From: Elusimicrobiota bacterium
Lineage (GTDB): Bacteria > Elusimicrobiota > Elusimicrobia > UBA1565
NCBI GenBank assembly: GCA_016196755.1
Contig: JACPXC010000013.1
Coordinates: forward strand, 1-53,629
DNA: 53,629 nucleotides
Direction: 5' to 3'
Under the pieces are notes generated by a model, which searched no databases, had not been told where the DNA came from, and worked only from the letters and a program-made list of their open reading frames with translations. Positions within the stretch are counted from its first letter, which is position 1, and each line of letters begins with the position of its first letter. Shown here piece by piece: positions 1-53,629 of this stretch. The position numbers and the translations under genes were made by a program.

Positions 1-2151
1 AAGCAGGCGCTGGCCCACGAGGTCGAGGACGCGCTCGTCGACGCCGAGCTCGACAAGAAGATCCGCAACGGGGACAAGGTCACGGTCGACTGGGACGAGG
101 CGGCGGGCGCGCTGACGGCGAAGCCCGAGCCCAAGATCACGGACATGGGCGGCTGGGCGCTCGGCATGATGGCTCCGCTGGCCTTGGCCGCTCTGCCGAT
201 GGGTGTGCTCATGTCGGTGGGCGTGGCCGGCATCGCGGCCGTGTTCGCCTACACGGCTTGGCGCGTGGCTTCGTCCTACTCGGGCCCCCATGGGCGCGCG
301 CAGGCCCCGCCGACGGCGCGGAGCTGGGTGTTCCGGACCGCGGCCCTGATGACGGTGATGCTGGCCGCGGACTGGGCGCTCAAGGCCTTGTTTTGGGGCT
401 CAGGACTCTACGTCTACCACTATATCGTCCCGACCCGCGTCATCCTCATGGCCGCGGCCATCCCGCTCAGCCTGGCCTTCGCGGCCTGGATGATGACCTT
501 GGCCCATGCCGGCAAGCCCCCGCTCGACGGCCTGCGGCGCTTCCGCGACAGCCACCCCGTCATCGGCGGCCTCGTCTGGAGCGTGCTGCAGGTGCTGACC
601 TTCCCGGTGGGCGTCGACGATGCGCGCCACGCGGGCGACCTCGCGGCCAAGTCCCCGGCGGTCTCGAAGGCTCTGGGCGTGTTCGCGGTCGGCGCGGCCG
701 CCGTGCTTGCCGCCACGCTGGGCAACGGCCTCGAGGCGCTCCTCAACCACAAGGTCATCGACTTCATCCCGGTGGGGCCGGGGCGCGCCAACCTGGCCGA
801 CTTCCTGCTGTTCTTCGGCCTGCCGTTTGTCTGGATGACCCTGGACTTCTTCGGCGCGGTCCGCAAGGCCGTGGCGGCGCGCAAGCCCGCGGTCATGAAC
901 TTCGCCAAGTTCTACGCCCTGCCCGTCCTGGGTTTCTTGGCCTTCGTCCTGGCCTCCTCCACGGGCCTGAGCGGCGCCCCGCTTCCCTTCATCTACGGGG
1001 CGTTCTTCGCCACCCTCTTCGGCACCGGGACCCTGGCCGCCACCTCGTACATCCAGCGCCGCTTGGCCGAGTTCAACGGCTCGCTCCAGGACGGGACCTT
1101 CAACCCGATGCCGTCGGCGCCGGCGTTCTCGGCCGGCTACCGGGCCCGGCGCTGGCTTGCCGGCGCCCTGGCCTCCGCGGCGGCGCTCCTGCCGTTGGTG
1201 GGAGCCGTCAACCACCCGTCGCTGGGCGCTGGGGACTACACCGCCCTGGTCGAGCGCTACCGCGGCCGGCTTCCCAAGGTCATCATCACCGACTACGACG
1301 ACACCTTCATGGACAACTCGGACGGCAAGGGGCTGGTCATCTCGGAGGCCCGGCTCAAGCTCCTAGAGGACCTCAAGGCGGCCGGGGTGAGGGTGACCTT
1401 CGCCACCAACCGCCCGCTGGACGGGGGGGATTTCGCGATGTCGGCCCTCCTTCTCGAGCGGATGAGCCCGGAGCTGAAGGCTGACTTCATCATCTCGACG
1501 GGCGGCGGCGCCGAGGTCTACAAGCTCTCGCCCCAGGGCGAGCTGCCCGCGGCGCCCGCCTTCTCCGGCCCGACGGTCACCGATGCCGAGCGCGGCGCGA
1601 TCACCCGGCTCATCTCGGCCGAGGCGGCCCGCCAGGGCATAGCCCCGGACCAGGCCCGCCACGGGGAGAAGCCCTACGAGCACTCCTGGATGCTGGGGAT
1701 GGGCCTGGACGCGGCCAAGAAGGCCGCCCTGTCGACGGCGGAGTGGGACGCCCTGGCGGCGGCCCGCAACGCCAAGCTCACCGCCGTCTTCAAGGCGGCG
1801 TCGGCCGGGCTCAAGGCTCAGGGGCTCGAGTTCGGGGCCACGCTCAAGTTCCCGGCCCGCGACGACCTCGAGCCGTACATCCGGTTCTCCAAGTCGACCA
1901 AGGCGTTCGCGGTCAAGGCCATCCTCGAGCTCATCGAGGCCGAGGGCGCGCGCGTCGACGCCGAGGACGTGCTCATGCTGGGCGACGACTTCACGGTCCC
2001 CGGCTACGACTCGGCCATGCCCAAGGGCCTGCCCGGCGGCACGGCCGTGGCGTTCGGGCTTGCGGCCGATGCAAGAATCCCGAACGTCCACCAACTGGGC
2101 GGCGGGCCGGACGCGCTCGAGCGCTTCCTGCGCGACATGATCCGGCCCTGA
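1..2151 (+). CDS. ClpB-type C-terminal tail fused to membrane segments and HAD phosphatase domain (5' partial)
   Basis: The frame is open from the window edge, so the ATG at 145 is internal and the gene begins upstream. The first ~40 visible residues (LVDAELDKKIRNGDKVTVD) look like the end of the ClpB/ClpA D2-small domain. About 330 residues with several hydrophobic, probably membrane-spanning stretches follow. The last ~290 residues are a HAD-superfamily hydrolase of the Cof-like type: DYDDT (nucleophile Asp near visible residue 431), TNR (motif II), a downstream Lys, and GDDF (motif IV). The AAA+ tail is inferred from a short match; the HAD call is firm. A fusion of unfoldase, membrane and phosphatase parts is unusual. 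The gene converges on the 2152-2655 gene with no gap. Confidence 0.8.
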   Translation, partial: KQALAHEVEDALVDAELDKKIRNGDKVTVDWDEAAGALTAKPEPKITDMGGWALGMMAPLALAALPMGVLMSVGVAGIAAVFAYTAWRVASSYSGPHGRAQAPPTARSWVFRTAALMTVMLAADWALKALFWGSGLYVYHYIVPTRVILMAAAIPLSLAFAAWMMTLAHAGKPPLDGLRRFRDSHPVIGGLVWSVLQVLTFPVGVDDARHAGDLAAKSPAVSKALGVFAVGAAAVLAATLGNGLEALLNHKVIDFIPVGPGRANLADFLLFFGLPFVWMTLDFFGAVRKAVAARKPAVMNFAKFYALPVLGFLAFVLASSTGLSGAPLPFIYGAFFATLFGTGTLAATSYIQRRLAEFNGSLQDGTFNPMPSAPAFSAGYRARRWLAGALASAAALLPLVGAVNHPSLGAGDYTALVERYRGRLPKVIITDYDDTFMDNSDGKGLVISEARLKLLEDLKAAGVRVTFATNRPLDGGDFAMSALLLERMSPELKADFIISTGGGAEVYKLSPQGELPAAPAFSGPTVTDAERGAITRLISAEAARQGIAPDQARHGEKPYEHSWMLGMGLDAAKKAALSTAEWDALAAARNAKLTAVFKAASAGLKAQGLEFGATLKFPARDDLEPYIRFSKSTKAFAVKAILELIEAEGARVDAEDVLMLGDDFTVPGYDSAMPKGLPGGTAVAFGLAADARIPNVHQLGGGPDALERFLRDMIRP

Positions 2152-2655
2152 TCAGCGCCTCGCCTCGAGCTGCGCCCTTCTCCGCCGTATCTGCGCCAGG
2201 GTATCCTGCACGTAGGGTTCCAGCGGTCCGGCGGTGGCCAGGGCATCGCGCGCCAGGAGCTCGGCCTCGGCCAGCTTCACGTCGCGCTTGAGCCAGGTCA
2301 TGGCCAGGTTGTTGGCGGGCCCCGCGTTGTCCGGAGAGAATCTCAGCGCGCGCTTGAAATAGCGCTCGGCGCGCCCGAGTTCCCCGGCGGTGAAGGCGGC
2401 GTTCCCCAACGCCATCAGGGCATGGACGTCGGAGGGGTTCCGCTTGAGCGCGGCCTGGTACTGTGCCTTGGCCTCGCGGTCCAGGCCCTGGGCCTCGTAG
2501 ACCCCGGCCAGCGTAAGATGCTCGGCCGCGCTGAGCGGGTCGCGCGGCGGCCTTACGACCGGCAGGCTGCCGCAGCCCGCCCATATGGCCGCGGCCGCGG
2601 CGATCAGCGCGCGTCGGGCAGGACCAGCAGGGCCCATCGGTCTGTTTTTTCCCAT
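2152..2655 (-). CDS. TPR-repeat lipoprotein (TPR half of a PA2778-like protein)
   Basis: A 167-residue protein. After a basic start comes a hydrophobic run ending in AGC, a plausible lipobox near residue 28, so it is probably an outer-membrane or periplasmic lipoprotein. Two to three TPR units follow (ALMALGNAAFTAGELGRAE and neighbours), a protein-protein interaction fold. The start overlaps the end of the C39 peptidase gene by 52 nt in another frame; the Met at residue 7 (2637) would shorten the overlap. In Pseudomonas-type PA2778 proteins the C39 and TPR parts are one chain. Here the separate lipobox argues for two proteins made by translational coupling rather than a sequencing frameshift. 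Confidence 0.8.
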   Translation of the reverse strand: MGKNRPMGPAGPARRALIAAAAAIWAGCGSLPVVRPPRDPLSAAEHLTLAGVYEAQGLDREAKAQYQAALKRNPSDVHALMALGNAAFTAGELGRAERYFKRALRFSPDNAGPANNLAMTWLKRDVKLAEAELLARDALATAGPLEPYVQDTLAQIRRRRAQLEARR

Positions 2656-3128
2656 TGTCTTGAAAACCTCGCGTACGAGATGAGGCCGTCCTGCTTGGTG
2701 CCGGAATGAGCGAGGACGCCCTGCCTGGCGTCGTCGTAGCCGGTGACGACGACGTAGTGGCCGATCGGGGTCAGGCGGGTGCCCAGGTTGAGGAAGGCGA
2801 TGAGGGGATGGCCGGCGTCGAGCTCGGCCTTGAGGCGGTGCAGGCCGCCCTCCAGCATCTCGGCCGACATCCCGTAGGACTGCGCGGCCAGGAGCATGTC
2901 GACCGACAGCGAGCCGTTGAGGTCGTCACGGTAGATCGCCTCCCGGATCCTCTCAGGAGCGGTCTTCTTCCCGTAGAAGGCCAGGACGCTGGCCAGCGCG
3001 GCCGGGCCGCATTGGGCGGACTGGTTGGTGTAGAACGGCGTCTTCAGATGCACCTGCTTGGCTTCCTCCGACGGGGGGGAGTGGGCCGGGCGCCGGTGGC
3101 TGCAGGCCGAGAGCAGGCCCGTGAGCAC
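2604..3128 (-). CDS. C39-like cysteine peptidase lipoprotein (PA2778-like)
   Basis: Papain-like C39 fold: the nucleophile Cys lies in QCGPAAL (residue ~40), the His in GHYVVVTGYDD (residue ~124), and an Asp follows. C39 domains usually cleave at a double-Gly leader; the substrate here is unknown. The N-terminus carries a lipobox (LLSAC). The GTG at 3128 gives a very short signal peptide. In-frame CTG (3140) or ATC (3152, preceded by TGAGG) would add the missing basic and hydrophobic residues, so the true start may be non-canonical. It sits directly after the PA2779-like gene and before the TPR lipoprotein, the same order as the PA2779-PA2778 pair. Confidence 0.8.
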   Translation of the reverse strand: MLTGLLSACSHRRPAHSPPSEEAKQVHLKTPFYTNQSAQCGPAALASVLAFYGKKTAPERIREAIYRDDLNGSLSVDMLLAAQSYGMSAEMLEGGLHRLKAELDAGHPLIAFLNLGTRLTPIGHYVVVTGYDDARQGVLAHSGTKQDGLISYARFSRQWEKTDRWALLVLPDAR

Positions 3129-3159
3129 GATGACCGGCAGGGAGCGTGTGATGGCAGCC

Positions 3160-3540
3160 TCAGACCCGCTTGACCAGGTAGAGGATGAAGAGCACGAGGA
3201 CGATCACCAGCAGGATGCCCACGACCGAGAAGTCGCCCCCGGGGTTCACCGCGTTGAGGCGCGTGGCGAACTGGTGGAGTTGGCGGTCCGAGAGCCGGGC
3301 CAGGCGCGCGTCGATCTCGGCCTCGCTGAGCCCGTGCTCGCTGAGACGCTGGCGCAGGAGCTTCGACTCCAGGGCGCCTTGGACGGCCTTCATGTCGCTC
3401 GCGCGCGACGTGCTCTGAACCCCGGCCGCCGCGGAGGCGGGGATGAGGGTGGCCCGCGCCGCGGGCTTTATGCCGCAGAGCAGAGTCACGGTGAGAGCCA
3501 GTGTGCAGGCCAGGGCGGACTTGCTTCGTAGATGTCTCAT
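3160..3540 (-). CDS. PA2779-family exported/membrane protein
   Basis: 126 residues: N-terminal signal peptide (residues ~8-30), a helical Leu/Arg-rich middle (ESKLLRQRLSEHGLSEAEID), then a strongly hydrophobic C-terminal helix (VVGILLVIVLVLFILYLV) ending KRV. This matches the small PA2779 family, which is regularly encoded beside PA2778-type C39/TPR proteins. The function is unknown; a membrane substrate or partner for the peptidase is possible. The start has a good ribosome site (AGGAGGG at 3547-3553) and a -10 box further upstream, so this gene probably opens the three-gene operon. Confidence 0.8.
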   Translation of the reverse strand: MRHLRSKSALACTLALTVTLLCGIKPAARATLIPASAAAGVQSTSRASDMKAVQGALESKLLRQRLSEHGLSEAEIDARLARLSDRQLHQFATRLNAVNPGGDFSVVGILLVIVLVLFILYLVKRV

Positions 3541-3568
3541 GGGGGTCCCTCCTTTGCGGGGTTTCCGG

Positions 3569-3574
3569 ACTATA
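3569..3574 (-). promoter_or_regulatory. -10 box for the PA2779-like operon
   Basis: TATAGT on the minus strand, 28 nt before the ATG at 3540, leaving room for a leader with a strong ribosome site. No clear -35 is visible. Confidence 0.45.
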
Positions 3575-3679
3575 CCTCCCGAGGCCGGCGCCCGCCTATG
3601 CGTAGTCTTACGCGGGGGCGGCGTCCAAGACTCAGCGCGGCATGGGTCTAGGGCCCTCGATAAATCAGGGCGGAGGGGG

Positions 3680-3685
3680 TAGACT
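3680..3685 (+). promoter_or_regulatory. -10 box for the M28 peptidase gene
   Basis: TAGACT lies 13 nt before the ATG at 3699, with a purine-rich ribosome site (GGGAAGGGGG) between them. It sits back to back with the PA2779-like promoter in a 158-nt divergent gap. Confidence 0.4.
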
Positions 3686-3698
3686 CTCGGGAAGGGGG

Positions 3699-4730
3699 AT
3701 GCTCTTGGCGAAAGTTTCTACGGAGCTCAAACCGAAGCGCCTGCTCGTCATGCTCTCGGTGCCGGTGTGCGCTCTGCTGGTCCTCGGCTGGCTTCTGAGG
3801 CAGCCCATCCTCCCCCCGCCTCCGGCGGCGCCCGGGGGTCCCGCGGCCGAGCCCGCCAGGCTCGAAGCGCATGTCCGGATGCTCTCCGAGACCCTGGCCC
3901 CGCGAGACGCCGCCCACCCGGCCCGGCTCGACCGCGCCGCGGCCTACATCCGAGCGGAGTTCAAGGCCTCGGGCGCGGCCGTGACGGAGCTCGAGTACAC
4001 CTTCCAGGAACGAAACCAGCGCAACAAGCTCGAGGACCAGGGCCCGTTCCGCAACGTCATGGCGCGCTTCGGACCCGAGTCCGGGGACCGCATCGTGGTC
4101 GGGGCCCATTACGACGCCGCCGGCGAGAAGCCGGGCGCCGATGACAACGCCAGCGGGGTGGCCGGGCTGCTGGAGCTGGCCCGGCTCCTGCGCCTCCAGG
4201 CCCCGCCCATCCGGGTCGACCTGGTGGCCTATTCCACCGAGGAGCCGCCCTACTACGGGACGGCCTTCATGGGCAGCGGCTTTCACGCGCGGGCCCTGCG
4301 CGAAGAGGGAGCGGCCGTGCGCGCCATGCTCTCGCTGGAGATGTTGGGCGCCTTTTCGGACGCGCCGGGAAGCCAGCGCTACCCGGCCCCGCTGGCGCGG
4401 CTCTTCTACCCGGGCCGGGGTAACTTCATCGCGGTGGCGGGGCGCTACAAAGACGCGCCCTTGGCCCGACGGGTCAAGCGGGCGATGTGGGCGGCCTCGC
4501 CCCTGCCGGTCTACTCCCTCAATTCCCCCCCGGGCGTCCCCGGAATCCCGCTCTCCGACCACGCCAGCTATTGGGACGCCGGCTTTCCGGCCCTCATGGT
4601 CACCGACACCGCCTTCTACCGGAACGAACGCTATCACACGGCGGAGGACACCGCGGACCGGCTAGACTACGGCCGCATGGCGATGGTCGTGAACGGGGTC
4701 CATGCCGCGGTCCTGGACCTGGCGCGTTAG
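3699..4730 (+). CDS. M28-family zinc aminopeptidase, membrane-anchored or exported
   Basis: 343 residues from the ATG at 3699, chosen over the upstream ATG at 3642 because of its ribosome site and -10 box and because the extra residues are low-complexity. One hydrophobic segment (residues ~15-35) anchors or exports the protein. The M28 metal ligands are complete: His137/Asp139 in GAHYD, Asp148 in GADDNASG, Glu181-Glu182 in STEEPPYYG, the Glu in LSLEMLG, and His313 in RYHTAEDT. It should release N-terminal residues from peptides outside the cytoplasm. It stands alone, divergent from the C39 operon. Confidence 0.9.
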   Translation: MLLAKVSTELKPKRLLVMLSVPVCALLVLGWLLRQPILPPPPAAPGGPAAEPARLEAHVRMLSETLAPRDAAHPARLDRAAAYIRAEFKASGAAVTELEYTFQERNQRNKLEDQGPFRNVMARFGPESGDRIVVGAHYDAAGEKPGADDNASGVAGLLELARLLRLQAPPIRVDLVAYSTEEPPYYGTAFMGSGFHARALREEGAAVRAMLSLEMLGAFSDAPGSQRYPAPLARLFYPGRGNFIAVAGRYKDAPLARRVKRAMWAASPLPVYSLNSPPGVPGIPLSDHASYWDAGFPALMVTDTAFYRNERYHTAEDTADRLDYGRMAMVVNGVHAAVLDLAR

Positions 4731-4789
4731 CGCTTTCAGGCCGGCGCTCGAGGCCCAGCGCGGCCTGGGTCGATATCGGAGCGCTTCCT

Positions 4790-4803
4790 GGGCCCTATGG
4801 CCC
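4790..4803. promoter_or_regulatory. GGGCC-n4-GGCCC palindrome upstream of the giant zincin gene
   Basis: A perfect 5-bp inverted repeat with spacer CTAT in the 163-nt gap 4731-4893. Related GGGCC/GGCCC half-sites occur before the protease genes at 42906 and 49838. The rest of the gap holds only the ribosome site (GGAGG) of the next gene. Confidence 0.3.
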
Positions 4804-4893
4804 GTGCCGGGGGGACTCCCTCGGGACTAACATACAGCCGCGACGGACGGGAGGAGGTGCCCTCGCGCCGCGAAGCGTATACCGGAGGCCGTA

Positions 4894-7800
4894 ATGACGA
4901 ACACCTCGCCCCTCAAGCATCTCACCGCCGCCGTCGTCTCCGCGGCCCTGATCGTCCTCTCGCCCGGGATCGCCTCCTACGAGGCCGCGGCCCAGTTCGT
5001 GGTCGGCGGCGCCGGCCGGGCCGTCAGCGTCGTCCCCGGCGGCCAGGCCGGCGCGGTGCGCACCGCCCCCGTCACCCTATCCCCGGCGCCTCTGCCGACC
5101 TCGCTGTCCTTGCCCGGCACGCTGCCCGTCTTACCGTCGGTCTTGCCTTCGCTGCGGCCGGCCGTCGCACCCGCGGCTTCCGCTCTCGCCGTCCCGGCCG
5201 CCGCCGTGCCGGCTGCCGCGCCGCGGGCGGCTTCCGCGGTCCCTGCCGCGGCAAAAGCCATGACGCCCGCGGCCGCCCCGTCCGAAGCCACTTCGGCCCC
5301 TTCCTTTAGGAACCTCCTGGCCGCCCCGCGCACCGTGGCCCTCCCCGTCGCCGAGATCGCCGCCATGCCCGGCGGCCAGGCCCGCGACGCCGGCGCGTCG
5401 ATGATGGACGCCATCCTCGGCCTCAAGGCGAGCCCTGCTGCCTCGGCGGACCCCGTCCCCGCCGACTCCTCCCTCGGCACCGTCCGCCGCGCCGCGCTCA
5501 GCGTCCCGACTTCCCGTCCTTTCGCCGGCCGCTCGGTCCCGCTCAACGGCGTGGCCGACCCGGCTCCCCAGGGCGCGGTCTCCAAGGCCCTGGGCGCGGT
5601 CAAGGCCGTCGCCCTCATGGCGGTCTCCGGCGCCGCGGTCTACGGCGCTCACCTCGCGGCGGCGGCGCTGCTGCCCGCCGTCTTCGGCACGGTGCCCGTG
5701 GTGGCGGTCTGGGCCGTGAGCTCGGGCGTGCTGCTCCTGCCGATGGCGCTCTGGGCGCGCTACCGCCTGGCCCTGCGCGACTCGCCGCGCCTGAGCGGCG
5801 TGAAGACGTCCCTCGACCTTCTGACCGGCGCTTTCCTCGGCGCGGTGGCCGTCGCCGTGCCGCAGGTCATGGGCGGGGCGCTCCTCGCCACGCCGCTGGT
5901 CGGCCTGGCCGCCTTGGGCGGCTTCGCCGCCCTGGGTGCGGCGGCGGCGGGCAAAGACGGCGGCACGGGCGGCATCTTCGGCGCCATCGCCGCTTGGGGC
6001 GCTTTGAACCTCATCGCCCCGCTGTTGGGCACCGCGGCGGCCTCGACCCTGACCCTCGGCGGGGTTCTTGGGTTGATGGCCCTGCCCGCGATGACGACGA
6101 TCTCATTCTTCCTCGGCCGCATCGTCGCCTCGGCCGAGTCCGGTCGGCCGTTTGCCGTGCCGGGCTCGATGCAGCAGATCCGCTTCCCGGCCTACACCTG
6201 GGTCATGACCGGCGTGGTCTTCGCCCTGCTCACCGGCTACGGCGCGGTCTGGACCAACGTCGCCTTCGGGATCTGGATGTTCCTCGGCAACACCCGGCTG
6301 TTCAACATCCTCTTTGCCGGCGCCGCGGTCTGGGCGGCGGCCACCGGCTTTGCCGCGCCGATCACGTTCCTGGTCTTGGCCTTCGCGCCTGAGCGCGCGG
6401 CGATGGCCACCGAGTGGCTCCTAGGCAAGCTCCTGCCCAAGGGCGACCCGGCCCCGTCGACCAAGGCCGAGCCGATCAAGCTGGCCGAGGAAGGCTCGGG
6501 CGACGGGCGCTGGCCCCAGTTCCACTACTGGGCCAAGACCGCGCTGGCGATCGGTTCCCTGCTGGCCCTCGGCGGGGTCATGAGCGCCACGGTCTTCGGG
6601 CTCAAGACCTTCCTCTCCAACCTCGGCGTGGCGGCGGCGATGTCGATCATCCCGCTGATCTTCTCCAAGAAGCTCATCAAGCTCGTCATGAAAGCCGAGC
6701 CGATGGACGAGGCCAAGGACCCCGAGGTCTTCGGCATCATGCGGGAGCTGCGCGAGCGGATCAACGCCGGGCGCGCGGCCAAGGGCGACAAGCCCATCCC
6801 GATGCCCGAGATGGTGAACGTGCCGATGCCGGTGCCCAACGCCTTCGCCACCGGGTTCTCACCCTTCAGCGCCATGGTGGGCGTCACCAACGAGATGAAG
6901 GACATGACCCTCAACCCGGAGCGCACGCGCGCCGGCCTGATCCGGCTCATGTACGTCTCGGAGGCCAACTCCAAGCAGTTCCGGGTGTTCCGCCGCGCCA
7001 TCCGCGGCTCGATCGCCGGGATCCCCGAGGGCGCCGGCCCGCAGGAGATCGTCCTGGCCCTGCGCAACGCCGACCAGGCCTCGCTCAAAGCCCTCGGCGT
7101 GCGCACCCTGCGCGGCGTCATGGGCCATGAGTTCGAGCACGTGATGCACCGCGACATGATCCTGGGCTCCATCGCCGGGACGATCGCCTCGGGCATCTCC
7201 TACGCCTCCTACGGCGTGCTCTGGGGCGTCGGCCACGCCCAGGCCCTGTTCGCCCGTCTCTGGGCGAGGCTGACCGGCAAGGGCAAGGATGTGAAGGCCG
7301 CGCCCAAGTATTACGACGGGCCCCGGTCGAACGCCTCGGGCACCGATGTCCTCGACGCGGGGTCTCCGGTCCGGCCGGAGGCTTTCGAGCCGGCGTCGGC
7401 GGCGGTGGCGGCCCAGTCCCTGATCGGGCTGGTCAAGATCTTCGCCGCGCTCTGGGGGCCGGTCCTGGCGACCATACTGAGCATGGCCTCCTCGCGGACC
7501 CGCGAGGGCCACGCCGACGAGGGCGGGGCGATCCTCACCGAGGACCCCGAGGCGCTGGCGCTGGGCCTGGGGATGCTGGTCACCTGGCAGATGCCGGCCG
7601 GCTTCACGCTGCGCCGCGAGCTCCTGCCGATCATCGCCAGCCAGGCGCACGTCATGACGGTCAACCCGCTCGAGCAGCTGCGCAACGCCGGCCAACTGCC
7701 GAAGCTCGACGCCGTCACCAGCGCCCTGGTCGGGAAAGAGGACGACTTCTTCTTCAACCTCTTCATCACCCACCCCGACACCATGCAGCGCATCGAGCGG

Positions 7801-9621
7801 CTCTACGAGATGGCGGAGGCGCTGGCCGCGCGTCTTCGCGGCCAGCCGCCTCCCGGCCCCACCACGCGGCCGCCCGGGAGCCTCCGGGCGGCCGCGGGGC
7901 GCCGGGTGAGCGAGGGTGTCGATCCAGACACCCTCGCCGCACTTTCGGTCCCGGGCCTCGACGGGCGCCTGGAGCAGGTGGTCGAGGCCTTCGCGGCGCG
8001 CAGCGCCGCGCGCGGTCTCGGGCACCTGCCCTGGGCGCTCGGCGAGCTCCTGGCCCAGGGCGGCGTGGTCCGCTACGCCGACGCCGGGCTGGGCGAGGAC
8101 GCGCCGCTGGCGTTCTTCGACCCCGCGCTGAAGGCCGTCTACCTCGACGCCGCCCTGCTGCGCGTAGACCCGGACCTGCAGGGCGCCGCGCTGGCGGGTT
8201 TGTTCCAGCAGGTGCACGACTGGCTGGACGCCCGGGTCTTAGACAGCGCGGAGTCCCGCGCCCGCTCGGTGCTGGCCCAGGACGCCTATCTCGAGGGCTT
8301 CGCGATGGACGCCTTGGCGCATCGGATCGACTTGTCGAATCCCGTCGAGAAGGTCCTCTACGAGGGCGTGGTCGCCAACCGCCTAGCGGCGGCGGCCGGC
8401 TTCCGGGCCGCCGCGGCCACGGCCGGCGAGTGGCCCACCCTCGGCCAGCTGGCCGCCAAGGCGCGCTCGGAGCTGGCCCTCCTCGAGCGGCGCCGCGCCG
8501 AGTTCACCGACGAGCTGGGTCTGGTCCGCGGCGGCTTGGCCGCCGCGCCCGGCGACTCGCGTCTGGCGCGCCAGGAGCGCCTGCTCTCGGAGAAGCTGCG
8601 CATCCTCGAGGGCAGCCTGCTCCTGACCCGCGCCCAGGCCGCCGCGGCCGAGCGCGAGGCCGGCGAGCCCGACGCCGAGGCGCGGGCCACCGCGCTGGCC
8701 TCCCGCCTCGACGGCTATCCGGCGCCGGCCTCGTTCGGTCCGCTGGTCCCGGTGACCCAGCGTCCGACGGTCGACCCGGACCTGGCCCCGGCCCTGACGC
8801 TTCTGCGCCAGGCCATCAAGGACGCGAAGGACCCGGCGGTCCGGCGGCTCAAGTACCTGCTCACCGCCCTCGACGCCGTCCTCGAGCGCGGCGGCCGCGT
8901 CCTCTACGCCGCGCCGGGGGAAGGCGCGGCGGCCTACTTCTCGCCGGTGACCCTGGACCTCGTGGTCGGGCGGGAGTTCAAGAACGCCCGGCCGGAGCTC
9001 GTGGCCGCCCTGCTCGTCCATGAGCTGACCCACGCCGCCGACTACCTCGGCGTACCGCGCCCCGGTGAGAGGGCCTGGCGGCCGCGGCCGATGACGCGCG
9101 AGACCGAGCGCAACGCCTTCACCAACGAGGCGATCTTCGCCGGGGCGTTCGATCCCGCCGAGCTGGCTGGGCTGCTCGACCGGCGCAACCCGTCGGAGCT
9201 GGCCGCCTACAGCCTGGTCTACCACGCGCGCGCGCGCTGGCTGGAGGGGAAGACCAGCCTCGAGGCCATGGTCTCCGACGCCTATACCCAGCTCTTCGGA
9301 GCCCATTTCGAGGGCCTGCAGACGGCCGCCCAGCTCTACGAGGAGGTCGAGCACCGCAAGCTGGCCCCCGTCCTCGAGTCCATCGAGGAGCTTGGCCGGC
9401 GCGTCGTCCTCCTGGAGGGTGCGCTCGCCCGCGGGGAGTCCCATCGTGCCGCCCAGCTCGAATCCGCGGGCCGGTCCCTGGCCCTCTACGAGTCCCTGCG
9501 GACCCTCCACCGGCGCGAACTCGAGCTTTTGGGGCAGGCGGAGCAAGCCGAGGAGGACGACGCCCCTGCCGGGCCGCCGTCCGAGCGCAGCTTCCTCTTC
9601 TGGGGCCCGAGGCCCGTTTAA
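4894..9621 (+). CDS. Giant exported/membrane metallopeptidase: Ala/Pro-rich N-terminus, M48 domain, pseudo-zincin, second zincin
   Basis: 1575 residues. Signal-like segment (1-35, ending AAAQ), a ~170-residue Ala/Pro/Val/Ser-rich stretch containing VPGGQAG, then about ten hydrophobic segments (roughly 225-640). The M48 site is complete: HEFEH at 745-749 and third ligand Glu871 in REGHAD. Near 1060-1160 a zincin-like unit has lost its ligands (LFQQVHDW at 1103-1110). A related unit near 1300-1420 keeps HELTH (1376-1380) with candidate third ligand Glu1405. M48 enzymes such as HtpX are membrane quality-control peptidases; the joint role of the extra units is unknown. GGAGG ribosome site before ATG. 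Three receiver genes follow at once. Confidence 0.85.
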   Translation: MTNTSPLKHLTAAVVSAALIVLSPGIASYEAAAQFVVGGAGRAVSVVPGGQAGAVRTAPVTLSPAPLPTSLSLPGTLPVLPSVLPSLRPAVAPAASALAVPAAAVPAAAPRAASAVPAAAKAMTPAAAPSEATSAPSFRNLLAAPRTVALPVAEIAAMPGGQARDAGASMMDAILGLKASPAASADPVPADSSLGTVRRAALSVPTSRPFAGRSVPLNGVADPAPQGAVSKALGAVKAVALMAVSGAAVYGAHLAAAALLPAVFGTVPVVAVWAVSSGVLLLPMALWARYRLALRDSPRLSGVKTSLDLLTGAFLGAVAVAVPQVMGGALLATPLVGLAALGGFAALGAAAAGKDGGTGGIFGAIAAWGALNLIAPLLGTAAASTLTLGGVLGLMALPAMTTISFFLGRIVASAESGRPFAVPGSMQQIRFPAYTWVMTGVVFALLTGYGAVWTNVAFGIWMFLGNTRLFNILFAGAAVWAAATGFAAPITFLVLAFAPERAAMATEWLLGKLLPKGDPAPSTKAEPIKLAEEGSGDGRWPQFHYWAKTALAIGSLLALGGVMSATVFGLKTFLSNLGVAAAMSIIPLIFSKKLIKLVMKAEPMDEAKDPEVFGIMRELRERINAGRAAKGDKPIPMPEMVNVPMPVPNAFATGFSPFSAMVGVTNEMKDMTLNPERTRAGLIRLMYVSEANSKQFRVFRRAIRGSIAGIPEGAGPQEIVLALRNADQASLKALGVRTLRGVMGHEFEHVMHRDMILGSIAGTIASGISYASYGVLWGVGHAQALFARLWARLTGKGKDVKAAPKYYDGPRSNASGTDVLDAGSPVRPEAFEPASAAVAAQSLIGLVKIFAALWGPVLATILSMASSRTREGHADEGGAILTEDPEALALGLGMLVTWQMPAGFTLRRELLPIIASQAHVMTVNPLEQLRNAGQLPKLDAVTSALVGKEDDFFFNLFITHPDTMQRIERLYEMAEALAARLRGQPPPGPTTRPPGSLRAAAGRRVSEGVDPDTLAALSVPGLDGRLEQVVEAFAARSAARGLGHLPWALGELLAQGGVVRYADAGLGEDAPLAFFDPALKAVYLDAALLRVDPDLQGAALAGLFQQVHDWLDARVLDSAESRARSVLAQDAYLEGFAMDALAHRIDLSNPVEKVLYEGVVANRLAAAAGFRAAAATAGEWPTLGQLAAKARSELALLERRRAEFTDELGLVRGGLAAAPGDSRLARQERLLSEKLRILEGSLLLTRAQAAAAEREAGEPDAEARATALASRLDGYPAPASFGPLVPVTQRPTVDPDLAPALTLLRQAIKDAKDPAVRRLKYLLTALDAVLERGGRVLYAAPGEGAAAYFSPVTLDLVVGREFKNARPELVAALLVHELTHAADYLGVPRPGERAWRPRPMTRETERNAFTNEAIFAGAFDPAELAGLLDRRNPSELAAYSLVYHARARWLEGKTSLEAMVSDAYTQLFGAHFEGLQTAAQLYEEVEHRKLAPVLESIEELGRRVVLLEGALARGESHRAAQLESAGRSLALYESLRTLHRRELELLGQAEQAEEDDAPAGPPSERSFLFWGPRPV

Positions 9622-9648
9622 GGCGGGGCAAAACCGTACTTTTATTGT

Positions 9649-9654
9649 CATAAT
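9649..9654 (+). promoter_or_regulatory. -10 box, leaderless start of first receiver gene
   Basis: CATAAT is followed by exactly 6 nt and then the GTG at 9661. The ten bases CATAATCGGG recur before the third receiver gene (10411-10420), so the promoter was probably copied with the gene. Confidence 0.55.
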
Positions 9655-9660
9655 CGGGAC

Positions 9661-10035
9661 GTGAAGCGGATACTGGTCGTCGATGACGACCGTCTCATCC
9701 TCGACATGGTCTGCGAGTGCCTCAAGAAGGCGGGCTTCTCGGTCGAGTCGGCGGAGACCGGCGTCGACGGCCTGGCCAAGGCCGCGGGGTTCAAGCCCGA
9801 CCTCGTCGTGCTCGACCTCATGATGCCCGACATGCACGGCTTCGATGTCTGCCAAGCCTTGCGCAAGGACGCCGCCCCGGACGCCCCAAAGGTGCTGATC
9901 CTGACCGCCAAGAACTACGAGATCGACCGGCGGGCCGCCCAGCGCCTGGGCGCCGAGGCGTACGTCAGCAAGCCGTTCCGGGTCGACGAGCTCCTCGAGA
10001 CGGTCAACCGCCTGCTGGCCCCGAGCGCGTCATGA
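9661..10035 (+). CDS. Single-domain response regulator (CheY-like), copy 1
   Basis: 124 residues, a bare receiver domain with no output domain. Acidic pocket DDD (residues 8-10), phospho-acceptor Asp52 in VLDLMMPD, conserved Thr in ILTAKN, and Lys in SKPF. GTG start with a -10 box 6 nt upstream and no ribosome site. It is the first of three tandem paralogues downstream of the giant zincin. No histidine kinase is encoded in the window, so its kinase and target are unknown. Confidence 0.92.
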   Translation: MKRILVVDDDRLILDMVCECLKKAGFSVESAETGVDGLAKAAGFKPDLVVLDLMMPDMHGFDVCQALRKDAAPDAPKVLILTAKNYEIDRRAAQRLGAEAYVSKPFRVDELLETVNRLLAPSAS

Positions 10036-10397
10036 AGAAGATCCTCGTCGTCGACGACGACCGCCTGATGGTGGACTTCATCTGCGACTGCCTCAAGAAA
10101 GCCTCGTTTGCGGTGGAGACCGCGCTCAACGGCGCCGACGGCCTCGCCAAGGCGCGCGTCTACAAGCCCGACCTCATGGTGCTCGACCTCATGATGCCCG
10201 ACATGCACGGCTTCGACGTCTGCGAGGCCCTGCGGCGGGATATCCCCGCCGAGCAGCTCAAGATCATCATCCTGAGCGCCAAGACCTATGAGGTCGACAA
10301 GAAGGCCGCCAAGCGTTTCGGCGCCGACGCCTACATCACCAAACCCTTCACCTTCGACCAACTGCTCGCCGCGGTCAACGGCCTGCTCGGTTCATGA
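10032..10397 (+). CDS. Single-domain response regulator (CheY-like), copy 2
   Basis: 121 residues, overlapping copy 1 by ATGA, so translation is coupled. Receiver features are intact: DDD at 8-10, Asp52 in VLDLMMPD, Ser in ILSAKT, Lys in TKPF. It shares the block VLDLMMPDMHGFDVC with copies 1 and 3, including near-identical DNA there, which indicates recent tandem duplication. All three Asp52 sites are kept, so each copy probably still accepts phosphate. Confidence 0.92.
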   Translation: MKKILVVDDDRLMVDFICDCLKKASFAVETALNGADGLAKARVYKPDLMVLDLMMPDMHGFDVCEALRRDIPAEQLKIIILSAKTYEVDKKAAKRFGADAYITKPFTFDQLLAAVNGLLGS

Positions 10398-10410
10398 CGG
10401 GCCAATGTGG

Positions 10411-10416
10411 CATAAT
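10411..10416 (+). promoter_or_regulatory. -10 box before third receiver gene
   Basis: CATAAT inside the same CATAATCGGG decamer as at 9649, here 17 nt before the ATG at 10434. It may give the third copy and the downstream hydrolase their own promoter. Confidence 0.45.
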
Positions 10417-10433
10417 CGGGTCCGAGCCGCCCG

Positions 10434-10799
10434 ATGAAGAGAATCCTGGTCGTCGATGATGACCGCCTCATGGTCGAGTTCATCAGCCTCTGCCTCGAGC
10501 GCGCTTCTTATTCGGTCGAGACGGCCTTCAACGGCGTCGATGGGCTCGCGAAGGCCAAGTCCTTCAAGCCGGACCTCCTGGTGCTCGACCTCATGATGCC
10601 CGACATGCATGGCTTTGACGTCTGCGAGGAGCTGCGCCGGGAGGGCGGCCCCGCCGGCCTCAAGATCCTGATCTCCTCGGGAAAGTCCTACGAGGTCGAC
10701 AAGAAGGCGGCCAAGCGTCTGGGCGCCGACGGCTTCATCACCAAGCCCTTCACCATCGAACAGCTCATGGCCGCCGTGGACGGCCTGCTCGCCTCATGA
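10434..10799 (+). CDS. Single-domain response regulator (CheY-like), copy 3
   Basis: 121 residues with DDD at 8-10, Asp52 in VLDLMMPD, the conserved hydroxyl position occupied by Ser (ISSGKS), and Lys in TKPF. It is separated from copy 2 by 36 nt that repeat the copy-1 promoter decamer. It overlaps the metallo-beta-lactamase-fold gene by ATGA, tying receiver and hydrolase into one unit. Confidence 0.92.
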   Translation: MKRILVVDDDRLMVEFISLCLERASYSVETAFNGVDGLAKAKSFKPDLLVLDLMMPDMHGFDVCEELRREGGPAGLKILISSGKSYEVDKKAAKRLGADGFITKPFTIEQLMAAVDGLLAS

Positions 10800-11659
10800 A
10801 CCGCCCCCGCGTGGAGTTCTGGGGGACGCGCGGCTCGATCCCCTCGCCGGGCCCGAAGACCCTGATCTACGGAGGCAACACCTCCTGCGTCTGCATCCGC
10901 TGGGGCGACGAGGTCCTGATCTGCGACGCGGGGACCGGGATCCGGCCGCTGGGGTTCCACCTCCAGAACTCGGGCGGGCCGGCCTCGGGCCACGTCTTCA
11001 TCGGACACACCCACTGGGACCACATCCAGGGCTTCCCGTTCTTCTTCCCGGCCTACATGCCCCAGAACACCTGGGCCATCCACAGCGCCAAAGGGGTCGG
11101 CGAGAGCTTCGAGACCATCTTCCGCCGCCAGATGGGGATCAATTACTTCCCCGTCGAGGTCGGCGACATGGCGGCGCGCCTCGAGTTCTCCCAGGTCAGC
11201 GGCCGGCCCTTCGAGGCCGGGCCGGTGAAGGTCTCGACGATCTACACCAACCATCCCGGCATCTGCGTCGGCTACCGCTTCCAGATGGGCGACGCGGCGG
11301 TGGTCTATCTGACCGACCATGAGACGCATTGGACCCACATGGGGCGCAGCGAGTACTCCGAGCGCCTAGACCGCGAAGTCGCCGACTTCTGCCGCGGCGC
11401 CGACCTCCTCATCTGCGACTCCCAGTACACCGATGCCGAGTACGAGAAGAAGCGCGGCTGGGGGCACAGCCGCTGGCGCGACACCGTGGCCCTGGGTGTG
11501 AGCGCCGAGGTCAAGCGCCTGGCCTTGTTCCACCACGACCCCGAGCGCAGCGACGCCGACGTCGACGCTATCGTGGCCCAGGCCTTGGAGCTCCTCGGCA
11601 AGTCCAAGTCCGGCGTCGAGTGCTTCGCGGCCCGCGAGGGCCAGACGATCCAGCTCTAG
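10796..11659 (+). CDS. Metallo-beta-lactamase-fold hydrolase
   Basis: 287 residues, cytoplasmic. The N-terminus EFWGTRGSIPSPGP and GGNTSC are typical of MBL-fold proteins of the PhnP/RNase Z-like branch. The metal site HTHWDH (71-76) is complete, with further ligands likely in YLTDHET and LFHHDPE. Relatives act on cyclic nucleotides or phosphodiesters, or serve as signalling outputs; the substrate cannot be read from sequence. Coupling by ATGA to receiver copy 3 suggests a functional pairing with phospho-signalling. Confidence 0.85.
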   Translation: MNRPRVEFWGTRGSIPSPGPKTLIYGGNTSCVCIRWGDEVLICDAGTGIRPLGFHLQNSGGPASGHVFIGHTHWDHIQGFPFFFPAYMPQNTWAIHSAKGVGESFETIFRRQMGINYFPVEVGDMAARLEFSQVSGRPFEAGPVKVSTIYTNHPGICVGYRFQMGDAAVVYLTDHETHWTHMGRSEYSERLDREVADFCRGADLLICDSQYTDAEYEKKRGWGHSRWRDTVALGVSAEVKRLALFHHDPERSDADVDAIVAQALELLGKSKSGVECFAAREGQTIQL

Positions 11660-11668
11660 CACCCCATT

Positions 11669-12316
11669 ATGAACACCTGCGACAGGCTCAAGAACTCCTC
11701 GATAGGCAAGAAACAGGTCGTGGCGCTGACCGGCCTGGCGCTGGTCGGCTTCCTCGTCTCCCACCTGGCCGGGAACTTCCTGATGTTCAAGAGCGCCGAG
11801 GCGTTCGACACCTACGCCGAGTTCCTCGAGCACCATCCGCTCATCATCCCCGCCGAGATCGGGCTGGCGGCCTTCTTCCTCGTGCACATCGTCGTCGGCC
11901 TCAAGGTCTTCGTCGAGAACCGCCGCGCGCGGCCGACCCGCTACGAGGTCGAGTCCTCGACTTCGGGCCAGCCCTACGCGGCGCGCTGGATGGGCTATAC
12001 CGGCTCCCTGACCCTGATCTTTCTCATCGTGCACATCACGACCTTCAAGTTCTTGGGGCCCGAGGGCGAGGGGGCGAGCCTCTTTAGCTGGGTGATGTTC
12101 TGCTTCAGAAACCCCTTGTACTCGCTCGGCTACGTGGGGGCGATGGTCTTTTTGGCCATCCACCTGGCCCACGGCATCAAGAGCGCCTTCCAGACCCTGG
12201 GCGTGAGCCACCCGCAGTTGACCCCGCTCATCGAGAAGGGCGGCGTCGTGATCGCGCTGGCGCTGACGGCGGGGTTCGCCTCTCTGCCGATCTGGGCGCT
12301 GACGAGGGGGGGCTGA
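11669..12316 (+). CDS. sdhC: Succinate dehydrogenase/fumarate reductase cytochrome b subunit
   Basis: 215 residues with five hydrophobic segments, matching the single-chain b558-type membrane anchor of the Bacteroides/Bacillus-like SdhC family (b-type complexes have no separate SdhD). Candidate haem ligands are His32 (SHLAGN), His73 (LVHIV) and the His residues in LIVHIT and HLAHG. It anchors SdhAB in the inner membrane and exchanges electrons with quinone. First gene of the C-A-B operon; 9 nt after the hydrolase stop. Confidence 0.92.
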
Positions 12317-12317
12317 G

Positions 12318-14227
<1,910 letters not shown>

Positions 14228-14231
<4 letters not shown>

Positions 14232-15016
14232 CCGGCACGATCGACATCACCCTCAAGGTCTGGCGCCAGAAGGACGCGGCCTCCGCGGGCGGCTTCGAGA
14301 CCTACGAGGCCAAGGGCGTCTCCACCGAGATGTCCTTTCTCGAGATGCTCGACGTGGTCAACGAGGACCTCCAGAAAAAGGGCCGCGACCCGATCGCCTT
14401 CGACCACGACTGCCGCGAGGGCATCTGCGGGATGTGCTCCTTGGTCATCGACGGCCGCGCGCACGGCCCCGACGGCGGCCAGACCACCTGCCAGCTGCAC
14501 ATGCGGCGCTACAAGAACAACGACGTCATCACCGTCGAGCCCTTCCGCGCCAAGGCCTTCCCGCTGGTGCGCGACCTGGTCGTCGACCGCTGCTCCTTCG
14601 ACTCTATCATGCAGGCCGGCGGCTACGTCTCGGTCAGCACCGGCCAGGCTCCTGATGCCTCCGTGCTGCTCATCCCCAAGCACAAGGCCGACAGCGCGAT
14701 GGACGCCGCCGCCTGCATCGGCTGCGGCGCCTGCGTGGCCGCCTGCCCCAACGCCTCGGCGATGCTGTTTGTGGCCGCCAAGGTCTCCCAACTGGCCCAG
14801 CTCCCCCAAGGCGGCCCCGAGCGCGAGCGGCGGGTCCTCAACATGATGGCCGCCCACGACGAGGCGGGCTTCGGCGCCTGCTCCAACGAGTACGAGTGCG
14901 AGGCGGTCTGCCCGAAGGATATCTCGGTCTCGCACATCGCCCGGCTCAATCGGGAGTATCTGCGCGCCCTGGCGCTGGGCCCCGGCGAGCACCAGGCGGC
15001 TTCCGGCGCGGGCTGA
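14228..15016 (+). CDS. sdhB: Succinate dehydrogenase/fumarate reductase iron-sulfur subunit
   Basis: 262 residues. [2Fe-2S] ligands Cys62, Cys67, Cys70 and Cys88; second cluster in [12 protein letters not shown] (Cys163/166/169/173); third in [12 protein letters not shown] (Cys218/224/228). It carries electrons between the flavin in SdhA and the quinone/haem site in SdhC. ATGA overlap with sdhA. The C-terminus runs into a short Ala/Gly tail just before the next gene. Confidence 0.95.
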
Positions 15017-15604
15017 TTGACCTGTCCCAACTGCGGCGCGGAAGCCGCTCTGGGAGCCGTGGAATGCGCGAAGTGCTCGGTCATCTTCGCCAAATGGCAG
15101 GCCCGCCAGAACGTTCCCGCTCCCGCGCCTTCTCCTGTCCCCGCCGCGTCCGCTAGCGGCCTGGGCTTGGGGACCCTGCTTGGCTGCGCCGCCGCCGTAG
15201 CGGCGGCTGGGTTCATGCTGTGGCCCAGCCCGAAGCCTACGCCCGCCCCCGCTCCGCCCCCAGTGGAGGCCCCCGCTGAACCCGCCCCGGCGGAGGCCCC
15301 GGCCCCCGAGCCCGCCGCGGCGCCCGTGAGCCAGTTCGCCGCGCTCGCCGCCGCGCAGAAGCGCCAGGCCGACGCGATGCTGGCGGAGAATGCGAGGCGG
15401 GTATCGGAGAAGAAAATCCCGCCGGCGATCTTCCCGGCGGGCTTCGCGAAGATGGACGACGCGGCTCAAGACGCCGCCATGGCGCCGCAGCGCTGGCGGC
15501 GGGGCGGCAAGTGCAAGGGCGAGTCGATCTGGGTCCCCGACAACGAGGAGGGCGCCGCCCAAGTCGTCTTGTTTTACGCGCGCTGCAACCGGCCCGGGAA
15601 CTAA
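15017..15604 (+). CDS. Zinc-ribbon, single-pass membrane protein with Pro/Ala-rich linker
   Basis: 195 residues starting at a TTG that abuts the sdhB stop. A zinc ribbon (Cys3/Cys6 and Cys17/Cys20) is followed by a transmembrane helix (~48-68), a Pro/Ala/Glu-rich linker (~70-108) and a conserved-looking C-terminal ~90 residues with two Cys. The ribbon should face the cytoplasm and the tail the periplasm. Function unknown; co-transcription with sdhCAB is likely from the zero spacing, but a role in complex II is not shown. The inverted-repeat element begins 6 nt after its stop. Confidence 0.65.
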   Translation: MTCPNCGAEAALGAVECAKCSVIFAKWQARQNVPAPAPSPVPAASASGLGLGTLLGCAAAVAAAGFMLWPSPKPTPAPAPPPVEAPAEPAPAEAPAPEPAAAPVSQFAALAAAQKRQADAMLAENARRVSEKKIPPAIFPAGFAKMDDAAQDAAMAPQRWRRGGKCKGESIWVPDNEEGAAQVVLFYARCNRPGN

Positions 15605-15609
15605 GGCTG

Positions 15610-15655
15610 CCGCGGTGCCACCCTATTAACCGGGGTGCCTGCTATTTAACACCCC
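15610..15655 (+). repeat. Left inverted repeat of the insert
   Basis: 46 nt that pair with 16843-16887 with one substitution and one single-base gap. It contains two GGTGCC blocks and ends TTTAACACCCC. Confidence 0.8.
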
Positions 15656-15664
15656 TCTGGACCC

Positions 15665-15681
15665 AACTATCCCCGGGGATG
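15665..15681 (+). repeat. 17-nt repeat shared with the 45.3 kb gap
   Basis: AACTATCCCCGGGGATG is identical to 45300-45316 and has the palindromic core ATCCCCGGGGAT. It links this insert to the multi-hairpin repeats at 45.2-45.7 kb. Confidence 0.6.
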
Positions 15682-15857
15682 CTTTCGCTCGATGCCGCGA
15701 GAGTTGGAATTCCGAATAGCCGATCTTCGCCAGCCCTAGGGAATTGAAATCCTATTGAGATAGACAGACAGCATCCCCTCAAACGTCGTTGCAGCTTGGA
15801 TTTGTTCTTGAAATTTTGCGACTACAAAGCGAATTTGCCCCGCGCGTGTGGGCCAGC

Positions 15858-15876
15858 TGCGTGCACGCTTCGCGCA
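15858..15876 (+). repeat. Isolated copy of the third hairpin of the multi-hairpin repeat
   Basis: TGCGTGCACGCTTCGCGCA is identical to the last hairpin of the copies at 45169 and 45712, but the other two hairpins are missing here. It looks like a fragment of that repeat. Confidence 0.6.
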
Positions 15877-15940
15877 CGGCGCTTGGATGGCGAGCTCTCT
15901 CCTAATTTCCGCTTACGGGTAAAGCGGAATTTTCCGTCTT

Positions 15941-15961
15941 CCTCCAGCGCTGGAGGTTTTT
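15941..15961 (+). terminator. Intrinsic terminator within the insert
   Basis: CCTCCA-GCGC-TGGAGG followed by TTTTT on the plus strand. A second hairpin (TTCCGCTT/AAGCGGAA, 15907-15929) lies just upstream. No plus-strand gene precedes it inside the insert, so it may end a small RNA or read-through from the sdh operon. Confidence 0.6.
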
Positions 15962-16065
15962 GAAAATTTGCGATTAATAATCCAGTGCTAATCGACAAAC
16001 CGGTCGCCCTCACCCCGGCTGATGAAAATTCTATTTTCATAGCAACATGGAGAACGGCTCCTGGG

Positions 16066-16788
16066 CTATTGAGGTTTGCCTTGTTCTGGGCCTGTAGAGA
16101 ATTCGAGTCGCGAAATGTCAGCTAGAGATGAGGCTAGGAATGAGTAGACGTTTTCCATCTGACCCTCACGCGCCCGCTTCGGAAACTCGAAGTGAAGCGC
16201 GGACGTTGACAGTGACAGCTGCCCCCATGCTTTCGAGGATGTCGCCTTGTACTTGATCGGATCCGGCCCCTCGACCCAGACCCCCATCCAATCGAGTTTG
16301 TGCTCGGCGCGAGCGTCGAGAAGCACCTTTCGTATGCGGGCGGCCTGCTCCGAACCGATTCCGACTACCGCGACCTCGACGCGCTCCTTTGTCTCCTTGC
16401 CGACATTGCCGTGCACCTCGACGTATAGCCTCGGCGCAGGATTCAATCGGGCGGCAGCTTGTTTCCAAGCCGAGAACACCGCTTCGGCGCAGGCGGTGCG
16501 TCGCTCATCGGACGCTTTGACCCCTTCGGTCGGACGATTCACGTTGACCTGATGCGCTTTCGTGCGTTGGCCGCGCGCGACCAGGCAGTCCCAGCCCAGC
16601 TTGGTGCAAGCCGCGTCGACGATCTCAGCCGTCTGCTTGTCGAAATCCCCGTGAGGCGCCGCGAGCATGAAAGGTGAGTCGCGGTCGACCGGGACGATGC
16701 TCCCTGATTCGCAGGCTGTAGAATGGGCTGCCTGCGCGCCGACGGGCGGGGCGAGCAGGGACGCGAGAAAGAGCGTGGTGCTCATCAT
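16066..16788 (-). CDS. Exported protein, possibly N-formylglutamate amidohydrolase-like
   Basis: 240 residues with a signal peptide (~1-20, ending VGAQA). AAPHGDFDKQT, VNVNRPTEG and YVEVHGN resemble the PHxG, NR and (D/E)xHG metal-site patterns of the N-formylglutamate amidohydrolase family, but the match is short and a wider zinc-hydrolase relationship is possible. Base composition is less GC-rich than the neighbours, in keeping with acquisition inside the inverted-repeat insert. The start at 16788 has a -10 box 7 nt upstream; a second ATG follows immediately. Confidence 0.6.
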   Translation of the reverse strand: MMSTTLFLASLLAPPVGAQAAHSTACESGSIVPVDRDSPFMLAAPHGDFDKQTAEIVDAACTKLGWDCLVARGQRTKAHQVNVNRPTEGVKASDERRTACAEAVFSAWKQAAARLNPAPRLYVEVHGNVGKETKERVEVAVVGIGSEQAARIRKVLLDARAEHKLDWMGVWVEGPDPIKYKATSSKAWGQLSLSTSALHFEFPKRAREGQMENVYSFLASSLADISRLEFSTGPEQGKPQ

Positions 16789-16795
16789 CGGATTC

Positions 16796-16801
16796 AGTGT
16801 A
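16796..16801 (-). promoter_or_regulatory. -10 box, leaderless start of the insert gene
   Basis: TACACT on the minus strand, 7 nt before the ATG at 16788. The promoter lies inside the inverted repeats, so the insert carries its own expression signal. Confidence 0.5.
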
Positions 16802-16842
16802 GGCGAAACCGAAGGGCCGTGCCAGCCGGGGGGCGGGACTGG

Positions 16843-16887
16843 GGGGTGTTAAATAGCAGGCACCCGGTTAATAGGGTGGCACCACGG
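16843..16887 (-). repeat. Right inverted repeat of the insert
   Basis: 45 nt, reverse complement of 15610-15655 apart from one substitution and one missing G. Confidence 0.8.
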
Positions 16888-16941
16888 AAGCATGATCTTG
16901 GAGTGACAGGATCGACACTGACGGAATCGGGAGTTATCTGT

Positions 16942-16947
16942 TAGATT
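16942..16947 (+). promoter_or_regulatory. -10 box, leaderless start of the antiporter gene
   Basis: TAGATT followed by 6 nt and the GTG at 16954; this spacing supports the GTG start. Confidence 0.5.
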
Positions 16948-16953
16948 TATGGA

Positions 16954-18960
16954 GTGAACGCCGCCTCATTTTTGCGCGACCTCACGGTCGTCCTGCTCGC
17001 CGCGGCGGCGGCGCTGCTTCTGTTCAAGCGCCTGCGCTGGCCGCCGGTGCTGGGCTACCTGGCGGTGGGCCTGCTGGTCGGCCCGAACACGCCGCCGTTC
17101 AGCTTCATCGCCGACATCCATAGTCTCGAGGCCCTATCCGAGGTCGGCGTCGTGTTCCTGCTTTTCGCGTTGGGCGTCGAGTTCAACTTGGGACGGCTTG
17201 CCCAGGCCGGCATCCGGGCCGTCCTCTGCGCCGTCATCGAGGCGGGACTCCTGCTCGGCGGCGCCTTGGCCATAGGGTTGGCCCTCGGTCGACCCGTGGT
17301 CGAGAGCCTCTTGCTCGGGGGAATCGCGGCGCTGGCCAGCACGGCGATCGTGGCGCGTACGCTCCTCGAGAGCGACAAGCTCCGCACCGGCGCCTGGTCC
17401 GAGCTCTCGGCGGGCATGCTTATCGCCGAAGACGTGGTCGCCGTCCTCTTGATCGGCCTCTTCGCGTCTTTGGGCGCGCTCTCGTCGTTTAGCGTGGGCA
17501 TCGCCTTCGGCTTGGTCGTGCGCTTGGCGACTTTGGCCATCATCCTGCTCGTGGCGGGGCTCCTCATCCTCCCCCGGCTCATGGGCGTGGTCGAGCGCTC
17601 CGGGATGAAGGAGATCCGGACGCTGCTCGTCGTCGGCACCTGCTTCGGGGTCTCCTTCCTGACCCATACCCTGGGCTTCTCCGCCGCGCTCGGCGCCTTC
17701 CTCGCCGGCGCCCTGGTCTCCGAGAGCGCGGGCGGCAAGCGTCTCCACGATACCGTCGAGCCGTTCCGCGACGTGTTCGGCGCGGTGTTCTTCGTGGCCG
17801 TCGGGATGATGATCGAGCCGGCCTGGGTGCTCGCGAACTGGCGGCCCGCGCTGGCCATCGCCGCGGCGGTCGTCGTGGGACGCTTCGGCGCGAATTTCGC
17901 GGCGCTGACGGCCGTCGGGGCCGACCGGGTCTCGGCCGTCCAGGCCTCGGCGGCCATGCTGCCGATCGGGGAGTTCTCCTTCCTCCTGGCTCAGCTCGCC
18001 CAGCGCGAGAGACTCTCCGACGCGCCGCTCTATCCCGTGGCGGTCCTGCTCTGTCTGGCCACGACCACCGCCTCGGCCGTCCTCTTGCCGCGGACCCTCG
18101 CCCGTCCCGAGGCGGTCGACCGCGCGTTCGGGGCGTTCGCGGCGCGCTGGTTCGACCACTATCGCGACACCATCCGCCGTGCCGCGATGCCGCATCGGGT
18201 GGCTCTCGTCTGGAGCCTGACGCGTCCGTCGCTCATCCAGATCCTGCTCAACGCCCTGGTCATCTCGGGCCTGTTCATCGCGGCAGGGGGGCTCAAGGCG
18301 CGCGTCGACATCGAGACGGCCGTCCCGGGGGCGTTGTGGGCCGGCGTCGCTCTGGTGACCTTGCCGCTTTTGCTGGCCCTCTGGCGCAAGACCCAGGCGG
18401 TGGCGCTGATCCTGCTCGAGGCCTTCACGACGGGGCCCGAGGACGACCGGCCGCCTGCCGAGGCCCGGCCGCGGCTCACCAGGCTCATCCTGGGCGCGGC
18501 GACTTTGCTCGTAGGCTGGTGGTATCTGAGCCTGAGCTTCGCCCTTCTGCCCAGAGGCCGCGCGGCGGCCGTGCCGCTGCTCATCATCCTCGGCGCGGGG
18601 ACCGCGCTCTGGCGCGGCGCCAACCGTCTCTACGCCAAGATGCAGGCCGGCCTGCGCGACACCTTGGCGCGCTCCTCGGCCCAGCCGGAGGCCGGAGCCA
18701 CCATCGTCTCGCACCTCGTCGAGCAGGAGGAAGGCGTGACGGTCTCGACCGCCGACCTCTCGGCCGGCGCGAAGGCCGTGGGGCGGAGCCTGGCCGAGCT
18801 CGACGTCCGGGGACTCTCGGGCGCCAGCGTCCTCCAGGTCAGCCGCCGCGGGCAGGTCCTCGTGGCGCCGTCGGCCGCCATGCGCTTCGAGGCCGGCGAC
18901 AACGTGCTGCTCGTCGGCTCCGCCGAGCAGGTGGCGGCGGCTAAGGCCTTGCTGACCTAG
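16954..18960 (+). CDS. CPA2-family monovalent cation:proton antiporter (KefB-like)
   Basis: 668 residues. The first ~400 form the antiporter domain with many membrane helices (VVFLLFALGVEFNLGRL; FGAVFFVAVGMMIEP). A second hydrophobic block (~430-560) is followed by a C-terminal RCK_C/TrkA_C-type regulatory domain (~590-668, ending LLVGSAEQVAAAKALLT). There is no full Rossmann TrkA_N domain, so control by NAD(H) is unlikely, although the RCK_C part could bind a small ligand. It should exchange K+ or Na+ for protons at the inner membrane. The stop overlaps the convergent TVP38 gene by 4 nt. Confidence 0.88.
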   Translation: MNAASFLRDLTVVLLAAAAALLLFKRLRWPPVLGYLAVGLLVGPNTPPFSFIADIHSLEALSEVGVVFLLFALGVEFNLGRLAQAGIRAVLCAVIEAGLLLGGALAIGLALGRPVVESLLLGGIAALASTAIVARTLLESDKLRTGAWSELSAGMLIAEDVVAVLLIGLFASLGALSSFSVGIAFGLVVRLATLAIILLVAGLLILPRLMGVVERSGMKEIRTLLVVGTCFGVSFLTHTLGFSAALGAFLAGALVSESAGGKRLHDTVEPFRDVFGAVFFVAVGMMIEPAWVLANWRPALAIAAAVVVGRFGANFAALTAVGADRVSAVQASAAMLPIGEFSFLLAQLAQRERLSDAPLYPVAVLLCLATTTASAVLLPRTLARPEAVDRAFGAFAARWFDHYRDTIRRAAMPHRVALVWSLTRPSLIQILLNALVISGLFIAAGGLKARVDIETAVPGALWAGVALVTLPLLLALWRKTQAVALILLEAFTTGPEDDRPPAEARPRLTRLILGAATLLVGWWYLSLSFALLPRGRAAAVPLLIILGAGTALWRGANRLYAKMQAGLRDTLARSSAQPEAGATIVSHLVEQEEGVTVSTADLSAGAKAVGRSLAELDVRGLSGASVLQVSRRGQVLVAPSAAMRFEAGDNVLLVGSAEQVAAAKALLT

Positions 18961-19610
18961 CCCGGCTGATGTCGGGCCTTGAGGGTCTTGGCCAGCACGA
19001 GGCTCAAGACCAGGACCCCGATCGAGATGGCCAAGGCCCGGGGGTCCGACCAGGCTCCCCCGAAGAAGGCGAAGGTCATGCCGCCCGGCAGGACGCCCAG
19101 CGCCGTCCCCGCCGCGTAGGGCAGGAAGGGGATCCCGGCCAGGCCGCAGGCGTAGTTGACCGGGTCGAACGGGATGAAGATCAGGCGCAGGATCATCGAC
19201 GAGAAGAACGGGGCGGCCTTCAGGCGCTCCTCGGCTTTCTTCATCCAAGGCGTCTCGTGCTGGGCGACCCACTCGCGGCCCAGGACCCGGGCCACGCCGT
19301 ACGCCGCCCAGGCGCTGAGGTTGATGCCGACCAGCGCCCAGAACATCCCCAGCCAGGGACCCCAGATGAGGCCCGCCGCGAGGACGAACGGCGACGCCGG
19401 CGCCAGCGTCAAGGCGCGCAGGATGAAGGCCCCGCAATAGAGCGCCGGCCCCCAGGCGCCGGCGCCGGCCACCAAGGTCCGCAAGGCGTCCGGCAGACCC
19501 GTGACCGGGATCCCGCTGCGCCACCAGGCGTAGAGGCCGCCGGCCGCGGCCAGCGCCCAGAGCGCGAGGAGGCCGACGCGGAGTATTTTTTGGCGGGAGG
19601 CGGCGCTCAT
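18957..19610 (-). CDS. TVP38/TMEM64-family membrane protein
   Basis: 217 residues with about six hydrophobic segments. The family signature is present: the re-entrant part LAPASPFVLAAGLIWGPWLG and the motif FIPFDPVNYACGLAGIPF. Members belong to the DedA/VTT superfamily, linked to lipid scrambling or transport across the inner membrane. The ATG overlaps the stop of the upstream methyltransferase gene by ATGA, so the two form an operon. Confidence 0.88.
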   Translation of the reverse strand: MSAASRQKILRVGLLALWALAAAGGLYAWWRSGIPVTGLPDALRTLVAGAGAWGPALYCGAFILRALTLAPASPFVLAAGLIWGPWLGMFWALVGINLSAWAAYGVARVLGREWVAQHETPWMKKAEERLKAAPFFSSMILRLIFIPFDPVNYACGLAGIPFLPYAAGTALGVLPGGMTFAFFGGAWSDPRALAISIGVLVLSLVLAKTLKARHQPG

Positions 19611-20551
19611 GGCTTTTCCGCGAGGATCTCGAAATCATAGCCGAATTGGGAATCGGCCGACCGCCATAGTCGGCGCCAGCGCGCCTTGAGGCGATAGGCG
19701 CTCCAATCCGGCTCGGCGCCGATGAGGTTCTTGAGCTCCGCCACCGACATCCCGGCCGAAGGGTCCTGGGACAGGGGCCCGGGCTCGCGCAGGAAGGCTC
19801 GGTAGGCGCCCGGCGTCCAGCCGCGCGCCTTGGCCCCGAGCTTGAAGTGGAAATTCTTTACGGACAAGACCTTGAACCCCGCGCGAGCCAACAGGCGCTC
19901 CAGCGCGCGGCGGGACAGGAAGAAGAGATGCCCGCCATGGCGCGTGACGACGGGCCGTCCGAGCTTGCGCCAGAGGTCGGCGCTGGCGCGCAGGTCGACC
20001 GGGCCGTTGGGGACGACCAGGCGCAGGCGGCCGCCGGGCTTGAGCAGCCGCGCGGCCGCGGCCAGCGCCGAGGCCGGGTCGCGCTCGTGCTCGAGGACGT
20101 TGTTGATCTGGATGAAGTCGACCGAGGCCGGGGCCCACGGCGCCGCGTCGAGTCCGCCCACGGCGATGTCGACGCCGTTGAGCTCGCGGCCGGCGCGCGC
20201 CGCGGCCTCGGAGTACTCGAGGCCGAGCACCGTCCGCCGGCCTTGGCCGCGCACCCCGGCCAGGAAGGTCCCCAGCGCGCAGCCCACGTCGAGGACCACG
20301 CCTTCGGGGCGCCACGAGCCCAGGTCCTCGGCCAGCAGGCGGCCTTTGAAGAGGTCCTTCCAATACTGCTTGAAGAAGTCGGTGAAGTAGGCGTGCGGAT
20401 AGCAGCGCGTGACCTCCTCGACGGGAGGGACCGGGTCGTAGTAGGACGCGCCGCAGGCTGGGCATTCGACGATTTGGCGGACGGCGCCGGGGTAGAGCAG
20501 GGTCTTGCAGGCGGGGCCGGGCTTCCCTTCTAGACAGATGATGCAGTCCAC
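19607..20551 (-). CDS. Class I SAM-dependent methyltransferase with N-terminal zinc ribbon
   Basis: 314 residues from the GTG at 20551. The first ~45 residues hold two Cys pairs (CIIC and CPAC), a probable zinc ribbon. The SAM fold follows: VVLDVGCALGTFLAG (motif I) and NNVLEHERDP, then LLKPGGRLRLVVPNGP. The layout is common among methyltransferases of polysaccharide and secondary-metabolite clusters; the substrate is unknown. The open frame continues upstream across the divergent gene, but the Cys-rich start and a -10 box 7 nt before the GTG fix the start. Confidence 0.82.
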   Translation of the reverse strand: MDCIICLEGKPGPACKTLLYPGAVRQIVECPACGASYYDPVPPVEEVTRCYPHAYFTDFFKQYWKDLFKGRLLAEDLGSWRPEGVVLDVGCALGTFLAGVRGQGRRTVLGLEYSEAAARAGRELNGVDIAVGGLDAAPWAPASVDFIQINNVLEHERDPASALAAAARLLKPGGRLRLVVPNGPVDLRASADLWRKLGRPVVTRHGGHLFFLSRRALERLLARAGFKVLSVKNFHFKLGAKARGWTPGAYRAFLREPGPLSQDPSAGMSVAELKNLIGAEPDWSAYRLKARWRRLWRSADSQFGYDFEILAEKP

Positions 20552-20558
20552 TACGACG

Positions 20559-20564
20559 ATGATA
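20559..20564 (-). promoter_or_regulatory. -10 box, leaderless start of the methyltransferase operon
   Basis: TATCAT on the minus strand, 7 nt before the GTG at 20551. Confidence 0.45.
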
Positions 20565-20589
20565 CTAAAGCGCCACTTGCGGCAGGGCG

Positions 20590-20618
20590 GGGGGCCTGTT
20601 ACCCTAGGAACAGCCCCC
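20590..20618 (+). promoter_or_regulatory. Inverted repeat abutting the kinase-fold gene start
   Basis: GGGGG-C-CTGTT pairs with AACAG-CCCCC around loop ACCCTAGG (one bulged C). The arm ends one base before the ATG at 20619 and encloses a TACCCT -10-like box (20600-20605). It may be an operator or a start-site RNA hairpin. Confidence 0.35.
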
Positions 20619-22631
20619 ATGCTGCCCCGTTTCCTTATATCCATCCTCCTGGCCGCGCCGTCGGCGGCCCAGGTGCGCGTCCAAACCGCCCCGGAGGTCG
20701 TCGCCGTCCCCGGCGGACAGGCAGGCGTCTCCGCCGCCGGCGGCGCGGCGTCTCCGGCGCTGAGCGCGCCGTCGTCGGTGCCGTCGTTGGTCCTGGCCCT
20801 GCCGCCTGGTTCCGTCTCGCCGACGGTCATTCCTGCCGCGGCCGCGGCTCCCGCGGCGGCCGGTGCAGCTCCCGCTCCCGCAGCCGCTGTGGCGGCGCCG
20901 GCCGCCGTGGTCAGCCTGCCGCCCTCGGCTATCGCCGCGCCGCAGGCCGCCCCGCAGGTTCTGGCGGCTTGGGGGGGCCCGGCGCCGGCTGCGGCCGGAG
21001 CTGCGCAGGCTGCGGCGGGCAAGCCGACTGCCGGCTCTCCGGGCGGCGCCGCCCAGAGCGCCTCGCTCGGCCGCCTCTTCGACGGCGCGGCCGCGCCCAA
21101 CCGAAACGGCGCCTTCGACCTCTTCGCCCCCGCGCGCTCGCTCTGGGGCGCGGCGCTGGGCCTCTGGCGCGGTCCCGACACGGCCCCGGCATTCCCGACC
21201 CGCCCCGACCAGAGCGTGCGCGTGGCCGGCCAGACCTACAAGCTGGGGCGCGTCCTCGAGGCGACCCCGGAGTGGAGTCTGCATGAGGCGGCGGGCTACC
21301 GCTCCGAGGAGGCGGTGCTGGTCTTCGCCCCCGAGGCCAGGGCGGCCTTCGAGGCCGAGAAGGCAGCGCTCGAGGCCTTGGCGCGCACCGACGTGCCGCA
21401 CTCGGAGCTCAAGGCCGCCGGAGACGGCGTCCTCGTCCTCGTCCGTCGAAACCTCAACGGCTGGAACACCAGGGAGATACTCTCCGGCGGCATCAAGCAG
21501 GGCCAGGTCAACGGGATGATGGACCTGGCGGCCCGGCTCATCCGCCGCGGCGCCACCGCCGTCCTCATGCCCGACGAGGTCATCTGGGAGCATTGGCGCG
21601 GCCACTGGGCCCTGCGCCGCGGGGCGGGCTACCGCGCGGGAACGGCCTGGGACACGCTGGCGCAGCTCTGGGCTTGGGAGGGCGGGGTCGCCGACCGCGC
21701 GGCGTTCCTCTCCGGCCTCCGCGGCCGGCTGGGGCCGGAATCGTCGGAATGGAAGCGCCTGGCCGCCGAGGCGCAGGGACAGGTCGGCCTGCAGGCCGCC
21801 TTCGCGGAACTGGCGCGGCGCGACGCGGCCAGGCCCGCCCCGAAGGCGCTGAGTTTCGAGCCGGGCCGCTCCGACGCCGTGTTTACCGACGAGTTGGTGA
21901 GCCCCCGCGCCCTCGTCAAGCGCTTGGGCTACGACCCCTTCTCCGTCAAGGAGCGCACCGCCCTCCACGCCGACGACCCCGGAAAGCTCAACACCAGCGT
22001 CGCCATGCTCGAGCCCAAGGGCGGGCGCAAGGCCGTCCTCAAGGGCGCCGACCAGTACATCATCCGCAACGAGCTCTTTGTCCGCAAGGTCGTGCGCGCG
22101 TTCTTTGGCGCCTACTTCGACACGCCGGGGGCCTTGGCCGTCCTGCGCGGCTACGAGTCTTACATGGTCATGGAGACGGCCGGCGGCGGCAAGAGTTGGG
22201 CGGGCCCGAGCCTGACGCGCGAGCAGCGCGCCGCTCTGGCCGTCCTGGTCCATACTTTCGGTTTGGGCGACATGAACCCCGGAAACGTCTTCTACGGCGA
22301 GAAGACCTGGCTCATCGACTTCGAGCAGGCCGTGTCGCGTCGGAGCCCCTCCTCGAACCGCATCCCCGACGAGCGCATCCTCCTGGAGCTGCCCTGGGTC
22401 AACGCCCGGGAGGTCCCGCCGATGGAGGACTTCCTGCCCGGCGTGAGGGCCTGGCGGGAGTTCTTCCTCAAGCCCGAGACCCTGCGCGCCGTGGAGCGCA
22501 TGCTCGGCGAGAGCGGCTTCGGCCCCGAGGAGATCCCGCGGGCGATGGCGGCCTTCCGGGCCAACGTCTCCGAGCTCGAATGGACCATCCAGGCCGACGT
22601 CGATTTCGCCGACGGCCTGCGGCGCCGATGA
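20619..22631 (+). CDS. Exported Ala/Pro-rich protein with atypical kinase fold (paralogue of 24334-25911)
   Basis: 670 residues from the ATG at 20619, chosen because it begins the signal peptide (ending SAAQ). VAVPGGQAG and a ~120-residue Ala/Pro stretch follow. The C-terminal ~200 residues have kinase-type landmarks: Lys475 (AVLKGAD), Glu485 (RNE), catalytic loop GLGDMNPGN (Asp551, Asn556) and LIDFE (Asp567, DFG-like), closest in style to APH/HipA/FAM20-like kinases. A phosphotransferase outside the cytoplasm is inferred. The gene overlaps the ceramidase-like gene by ATGA. Confidence 0.75.
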   Translation: MLPRFLISILLAAPSAAQVRVQTAPEVVAVPGGQAGVSAAGGAASPALSAPSSVPSLVLALPPGSVSPTVIPAAAAAPAAAGAAPAPAAAVAAPAAVVSLPPSAIAAPQAAPQVLAAWGGPAPAAAGAAQAAAGKPTAGSPGGAAQSASLGRLFDGAAAPNRNGAFDLFAPARSLWGAALGLWRGPDTAPAFPTRPDQSVRVAGQTYKLGRVLEATPEWSLHEAAGYRSEEAVLVFAPEARAAFEAEKAALEALARTDVPHSELKAAGDGVLVLVRRNLNGWNTREILSGGIKQGQVNGMMDLAARLIRRGATAVLMPDEVIWEHWRGHWALRRGAGYRAGTAWDTLAQLWAWEGGVADRAAFLSGLRGRLGPESSEWKRLAAEAQGQVGLQAAFAELARRDAARPAPKALSFEPGRSDAVFTDELVSPRALVKRLGYDPFSVKERTALHADDPGKLNTSVAMLEPKGGRKAVLKGADQYIIRNELFVRKVVRAFFGAYFDTPGALAVLRGYESYMVMETAGGGKSWAGPSLTREQRAALAVLVHTFGLGDMNPGNVFYGEKTWLIDFEQAVSRRSPSSNRIPDERILLELPWVNAREVPPMEDFLPGVRAWREFFLKPETLRAVERMLGESGFGPEEIPRAMAAFRANVSELEWTIQADVDFADGLRRR

Positions 22632-24079
22632 CGCTCCTCCTCGCCGGCCTGCTCCTGCTCGCCGCGGCGGCGCCCGGCCATGCCGCCCTCTACGCGGCCG
22701 CCGGCAAGGCCGACATCACCCCCGACCCCAAGAAGGAGACGGTCTGGCTGGCCGGCTACGGGGCCTCGGGCCGCAAGGCCACCGGCGTCCACGACCCGCT
22801 CTACGCCCGCGCCGTCGTCGTCTCCGACGGCAAGGTCACGGCGGCGATCGCCTCGGTGGACGCCATCGGCCTCTACCGCGAGGACGTTCTCGACTTGCGC
22901 CGCGCGCTGGGCTGGGAGGGCAAGTCCGACCGCCTGCTTTTTATGACCGCCACCCACGACCATAGCGCCCCCGACACGGTGGGCCTCTGGGGCCGCTTCC
23001 CGGGCGTCTCGGGCGTCGACAAGAAGCGCCACAAGCGCCTCAAGAAGTCCATCGTCGTCCTCATCAAGGAGCTCGAGGGCCGCCTGCAGGAGGCCGAGCT
23101 CAGCGCCGCCCGGACCGAGGTCGACCCCGAGGGCCTCTGCCGCGACAGCCGCGACCCCGTGGTCATGGACCCCGAGCTCAACGTCTTAGGCCTGCGCACC
23201 AAGGGCGGCGCGCCGCTGGCCGCCGTCGTGCGCTGGTCCTGCCATCCCGAGGTCCTCCAGCCCGACAACACCCTGATCACCGCCGATTTCCCGGGCGCGC
23301 TCTGCGCCAAGGTCGAGGCGGAGCGCGGCGGGACTTGCCTGTTCCTGCCCGGCCTCTTGGGCGGCCTGATGACGCCCGACGCCGACGCGTCGGGGCCGCT
23401 CGAGGCCGACTACAAGGAGATGGAGCGGGTCGGCGCGACTTTGGCCGGCCATGCCCTCAAGGCGCTGGCCGCTCCCGGCCTGCGGACCCGGAACGCCGCG
23501 GTCTCGTTCTCCAGCGCCACCGCCCTCGTCCCGATCGAGAACTCGCGCTACCTCTTCTTTCTTCCCAGCCTCGACTTCGGCCACCGCCTGCTCGACGCCG
23601 AGGGCCGGCCGTTGGCGCGCTGGAAGCGCTGGTATCTGCCGCTCCGGCACCTCCTGCTCTTCCCGCTTCCCGAGCGCCTGCGCCCCTGGGTCGAGACCGA
23701 GGTGACGCTCCTTCGCGTGGGGCCGGTCAAGCTGCTCGGCATCCCGGGCGAGGTCTTCCCGGAGCTCGTGATCGGCGGCTACAAGGGCGAGCGCCGCTAC
23801 GGTCGGCCTCTGGTCCGGCCGACCAACCCGAATCCCCCGGACCTGGCGAAGGCTCCGGGACCGCCGTATCTGCGCGAGCGGCTCAAGGCCGAGCACGGCA
23901 TCGTCGTCGGACTGGCCAACGACATGCTGGGCTACCTGGTGCCGGAGTACGACTTCAAGGCGGCACCCACCCGCACGATGACCCCCAAGCCGCCGGGCAC
24001 GCACTACGAGGAGACCAACTCGGTGGGGCCGCGCGGGAGCAAGATCGTCCTCGACGCGGCGGCGGCGCTCCTAGAGTAG
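22628..24079 (+). CDS. Neutral/alkaline non-lysosomal ceramidase-like hydrolase, exported
   Basis: 483 residues with a signal peptide (1-19). AAGKADITPDP and the metal-site motif THDHSAPD (His110/His112) match the N-terminal domain of the neutral ceramidase family, as do RWSCHPEVL and TADFPGALC. True neutral ceramidases are ~650-700 residues with an added C-terminal domain; this shorter form is common in bacteria and may cleave other amides. It is translationally coupled to the exported kinase-fold gene and ends in a 9-nt overlap with the convergent GYF-like gene. Confidence 0.82.
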   Translation: MTLLLAGLLLLAAAAPGHAALYAAAGKADITPDPKKETVWLAGYGASGRKATGVHDPLYARAVVVSDGKVTAAIASVDAIGLYREDVLDLRRALGWEGKSDRLLFMTATHDHSAPDTVGLWGRFPGVSGVDKKRHKRLKKSIVVLIKELEGRLQEAELSAARTEVDPEGLCRDSRDPVVMDPELNVLGLRTKGGAPLAAVVRWSCHPEVLQPDNTLITADFPGALCAKVEAERGGTCLFLPGLLGGLMTPDADASGPLEADYKEMERVGATLAGHALKALAAPGLRTRNAAVSFSSATALVPIENSRYLFFLPSLDFGHRLLDAEGRPLARWKRWYLPLRHLLLFPLPERLRPWVETEVTLLRVGPVKLLGIPGEVFPELVIGGYKGERRYGRPLVRPTNPNPPDLAKAPGPPYLRERLKAEHGIVVGLANDMLGYLVPEYDFKAAPTRTMTPKPPGTHYEETNSVGPRGSKIVLDAAAALLE

Positions 24080-24337
24080 CTTCTTGGCTTCGCGGGCCGG
24101 CGGGGGGGCGGGCCTTTCGTCGTCGACGACCTGCGGGTCCTCGGGCGTGCCCACCGCCTCGATGATCTTGAGCAGGACCGGTACGTCCTTGGCCTTGCGC
24201 CAGTCGACCGTGCGGCTGGCGCCCTCGGGGGCCACCTTGGTGTCGGGCGTCAGGAGGCCGGGCATGGCCTTGAGGCGCTCGACGGTGTAGGGCCCGAGGA
24301 TCTTCTTGGCGCGCTTGTCGTAGATCCAGAACCTCAT
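24071..24337 (-). CDS. Small GYF_2-like domain protein
   Basis: 88 residues starting at the ATG at 24337, which overlaps the stop of the upstream kinase-fold gene (ATGA). WIYDKRAKKILGPYTVERLK resembles the GYF_2/DUF4339 fold (GPYT...L), usually a peptide-binding module. The C-terminus is Pro/Ala/Lys-rich. Probably cytoplasmic. Role unknown; coupling suggests partnership with the kinase-fold protein. Confidence 0.65.
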   Translation of the reverse strand: MRFWIYDKRAKKILGPYTVERLKAMPGLLTPDTKVAPEGASRTVDWRKAKDVPVLLKIIEAVGTPEDPQVVDDERPAPPPAREAKKLL

Positions 24338-25911
24338 GGCGTCATCATCTCGAGGACGGCGGCCGCCGCCTCTCGGGCGGCGGGGAGGGCCTCGCCATCC
24401 TCCGTGACGGCCCGCAGGTGGGCCCGAGCGCTTTCCGAACTCGTCAAGCGGCGCAGGTTGCTCGCCAGGATCGGGAAGTGGTAGAGCGGCATCTCCTTGT
24501 TCACCGACAGGGCGTCCTCGGCCAGCGCGCGCATGGTCCGGGCGCGGGCCTCGGCGGCCGAGCCGTCTTTGGAGAGCAGCGCGCGGTTGAACGCGCTGAG
24601 CGCGCGAAGCTGCTTCTCGCTGAGCTTGTCGTAGCCGCCCTTCTTCATGAACAGGCTGTTGGCCACGTAGAGGTCGGCCTCGAGCACCGCGTCGAAACGC
24701 GCCACGTTCCCGCGGATCAGCGCGGCGTCGCGCTTGACTTCGGACGCGGTGAGGCCGGCCTTGGCCAAGAGGGCGTCGAGCCCGCCGCCGGCATCGAGCT
24801 TCGCGAAGGCCTTCTCGAAGGCGGCCATGGCCGGCCGGAAATCGGCGGCGTCGTTGAGGTAGCGGTCCTCGAGCCAAGGCATGTCCGCCGTGGTGATCAG
24901 GGCTTTGTTGGGCTTGCTCTCGTGGCGGGCCAACTCGGTGTCGATGAGGCTGTAGCGCCCTTGGTCGTCGAGCAGGAGCGCGCCGGGATTCAGGTCGCCG
25001 AGACCCAAGGCCGTAGCCAGCACGAAGAGCGGACCGAAGAGCCTGCGGGGGAGATAGGACCGCTCGTCGTGCAAGTGAAAAGAGCCGTAGGGCTTGCCCG
25101 GGGCCTCCTCCATGGCCACCATCGCGCGCGGCGTGGCCAGCGGGTTCCAGGTGTGGACGGGATAGGCCACCGCGGCCGGCATACTGAACGCGTCCTTGAA
25201 GATGTCGGCGAAGACCGGATGGGACACGAAGAGGCGCGAGAGGAGCTCATTCTGGGCCGCTTTCCGGGGCGTGAGCTCCTGACCGATCGGGCTGAAGCGC
25301 TTGAGGACCACGGGATGGCGCGAGACGCGGCGCGTGGAGGACCAGTCCGTCTTGGAGGGGTCGCTCAGGAGGCGGCCTTCCGCCGCCACCGGGTCGAAGG
25401 GCAGGCGTCCGGCGGCCTCGCCGCGCGTCACCCAGGAGTTGTCGAAGGCCTTGGCGGCCCAGGCCGACGCGGCTTCCGCCCCGGCGTCGGCCGCGGGCTT
25501 CTCGGAAGCGGCGCGGCCGGCGGTCTCGACGAGCTTGAGGGGGGGCTTGGCGTCGGGGGCCGCGGCTTTCCCGGATTCGGCGGGAGAGGGGGTGGGGGCC
25601 GCGACGGCGTTGACCGCGCCAACCGGGGCGGCCAGAGCGGCGGCGGCCGCGGGAGCAGGGCTGGCAGCCTCGGCGCGCTGGAGGATGCTCGGGGGCGCGG
25701 AGGGCGAGGCCGTCGGCGTGACGGGAGCCAGGGTCGGGGCGGTAAGCCCCGGGGAGCTAAGCGTGGGCGCTAGGGTGGGGACGCTGACGACCGGGCGGAT
25801 CGGGACGACGGCGCCCTCGGCGGCGACGGCGGCGGCGCGGATCTGGGCCGCGGCGGGGGCCGCCGCCAGGACAGCGGCCAAGAACCCCGAGAAGAGGGCT
25901 CGGACGGGCAT
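24334..25911 (-). CDS. Exported Ala/Pro-rich protein with degenerate kinase fold (paralogue of 20619-22631)
   Basis: 525 residues from the ATG at 25911 (signal peptide ending AAAQ), preferred over the ATG at 25947 because a -10 box lies 7 nt upstream. An Ala/Pro/Val-rich stretch (~25-125) precedes the kinase-like half: Lys204 (VVLKRF), Glu222 (QNE), loop GLGDLNPGA (Asp306, Asn308) and LIDTE (Asp324). The metal-binding Asn at Asp+5 is Ala311, so activity may be altered or lost. The tail (RGNVARFDAVLEADLYVANSL) matches the other paralogue (RANVSELEWTIQADVDFADGL). Both are secreted and sit 1.7 kb apart in opposite orientation. Confidence 0.72.
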   Translation of the reverse strand: MPVRALFSGFLAAVLAAAPAAAQIRAAAVAAEGAVVPIRPVVSVPTLAPTLSSPGLTAPTLAPVTPTASPSAPPSILQRAEAASPAPAAAAALAAPVGAVNAVAAPTPSPAESGKAAAPDAKPPLKLVETAGRAASEKPAADAGAEAASAWAAKAFDNSWVTRGEAAGRLPFDPVAAEGRLLSDPSKTDWSSTRRVSRHPVVLKRFSPIGQELTPRKAAQNELLSRLFVSHPVFADIFKDAFSMPAAVAYPVHTWNPLATPRAMVAMEEAPGKPYGSFHLHDERSYLPRRLFGPLFVLATALGLGDLNPGALLLDDQGRYSLIDTELARHESKPNKALITTADMPWLEDRYLNDAADFRPAMAAFEKAFAKLDAGGGLDALLAKAGLTASEVKRDAALIRGNVARFDAVLEADLYVANSLFMKKGGYDKLSEKQLRALSAFNRALLSKDGSAAEARARTMRALAEDALSVNKEMPLYHFPILASNLRRLTSSESARAHLRAVTEDGEALPAAREAAAAVLEMMTP

Positions 25912-25918
25912 CACCCGG

Positions 25919-25924
25919 AGTATA
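25919..25924 (-). promoter_or_regulatory. -10 box, leaderless start of the second kinase-fold gene
   Basis: TATACT on the minus strand, 7 nt before the ATG at 25911. Confidence 0.55.
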
Positions 25925-25954
25925 GACGGAAAATCCCGTTCCCGCACGGGGCGG

Positions 25955-27253
25955 TCACGTCCCGCGCGGCGTGAAGCGGGTCGGGTCGTAGTCCTTCAGG
26001 AAGGCGGCAGACCAGGCCCGCTCCTCATCGGAGAGGGTCAGCCAGTCCGTCCCCAGCGCTTCGCTGGCCGCCAACTCGAGGGGCTGGCACTCGAGCACGG
26101 CGTGCCGGATGAGCTCCTTGGCCGCGGGGCGGCCTCGCGTCTCATTGACCCACATGAAGAAAAGCTGCCCGCGGCCATAGACGTCCGTGCCGGGGTCCGC
26201 GAGGTCGGAGAGCTCTCTCGACTGGCTGCCGATCGTATGCAACGCCATCGCCCCGAAGTCGGCCATCCCCTCGAATACCCAGCGCGGCCCGAGCTTCGGG
26301 CAGGCGGCGATCTGGTAGGCGTGGGTCACCTCGTGCGCCAGAGTCTGGATCAGCTCCCCGCGCGCGGCGCGGCGTCCTCCAAGGACCATGGTCGACAGAG
26401 AGTCCATCGTCATGCTGATGGCGACGCCCTCGCCGTCGGCCTCGGCCTGCCCGAGCTCGGCCCAACCGCCCGGCGCGGCGTCGCCGAGGCGGAGGGTGAT
26501 GCGTGGGGGCCGGGCGAGCCCCGTGCGGTCCTCGACCTGGGCGAAGACCTCGGCCCAGGTGCGCGGGTCGGTCAGTATCGCGATGAGGGCGCGCTCGCGC
26601 TCCCCGCGCGCGGCGAACGGCTCGAGCTCGGCGCCCGCCGGCAGGAGCACGCCCTTGGCGAGCTCGAGGTGGCGCGGGTCGAGCGGACGCGGGATGCGGA
26701 CATGGCGCGGGAGGGAAGCCTCGGTCCACTCGTGGACGGCCTTTCCGGACTCTCGGAGCAGGCGGAGGCGATGGCCCCCGCCGCCTGGGAGCAGCTCGTA
26801 GCGGTGGCGGCCCGAGGCCGCTCGGCCCTCGGCCAGTGCGGCGTCGAGCAGGCCCGCGCGGCCCAGCGCGGCCAGGTCGGGGGCGTAGGCGCCCGAGCCC
26901 TCGAAGGCCGCGTAAGCCTCCTGGGCGCGCAGGATCTCAAGGGCCCCGGCCTCGAGCGGTTCCCAGACGTAGAGGCCCCAAGAGAGCGGGCCCAGCGCCG
27001 CGCTGAGTGCGAGCGCGGCCAGGCCGGGGAGGCCGGCGCAGGCGGTCGGCCAGCGAGCCAGGCCCGCTCGCCGGTGCCGGACCCAGGCGGCGGCGGCGCA
27101 GACAAAGCCGGCCAGCAGGACGACGTGGGCGCCGATGAGGGTCTTCTCGGCGAGGCCGGGCGAGTCGAGCCGGGGGCCCGCGGCGGCGAGGACCCCGAGG
27201 ACCAGCGGGGGGATGAGCAGGGCGGCGCTCAGTAAACGGTCTGTGCCGGCCAC
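25955..27253 (-). CDS. Membrane-anchored gluzincin peptidase
   Basis: 432 residues from a GTG with an AGGAGAG ribosome site. Three hydrophobic segments (~8-27, 38-58, 70-90) are followed by a segment (~100-175) whose pattern (AYAAFEGSGAYAPDLAALG...HRYELLP) resembles the C-terminal domain of pilin-like proteins. The peptidase half has HEVTH (307-311) and third ligand Glu328 in FEGMAD, the gluzincin pattern. It should cut proteins in the periplasm or at the membrane. It follows the SulP gene with 3 nt between stop and start, so the two are co-transcribed. Confidence 0.78.
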   Translation of the reverse strand: MAGTDRLLSAALLIPPLVLGVLAAAGPRLDSPGLAEKTLIGAHVVLLAGFVCAAAAWVRHRRAGLARWPTACAGLPGLAALALSAALGPLSWGLYVWEPLEAGALEILRAQEAYAAFEGSGAYAPDLAALGRAGLLDAALAEGRAASGRHRYELLPGGGGHRLRLLRESGKAVHEWTEASLPRHVRIPRPLDPRHLELAKGVLLPAGAELEPFAARGERERALIAILTDPRTWAEVFAQVEDRTGLARPPRITLRLGDAAPGGWAELGQAEADGEGVAISMTMDSLSTMVLGGRRAARGELIQTLAHEVTHAYQIAACPKLGPRWVFEGMADFGAMALHTIGSQSRELSDLADPGTDVYGRGQLFFMWVNETRGRPAAKELIRHAVLECQPLELAASEALGTDWLTLSDEERAWSAAFLKDYDPTRFTPRGT

Positions 27254-27256
27254 GCC

Positions 27257-29458
27257 TCAACTCTCCTGAAGCATCCGGACTTCGGCGTCGGTCTGGCGCA
27301 GCCGGACGGCCAGGGTCTTGGCCAGCCGGGCGAACACGCGCACGCCGAGGTCGGCGTTCTCGCGCGCCAGGCGGTCGAAGTCGGCGCGCGAGAGGACGAA
27401 GAAGTCGCTGTCGACGACGGCGACGGCGTCGGCCGAGCGCTTGCCGCGGTCGAGGAAGACGACCTCGCCGAAGAAGTCGCCGCGTCCGAAGGTGACGACG
27501 TGGTAGGTCCTCCCGCCCGCCAGGGGAAGGTCGATACGCACCTGGCCGCGGCGCAGGAAGAAGAGCTGGTCGCCGACCTCGGAGCCCTTGAAGACGGCCT
27601 GTCCGGCCTTAAACGACGCCGTCGTGGCCGCCTTCTCGAGCGCCGCGGTCTGCTCGGGCGAGAAGCCCTTGAGGAGGTCCATCCCGCCCAGCGCCAGCGG
27701 GGCTTCGTCGCCGCGCGCGCCGAGGCCGGCCTCGGACAGCAGCCCGTCCTCGGCCCGGGCCAGGGCGTCGTCGAGGTCAGGCAACACCTCGACGTTCCGC
27801 GAGGCTTTCACGAGGCCGACCTCGTCGAAGTACTTCTCGGTGTCGAAGCCCGAGGGCAGGTTCTTGGGGGGCGAGCAGAGGATGAGGCTGCCGCCGTGCT
27901 CGTGGAGGTGGTCCTCGATCTGCTTGAGCATGTGGGTGGCGGTGAAGTCGACCGACGTGACGCGGCGCAGGTCGAGGATGACGAAGGCGGCCTTCGGCAG
28001 GTCTTTCTCCAACTCGCTGAAGAGCTGGTCGGTCGTGCCGAAGAACAGGTTGCCCTGGAGCTCGCAGACCACGGTCTTGGCGCCCAGCCGCTCGAGCGCC
28101 TCGCGCTCGTCGGGCAGGCGGCGGCGCTTGGAGAACATCGTCGTCCCGTCGCTCTTGCGCCGGATGACCGAGGTCGAGATCTGGTCGTGGATGAAGAGCA
28201 GGATCGAGAGCCCGAGGCCGACCCCGGCCGCGGCGATGAGGCCGGAGAGCACGGCGACCACGATGACGGCCGCGCCTACCGAGAAGTCGACGATCGTCGA
28301 GCGCTGGCGCAGGAGGCGCAGGCTCTTGCGGTCGTACATGCGCGCGGCGACGACGAGGAGGATGCCGGCCAGGGCGGGCACCGGCACCCAGGCCACCAGG
28401 CGCCCCAAGGCCATGAACGCCAAGAGCGAGAACGCGCCGCAGAGCACCCCCGAGCGCAGGGTGAGGCCGCCGCCGGAGACGTTGACGAGCGTGGCCCCCA
28501 TGGTGCCGGCGCCCGGGACGCCGCCGGCCAGCGCCGTCATAAGGTTGGCGCCGCCCTGGCCGAGCAGGGTCTTGTCGGAGTCGTGGCGCGAGCGGGTCAG
28601 GGCGTCGACTACCACGCAGGTCTTCAGGGTGTCCATGGAGAGCAGGACCGAGAGGGTGAGGGCAGGGGTCAGGATGAGGCGGAGGTCGTCTATAGACGGC
28701 GGAAGGGCGGCGCGCCAGCGGGCCAGCAGGTCGCTCACGGAGAGCGCCCCGGCCCCGGCCAGCGGCCCGACGACCAGCTTGTTGTGTTCGAGCAGGCGCA
28801 GCTCCGGGTGGAAGGCCGCTAAGGTCCCATACGCGGCCAGGCCGCCGGCCAGGCCGAGGATGGGTGAGGGTAGCCGCGCCGTGAGACGGGGGCCCAGGAC
28901 CATCGCCGCCATGGCCGCCAGGCCCACCACCAGGCCGGGGACGTTCCAGGAGGCCGGGGCCAAGAGGCCGCGCGCCAGGTCGGGCCCGCCGTGGATGCCG
29001 AGCAGCTTGGGCAGCTGGGACAGGAAGATGATGACGGCCACGCCGCTTAAGTAGCCGGTGACGACCGGATAGGGGATGAACTTGATGAGGCGCCCGCCGC
29101 GCAGGGCTCCGTAGACCAGCTGGAACGCGGCCGAGAACAGCGCGGTCAGGGCCATGAGCCCGACGACCCGGTCGGGAGTGAGGCCCTTGGCGGTCAGGTC
29201 GGCGGCCAGCGCCCCCATGACGGCGGCGGCAGGGGCGCAGGGGGCGGTGACCAAGCGCGGGGCGCCGCCGGAGAGCGGGGCGATGAGGCCCAGAAGTGCC
29301 GCGCCGATGAGGCCGGAGAGCGCCCCGGCGCCGGACCAAGCGGGGCCGAGTACGGCGTAGATGGAGACCCCGTAGGCCAGCGCGGAGGGCAGGGCGACGA
29401 GAGAGGCGGAAAGCCCTCCCCAGACGTCCGGCCCCAGCGGCTCCTTACGGGCTTCCAA
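27257..29458 (-). CDS. SulP-family anion transporter with STAS and cyclic-nucleotide-binding domains
   Basis: 733 residues from the TTG at 29458, two nt after fabI; no ATG fits, so the start is uncertain. The first ~400 residues are the SulP transport core. A STAS domain follows (VILDLRRVTSVDFTATHMLKQIEDHL), then a cNMP-binding domain (FKAGQAVFKGSEVGDQLFF, FGRGDFFGEVVFLDRGKRSADA). It likely moves sulfate, bicarbonate or another anion across the inner membrane, gated by a cyclic nucleotide or used as a sensor. The open frame upstream overlaps fabI and is not translated. Confidence 0.85.
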   Translation of the reverse strand: MEARKEPLGPDVWGGLSASLVALPSALAYGVSIYAVLGPAWSGAGALSGLIGAALLGLIAPLSGGAPRLVTAPCAPAAAVMGALAADLTAKGLTPDRVVGLMALTALFSAAFQLVYGALRGGRLIKFIPYPVVTGYLSGVAVIIFLSQLPKLLGIHGGPDLARGLLAPASWNVPGLVVGLAAMAAMVLGPRLTARLPSPILGLAGGLAAYGTLAAFHPELRLLEHNKLVVGPLAGAGALSVSDLLARWRAALPPSIDDLRLILTPALTLSVLLSMDTLKTCVVVDALTRSRHDSDKTLLGQGGANLMTALAGGVPGAGTMGATLVNVSGGGLTLRSGVLCGAFSLLAFMALGRLVAWVPVPALAGILLVVAARMYDRKSLRLLRQRSTIVDFSVGAAVIVVAVLSGLIAAAGVGLGLSILLFIHDQISTSVIRRKSDGTTMFSKRRRLPDEREALERLGAKTVVCELQGNLFFGTTDQLFSELEKDLPKAAFVILDLRRVTSVDFTATHMLKQIEDHLHEHGGSLILCSPPKNLPSGFDTEKYFDEVGLVKASRNVEVLPDLDDALARAEDGLLSEAGLGARGDEAPLALGGMDLLKGFSPEQTAALEKAATTASFKAGQAVFKGSEVGDQLFFLRRGQVRIDLPLAGGRTYHVVTFGRGDFFGEVVFLDRGKRSADAVAVVDSDFFVLSRADFDRLARENADLGVRVFARLAKTLAVRLRQTDAEVRMLQES

Positions 29459-29460
29459 GG

Positions 29461-30240
29461 TCAGGAGAGCGGCGGGACGCCGAGGATCGAGTAGCCGGCG
29501 TCGACGTAGAGCGTCTGGCCGGTCATCATCTTCGAATCGTCGGAGGCCAGGAATGCCGCGCAGTTGGCCACGTCGCCCTGCGAGACGTTCTCGCGCAGGG
29601 GGGCCACGGCCTTGTTGTAGTCGAGCATCAGGTCGAACTCCGGGATGCCGCCGGCGGCCAGGGTCTTGATGGGGCCGGCCGAGATGGCGTTGACCCGGAT
29701 GCCGTCCGGGCCGAGGTCCGCGGCCAGCTCGCGCACGTAGGCCTCCAGCGCGGCCTTGGCCACGCCCATGAGCTTGTAGTTGGCGCAGACCCGCACGCCG
29801 CCCAGGTAGGTCAGGGTCATCGCCGAGCCGCCGTTTTTCATGTGCGGCTTGGCGTACTTCATGAGCTTGACCAAACTGTGGGCCGAGACCTGCAGGGCGG
29901 TGGTGAAGTCGTCCTGCGTGGTGTCGATGAGGCGGCCCTGGAACGCGGTGGCCGGGGCGAAGGCGATGGCGTGGACGACGATGTCGACCGGGGTCTTGAG
30001 GTTGCCGAAGAACTTCTCGCACTCGTCGTCTTTGAGCATGTCGCAGCGCTCGAAGGCGACCAGGTTCGGCAGGGTGGGGGCCAGGTCCTTGATGCGGCTG
30101 TGGTAGCGGAACTGGTAGCCGAGCACGATCTTAGCACCGCGCGCCGAGAGCTCCTTGGCGATGGCCCAGGCGATCGAGGTGTCGCTGGCCACGCCGAAGA
30201 CCAGCGCGGTCTTGCCGTCGAGGGGCTTGCCCTTGTCCAT
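29461..30240 (-). CDS. fabI: Enoyl-[acyl-carrier-protein] reductase (NADH)
   Basis: 259 residues. Gly-rich cofactor region ALVFGVASDTSIAWAIA (12-28) and catalytic Tyr145, Tyr155 and Lys162 (NYKLMGVAK), the exact FabI spacing. It performs the last reduction of fatty-acid elongation in the cytoplasm. The ribosome site AGGAG precedes the ATG at 30240, 8 nt after the FIST stop. Its place between a FIST sensor and an anion transporter, with no other fatty-acid genes, is unusual. Confidence 0.95.
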   Translation of the reverse strand: MDKGKPLDGKTALVFGVASDTSIAWAIAKELSARGAKIVLGYQFRYHSRIKDLAPTLPNLVAFERCDMLKDDECEKFFGNLKTPVDIVVHAIAFAPATAFQGRLIDTTQDDFTTALQVSAHSLVKLMKYAKPHMKNGGSAMTLTYLGGVRVCANYKLMGVAKAALEAYVRELAADLGPDGIRVNAISAGPIKTLAAGGIPEFDLMLDYNKAVAPLRENVSQGDVANCAAFLASDDSKMMTGQTLYVDAGYSILGVPPLS

Positions 30241-30248
30241 GAGGTCTC

Positions 30249-31430
30249 CTAAGCGGGTTTGGCCGGCCGGAAGATGCCGAAGCAGGAGGTGTAGCCGTGC
30301 AGGAAGGTCGTCCCGTCGACCGGGCCGATCTCGCCGTTGCAGAAGATGCCGCCCATCGGCAGGGGGCCGAGCTTGGCCTTGAAGACGTCGGAGTCGTGGT
30401 TGGGCTTGCGGTAGAGGCCCTGGCCGCGGCCCAGGCAGGTGAAGAGCAGGGCGGCGGAGGCGGTTTTGGACGCGCCTGCGTAGCGGGACAGGCGATTGTC
30501 GATGTCGGCCGCCGAGGCCTTGCGGTCGCGCAGGTGGAACTGGACGGTCTGGCCGGGGCGCACGATGGCCCCGATGGCCAAGACACCCTTCTCGGGGTCG
30601 ATGCCGATGAGGTTGCGGATGAGGTAGTCGCCGCCGCCCGAGGCGGGCTTCTTCATGGGGTCGCCCAGGAGGCCGATGAACAGCGAGTTGCGGGCCAGCT
30701 TCTTGTCGTCGTCCTCGAGCCCGCGCAGGAGCTCTTCCAAGACCTTGAGGGTGCGCTTGCCGTCGAGCTCGACGATGATGTTCTTGTCGCACTCGGTGAC
30801 CTGCATCGGCAGGCCGATCGGGCGGCAGCCCTGGGTGACGATCGGGTCGATGGCGATGTCGCCCGAGAACGCCGCCCCGACGGCGCCGCGCTTGTAGGAG
30901 CGCCGGTCGATGAAGACGGCGTTGGCCTCGGGCTCGGATCCCCCGGAGGCCAGCCCGCCGATCTTGACCGACTGCGGGAAGGCGTAGTCGAGGCCCTGGA
31001 CGAACTCCTCGGGGTCGAGGCTAAAGGGGTCCGATAGTATCAGGAAGTCGGGCTTGGACTCGGTGACCCCCACCCACTCGCGCCAGGCCCGCGGCGAGGC
31101 GTCCGGGTTGGGCATGGTCTCCTGGGTGACGTAGAACGGACGGATCGACACGCCGGGCAGCCAGCCGGCCACCAGGGAGAGCGCGGCCTTGCGCTCGATC
31201 TCGCGGCCGGCGCCGATGACGCCGCCGCCGGAGCAGCCGATGAGGTGCTTCTGCCCGAGGGCCTTATAAAGGAGCTCGGGGAGGTCCTCGTAGGACTCGC
31301 GGTGGTGCGGGGAAGGGAAGATGAAGGCGATGTCGGGGGGGCCCGATTTGTCCTCGGAGACCACGCGGGCGCACTCGAACACGGCTTTGGACGTGTCGTT
31401 GTTCTCGGAGATGGCCGCGGCCCATTCCAT
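30249..31430 (-). CDS. FIST-domain sensor protein (FIST_N and FIST_C)
   Basis: 393 residues. FIST_N is recognised by IAFIFPSPHHRESYEDLP and the loop IGCSGGGVIGAGREIE. FIST_C covers roughly 220-385 (SLFIGLLGDPMKKP; PMGGIFCNGEIGPV). FIST domains are thought to bind small ligands such as amino acids and are usually attached to signalling domains; here it is a free-standing cytoplasmic protein. It opens an operon with fabI, SulP and the gluzincin. Confidence 0.88.
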   Translation of the reverse strand: MEWAAAISENNDTSKAVFECARVVSEDKSGPPDIAFIFPSPHHRESYEDLPELLYKALGQKHLIGCSGGGVIGAGREIERKAALSLVAGWLPGVSIRPFYVTQETMPNPDASPRAWREWVGVTESKPDFLILSDPFSLDPEEFVQGLDYAFPQSVKIGGLASGGSEPEANAVFIDRRSYKRGAVGAAFSGDIAIDPIVTQGCRPIGLPMQVTECDKNIIVELDGKRTLKVLEELLRGLEDDDKKLARNSLFIGLLGDPMKKPASGGGDYLIRNLIGIDPEKGVLAIGAIVRPGQTVQFHLRDRKASAADIDNRLSRYAGASKTASAALLFTCLGRGQGLYRKPNHDSDVFKAKLGPLPMGGIFCNGEIGPVDGTTFLHGYTSCFGIFRPAKPA

Positions 31431-31436
31431 CCTCGG

Positions 31437-31442
31437 ATTCTA
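31437..31442 (-). promoter_or_regulatory. -10 box, leaderless start of the FIST operon
   Basis: TAGAAT on the minus strand, 6 nt before the ATG at 31430. Confidence 0.55.
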
Positions 31443-31485
31443 GCAATTCGGCCGTCGGGGGGGGTCGGGTCGGGGGCAGGGCGGG

Positions 31486-31692
31486 TTACGGCAACAGCTG
31501 GGGCCTCGCCCAGGCGCGAAAGCGCTCCAAATGCTTCCACAGACCGTCAATGTCCTTCTGATGATAGACTTCGCCCTCGTACGAAACCCGGTTCTTCTCC
31601 TGGAGCATGGTCTCGAAATGCCGGGCGACTTTCTTTCCGGCTTCGGGGTCCGTGGAGATCACGATTTGCCGCAAGAGTTCGATCGCGGACAT
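31486..31692 (-). CDS. Small hypothetical protein paired with the nucleotidyltransferase
   Basis: 68 residues, mostly helical, with AGKKVARHFETMLQEKN and WKHLERFRAWARP. The ribosome site AGAGGA precedes the ATG. It lies 52 nt after the wHTH-nucleotidyltransferase gene on the same strand, so they are probably one operon. Two-gene nucleotidyltransferase units are often toxin-antitoxin pairs, but I see no HEPN RxxxxH motif and cannot assign a fold. Confidence 0.6.
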   Translation of the reverse strand: MSAIELLRQIVISTDPEAGKKVARHFETMLQEKNRVSYEGEVYHQKDIDGLWKHLERFRAWARPQLLP

Positions 31693-31744
31693 GTGGTCCT
31701 CTCCCTTGCTCCGCTCTCAGCGACGGTCCTCTCTCGTCTCGGGG

Positions 31745-32371
31745 TCATCTCAACAGGTCTCCCAGCCGACCATCCAGCAGGTCAAATCCTTCCGCGATGA
31801 TGTTCGCAAGAAGAGGCTCCGAGCGCTTCGCTCGCTCCTTGAGCTCCGGCACCGTGAGAACTATCGGCGCCAGCCGTACGCCGTACTCGGACAGCGCCCT
31901 TTGTCCCAACTCTGATGCGAGGTCGGATAGCTTCCCCTTTCCTCCGCTCGGAGCGACCAGCAGTAGATCGAGATCGCTGGCCGGCTCCTCTTCACCGCGC
32001 GCGACGCTCCCGAAGATGGTCGCGGCCCGGGCCTTCCCGGCGAACTCTTGGCGGATCGAATCCCGGAGCTTGGCCATCGCCTGCTGCTCGGCCCTGAACA
32101 TCGGGAGTATCACGTCCCGCACTACGGCATGATCCCGGTTGAGGCGGATGAGCTGGACCTTCCCAGAGCCCAAGCGCTGAACGATCCGCATCTCTTCCAG
32201 CTTCGCTATCGCTTCCCGGACCGCTTGATGCGTGAATCCGGCTTCCCGCGCAATCGCCCGGCCGCTCATCCCGTGGGGCGAGTCCTTTAGAACCCGGAGA
32301 ACGGCGACATGACTCGAGACCGCGAGGACCCAGTTCAAGGGACGCTTGAGGTAGCTGGCACGGCGCCTCAT
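31745..32371 (-). CDS. Winged-helix protein with minimal nucleotidyltransferase domain
   Basis: 208 residues from the ATG at 32371. Residues ~18-78 are a winged HTH (MSGRAIAREAGFTHQAVREAI). Residues ~110-190 are a MNT-type nucleotidyltransferase with GS(121-122)VARGEE and SDLDLLLV (Asp133/Asp135), the metal-binding pair. Such proteins may both repress their own operon and add nucleotides to a partner. A -10 box 7 nt upstream supports the start. The small partner gene follows. Confidence 0.8.
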   Translation of the reverse strand: MRRRASYLKRPLNWVLAVSSHVAVLRVLKDSPHGMSGRAIAREAGFTHQAVREAIAKLEEMRIVQRLGSGKVQLIRLNRDHAVVRDVILPMFRAEQQAMAKLRDSIRQEFAGKARAATIFGSVARGEEEPASDLDLLLVAPSGGKGKLSDLASELGQRALSEYGVRLAPIVLTVPELKERAKRSEPLLANIIAEGFDLLDGRLGDLLR

Positions 32372-32378
32372 TATGGCT

Positions 32379-32384
32379 AGTATA
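32379..32384 (-). promoter_or_regulatory. -10 box, leaderless start of the wHTH-nucleotidyltransferase gene
   Basis: TATACT on the minus strand, 7 nt before the ATG at 32371, with a weak -35 candidate (TGGCGA) 17 nt further up. Confidence 0.5.
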
Positions 32385-32392
32385 CCATCCAG

Positions 32393-32515
32393 ATGGGCGA
32401 TTCGCCAGCCAAAAACCTGCGCTGGGCGGGCGGCGAGAGCGTCTGCCGCACCCTCGAGATGCGCTGGCTGGCCGTCGCCGCGGGCCTGGCGCTGTCCGTC
32501 TACGGATTCTTCTAG
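32393..32515 (+). CDS. Possible 40-residue single-pass membrane protein
   Basis: A short frame from ATG 32393 to TAG 32513-32515, divergent from the nucleotidyltransferase gene. A basic, polar N-terminus (CRTLEMR) is followed by one hydrophobic segment, WLAVAAGLALSVYGFF, at the extreme C-terminus. It fills the gap almost exactly and its end overlaps the 3' end of the DUF6986-like gene by 4 nt. No ribosome site is obvious. It could be a tail-anchored small protein or a chance frame in GC-rich DNA. Confidence 0.35.
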   Translation: MGDSPAKNLRWAGGESVCRTLEMRWLAVAAGLALSVYGFF

Positions 32516-33813
32516 ACGCGGCGGGCTAGGATATGGGCGAAGGACTTGAGGGCCAGGTCTTCCTTGGTGAGGCCCGAGGCCGCGGCTTCCTCGGGGGTCA
32601 GGGCGCCGCACTCCAGGCCGCGCAGGAAGAAATTGAGCAGGCCCTGGCCGGTGGCGGCGTCGTCGAAGACGGTGCCGGCCGAGACGGCTTTGGCGGCGCC
32701 GTCCAGGAAGCGCTTCAGGCGCGTCGCGGCGGCGTCGAGGTTCTCGAGGTAGTGGGCGTAGAGGGCCGCGTAGCGGGTCGGCAGTTGGGCGGGGTGGAGG
32801 TCCCAGCCGCGGTGCACGCCCTCCGACAGCGCGCGGCGCACCTGGCGGTAGTGCAGGCCCAGCGCGGCGTCGACGGCGGCCGGGTCCTCGCCCAGCGGAA
32901 GGATGGCGACGGGACCGTCGCAGAGCGCCACGCCGGTGCCGCCGAGGGCCGCGGCGGCCAGGCGCAGGGCCCAGGCGTTGGCCGGGTGGTCCAGGCGCTG
33001 GGCGCCGGCATCGACCTCGAGCGAGGCCGTCATGTCGAAGGGGCCCAGATGCATCGACACGCAGCGGCCGCGGGCCGCCGCGACGAGTATCCGCGGCGCC
33101 ACGGCCCCGTCGGGCGAGACCAGCGCCTGCGGGGTCTCGAGCATGAGCTCGATCTTGATGGTGCCGGCCTGCAGGGCGTGGCCGCGCTCGATGCGCTCTA
33201 AGAGGTCGGCCAGGGCCAGGACCTGCTCGGGGAACGCCACCTTGGGCAGCGTGACGACGAAGTTCGCCGGCAGGTCTCCGCGCGTGGCGGCGAGCAGAGT
33301 GGAGAGGTAGACGTCGAGCGTGCGCGCGGCGCGGACGGCGTGCTCGCGGCTCAAGGCCTTCACGCGCAGGCCCAAGAACGGCGGCAGGCTGGCGCGCTTG
33401 AGGCCCTCGGCGGTCTCGAGCGCGGCGCCGTGGGCGTGGGCGTCTTCTTCGGCGTCGCGCCGCGGGCCGTAGCCGTCCTCGAAGTCGATCCGGAAGTCCT
33501 CGACGGCCGTGCCGGCCAGCTTCGCGGCCACCCGCGGCCGTACGCGCAGGGCGAGGGCGGAGTCCATCCCCGTCACGCGCGCCAGCGCCTCGGCGTCGGG
33601 CATGCGCGCCGAGAACGCCTTGGCGGCCAGGCCGCCCAGCTTGGCCGCGGTGTCGGCCTTGAAGCGGTCGGCCCCGCCGTAGACGACGTGGACGGGACGG
33701 CGGACGCCCGAGAAGCCCGGGTGGGCTTCATCGAAGGCCGCGGCGGCGTCGCCCAGCGCCGACAGGATCGGGGCCAGCATCTCGTGGGAGACGACCGACC
33801 TATACCCCTTCAA
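32512..33813 (-). CDS. DUF6986-type HpcH/HpaI aldolase-fold lyase
   Basis: 433 residues from a TTG that overlaps the upstream gene by 14 nt. The TIM-barrel citrate-lyase/HpcH pattern is visible: VEDFRIDFEDGYGPR (metal-site Glu/Asp), LRVKALSREH, IELMLETPQALVSPDG and MHLGPFDMTASLEVD. The KGYRSVVSHEML start and HVVYGGADRFKADT are typical of the DUF6986 group, which often sits in purine or ureide breakdown clusters. Next to a molybdenum hydroxylase operon this hints at purine use. The exact reaction is unknown. Confidence 0.75.
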   Translation of the reverse strand: MKGYRSVVSHEMLAPILSALGDAAAAFDEAHPGFSGVRRPVHVVYGGADRFKADTAAKLGGLAAKAFSARMPDAEALARVTGMDSALALRVRPRVAAKLAGTAVEDFRIDFEDGYGPRRDAEEDAHAHGAALETAEGLKRASLPPFLGLRVKALSREHAVRAARTLDVYLSTLLAATRGDLPANFVVTLPKVAFPEQVLALADLLERIERGHALQAGTIKIELMLETPQALVSPDGAVAPRILVAAARGRCVSMHLGPFDMTASLEVDAGAQRLDHPANAWALRLAAAALGGTGVALCDGPVAILPLGEDPAAVDAALGLHYRQVRRALSEGVHRGWDLHPAQLPTRYAALYAHYLENLDAAATRLKRFLDGAAKAVSAGTVFDDAATGQGLLNFFLRGLECGALTPEEAAASGLTKEDLALKSFAHILARRV

Positions 33814-34669
33814 GGCGACCCTCCAGAAAGCCCCGGAAGATGTTCTCGGCGGCGCGCAGACGGTAGAGGCGGGTGGAGCGGATGTCGTCGATCGGCGAGA
33901 CGTCCGACGCCAGGAGCTTGACCGCCAGGTCGATCGTCTCGCGGTCGAGCTTGCGGCCGCGCACGGCCTGCTCGGCTTTGCGCAGGCGCCGCACGGTCGG
34001 GGCCATCGAGCCCAGCGCGAAGCGCAGCTCGCCGACCGCGCCCTTCTTGTCGAGCCACAAGAGGCCCGCGGCCATGGTCTTCGAGATGGCCTGCGCGGCG
34101 CGCGTGCCGACCTTGCGGAAGAGCTGGCGCGCCGGCTTGGCCGGGCGCGGGAGGTAGATGGACTCGATGAGCTCGTCGGGCTTGAGGCTGGTCTTCTTGA
34201 CCCCCGTGAAGACCTCGGAGAACGCCAGCTCGCGGGAGCCGGCGGAGGAGGCGACGCGCACGCGCGCCTCGTAGACCGCCAGCGGCGGGAAGGTGTCGCC
34301 GGCCGGCGAGGCGTTGGCGATGTTGCCGCCCAGGGTCCCGCGGGCCTGGATCTGCGGGCCGCCGACCAAGCCGCAGGCCGCGGTCAACAGCGGCCAGCCG
34401 GCGACGACGGCGGGCTGGCGCAGGAGCGCCGCGTGGGTGGCCAGCGCGCCGACCTCGGCGCCGTCCTTGCCGACCTTGATGCGGCGCCAGTCCTTCACGG
34501 CGGAGATGTCGAGGACGGTGCGGCCGTTAAGGAGGCCCGCGTTCCAATGCACCATGAGGTCGGTGCCGCCGGCCAGCGGCAGGGCCGCGGGGTTCCGCGC
34601 GCGAAGGCGCAGGGCGTCGGCGGCGCTCTTGGCGCGCAGCAGGGTCATCGAGGCCGCGTCGCCCCTCAT
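33800..34669 (-). CDS. Molybdenum hydroxylase FAD-binding subunit (xanthine dehydrogenase family)
   Basis: 289 residues. The FAD-binding pattern PLAGGTDLMVHWNAG is followed by QIQARGTLGGNIANASPAGD, both typical of the CoxM/XdhB-type medium subunit. It takes electrons from the iron-sulfur subunit to an acceptor such as NAD+ or quinone. Its ATG overlaps the stop of the iron-sulfur gene (ATGA), and its own end overlaps the lyase start, so all are co-expressed. Confidence 0.9.
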   Translation of the reverse strand: MRGDAASMTLLRAKSAADALRLRARNPAALPLAGGTDLMVHWNAGLLNGRTVLDISAVKDWRRIKVGKDGAEVGALATHAALLRQPAVVAGWPLLTAACGLVGGPQIQARGTLGGNIANASPAGDTFPPLAVYEARVRVASSAGSRELAFSEVFTGVKKTSLKPDELIESIYLPRPAKPARQLFRKVGTRAAQAISKTMAAGLLWLDKKGAVGELRFALGSMAPTVRRLRKAEQAVRGRKLDRETIDLAVKLLASDVSPIDDIRSTRLYRLRAAENIFRGFLEGRLEGV

Positions 34670-35124
34670 CGTTTCCCCGAAAGCGCGGCCGCCACCGACT
34701 CGATGATGTGCTTGTAGCCCGTGCAGCGGCAGAGGTTCCCGGCCAGCGCGCGGCAGAGAGCCTGGCGCTTGGTGGAGCCGCCGCAGCGCCGGTGCGCCTC
34801 GGCGGCCACCAGCATGCCGGGCGTGCAGATGCCGCACTGGGCGCCGCCGTGCTCGAGGAAGGCCTTCTGGAGGCGGCCGAGCTTCTCGGGGGTGCCGAGG
34901 CTTTCCACCGTCTCGATCTTGGCGCCCTCGAGCTGGCCCACCGGGATCAGGCAGGAGTTGACCGGCTCGCCGTCGATGAGCACCGAGCAGGCCCCGCATT
35001 CGCCCTCGCCGCAGCCTTCCTTCGAGCCGGTCAGGCGGAAGTCCTCGCGCAGGACGTCGAGCAGGCGCTTGAAGGGATGTCCGGCGTAGGAGCGGCGCTT
35101 CCCGTTGACGCTCAGGCGGATCAT
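34666..35124 (-). CDS. Molybdenum hydroxylase [2Fe-2S] subunit (xanthine dehydrogenase family)
   Basis: 152 residues. A plant-type [2Fe-2S] site GCGEGECGACSV with a later Cys, and a second C-terminal site CGICTPGM plus NLCRCTGY. It relays electrons from the Mo site to the FAD subunit. It overlaps both neighbours by four nt. No signal peptide, so the complex is cytoplasmic. Confidence 0.95.
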   Translation of the reverse strand: MIRLSVNGKRRSYAGHPFKRLLDVLREDFRLTGSKEGCGEGECGACSVLIDGEPVNSCLIPVGQLEGAKIETVESLGTPEKLGRLQKAFLEHGGAQCGICTPGMLVAAEAHRRCGGSTKRQALCRALAGNLCRCTGYKHIIESVAAALSGKR

Positions 35125-37340
35125 GCGGCCTCCTGGGAGCAGAGGGCTTCTTGGATGCGCTCCGGCAGGATGGGCAGGAAGGTGAAGAGCACGCCGGTCG
35201 CGGCCAGCAGGGCCGCCGCCACCGCCGGTCCGGGGACGTCCATCGGCATCTCGCCGACGCCCTTGGCGCCGAAGGGTCCGTTCGAGTAAGGGTTCTCGAC
35301 GACGATGACGTCGATATCGGGGACGTCGAGCGCGGTGGGGATGACGTAGTCGGTCAGGCGCGGGTTCTGGAGCGCGCCGTCCTTGTAGACGCAGTTCTCG
35401 AGCAGGGCCCAGCCCAGGGCCTGGACCGAGCCGCCGACGATCTGGCCCTCGACCACGCCGGGGTTGACGGCCTTGCCGACGTCCTGGGCGGTGACGACGC
35501 GCAGGAGCTTGACCTCGTAGGTGGCCTTGTCGACCTCGAGCTCCACCGCGCAGGCCGCGTAGCCGTAGCAGCCGTAGGCGTCGCCCACGTAGTTCTTGTC
35601 GTCGAAGCTCGATCCCGCGGCGCGGTGGTAGTCGGCCAGGAAGCGCCGCTCGGGCGCCGTGCCGCAGAGCCGCTTGGCCGCGGCCTTAAATGCCGCCGGC
35701 CCGCGGAGCTTGCCGCCGGCCTCGAGCGCGGTCTTGAGGTCGAGCGCGGCGCGGCGCAGGAGGCCGCCGACCACCATCGTCGTGCGGCTGGCCACCGTCG
35801 GGCCGCTGTCGGGGACCTTCGCGGTGTCGGGCCGCTCCACCGACACCGCGTCGTAGGGAAGCTCCAAGGCGTCGGCGACGATCTGGGCCAGCGTGCTCGT
35901 GGCGCCCTGGCCCATCTCGGTGGAGCCGGCCAGGACTCTCACGCGGCCGGCGCGGTCGACGGCCACGCCGGCGCGGCTCTTGAGGTAGTCCTCGCCGTTG
36001 CCGGTGAAACCCGCGCCGTGGTGGACCAGGGCCAGCCCCAGGCCGCGCAAAGTCGGCTTCTTGGCGTCGGCGTTCCAGCGCGCGTGCGCCTTCTTGGTCT
36101 TGTCCCAGCCCACGCGCTTGACCGTCTTCTCGAGGACCTCGGCGGCGCTGACGCTCTCTTTTAGGACCTGGCCGGTGGCCAGGACCGAACCGATCTTGAC
36201 CGCGTTGGCGCGCCGCAGCTCCAAGGAGTCCTTCTTGAGGACGGCGGCGATCTTCTCCCAGTGCATCTCGATGGCGAAGAGGGTCTGCGGCGCACCGAAG
36301 CCGCGGAACGCGCCGTTGGGCGGGGTGTTGGTGGCCACCGCGCGCGCCGTCACCGAGACCGCCGGGCACTCGTAGGGGCCGGTGGCGTGGAGAATCCCGC
36401 GCGAGAGGACGACCGGCGAGAGCGTCATGTAGGCGCCGCCGTCCATGACGATGTCGATCTCCTGGGCGAGCAGGCGCCCGTCCTTGGTGAGGCCGGTGCG
36501 GTGGCGCACGACGGCGGGGTGGCGCTTGGTCGTGGCCAGCATGTCCTCGAGGCGGTCGTAGATCATCTTGACCGGGCGCTTGGCCTTGAGGGCCAGGAGC
36601 GCGGCGTGGCCGCCCAGCATGTTCGGGTACTCTTCCTTGCCGCCGAAGCCGCCGCCGGTGACGCAGTGGAGGACCCGCACTTTCTCGGGGGGAAGGGCGA
36701 AGATGGGCTGGAGGGCCTTGTGGACGTAGTAGGGGCACTGGAGGGAACCCATGACGACCAGCGTTTCGCCCTCGAACCAGGCCGCCATGCCCTGGTTCTC
36801 GATGTAGGCCTGTTCCTGGTGCGGGACGCTGTAAGTCCCCTCGACGACGACGGGCGCCGCGGCCAGGGCGGCGGCGCAGTCGCCCTTCTTGATCGTGATG
36901 GTCTTAAAGACGTTGTCTTCGCCCCAGATGACCCGCTTCTTGGCCAGCGAGTCCTCCATCGTGAAGACGGGCTCCTCGGGCTCGACTTCGAGGCGGACGT
37001 GCTTGAGGGCGCGCCAGGCCGTGGCGCGGTCGGGGTGGGCCACGAGCAGGACCGGCTCGAAGGGGTGGCGGATGACGCCGTCGGCCAAGAGCGGTTGGTC
37101 GTCGCCCAGCAGGCGCACGACGTTCTGGCCCGGGATGTCGCGCGCGTCGGCCACCACGCACTCCTGCCACGGGAACGCCGGGTCGAAATGGACGGCTTTG
37201 ATGCGCCCGGCGGGGACCTGCGAGCGCACGCTCACCCCGAAGAGCGCCCCCGGGATGTCGTAATCGTCGATGTATTGGGCGGTCCCGCCGACCTTCTCGG
37301 GGCCTTCCTTGCGCCTGGCGTTGGCGCCCACGGAACGCAT
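35121..37340 (-). CDS. Molybdenum hydroxylase large, molybdopterin-binding subunit (xanthine dehydrogenase family)
   Basis: 739 residues. GGGFGGKEEYPN, AFRGFGAPQ (whose Arg matches the purine-binding Arg of xanthine dehydrogenases) and the catalytic-base region GAKGVGEMPMDVPGP are present. This favours a purine or other N-heterocycle over CO, but is not proof. First gene of the operon large-small-medium-lyase, started from a leaderless promoter at 37347. No Mo-cofactor maturation gene (XdhC type) is visible in the window. Confidence 0.92.
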   Translation of the reverse strand: MRSVGANARRKEGPEKVGGTAQYIDDYDIPGALFGVSVRSQVPAGRIKAVHFDPAFPWQECVVADARDIPGQNVVRLLGDDQPLLADGVIRHPFEPVLLVAHPDRATAWRALKHVRLEVEPEEPVFTMEDSLAKKRVIWGEDNVFKTITIKKGDCAAALAAAPVVVEGTYSVPHQEQAYIENQGMAAWFEGETLVVMGSLQCPYYVHKALQPIFALPPEKVRVLHCVTGGGFGGKEEYPNMLGGHAALLALKAKRPVKMIYDRLEDMLATTKRHPAVVRHRTGLTKDGRLLAQEIDIVMDGGAYMTLSPVVLSRGILHATGPYECPAVSVTARAVATNTPPNGAFRGFGAPQTLFAIEMHWEKIAAVLKKDSLELRRANAVKIGSVLATGQVLKESVSAAEVLEKTVKRVGWDKTKKAHARWNADAKKPTLRGLGLALVHHGAGFTGNGEDYLKSRAGVAVDRAGRVRVLAGSTEMGQGATSTLAQIVADALELPYDAVSVERPDTAKVPDSGPTVASRTTMVVGGLLRRAALDLKTALEAGGKLRGPAAFKAAAKRLCGTAPERRFLADYHRAAGSSFDDKNYVGDAYGCYGYAACAVELEVDKATYEVKLLRVVTAQDVGKAVNPGVVEGQIVGGSVQALGWALLENCVYKDGALQNPRLTDYVIPTALDVPDIDVIVVENPYSNGPFGAKGVGEMPMDVPGPAVAAALLAATGVLFTFLPILPERIQEALCSQEAA

Positions 37341-37346
37341 GGGCGG

Positions 37347-37352
37347 ATTGTA
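37347..37352 (-). promoter_or_regulatory. -10 box, leaderless start of the molybdenum hydroxylase operon
   Basis: TACAAT on the minus strand, 6 nt before the ATG at 37340. Confidence 0.6.
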
Positions 37353-38438
37353 CTACTTGAGGGGGGACATCGAGAGCAGGACCCGGCAGGCCGAGTCGCC
37401 GTCGGCAGCGATGGGCTTGCCGTCGCCGCCCTCGCCGGAGGTGTAGAAGCCGGCCGAGACCGGCAGGTGGTCCGAGACCATGGTCCCGTGGCGCTCCTCG
37501 ATCGCGCGCATGAAGTCGTGGGGCACCACGCCGGCCGACGACTTGGCGTACTCCTCGTCGTAGGCGTCGCCGGTCATGAGGACATGGTCGTAGTTGTTGA
37601 CCGGCTGCCCCTCTCTGTTGCGCGAGGTGGGCGCGTCGACGAGGGCCACGAAGCGCCTGCTCCCGCCCTGGCGCCCGAAGGCGGGATGGGCCGCGACGAC
37701 GTCTTCGACGGAGGGGCCGGGCTTGGAACGCCCCTTATTGGTGGGGATGTTGAGATCGCCGGTGATGATGACGTCGGGGTCCGCCCCCGGCTGGGCCAGG
37801 TAGCGCGCCACCCAGTCGAGGATGTTCGTCAGCTCGCGGGCGCTCTCCCGGGAATCGCCGCCGCCGAAGGTGAGGTGGATGGAGAGGAGCGTGAAATCGA
37901 AGTTCCCGACCCGCATGTGCGCCGCGCGGGGAGTATGCATGGCTTTCTCGCGGTCGCGCTGCCAGCGGCCGCGCTCGTCCTGCCGGGCGAAGAGCGGGCG
38001 CTCGCAGCCCATCCCGACGCCGCGCTCGGCGAAGAAGCCGTTGTCCATGGCCCCGTTGGTGTTGGTGAAGGAGTCGTTCCAACGCTCGCCCGCGCCGGGC
38101 AGCATGGCGCCGATCTTCGCGGCGCCGGTGGCGTTGGCGATCTCCTGAAACGAGAGGATGCGCGCGCTGCGCGAGTCGGAGAGCATATGGCCGAGGACCT
38201 CGCGGTAGGCGGCCTCGCGCTCCGGGCTGACGTTGGCCCCGAAGGCCTGGACGTTCCAGCTGATGACGCGGACGACCGGGCGGCGGGCCTTAGGGTCGGC
38301 GGCGCGCTCGGCTAACGGGGCCGAGGTCTCCTTGACCTCCTCGGTGAGCGCCCCGAAGCTGTCTTGGAGGCCGTCGGCAGCCCTTCCGGGCGAGGCGAGG
38401 GCCAGAACGGCGGCCAGCAGGGCGCCCCACCGGGACAT
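37353..38438 (-). CDS. Exported endonuclease/exonuclease/phosphatase-fold protein
   Basis: 361 residues with a signal peptide (1-20, ending GRA). The EEP/DNase I-like fold is marked by VISWNVQAFG, SFQEI, SIHLTFGGG, ITGDLNIP, NNYDHVLMTG and the final VSDHLPVS, so the full catalytic set is present. Likely substrates outside the cytoplasm are nucleic acids or phosphodiester lipids. The start at 38438 fits the signal peptide and a -10 box 6 nt upstream. Confidence 0.85.
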   Translation of the reverse strand: MSRWGALLAAVLALASPGRAADGLQDSFGALTEEVKETSAPLAERAADPKARRPVVRVISWNVQAFGANVSPEREAAYREVLGHMLSDSRSARILSFQEIANATGAAKIGAMLPGAGERWNDSFTNTNGAMDNGFFAERGVGMGCERPLFARQDERGRWQRDREKAMHTPRAAHMRVGNFDFTLLSIHLTFGGGDSRESARELTNILDWVARYLAQPGADPDVIITGDLNIPTNKGRSKPGPSVEDVVAAHPAFGRQGGSRRFVALVDAPTSRNREGQPVNNYDHVLMTGDAYDEEYAKSSAGVVPHDFMRAIEERHGTMVSDHLPVSAGFYTSGEGGDGKPIAADGDSACRVLLSMSPLK

Positions 38439-38444
38439 GCGCAA

Positions 38445-38450
38445 AGCATA
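38445..38450 (-). promoter_or_regulatory. -10 box, leaderless start of the exported EEP gene
   Basis: TATGCT on the minus strand, 6 nt before the ATG at 38438. Confidence 0.5.
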
Positions 38451-38497
38451 GGCCCTAAGTACCTGCCCCGAATGGGCCGAGTGGGGTGCCGGTCTTA

Positions 38498-38511
38498 AGG
38501 TCTTAAGACCT
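38498..38511. promoter_or_regulatory. Perfect 14-bp palindrome between folB and the EEP gene
   Basis: AGGTCTTAAGACCT, with an extra GGTCTTAA half just before it (38491-38498). It lies at the end of folB and ~50 nt upstream of the EEP promoter. It could be a weak terminator stem or an operator. Confidence 0.35.
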
Positions 38512-38875
38512 AGGTTGTTTGAGACTTGGAGAGGCGGACGACCACTTCTTTGGTGCCAGGCATGGCGGCCGGGAACTTGCGGGCGGCGATCGCGGCGCCG
38601 TGGATGCGCGGGTCGAAGGCCAGGGCGGCGTCGAGGGCGGCGTCGGCCAGGCGCTCCAAGAGGCGGAACTCCTTGGACTCGACGGCGGCGCGCACGGCCT
38701 GCTCGAGTCGGTCGTAGTCGGGAGAGTCGGCGATGTCGTCGGACAGGGCGGCCTTCTGGAGGTCGACGGATACCGTCAGGTCCAACAGGATCTTCTGGCG
38801 CTTGGCGCGTTCCTCCTTGGGGACGCCGACCTTGCAGCGGCACTTCACTCCGATCAACTGCAGCGCTCCGCTCAC
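38510..38875 (-). CDS. folB: Dihydroneopterin aldolase
   Basis: 121 residues, the normal FolB length. LQLIGVKCRCKVGVPKEER, DSPDYDRLEQAV and FRLLERLADAALD match the family, including the Glu-Leu-Ala segment of the pterin site. It cleaves dihydroneopterin in folate synthesis. GTG start in a GTGA overlap with the TldE-like gene. No other folate gene is nearby. Confidence 0.88.
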   Translation of the reverse strand: MSGALQLIGVKCRCKVGVPKEERAKRQKILLDLTVSVDLQKAALSDDIADSPDYDRLEQAVRAAVESKEFRLLERLADAALDAALAFDPRIHGAAIAARKFPAAMPGTKEVVVRLSKSQTT

Positions 38876-40578
38876 TTGCGCGCCGCCAGGGGGCTGGGCA
38901 GATAGGGCAGGCGGTCGGGCTCGCGCTCCAGCGGGACCAGGACGAGCTCGGAGACCAGGGCGTCGGGGTGCACGACCGAGGCCGGCACGTTGTCGTCGTC
39001 GGAGCCGTAGGGGCCGCCCTGCTCGAAGTTGTAGGCCCGGCGCTCGGAGCCGGCCGCGACCACGTCGCGCAGGGCCCGCGTGCCGACCTCATCGAAGACC
39101 GCGCCGCGCAGCGGCTCCTCGCGGCCGTCGGGGTAGAGCTTCACCGCGTAGAGCGGGGCGGCCAGCAGGCTGCCGGGCGACACCGAGATGTCGGCGGCCA
39201 GCCGCCGGACGACGACTCCGAACGGGAGGCCGAGCTCGGCCGCGCGGCGGTTGAGCTCGGCGCGCAGGGCGGGGCCCGAGAGGCCGCCGGCGGCCTCGAT
39301 GAAGAGGCAGGCCGTCCGCGGGGTGGGCAGGTGCTCGAGCGAGGCGCGCGAGTGGCCGTTGGAGCCGGAGCGCTCGCGCGCCGGGGTGCGGCCCAAGGGC
39401 AGGTCCTTGAGGATGCCTTTCTCGACCAGGTCTACGCGCCGCGCGGGGACGCCTTCGTCGTCGAGCGGGGCGTAGCCGTTGAGCGCCGTGCCCGCGAAGG
39501 CGGCCTGCGTGGGGTCGTCGTAGGCCGACAACAGCGGGCTGGCCACGCGCAGCTCGAGGCGGCCGGTCAGAGGCCCTGGGGCGTATGTATGGCGCTGGCT
39601 CTCGTCCTCCAGCCAGAGCTCGCGCGGGGCCTCGAGCCCGTGGGCCAGGAGCTGGTTGAAGAACTCGCCGGCGGCCTGGCCCTCGAAGAGCACCGGGCCG
39701 ATGTAGGGCCTCTCCATCGCCGGCGCGGCGCTCAAGGCCGCCAGCTCGCCGGCCAGCTCCCGCGCCTGGGCGCTCAGGAATTCGGAGCTGGGCAGGTCCG
39801 CGGCGCCGCGGGCGTAGAGCTTGCGCTCCTGGCTGAGCGCGGTGCCGTCCGGCGCCTGCGTCCAGGCTACGAGCACGACCTGGAAGCGCGCGGCGTCGCG
39901 GCGCTGGCGCCGGCCCTCGGAGTCGGCGAAGCGCACGGTGTCCTCCCAGGCGTAGACCGCGGCCCGGCCGCCGTGCAGGGCGGGATACTTCGCGAAGACG
40001 GCGGAGGCTCGCCGGACGTCGGCCTCGGCGCGGGAGCGCGCCAGCGCGGCGCTTGTGCCCAAGGCGTCGACGACGGCCACCGGGGCGGGCGTGAGGTCGG
40101 GCAGGAGTTCGGGGCGGTTCTTGGCCCGGCGGAAGGCGTCCTTCTGCGACCAGCGCTGGTGGGCGGACTTAAACGCCGCGTCGCTGAGCCACCACAGGGC
40201 GTGGCGCAGGCTGAGCGGGCCGTCCTCGTAGGGGACCTGGATCGTGAACGGGGCATGCCCGCCGCCGTCGGCGCCGATGAAATCCGTGTTGTCGAAAGCC
40301 GCCGAGCCGACGCGCAGGTCGGCGCCGGCCAAGCGGCGGCGGTCCTCGTAGGAGGTCTTGAGGGCGCCCAGCGAGGCCTCGACGATGACGCGCCGCTGGT
40401 CGACGATCTTATAGGCGAGGTAGTAGGGCCGTACGTCCTCGAGGGCGAGGCCCGACATCGAGCGCTCGAGCTCGGCGATGAGCGGCGGGAAGACCGGGTC
40501 CGCCGCTACCCAGGCCGTCGGCGGCGTGGCGGCCGCGGCGGCGGAGGCGAGGAAGAGGGCGAGGACAGCCGCTCTCAC
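38872..40578 (-). CDS. Exported TldE/PmbA-like protein without zinc site (inactive partner)
   Basis: 568 residues with a signal peptide (1-17, ending AAAA). It follows the TldD/PmbA fold along its whole length and aligns with the next gene upstream, but where that has FHEILGH this reads FNQLLAH (308-313): the zinc His and catalytic Glu are gone, as in TldE, the non-catalytic half of the TldD/E heterodimer. A GTGA overlap links it to the TldD-like gene and another to folB. Classical TldD/E is cytoplasmic; this one should act outside the inner membrane. Confidence 0.82.
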   Translation of the reverse strand: MRAAVLALFLASAAAAATPPTAWVAADPVFPPLIAELERSMSGLALEDVRPYYLAYKIVDQRRVIVEASLGALKTSYEDRRRLAGADLRVGSAAFDNTDFIGADGGGHAPFTIQVPYEDGPLSLRHALWWLSDAAFKSAHQRWSQKDAFRRAKNRPELLPDLTPAPVAVVDALGTSAALARSRAEADVRRASAVFAKYPALHGGRAAVYAWEDTVRFADSEGRRQRRDAARFQVVLVAWTQAPDGTALSQERKLYARGAADLPSSEFLSAQARELAGELAALSAAPAMERPYIGPVLFEGQAAGEFFNQLLAHGLEAPRELWLEDESQRHTYAPGPLTGRLELRVASPLLSAYDDPTQAAFAGTALNGYAPLDDEGVPARRVDLVEKGILKDLPLGRTPARERSGSNGHSRASLEHLPTPRTACLFIEAAGGLSGPALRAELNRRAAELGLPFGVVVRRLAADISVSPGSLLAAPLYAVKLYPDGREEPLRGAVFDEVGTRALRDVVAAGSERRAYNFEQGGPYGSDDDNVPASVVHPDALVSELVLVPLEREPDRLPYLPSPLAARK

Positions 40579-42275
40579 GGCCGGAGCCCCTTGACGCGCG
40601 GGTCGTGGTGCGGCGCGGGCAGGAGCGGCGGCCGCTCGGCGTCTTTGCGGCCCTTCTCGACCTCGATCTCGCTAAAGAGCAGGCTCGGGGCCGACGCCGA
40701 GACCGGCACCCAGCCCGACTCCGCGCCGCAGACCCCGTTGAAGACGCCGAGGTCGTCACCCGCCGCGACGATCTTCATGAAGGAGGCCAGCGGCGTGCCG
40801 ACGATGTCGACGCCGTGCACCGGCTCGTCGGGCCGGCCGTCGGCCCAGACCCGGTAGACCAGCTTGGGCTGGACCTCGAAGGCTTGGTTGGCGTCGCGCG
40901 TCGTGGTCGTGTAGCCGCCTTCGATGTCCTCGAACCATAGGCCCCAGGGCTTGTCCTGGCGCTTGAGCTCCGCGCGCAGCAGGGCGCGCAGGTCTTTGGC
41001 CGGCACCGTGCGCGAGGCTTCGACGACCAGGTTCGCCATGCGCGCCACGGCGCGCCGCCCGCTGGAGCGCCGACCGTGGCCGTTGGAGCGCGGGGCGGCC
41101 GCGATCGGAGCGCGCGACATGAGAAAGCCCGTGAGGCGCCCGTCCTTGACGAGCTGGGCGCGCCGGCCCGGCTGGCCCTCGTCGTCGAAGCGGTAGGCGC
41201 CGCTGAGCGCGCGGCCGCCCAGCGCGCGCAGGGAGGGGTCGTCGTAGACCGAGAGGAACTCCGCGGTGACGGGCTGGCCGAGCTTCTTGGCGAAGGTCTG
41301 GCCCTCCGACTCGAGCTTCTGGCGGTGGCCCTCGAGGCGGTGGCCGAGGATCTCGTGGAACAGCACCGCCGCGGCCGTGGAGCCGAACACGGCGGGGCCC
41401 TGGTAGGGCACGGCGTCGGGAGCGCGCACGAGCTCTCCCAGTTCCTCGGCCAGGCGCGTCAGGACCGCGGCGAGCTCCTCCTCGGGGGGAAGGCGGTCGA
41501 GCGACGGCTCGCTCCAGGAGGCCGAGCGGTCCAGTTCCATGCCGCCGGTCGTGCGCGCGGTCAGGGCCACGTCGAGCCGGACTACGGCGTCGCCGTCGGC
41601 CAACGCCGCGCCGTCGGAGTCGGCGAACCATCTGCGGCGGGTCTCGAGGGAGAGCGCCGCGTTGGAGCCGACGAGGAACGGGTAGCGCGCGGCCCCGCTC
41701 GAGAGGCGGCGCAGGCGGTCCCGCCATGGGCCGGGATCGGGCGGGGCGGGGAGGGCGGGCTCGCTCCAGCGCTGGGGCGCTTCGGCGGAGAAGTCGGCGG
41801 AGTCGTCGGCCTCGTCGGCGGTGACGGCCTTGTCGGCCGCGGCCTTGGTGTAGCGGCTCTGGGCCTCCTTGAAGGCGCGGTCGGTCAGCTCCCAGGCGGC
41901 CTGGCGCAGGGCTCTCGGCTCGTCGTCGACCGGCAGTTCGCCGGCGGCCGAGGCGTCCTCGTGGCCGGCGCTCTCGGCGCCCTTGATCTGGTGGGTGTTG
42001 TCGAGCGCGCGGCTGCCGACCCTGGCGTCGACGTCCAGCGTGCGCGAGACGCCCTCGGACTCCTCGTGCAGGGAGCCTAGGATGGCGGAGAGCGAACGCG
42101 CGCGGGTCTCGACGGCCTGGTAGGAGAGGTAATACAGCGGCGTCCCGGGCTCGGCCATGCGCAGGCCCTTGACCGAGCGGCGCAGCTCCGCGCTCAAGGC
42201 GTCGAGGACCGGGTCCGGGGGTTGCGCGCGGCTCGAGGACGGCAGGAGCGCGGCGGCGAGCAGGACGGCTAGCAC
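40575..42275 (-). CDS. Exported TldD-like metalloprotease
   Basis: 566 residues with a signal peptide (1-17, ending SRA). The TldD zinc motif HEILGH (307-311 core) is intact in FHEILGHRLEGH. Other family marks are GRALSGAYRFDDEGQPG and the C-terminal GVDIVGTPLASF. TldD enzymes trim unfolded peptides inside a closed chamber formed with TldE. GTG start with a -10-like TAAGCT 6 nt upstream. First gene of the tldD-tldE-folB operon. Confidence 0.88.
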   Translation of the reverse strand: MLAVLLAAALLPSSSRAQPPDPVLDALSAELRRSVKGLRMAEPGTPLYYLSYQAVETRARSLSAILGSLHEESEGVSRTLDVDARVGSRALDNTHQIKGAESAGHEDASAAGELPVDDEPRALRQAAWELTDRAFKEAQSRYTKAAADKAVTADEADDSADFSAEAPQRWSEPALPAPPDPGPWRDRLRRLSSGAARYPFLVGSNAALSLETRRRWFADSDGAALADGDAVVRLDVALTARTTGGMELDRSASWSEPSLDRLPPEEELAAVLTRLAEELGELVRAPDAVPYQGPAVFGSTAAAVLFHEILGHRLEGHRQKLESEGQTFAKKLGQPVTAEFLSVYDDPSLRALGGRALSGAYRFDDEGQPGRRAQLVKDGRLTGFLMSRAPIAAAPRSNGHGRRSSGRRAVARMANLVVEASRTVPAKDLRALLRAELKRQDKPWGLWFEDIEGGYTTTTRDANQAFEVQPKLVYRVWADGRPDEPVHGVDIVGTPLASFMKIVAAGDDLGVFNGVCGAESGWVPVSASAPSLLFSEIEVEKGRKDAERPPLLPAPHHDPRVKGLRP

Positions 42276-42281
42276 CCGGCT

Positions 42282-42287
42282 AGCTTA
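42282..42287 (-). promoter_or_regulatory. -10-like box for the TldD/TldE operon
   Basis: TAAGCT on the minus strand, 6 nt before the GTG at 42275; weaker in sequence but at the same spacing as the other leaderless boxes here. Confidence 0.35.
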
Positions 42288-42318
42288 CAAAACGGGCGCA
42301 ACCCGTTTCGGGCCTGAG

Positions 42319-42705
42319 TCAGGCGCCTTCGGGCCAGAACTCTTCCAGGTCCTCGTCCTCGAAGCCGAAGTGGTGGGCCAGCTCGTGGCGCAGGGTGAGG
42401 ACCACCTCGCGCTCGAGCTCGGCCCGGCTCTCGCAGGCCTCCTCGAGCGGGCGCTTATAGAGGAAGACGCGGGCCTGGAGCTGGTCGGGGGAGTCGCCGG
42501 CCAGCATGCCGGACTGGATCTCCTGGCGCGTCGGCCCCACGTAGAGGCCGAGCAGTTCCTCGTCCTCCTCGAGCCCATCGGCCTCGGGACCGGGACGGTC
42601 GGCCACGGTGATGTCGACGTTGAGGAGCTTCTCGCGGAACGCCGCGGGGATGCCGGTGAACGCGCGTTCCGCGATGGCGTCGAACTCCTTGCGCGGGAGG
42701 TTCAT
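42319..42705 (-). CDS. Small metallopeptidase-like protein (zincin_1/MMP-like domain family)
   Basis: 128 residues, the usual size for this family. HELAHHFGFED (107-117) gives the HExxHxxGxxD zinc site, and the acidic N-terminal half (PGPEADGLEEDEELLGLY) is typical. Cytoplasmic, with no signal peptide. Substrates of this family are unknown. A -10 box lies 5 nt before the ATG. Confidence 0.85.
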   Translation of the reverse strand: MNLPRKEFDAIAERAFTGIPAAFREKLLNVDITVADRPGPEADGLEEDEELLGLYVGPTRQEIQSGMLAGDSPDQLQARVFLYKRPLEEACESRAELEREVVLTLRHELAHHFGFEDEDLEEFWPEGA

Positions 42706-42710
42706 GGCCG

Positions 42711-42716
42711 ATTCTA
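42711..42716 (-). promoter_or_regulatory. -10 box, leaderless start of the small zincin gene
   Basis: TAGAAT on the minus strand, 5 nt before the ATG at 42705. Confidence 0.5.
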
Positions 42717-42742
42717 CATTTAGTCCGTAGGCCTAGCCCACC

Positions 42743-42765
42743 CTGGGCCCGGGCCTAGGCCCCAG
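42743..42765. promoter_or_regulatory. Clustered GGGCC/GGCCC half-sites in the divergent gap
   Basis: Within the 200-nt gap 42706-42905, alternating GGGCC and GGCCC half-sites are packed here, with another GGGCCC near 42832. A weak CATCCT box (42893-42898) lies 7 nt before the ATG at 42906. Nothing else is apparent in the gap. Confidence 0.3.
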
Positions 42766-42905
42766 CCCATGACGGTTTCTCCTGCCCTGGAGAATCTCGG
42801 AAACCTCTCGTCGAGAGCCGCTCGACAATATGGGCCCTCAGACCCTTGAGCGGGGAACCCAACGGACCCTTTTGAACCTAGGACCTTCCGGCCATCCTAA
42901 GCCTA

Positions 42906-43934
42906 ATGCTGAACCCCAACCCCCTGCGCTCGGCGCTTCTATTAGCGCCGGTCTTAGTATCCCTGGCCGCCGCGGCGTCCTGCGCCGATGGCGGCTTCAC
43001 CCCGATGGGCATCTACGGGCCCGACGACCGCCAGGAGTCCTCGGCGGTCAAGAGCCCGGTGGTGCGCTCGTGGGTCGACTCCACGGTGGCCCTGTTCCAG
43101 GCCGGCTCGGTCAAGGACGACCCCGAGAAGAAGACCTCGGCGCTGACCTTGAAGCCGTTCGAAAAGGCCGTGGTGCGGATGCCGGACAACCCCTTCGGCG
43201 GTACCCCGGTCGACCTCTGCCCCGAGGAACCCTACAAGGGCCAGAGCAAGGGCGCCTTCTGCTCGGGCTCCCTGGTGGCCGCCGACCTGGTCATGACGGC
43301 CGGGCACTGCATCGAGACCGAGGAGGAGTGCCAGGGCGTCAAGTTCGTCTTCGGCTTCGCGGCCGGCAAGGACGGCCAGCCCGCCGGCAGCGTTCCCACC
43401 GACGAGGTCTATTCCTGCTCGAAGCTGGTGGTCCAAGAGCTCGATGGCAAGGGTCCCGATTTCGCCATCGTGCGGCTCGACCGCCAGGTCAAGAACCACA
43501 CCCCTCTGCGCGTGCGCCGCAGCGGCGCGCCGCCGGCCGGGACGCCGTTGACCGTCATCGGCCATCCGGTGGGCCTGCCGACCAAGGTGGCGGGCGGGGC
43601 CTCGATCCGCAAGGACGACGAGGGCGGCTTCTTCGCCGGGAACCTCGACACCTACGGGGGGAACTCGGGCAGCGCCGTCATCAACTCGGCCACCGGCGAG
43701 GTGGAGGGCATCCTGGTCCGCGGCGGGGCGGATTTCGAGTACGACGAAACGCGCAAGTGCGCCCGCTCGGTGCGCAAGATGAACGACACCGGCCGCGGCG
43801 AGGACGTGACCCTGGTGGCGAACGTCCTCGAGCACATACCCGACAACCACAAGCCGAGGGGTCTCGACGCCCCCATGGCCGGCGGCGCGCTCGAGACCCT
43901 CTCGGTGGCCAGCGCCGGCAGCGGACCGTTCTAG
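42906..43934 (+). CDS. Exported trypsin-like (S1/V8-type) serine protease
   Basis: 342 residues with a signal peptide or lipoprotein signal (1-26; a Cys follows AAAS). The triad is His134 in MTAGHC, Asp185 in PDFAIVRLD and Ser254 in GGNSGSAV. GNSGS and the double-chain-like Cys pattern favour the glutamyl endopeptidase/V8 branch over classical trypsin. It acts outside the inner membrane. It is followed 9 nt later by an exported helical protein, likely in the same operon. Confidence 0.9.
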   Translation: MLNPNPLRSALLLAPVLVSLAAAASCADGGFTPMGIYGPDDRQESSAVKSPVVRSWVDSTVALFQAGSVKDDPEKKTSALTLKPFEKAVVRMPDNPFGGTPVDLCPEEPYKGQSKGAFCSGSLVAADLVMTAGHCIETEEECQGVKFVFGFAAGKDGQPAGSVPTDEVYSCSKLVVQELDGKGPDFAIVRLDRQVKNHTPLRVRRSGAPPAGTPLTVIGHPVGLPTKVAGGASIRKDDEGGFFAGNLDTYGGNSGSAVINSATGEVEGILVRGGADFEYDETRKCARSVRKMNDTGRGEDVTLVANVLEHIPDNHKPRGLDAPMAGGALETLSVASAGSGPF

Positions 43935-43943
43935 GAGCCAAGC

Positions 43944-44762
43944 ATGAAAAACATGATCCGAGCCGTGTTAGCCCTGTCGCTCTCGGCCCCGGCCTCCGCC
44001 GGGACCTGGGCCCAGGCCTTGGCGGGTGTGGCCGGGAGCCGCTTCCTGAGCGCCGACGTCCCGGCGCTGGGCAAGACCGGCGCGATCGCGGCGCCCAAGC
44101 GCGCCGCGTTCTCCCCGACGGCCGCCAAGGGCGGCCTGCTCGAGCAGGCCGAAGCCTTCGCCGACGAGGTGATCCGCGTCGACAAGGCGCTCGACGGCGC
44201 CTACGCCGCCTACCGCAAGAGCCTGAGCGACGCGGACCTCGACGCCTTGGCGCCCTTAAGGAGGGAGCGCGACTATTACGCGGGCGTCTGGCGCTCGATC
44301 GTCGAGCCGACGCGCGCGCTGCCGAAGGACGACGCGCGCGTCACGCCGGTGCTCCAGGCGCTGTACCGCTACCTGAGCCCGATCCCGGCCCGGGTCGAGA
44401 AGCTCGAGAAGGCCAAGGCCGTGTCGGCCAAGGCGGTCGAGAAGGCCAGCGCCGCCACCGGCGCCGCGGAGGCGCGTCTGCACGAGGACGACCGCAAGTC
44501 CCTCCAGCAGTTCGGGCTCATCGAGGTGGACTGGGCCAAGCTCGAGGCGACCATCGACCCCATGCGCAAGGAGTCGCCCGAGTACATGGGCTGGGTCAAG
44601 GAGGCCTTCGAGACGAGCGTGGCCTGGCGCAAGACGGTCAAGGTCGACGCCAGCCTGGCCGAGCAGTACACGTGGGTCAACGCCGACTATGTCAGGAACT
44701 CCAAGCTGGCCAAGGACCTCATGGACAAGAAGCTCGGGGTCGGTCTGAAGAGGAAGAAGTAG
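43944..44762 (+). CDS. Exported helical protein of unknown function
   Basis: 272 residues with a signal peptide (1-19, ending ASA). The mature part is largely helical and Ala/Lys/Glu-rich, with a probable coiled coil around 145-185 (LEKAKAVSAKAVEKASAATG), then a Trp-containing domain (YMGWVKEAFETSVAWRKT) and a very basic tail (GLKRKK). It has a GGAGCC ribosome site and follows the serine protease gene closely, so it could be its substrate, inhibitor or partner. I do not recognise a family. Confidence 0.75.
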   Translation: MKNMIRAVLALSLSAPASAGTWAQALAGVAGSRFLSADVPALGKTGAIAAPKRAAFSPTAAKGGLLEQAEAFADEVIRVDKALDGAYAAYRKSLSDADLDALAPLRRERDYYAGVWRSIVEPTRALPKDDARVTPVLQALYRYLSPIPARVEKLEKAKAVSAKAVEKASAATGAAEARLHEDDRKSLQQFGLIEVDWAKLEATIDPMRKESPEYMGWVKEAFETSVAWRKTVKVDASLAEQYTWVNADYVRNSKLAKDLMDKKLGVGLKRKK

Positions 44763-44768
44763 CCGCCT

Positions 44769-45104
44769 TCAATCCAACGGCAGTCTCACGCGCCGCCCCG
44801 CCTTGCGGGGCGGCGCCCTAGGCGGCGCGGGCTGGGGCTGCGCCGGGGCCGGCGGATAGACCACGGTCGTCCTATGGCCCTCGCCCCACCAGCCGTAGTA
44901 CGGGTAGGTCCAGCCGTGCGGCCAAGGCTCGTAGACGTAGCGGCGCACGACCTCGCGCTCGGCCTTGAGCGCGTCGCGCAGCTCCGCGCGCGCCTCGTCG
45001 CCGAGCTTGGCGAGCTTATCCTTGCCTTGCGTGCGCCAGACGCCGACGGCCAGGGCGGCGCCGCCGAGGACGAACAGGGCCATGAGGATGCGTCTCGCGT
45101 TCAT
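44769..45104 (-). CDS. Small membrane-anchored protein with Pro/Trp/Tyr-rich tail
   Basis: 111 residues: one N-terminal membrane helix (6-23), a charged helix (KLGDEARAELRDALKAEREVV), then an aromatic patch (WPHGWTYPYYGWWGEG) and a Pro/Arg-rich end. The ribosome site GGGAGG lies 4 nt before the ATG, with TAGTAT (45122-45127) as a -10 candidate. Function unknown. Confidence 0.65.
   Translation of the reverse strand: MNARRILMALFVLGGAALAVGVWRTQGKDKLAKLGDEARAELRDALKAEREVVRRYVYEPWPHGWTYPYYGWWGEGHRTTVVYPPAPAQPQPAPPRAPPRKAGRRVRLPLD
44791..44815. terminator. Strong GC hairpin after the 43944 gene
   Basis: CGCCGCCCCGC-CTT-GCGGGGCGGCG, an 11-bp perfect stem 28 nt after the 44762 stop. It has no T-run and lies inside the convergent gene, so it may only pause RNA polymerase. 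Confidence 0.35.
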
Positions 45105-45168
45105 GGAGCCTCCCGCTGGGCATACTATGGCCCCGCCAGGTCAAGGAATCGTCAAATCGACGGAGCCA

Positions 45169-45287
45169 TTTACGCGCTTCGGGCGCGTGGATCGAAGGAT
45201 CGCGATACGGCCGCAATCCTTCGATCTGGAGCAATGAACGGCAAACGGCAGAAGGATTGGCACGCCTGCGTGCACGCTTCGCGCAGG
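45169..45287 (+). repeat. Multi-hairpin repeat, copy A
   Basis: Three hairpins in order: ACGCGC-TTCGG-GCGCGT (45172-45188); an 11-bp stem GATCGAAGGAT/ATCCTTCGATC (45190-45226); a conserved linker with ACGGCAGAAGG; and CCTGCGTG/CGCGCAGG (45265-45287). Hairpins 1 and 3 are conserved in sequence between copies, but the stem-2 arms differ and stay complementary. Confidence 0.8.
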
Positions 45288-45299
45288 GTCAAGGATTGG

Positions 45300-45316
45300 A
45301 ACTATCCCCGGGGATG
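45300..45316 (+). repeat. 17-nt repeat shared with 15665-15681
   Basis: Identical copy of AACTATCCCCGGGGATG, 12 nt after multi-hairpin copy A. Confidence 0.6.
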
Positions 45317-45445
45317 GTGAAATTGCGTTTCCATTACTCCAACTCTGTCCGGACGCAGTTTGACGCATAATAGTGGTTCGAACTCGGGCGTGGAATCGCA
45401 AGAACCCTGCATCGGCCTAGGCGGTTTCTCCCGCCGAAGGCGATG

Positions 45446-45496
45446 GCGTTTCCATCAATTCCACTTTTCCGGAACAGGTAAAGTGGACGGAAACGC
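45446..45496. repeat. Long hairpin between the two multi-hairpin copies
   Basis: GCGTTTCC/GGAAACGC (8 bp) encloses CCACTTT/AAAGTGG (7 bp). A related but altered copy starting GCGTTTCCAT lies near 45325. The AT-richer stretch 45288-45603 holds no gene I can support. Confidence 0.5.
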
Positions 45497-45603
45497 AATT
45501 TTCAAGAACAACCCTTCAGAAACTTCGCGCCTGGACTGTTTCGTCTTAAGTGACCGGCATTGTGTCCGGGCATAGTTGAAGTGATGGTATATTCGCTGGG
45601 TCG

Positions 45604-45712
45604 TGCGCGAAGCGTGCACGCAGGCATGCCCCTCTTTCTGCCGTCCTCTGTTCGAGATCGAAGAATCGCAGTCGTTCGCGATTCTTCGATCCACGCGCCC
45701 GAAGCGCGTAAA
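45604..45712 (-). repeat. Multi-hairpin repeat, copy B (inverted relative to A)
   Basis: On the minus strand: the same hairpin 1 (45693-45709), a 14-bp perfect stem 2 (45656-45669/45678-45691, GATCGAAGAATCGC) with an 8-nt loop, and hairpin 3 TGCGTG/CGCGCA (45604-45622). It begins 19 nt after the lpxA stop. Copies A and B face each other across ~315 nt. Confidence 0.8.
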
Positions 45713-45730
45713 TTCTTCGCGACGGTGATT

Positions 45731-46549
45731 TCAGTCCGCGGCGGCGGGGGCGCGGGGGCAGAGCCCGCGGTTATGGGGCTTCTCGGCGGTGAGGACCCGG
45801 CGCACGAAATCCCGGAAGCGTCCCGCGGCCGGTCCCCAGTCCTTGCAGGCGTCCATCTCCTCGAGGGCCTTCCCGCGCGGCAGGCCGGAGCGGTAGGTCA
45901 GCGCGAAAGCCTGCTTGATCTGGCGCCGGTCCTCGTCGGTCATCGCGGGGTTGCGGCGCAGGCCGACGAGGTTGAGCCCGATGACCTGGTTGACCTCGGC
46001 GACCATGACGAAGGGGGGGACGTGCATGCCGATCCCGGCCTTGCCCTGGGTCATGACCATCTCGCCGACCCAGCAGAACTGGTGCACCAGGGTGCCGCCC
46101 GAGAGGATGGCGCGCTCGCCCACGACCGCGTGGCCGGCCAGGAGCACGGCGTTGACGATGATGACGCCGTCGCCCACCGCGGCGTCATGGCCGGCGTGGC
46201 TCGAGGCCATCCAGTAGGTCTTGTCGCCGATCACGGTGGCCCCGCCGGGCTTGGTGGCGCGCGACACCGTGACGCCTTCGCGGAACGTGTTGCCGTCGCC
46301 GATCTTGACGAAGGTCTCGGTGTTGCGGTCGAAGCTCAGGTCCTGGGGGTCGCCGCCCAGCACGGCGAAGGAGTCGACGAAGTTGCCTTTGCCGAGGCTC
46401 GTGCCGCGGCGCAGGACGGCGTGGGGGCGCAGGACGGTCCCCGCGCCCACGCTTACCCCGGCCTCCACGATGCAGCCCGCCCCGACCTCGACGTCAGCCG
46501 CGAGGACGGCGCTGGGGTCGACGACGGCGGCGGGATGTATCTTTGCCAT
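45731..46549 (-). CDS. lpxA: Acyl-[ACP]--UDP-N-acetylglucosamine O-acyltransferase
   Basis: 272 residues with hexapeptide left-handed beta-helix repeats from residue 4 (HPAAVVDPSAVL). IGDGNTFREGVTVSRAT and SSHAGHDAAVG contain the LpxA landmarks; His121 corresponds to the catalytic base. The C-terminal helical domain is present. It starts lipid A synthesis in the cytoplasm, so the cell should make an LPS-bearing outer membrane. No lpxD, lpxB or fabZ is adjacent. The -10 box lies 6 nt before the ATG. Confidence 0.93.
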   Translation of the reverse strand: MAKIHPAAVVDPSAVLAADVEVGAGCIVEAGVSVGAGTVLRPHAVLRRGTSLGKGNFVDSFAVLGGDPQDLSFDRNTETFVKIGDGNTFREGVTVSRATKPGGATVIGDKTYWMASSHAGHDAAVGDGVIIVNAVLLAGHAVVGERAILSGGTLVHQFCWVGEMVMTQGKAGIGMHVPPFVMVAEVNQVIGLNLVGLRRNPAMTDEDRRQIKQAFALTYRSGLPRGKALEEMDACKDWGPAAGRFRDFVRRVLTAEKPHNRGLCPRAPAAAD

Positions 46550-46555
46550 GTTTCA

Positions 46556-46561
46556 AGGATA
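46556..46561 (-). promoter_or_regulatory. -10 box, leaderless start of lpxA
   Basis: TATCCT on the minus strand, 6 nt before the ATG at 46549. Confidence 0.5.
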
Positions 46562-46566
46562 CCGTT

Positions 46567-47238
46567 TTATGGCTCGCCGCGCAGGTCTTCCTCCCAGACG
46601 TTCCCGGCCGCCCTGATGCTGTCGAGGATGGCCTGCTTCTGGGCGTAGGGGACGCTGAGGCGGCTGGGAAGCGCCAGGTTGAACCCGGCGTTGACGATGG
46701 CCCGGTGCAGGTCGCGCCTGAGGCCGCGCTCGATCTCCTCGCGCGCCGGAGTCAGCCGCAGGCGGTGGCGCCGGTCGCTGGGAGGCGCGGGCAGGGCGTC
46801 GGCCGGCCGGTCGAGCCGCGCCCCTCCGCTCAGGCGCCGGGCTGGAGGGCCCATCCAGCTCGCCGCTTGCGAGAGCGGGCTCAGGAGGAAGCCGATAGGG
46901 AGGATGGCGTCGGCCTTGAAGTGCAGGGCGTAGAGCCCGATCTCGGCGCCGGTCAGGATCTCGCGCGCCGCCCGCTCGGTGGTCCCGAACGGGTCAAGCG
47001 CCAGACGCGCCGCGCGGCGCGGCAGGCCGGGCAAATCGCTTGCGTCCCAGCGCACCGAGAAGCCCAGGTCGCCGCGAGGCTGGCCGCGGTCGTCGAGCAG
47101 AAAGCGCAGGCGCAGGGGCGCGCCGAAGACCGGGCCCGGCCCCTCCGCGTGCGCTTTCCCCGATCCCGTCGACGAGGCCACCTGGTCGCTGGCCGAGAGG
47201 CCGGCTGCGAGCAGCAGCCGGAGAAGGATCAACGTCAT
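46567..47238 (-). CDS. Exported protein of unknown function
   Basis: 223 residues with a signal peptide (1-16). The mature region starts with a beta-like stretch (PLRLRFLLDDRGQPRGDLGFSVRW), then mixed helices rich in Arg and Leu (REEIERGLRRDLHRAIVNAG). No family recognised and no catalytic motif seen. It diverges from the HELRH metallopeptidase gene across only 33 nt, so joint control is plausible. Confidence 0.68.
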   Translation of the reverse strand: MTLILLRLLLAAGLSASDQVASSTGSGKAHAEGPGPVFGAPLRLRFLLDDRGQPRGDLGFSVRWDASDLPGLPRRAARLALDPFGTTERAAREILTGAEIGLYALHFKADAILPIGFLLSPLSQAASWMGPPARRLSGGARLDRPADALPAPPSDRRHRLRLTPAREEIERGLRRDLHRAIVNAGFNLALPSRLSVPYAQKQAILDSIRAAGNVWEEDLRGEP

Positions 47239-47244
47239 AAGCCC

Positions 47245-47250
47245 AGTCTA
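47245..47250 (-). promoter_or_regulatory. -10 box, leaderless start of the 46567-47238 gene
   Basis: TAGACT on the minus strand, 6 nt before the ATG at 47238. Confidence 0.5.
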
Positions 47251-47259
47251 CAAATTCGC

Positions 47260-47265
47260 TATCCT
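47260..47265 (+). promoter_or_regulatory. -10 box, leaderless start of the HELRH peptidase gene
   Basis: TATCCT followed by 6 nt and the GTG at 47272; only 9 nt from the opposing -10 box at 47245-47250. Confidence 0.5.
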
Positions 47266-47271
47266 CGGCCC

Positions 47272-48186
47272 GTGGGGGCGATCCTCGTCCTGCTTTTGAG
47301 CGCCGCCGCCTGGGCAGGCGAAGACCCCGTCGCCTACGCGGCCCGACGCGCCGACCTGGGCCGCAAGTTCTCGGCCCAATGGCGTCACCTCCTTAAAAGC
47401 CTGCCCGAGCTGGCCGAGCACCACCGCTTCGTCGAGTCGCGTCCACGGGTCGATTTGCGCTTCCCGGCCCCCGGCGACGGCTTCAGCGAGCATACCGTGG
47501 CCATATATGAGGAAGGCCTGGTGCGCGTCAACCGGCGCTGGCTGGCCGCCGGGGGGGCGGCGCTGGAAGCCAAGGGCGTGCCCTACGCGCGCGTCCCCGA
47601 GATCCTGGCCTGGAAGGCCCTGCCGGTCCTGGTGCACGAGCTGCGCCACGGGATCAACAGCGTGGAGATGCGCGCCGAGCTGGGCCGGGTCTGCGACAAC
47701 TTCATCGTCGAGGAGGAGGCCGTGGCCTACCGCGACCAGACCGCCGCCCTCAAGGCGCTCCTGGCCCGCGGCAAGCCGGCGTTCCACGAGGCCCTCTACG
47801 TCGACGCCGACCGCGTGTCGTTCTCGGTCTTGCGGGCCTGGGACGCGGGCCCCGGGGAGTTTATGGAGGACGTGCGCGCGCGCAACGAGGGGAAGCTCAG
47901 CGCGTTGACCTCGACCCGGGCCGAGCTCCTCGAGGCGGCCGCCTCGCTCCTGGACGACTCGCGCGCCAACCTGGCGGCCTGGCGCTCGAAGGACCCCGAA
48001 GCGCGCGCGCGCCTGCTCAAGGAGCTGGGGCCCAACGCCGAGGCGCGCTCCGCCGAGCTCGTGCGCCATAACGAGGACTGCGCGGCGATCTTCTCGGACC
48101 CCGAGCTCTACGGGCGCTGGCGGAGGTTCTTCTCGGAGCGGGTCGAGGCTTTCGCCGAGGATTGGGACGCCGAGCGGGGCCGCTAA
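47272..48186 (+). CDS. Exported HExxH metallopeptidase-like protein
   Basis: 304 residues from the GTG at 47272, which begins a signal peptide (ending AWA). The zinc motif VHELRH (122-126) is followed by IVEEEAVAYRDQ (Glu148 or Glu149 as third-ligand candidates), a gluzincin-like arrangement similar to the last zincin unit of the 4894 protein. The C-terminal half is helical and charged. The open frame upstream is the shadow of the divergent gene. Substrate unknown. Confidence 0.72.
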   Translation: MGAILVLLLSAAAWAGEDPVAYAARRADLGRKFSAQWRHLLKSLPELAEHHRFVESRPRVDLRFPAPGDGFSEHTVAIYEEGLVRVNRRWLAAGGAALEAKGVPYARVPEILAWKALPVLVHELRHGINSVEMRAELGRVCDNFIVEEEAVAYRDQTAALKALLARGKPAFHEALYVDADRVSFSVLRAWDAGPGEFMEDVRARNEGKLSALTSTRAELLEAAASLLDDSRANLAAWRSKDPEARARLLKELGPNAEARSAELVRHNEDCAAIFSDPELYGRWRRFFSERVEAFAEDWDAERGR

Positions 48187-48230
48187 GCCTCCGTCACAGG
48201 AACGTGACCGCCGCCCTTCCCGCGCGGAGC

Positions 48231-48236
48231 TACAAT
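48231..48236 (+). promoter_or_regulatory. -10 box of the sigma-factor gene
   Basis: TACAAT, 16 nt before the ATG at 48253, leaving a short leader with a GGCGGAGGG ribosome site, unlike the leaderless neighbours. Confidence 0.5.
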
Positions 48237-48252
48237 AAAGGCGGAGGGCCCC

Positions 48253-49683
<1,431 letters not shown>

Positions 49684-49763
49684 TCCCGCGACCGAGCGCT
49701 ATCGCGAGGAAGTGCCGCCTCCGGGGCCTTGGGGGCGGCGGGGGTCCTGCGTCCCAGCCCGTG

Positions 49764-49820
49764 TTGGGCCATATACCAGGCCCAAATTGGGCCCTCGGCC
49801 TCATACCGGCCCTTGGGGCC
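49764..49820. promoter_or_regulatory. Array of TTGGGCC/GGCCCAA half-sites before the S2P-S1P gene
   Basis: TTGGGCC (49764-49770), GGCCCAA (49779-49785) and TTGGGCC (49787-49793) alternate in orientation, followed by a GGCCC-TT-GGGGCC unit (49808-49820). The first pair is a perfect 7-bp inverted repeat with an 8-nt spacer. The array ends 6 nt before the -10 box, a position suited to an operator. The rest of the gap 49684-49763 shows nothing. Confidence 0.45.
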
Positions 49821-49825
49821 GCCGC

Positions 49826-49831
49826 TAGAAT
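49826..49831 (+). promoter_or_regulatory. -10 box, leaderless start of the S2P-S1P gene
   Basis: TAGAAT followed by 6 nt and the ATG at 49838. Confidence 0.6.
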
Positions 49832-49837
49832 GAGGGC

Positions 49838-52800
49838 ATGAACGACATCCTGCGGCGTGCGACGGCGGCCGGTCTTTCCTCTATATTGATCCTTCTGGCC
49901 CCCGGCGTCCCGGCGTGGGCGCAGACCGCGCGCATCTCCGTGGCCCCGGCCGCGGGCTCCGTGACGGGCGCCATGGGCGCGGCCGGCGCCGTCTCCCCGG
50001 TGCGCCTGCAGGCCCCGGCCCTGAGCGTCCCCTCGACCCTCTCCGTGCCCGTTCTGAGCCTGCCGTCCGCCGCCCCTCGGCTCTCCGTCCCGGCTTCCGC
50101 CGCCGCCGCCGCCGTGCGCGCCGAGGCCGGCGCCTCGGCCGTCGCCGCCGGCTCCGCCGCCCAGCTCCGATCTCCCGCCGTCGCGGCGTCCGCACTTGTC
50201 CCAGCTTCCCCGGCCGCCGCCCAGGCCGCGCTCTCGGCCTCCGCCGCCCAGCGCGCCCCTCCGGCTTCCTCGCGCGCCGCGCTGGCGTCGGTGGCGGCCG
50301 CCGTGACGCGGATACGCCCGGGCGCCCGTGCCGCCCTTCCCGCGGCCCTCAACGCTTTCTTCGACGGCGGGGTCCGCCGCGGCGCGGAGTCCCTTGCGGT
50401 CAACGGCGTCAAGGAGACTTCCAAGCGCTCCAGCGGCCTGAACAAGGCGACGCCCGATGAGACGCCGGCCCGGTCCGACGAGGGGCCCGACTCGACGCGC
50501 GGCCTAGACGAGCTCGGCAACCCCCAGCGCCGCGTCAGCCCCGGCGGGCCCGACGATAGGTCCGACCCCGACGGCTCGGACCGCGGCGGCAACAGCGAGC
50601 TCTTGAGCATGATGTCGCCGAGCTGGCTCGGCGAGGCGGGAAGCTTCCTCAACACCTGGACCGGGGCCAGCCTCGTGCTCGGCACGGCGCTCGGCCTGGG
50701 GGTCCTGACCTCCGCCATCAGCCCGGCCTTCCTTATTACCGCCCCTCTCTACGCGCTCTTCGTCATCCCCTCGCTGATCCTCCACGAGATGGGCCACGCC
50801 AAGGCCGCCGAGGCGCTCGGCGACCCCACCGCGCGCATCGCGAACCGGCTGGGCTGGTCGCCGCGCGACCTCCTGACCCACATCTCCCCGTTCATGACGG
50901 TCGTCGTGCCGCTGTTGACCCTGGCCTTCACGGGCATGCTCTTCGGCGGCGCTGTGCCGGTGCCCGTCGAGCAGCGCAACCTCGATAACCCCGACGCCGA
51001 CATGGCCAAGATCGCCTTGGCCGGCCCGGCGGTCAACTTCGCCCTGGCGCTGGGCGGCGCGGCCGTGGCGGCCGGGCTGGCCGCCGTGGGCGCCGCTCCC
51101 ACGCTGGTGTGGGCCGCGGCCTCCTTCGTGCTCTTTAACTCGATGCTCGGCCTCTTCAACCTGCTGCCGTTCGCGCCGCTCGACGGACACCACATCCTGC
51201 GCCACATCCTCTCGGACTGGCTGAGGATGCCGGCGGCCGCGCAGTGGCTCGACGCGCGCGCCGGGTCGCAGCTGTTCGCGCTGGTCCTGGCCCTCATGTA
51301 CGGCGGCGCCTATATCGGGGCGATGGTCAACGGCTTCGCGGGGCTCCTGCTCTTGCCCGCCGGCATGCTGGCCGGCAGCCTGCTCGCGGACACGGTGGGC
51401 GGGCCGCGCGCCGAGCCGCCGGCCGCCGTCGCCACGATGCCCGACTCGCGCGTCCTGCTCGTGCGCCTCGAGGGCGGCGCCCGGCCGCTCTCGAGCGACA
51501 TCCATCTCGGCCTCATCGACGTGACCAAGCGCGGCGGGATGAAGCTCTTCTCGGCCGCCCAGTCGGCGCTGTCGACGGAGCTCGAGGCGGCCGGCCTGGG
51601 CCGCGAGGCGCTGCTCGGCTACGGCGCCTCGCCGGTGGCCGCGTATCGGCGGATCAACACCGCCACGATCCGAGTGCCGGAGTCCGCCATCGAGCGCTTC
51701 AAGATCGACATGGCCGCGCGCGGGTTCGAGGTCTTCGAGAACGCCTCCCGCTCGATCGTCCGCCCGGTCGAGGACGACCCGGCTTTCGCGGGCAGGCAGG
51801 CCGAGCCGTCCGCGGGTGCTATCTCGATGAAGGACACCCTCAAGCTCTCCACCGCCGACAAGATCCACGAGCTCGCCCGCGCGCGCTGGGGCGACCCCGG
51901 CGTGGGCTGGCGCGCGTCGCTGGCCCGGACCCTGCGGGGGCTCTTCGGCGCGGCTCCGGCCCAGCCCAAGGTCGCCGTCATCGACACCGGCGTCGACATC
52001 GAGCACCCTCTGGTCAAGCCGGGCCTGGCCGGCCACAAGGACGTCCGGCCCGACGGCGACGGCATCGACGACAACGGCCACGGCACCTGGGTCACCTCGA
52101 TGGTGCTCAACTACGCCCCCTGGCTCAAGAGCATCACCCACTACAAGGCCTTCACCAACGGCGGCGCCACGCTCGACGACGTCCTCAAGGCCTTGACCAT
52201 GGCCGCCAACGACGGCAACCTGATCATGTCCAACTCCTGGGGCGACGACGGCGGCGACCCGGACAGCCCCGACGCGCGGCTGGTCAAGAAGCTCGGCGAG
52301 GAAGGCCACGTCATGGTCTTCGCGGCCGGCAACAACGGCTACGCCGGGGCCAACACGGTCGGGTCTCCGGCCATCGCCGCGGGCGAGCGCGTCATCGCCA
52401 CGGCCGCCACCGACAAGAACAAGAGGGTCGTCGGCTTCTCCTCGAAGGGGCCGGGCTCCCCGGTCACCAAGAAGGGCGGCAAGTGGAAGGACTATCCGCG
52501 CAAGCCCGACGCCGCCGAGCAGGGCAACGACACCGAGGGCGCCTGGCCGGGCGGCAAGACCCGGGCCATCTCCGGCACGTCGATGTCGACCCCCAAGCTC
52601 GCCGGCACGATCGCCCTTTTGGCCATGATGTTCGGCGTCACCGAGAAGGGCGAGAAGCTCGACCGGGTCGTCAAGGCCGTCATGAGCACGCTGACCAACG
52701 AGCTCAAGCAGAGCGAGGCCGCGATCGGCTCGGGCTTTAGCGCCGCGAAGGCCGCCTACGACAAGCTGGCGGCCGAGGGCATGACCCCCTTCGCGCCCGC

Positions 52801-53053
52801 GCAGGCCGGGCGCGAGCTCGGCATGGCGGAATTCGGCGTCCTCAACGCCGTGGGGGTCGTCGCCTCCATCGCCGGCGGGATCTGGCTCAACGCCGTCGTG
52901 CTGGGCATCCTAGGGACCTTCGTCCTGCCCATCCCCTTGATCTTCGCCTACGTGGGCCTCAGGCGCCTCATGGGCGACGCGGTGCGCTGGCCCGGCTTGA
53001 AGTTCAGCCCCTCGCTCCCGTGGGGCGGGAGACGCTCCGGCCCGCGGTCATGA
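49838..53053 (+). CDS. Fused site-2 protease (M50) and subtilase (S8) membrane protein
   Basis: 1071 residues. Signal-like segment (1-29, ending AWAQ), an Ala/Pro/Ser-rich stretch (~30-165), an acidic linker (~190-255), then the M50 core with HEMGH (316-320) and LLPFAPLDG (Asp449). A propeptide-like segment (~530-640) leads to a subtilase with Asp716 (VIDTGVD), His748 (NGHGTW), oxyanion Asn832 (AAGNNG) and Ser915 (SGTSMSTP). Two C-terminal hydrophobic segments (~1000-1055) may anchor it. Both active sites look complete. Site-1 and site-2 proteolysis are normally done by separate proteins. A receiver gene overlaps its end (ATGA). Confidence 0.88.
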   Translation: MNDILRRATAAGLSSILILLAPGVPAWAQTARISVAPAAGSVTGAMGAAGAVSPVRLQAPALSVPSTLSVPVLSLPSAAPRLSVPASAAAAAVRAEAGASAVAAGSAAQLRSPAVAASALVPASPAAAQAALSASAAQRAPPASSRAALASVAAAVTRIRPGARAALPAALNAFFDGGVRRGAESLAVNGVKETSKRSSGLNKATPDETPARSDEGPDSTRGLDELGNPQRRVSPGGPDDRSDPDGSDRGGNSELLSMMSPSWLGEAGSFLNTWTGASLVLGTALGLGVLTSAISPAFLITAPLYALFVIPSLILHEMGHAKAAEALGDPTARIANRLGWSPRDLLTHISPFMTVVVPLLTLAFTGMLFGGAVPVPVEQRNLDNPDADMAKIALAGPAVNFALALGGAAVAAGLAAVGAAPTLVWAAASFVLFNSMLGLFNLLPFAPLDGHHILRHILSDWLRMPAAAQWLDARAGSQLFALVLALMYGGAYIGAMVNGFAGLLLLPAGMLAGSLLADTVGGPRAEPPAAVATMPDSRVLLVRLEGGARPLSSDIHLGLIDVTKRGGMKLFSAAQSALSTELEAAGLGREALLGYGASPVAAYRRINTATIRVPESAIERFKIDMAARGFEVFENASRSIVRPVEDDPAFAGRQAEPSAGAISMKDTLKLSTADKIHELARARWGDPGVGWRASLARTLRGLFGAAPAQPKVAVIDTGVDIEHPLVKPGLAGHKDVRPDGDGIDDNGHGTWVTSMVLNYAPWLKSITHYKAFTNGGATLDDVLKALTMAANDGNLIMSNSWGDDGGDPDSPDARLVKKLGEEGHVMVFAAGNNGYAGANTVGSPAIAAGERVIATAATDKNKRVVGFSSKGPGSPVTKKGGKWKDYPRKPDAAEQGNDTEGAWPGGKTRAISGTSMSTPKLAGTIALLAMMFGVTEKGEKLDRVVKAVMSTLTNELKQSEAAIGSGFSAAKAAYDKLAAEGMTPFAPAQAGRELGMAEFGVLNAVGVVASIAGGIWLNAVVLGILGTFVLPIPLIFAYVGLRRLMGDAVRWPGLKFSPSLPWGGRRSGPRS

Positions 53054-53436
53054 CCACCGCCACGCAAACCACCGTCCTCTTGGTCGACGACGACGACCAT
53101 TTCCGCGAGACCCTGGCCGACGCCATGTCGCTTAAGAGCGTGGCCGTCTCGGGGGCCGGAAGCGCCGCCGACGCGCTGGCGGCGCTCGCCGCCGGGGCCC
53201 TGCCCCAGCTCATCATCCTCGACGTCCAGCTGCCCGACGCCAACGGCATCGAGCTCTGCCGGCGTCTCAAGCGCGACCCGCGCACCAAGAAGATCCCGGT
53301 GGTCATGCTCTCGGCCAAGTACACCGAGCCGGCGGACCGCGCCGAGGGGCTCTTGACCGGCGCCGACGCGTACCTCTCCAAGCCCGTCAATCTTGACGCG
53401 CTGTGGGAAGAGGTCAGCGCGTTGGTCGACCGCTGA
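53050..53436 (+). CDS. Single-domain response regulator (receiver)
   Basis: 128 residues from the ATG at 53050, in an ATGA overlap with the protease gene. DDDD (13-16) forms the acidic pocket, Asp58 in ILDVQLPD is the phospho-acceptor, with Ser in MLSAKY and Lys in SKPVN. No output domain. It is clearly different from the three tandem receivers at 9.6-10.8 kb, yet holds the same position after a giant membrane protease. Confidence 0.92.
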   Translation: MTTATQTTVLLVDDDDHFRETLADAMSLKSVAVSGAGSAADALAALAAGALPQLIILDVQLPDANGIELCRRLKRDPRTKKIPVVMLSAKYTEPADRAEGLLTGADAYLSKPVNLDALWEEVSALVDR

Positions 53437-53442
53437 GCCCCG

Positions 53443-53481
53443 ACTGTCCACGCGGACAGTGCGTACATCTCCAGGATGTAC
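53443..53481. terminator. Two consecutive hairpins after the receiver gene
   Basis: ACTGTCC-ACGC-GGACAGT (53443-53460), then GTACATC-TCCAG-GATGTAC (53463-53481). Both stems are perfect 7 bp. There is no T-run, so termination is only a suggestion. Confidence 0.4.
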
Positions 53482-53538
53482 ATCTCCACTCCATGTTCCC
53501 GGGGTTTGGGGGGCGAGTTGTTCACCGGCACAGTGGAG

Positions 53539-53629
53539 TTTACGCGCTTCGGGCGCGTGGATCCTCGAATTGCCGAACGGCCGGCAATTCGAGGATCTGG
53601 AACGGAGAACGGCGGAAGGGTCTGGGCGA
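53539..53629 (+). repeat. Multi-hairpin repeat, copy C (cut by the window edge)
   Basis: Hairpin 1 is identical to copies A and B (53542-53558). Stem 2 is a perfect 15 bp (53560-53574/53583-53597, GATCCTCGAATTGCC) with loop GAACGGCC. The linker keeps ACGGCGGAAGG, and hairpin 3 would lie beyond the edge. Confidence 0.8.

Follow-up and report, generated by a model that had tools for sequence, protein, structure and literature searches.

The window analysed here, a stretch of 53,629 nucleotides from contig JACPXC010000013.1 of an Elusimicrobiota bacterium, contains a single open reading frame of 1071 amino acids (stop codon included) in which two proteases are joined. Pfam detected both Peptidase_M50 (2.5e-13) and, at amino-acids 710 to 930, Peptidase_S8 (1.4e-29) in the same chain, as proposed in an initial annotation made from the sequence alone, and the signal and Ala/Pro-rich module described there correspond to a Sec-type signal peptide and a long linker (Table 1). 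The residues that it named (the HEMGH motif, Asp449, Asp716, His748 and Ser915) were exact, and none of the zinc-site and triad residues varied among 17 aligned fused homologues, which are 43-72% identical to the window protein. The acidic GGPDD/DELGNP repeat of the linker is kept in homologues, several copies being present in some of them. Among fused proteins, the C-terminal TM segment was found only in the copy of this species; the same module is present in L031 and L084. This segment, the acidic repeat and a downstream response-regulator gene with an overlapping start add to the initial annotation.

Table 1. Features of the fused protease locus and genes bearing a similar leader. Positions are those of the window unless a locus is named.
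Feature	Position	Strand	Basis or remark
TTGGGCCCTCGGCCT element, similar to the sequence upstream of several orthologues (TTGGGNCCTNGGNCC)	49787..49801	+	3 exact matches in the 4.59-Mb genome
TAGAAT, -10-like hexamer, 6 nt before the start codon	49826..49831	+	sequence
Fused protease ORF	49838..53053	+	1071 aa; one-ORF state conserved among homologues
Sec-type signal peptide, aa 1-28 (VPAWA/QT)	49838..49921	+	sequence; common to homologues
Ala/Pro-rich linker, aa 29-254, with acidic GGPDD/DELGNP repeat (about aa 203-252) at its end	49922..50599	+	sequence
M50 site-2 protease core, aa 295-492, RseP-like 4-TM	50720..51313	+	Pfam; AlphaFold model; structural matches
HEMGH zinc motif, aa 316-320	50783..50797	+	HExxH residues invariant, 17 fused homologues
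Asp449, third zinc ligand (PLDG)	51182..51184	+	invariant, 17 fused homologues
Subtilisin-type (I9-like) prodomain, aa 536-640	51443..51757	+	structural match of the model to unprocessed pro-subtilisins
Variable loop, aa 641-665, predicted autoprocessing region	51758..51832	+	inferred from pro-subtilisin superposition, low pLDDT and variability
Subtilase S8 domain, aa 664-979	51827..52774	+	Pfam, alignment, structure
Asp716	51983-51985	+	subtilase triad, invariant
His748	52079-52081	+	subtilase triad, invariant
Ser915	52580-52582	+	subtilase triad, invariant
Predicted C-terminal membrane anchor: hydrophobic segment, aa 999-1041, and basic tail	52832..52960	+	sequence alignment, insertion energies
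Stand-alone response-regulator receiver, 128 aa	53050..53436	+	Pfam Response_reg 6.8e-23; ATGA overlap with the protease stop
Leader-bearing genes within the window (counted in the window only)	4894-9621, 20619-22631, 24334-25911, 43944-44762
Leader-bearing gene outside the window	L004:1498-3516	+
Leader-bearing genes outside the window	L090, L092, L093, L098

The M50 part, modelled alone with AlphaFold (pLDDT 83), superposed on E. coli RseP (7w6x) with a Z score of 12.1, model residues 41 to 238 falling onto RseP 1 to 445, and on M. jannaschii S2P (3b4r) and SpoIVFB with scores of 10.9 and 9.8, respectively; its top eight structural matches were all site-2 proteases (S2Ps; Z 8.9-12.1). By its zinc motif and modelled core fold, this part is a site-2 protease, for which intramembrane cleavage is predicted. 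It shares with RseP, the M. jannaschii S2P and SpoIVFB the fold, the HExxH and LDG zinc site, the four-TM core and a predicted cytosol-facing site, but has no PDZ or CBS domain and adds a C-terminal secreted subtilase as well as an N-terminal signal peptide and Ala/Pro linker. A separate, far stronger M50 match (2.7e-56) lies elsewhere in the genome, so that the fused protein is not its only S2P.

In a model of amino-acids 255 to 1071 (mean pLDDT 76), the prodomain and the subtilase were packed together, the relative placement of the two protease halves being unsure (pTM 0.58). Unautoprocessed pro-subtilisins were the best structural matches to the prodomain-subtilase part, and model residues 282 to 721, covering the prodomain and the mature domain, aligned with unautoprocessed pro-subtilisin E (3whi) over 330 residues at 2.5 Å (Z 37.7). 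These matches identify the segment between the two domains, initially called propeptide-like, as a genuine subtilisin-type prodomain. It was recognised by structure only, its sequence giving neither a Pfam inhibitor family nor a phmmer match. The prodomain stands directly behind the M50 module and is followed by the variable loop, where self-cleavage is expected. With its D/H/S triad, modelled S8 fold and docked subtilisin-type prodomain, the C-terminal part is a subtilase of family S8. As in pro-subtilisins such as subtilisin E and Tk-subtilisin (Peptidase S8), the prodomain is docked on the mature domain and Asp, His and Ser are intact; in the fused protein, however, the prodomain is preceded by an intramembrane protease and not by a signal peptide only. 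The earlier term site-1-type is appropriate at the level of the subtilase fold only; in these searches, many subtilases matched about as well as human S1P, which came third by sequence profile (2.6e-16, versus 3.8e-19 for Tk-SP) and was level with numerous others in structural Z.

RseP has four TM helices and both its ends are in the periplasm. Mapping of the core on RseP places both ends of the fused M50 module on the periplasmic side, which predicts that the subtilase lies in the periplasm and that the S2P zinc site faces the cytosol. A start of the core outside agrees with the N-terminal signal peptide, and positively charged loops can be read from the sequence on the predicted inner side. 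Relatives without M50 are built of signal peptide, linker, prodomain and subtilase and contain no other membrane-spanning part; since the subtilase stands right behind the signal peptide in them, its export is the simple reading there. An inverted arrangement would require amino-acids 270 to 291 to span the membrane, so that the M50 zinc site would face the periplasm, the subtilase end of the core would be reversed and classic regulated intramembrane proteolysis (RIP) would be impossible. The predicted insertion energy of this hydrophobic stretch, approximately 0.5 kcal/mol on a published scale, speaks for such a span. However, around half of the homologues lack the stretch or have it in weak form only, and its pLDDT is low, so that it probably makes no full membrane span. 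The match of the core to RseP and S2P, moreover, runs from residue 40 onwards; the inverted topology appears very improbable. The predicted geometry would suit sequential site-1/site-2 cleavage.

Within the first 38 genomes, comprising the window's own and those of relatives, many members of the genus, the family and the order carry the fused protein as one ORF. A scan of one genome per species with S8-derived patterns recovered 21 further named loci of Elusimicrobiota in which one ORF contains both sites, and its matches outside Elusimicrobiota were weak and limited to the prodomain-subtilase part. Matches were confined to one poorly known order, UBA1565, where they occurred in 26 genomes (295 genomes of the phylum examined), a count which takes in subtilase-only and M50-only members. 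No viral relatives of the fused protease were found. The one-chain M50-S8 architecture is also held by CP096137.1, a circular Nanopore chromosome of 3,802,950 bp from the order UBA1565 (PMC9476967), recovered again as G295. The initial annotation had considered that two genes might have been merged by error. The recurrence of the one-ORF architecture across independent assemblies, in 21 other named loci including this circular long-read chromosome, excludes a merger by chance or assembly, and the probability that an assembly or frameshift artefact joined the two genes is negligible.

In an M50 tree, the fused proteins grouped together (80/90 support), next to two M50-only relatives, while S8-only proteins were intermixed with fused ones in the prodomain-subtilase tree. 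One S8-only protein, L028 of genome G023, falls between fused proteins there, at a very short distance to its fused neighbour, so that M50 was lost in G023; M50 is absent also in other S8-only genera. In a further relative (G307; L106:1382-3232, minus strand), Asp, His and Ser of the triad are all lost, the frame is open and the gene still adjoins the response regulator; this may be a pseudoprotease. M50 and pro-S8 distances among the fused proteins are correlated (r 0.80, Mantel p 0.0001), indicating that the two halves were inherited together. Taken together, these sequence comparisons indicate that the fusion arose long ago and has been passed on whole, and that neither half is indispensable in every lineage.

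To judge from the sequences, a signal peptide with an Ala/Pro-rich leader is common in the lineage, and similar leaders were seen on proteins as different as an acyl-CoA dehydrogenase, an ABC exporter, an MFS protein and an M48 peptidase. The same genome contains a second M50 fusion, to an ATP-dependent unfoldase: an ORF of 2935 amino-acids (L082:2614-11418, minus strand; G000:C34) combines a signal peptide, an Ala/Pro linker, an M50-like domain, I9-like repeats and a ClpB-type AAA+ module. Two subtilase domains were also observed in one open frame of 2054 amino-acids (G000:C67:11681-14974).

Upstream of the protease gene, the position of the -10-like hexamer, exactly 6 nt before the start codon, suggests that the transcript is possibly leaderless; TATAAT or TACAAT stands at the same distance from the start in eight other loci (L037, L052, L057-L060, L063 and L064). 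The TTGGGNCCTNGGNCC element is located about 35 nt upstream of the hexamer. This element was rejected as a regulon marker, having only three exact sites in the genome, the other two without the same layout.

A stand-alone response regulator lies directly downstream of the protease in 24 of the 26 loci with enough flank and is its most constant neighbour; beyond it, roughly half of the loci have thioredoxin and DNA polymerase I, and the remainder have other genes. The regulator occurs behind fused, S8-only and M50-only versions of the protease, and co-expression with the protease is supported by the gene arrangement. In L042 and L087, two tandem response regulators stand behind the protease gene in place of one. 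Like RssB-type adaptors, the receiver protein is co-encoded with a protease, but the match covers the receiver domain only. The pair might form a phospho-signalling unit, the receiver binding the cytosolic face of the M50 module to gate it or to deliver clients, as RssB does with ClpXP. The ATGA overlap would fit such a unit, as would an adjacency that persists while the genes beyond vary and the receiver gene behind M50-only relatives; S8-only relatives, in contrast, offer no cytosolic domain to the receiver. Moreover, the response regulator is a core gene of the order UBA1565, standing, at loci that lack the protease, behind other proteins with such a leader (M48 peptidase, MFS, ABC transporter), and the two genes are apart in family f3, so that a dedicated partnership is not established. 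We consider such a unit rather improbable. No conserved sigma/anti-sigma pair was found beside the protease in flanks of up to 6 kb, though such a partner may lie elsewhere in the genome. The sigma-70 gene upstream (48253-49683) was discarded as a RIP target, being RpoD-like and absent from the homologous loci.

The domains, the invariant catalytic residues, the conserved fusion and the response-regulator linkage are the observed part of the explanation that we prefer, to which we give a little less than an even chance: a lineage-specific, membrane-anchored two-site protease that would work like site-1/site-2 proteolysis. The signal peptide would export the N-terminus, and the RseP-like four-TM M50 core would be embedded in the inner membrane, its two ends lying outside and its zinc site on the cytosolic side, as homology and the model suggest. 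The periplasmic pro-subtilase would most likely mature by self-cleavage after its prodomain, and the prodomain may hold the mature enzyme near the membrane, helped in this species by the C-terminal TM anchor. There it would most likely trim exposed parts of membrane or exported proteins, after which the M50 site would cut the remaining membrane stubs; we infer both this order, with sequential cuts on one substrate, and the sharing of substrates. The two-site protease would be co-expressed with the stand-alone receiver protein.

The main rival is a polyprotein with separately working halves. From one precursor, the subtilase would free itself by autocleavage and act as an ordinary periplasmic or secreted protease, while M50 with the prodomain would clear signal peptides or membrane stubs. 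Autocleavage between the halves is what a prodomain in this place predicts, the genome has many other subtilases, and S8-only, S8-dead and M50-only versions occupy the same response-regulator-linked position. Yet both active sites have stayed invariant while the fusion was maintained in several genera and three families, and the short linker between M50 and the prodomain keeps the latter at the membrane; we regard the polyprotein as a real but doubtful possibility. The two-site protease that we prefer retains part of the one-protein RIP machine initially proposed: two intact and conserved active sites, a real and long-standing fusion, and a predicted geometry that would suit site-1/site-2 cleavage. 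The remainder of that proposal fares less well, given relatives with M50 lost, S8 dead or M50 only, the lack of a conserved anti-sigma neighbour and the prodomain between the halves, at whose junction autoprocessing should sever the chain. That a single protein performs both RIP cuts under the translationally coupled stand-alone response regulator, as a self-contained signalling protease, is unlikely.

Comparison with SREBP-type RIP, which pairs MBTPS1 with a site-2 protease, is one of functional analogy. The subtilase outside and the M50 protease within the membrane have like relative places, as predicted here, but one chain replaces two proteins, and the comparisons made here bring the subtilase no nearer to S1P than to other subtilases. 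The M50 and S8 families are both well known. No report of M50-S8 fusions or of site-2 proteases in Elusimicrobia was found in the open literature, beyond which papers may exist, and the literature searched contained no description of the fusion, its conservation in one order or its receiver partner.

To our knowledge, RIP pathways use different proteins for the first and the second cut, and a central question is what makes the second cut wait for the first. A subtilase and a site-2 protease naturally fused to each other, together with relatives that have lost one half or the other, would offer a compact system in which the coupling of the two cuts can be tested, and the receiver protein may be a controller of a membrane protease.
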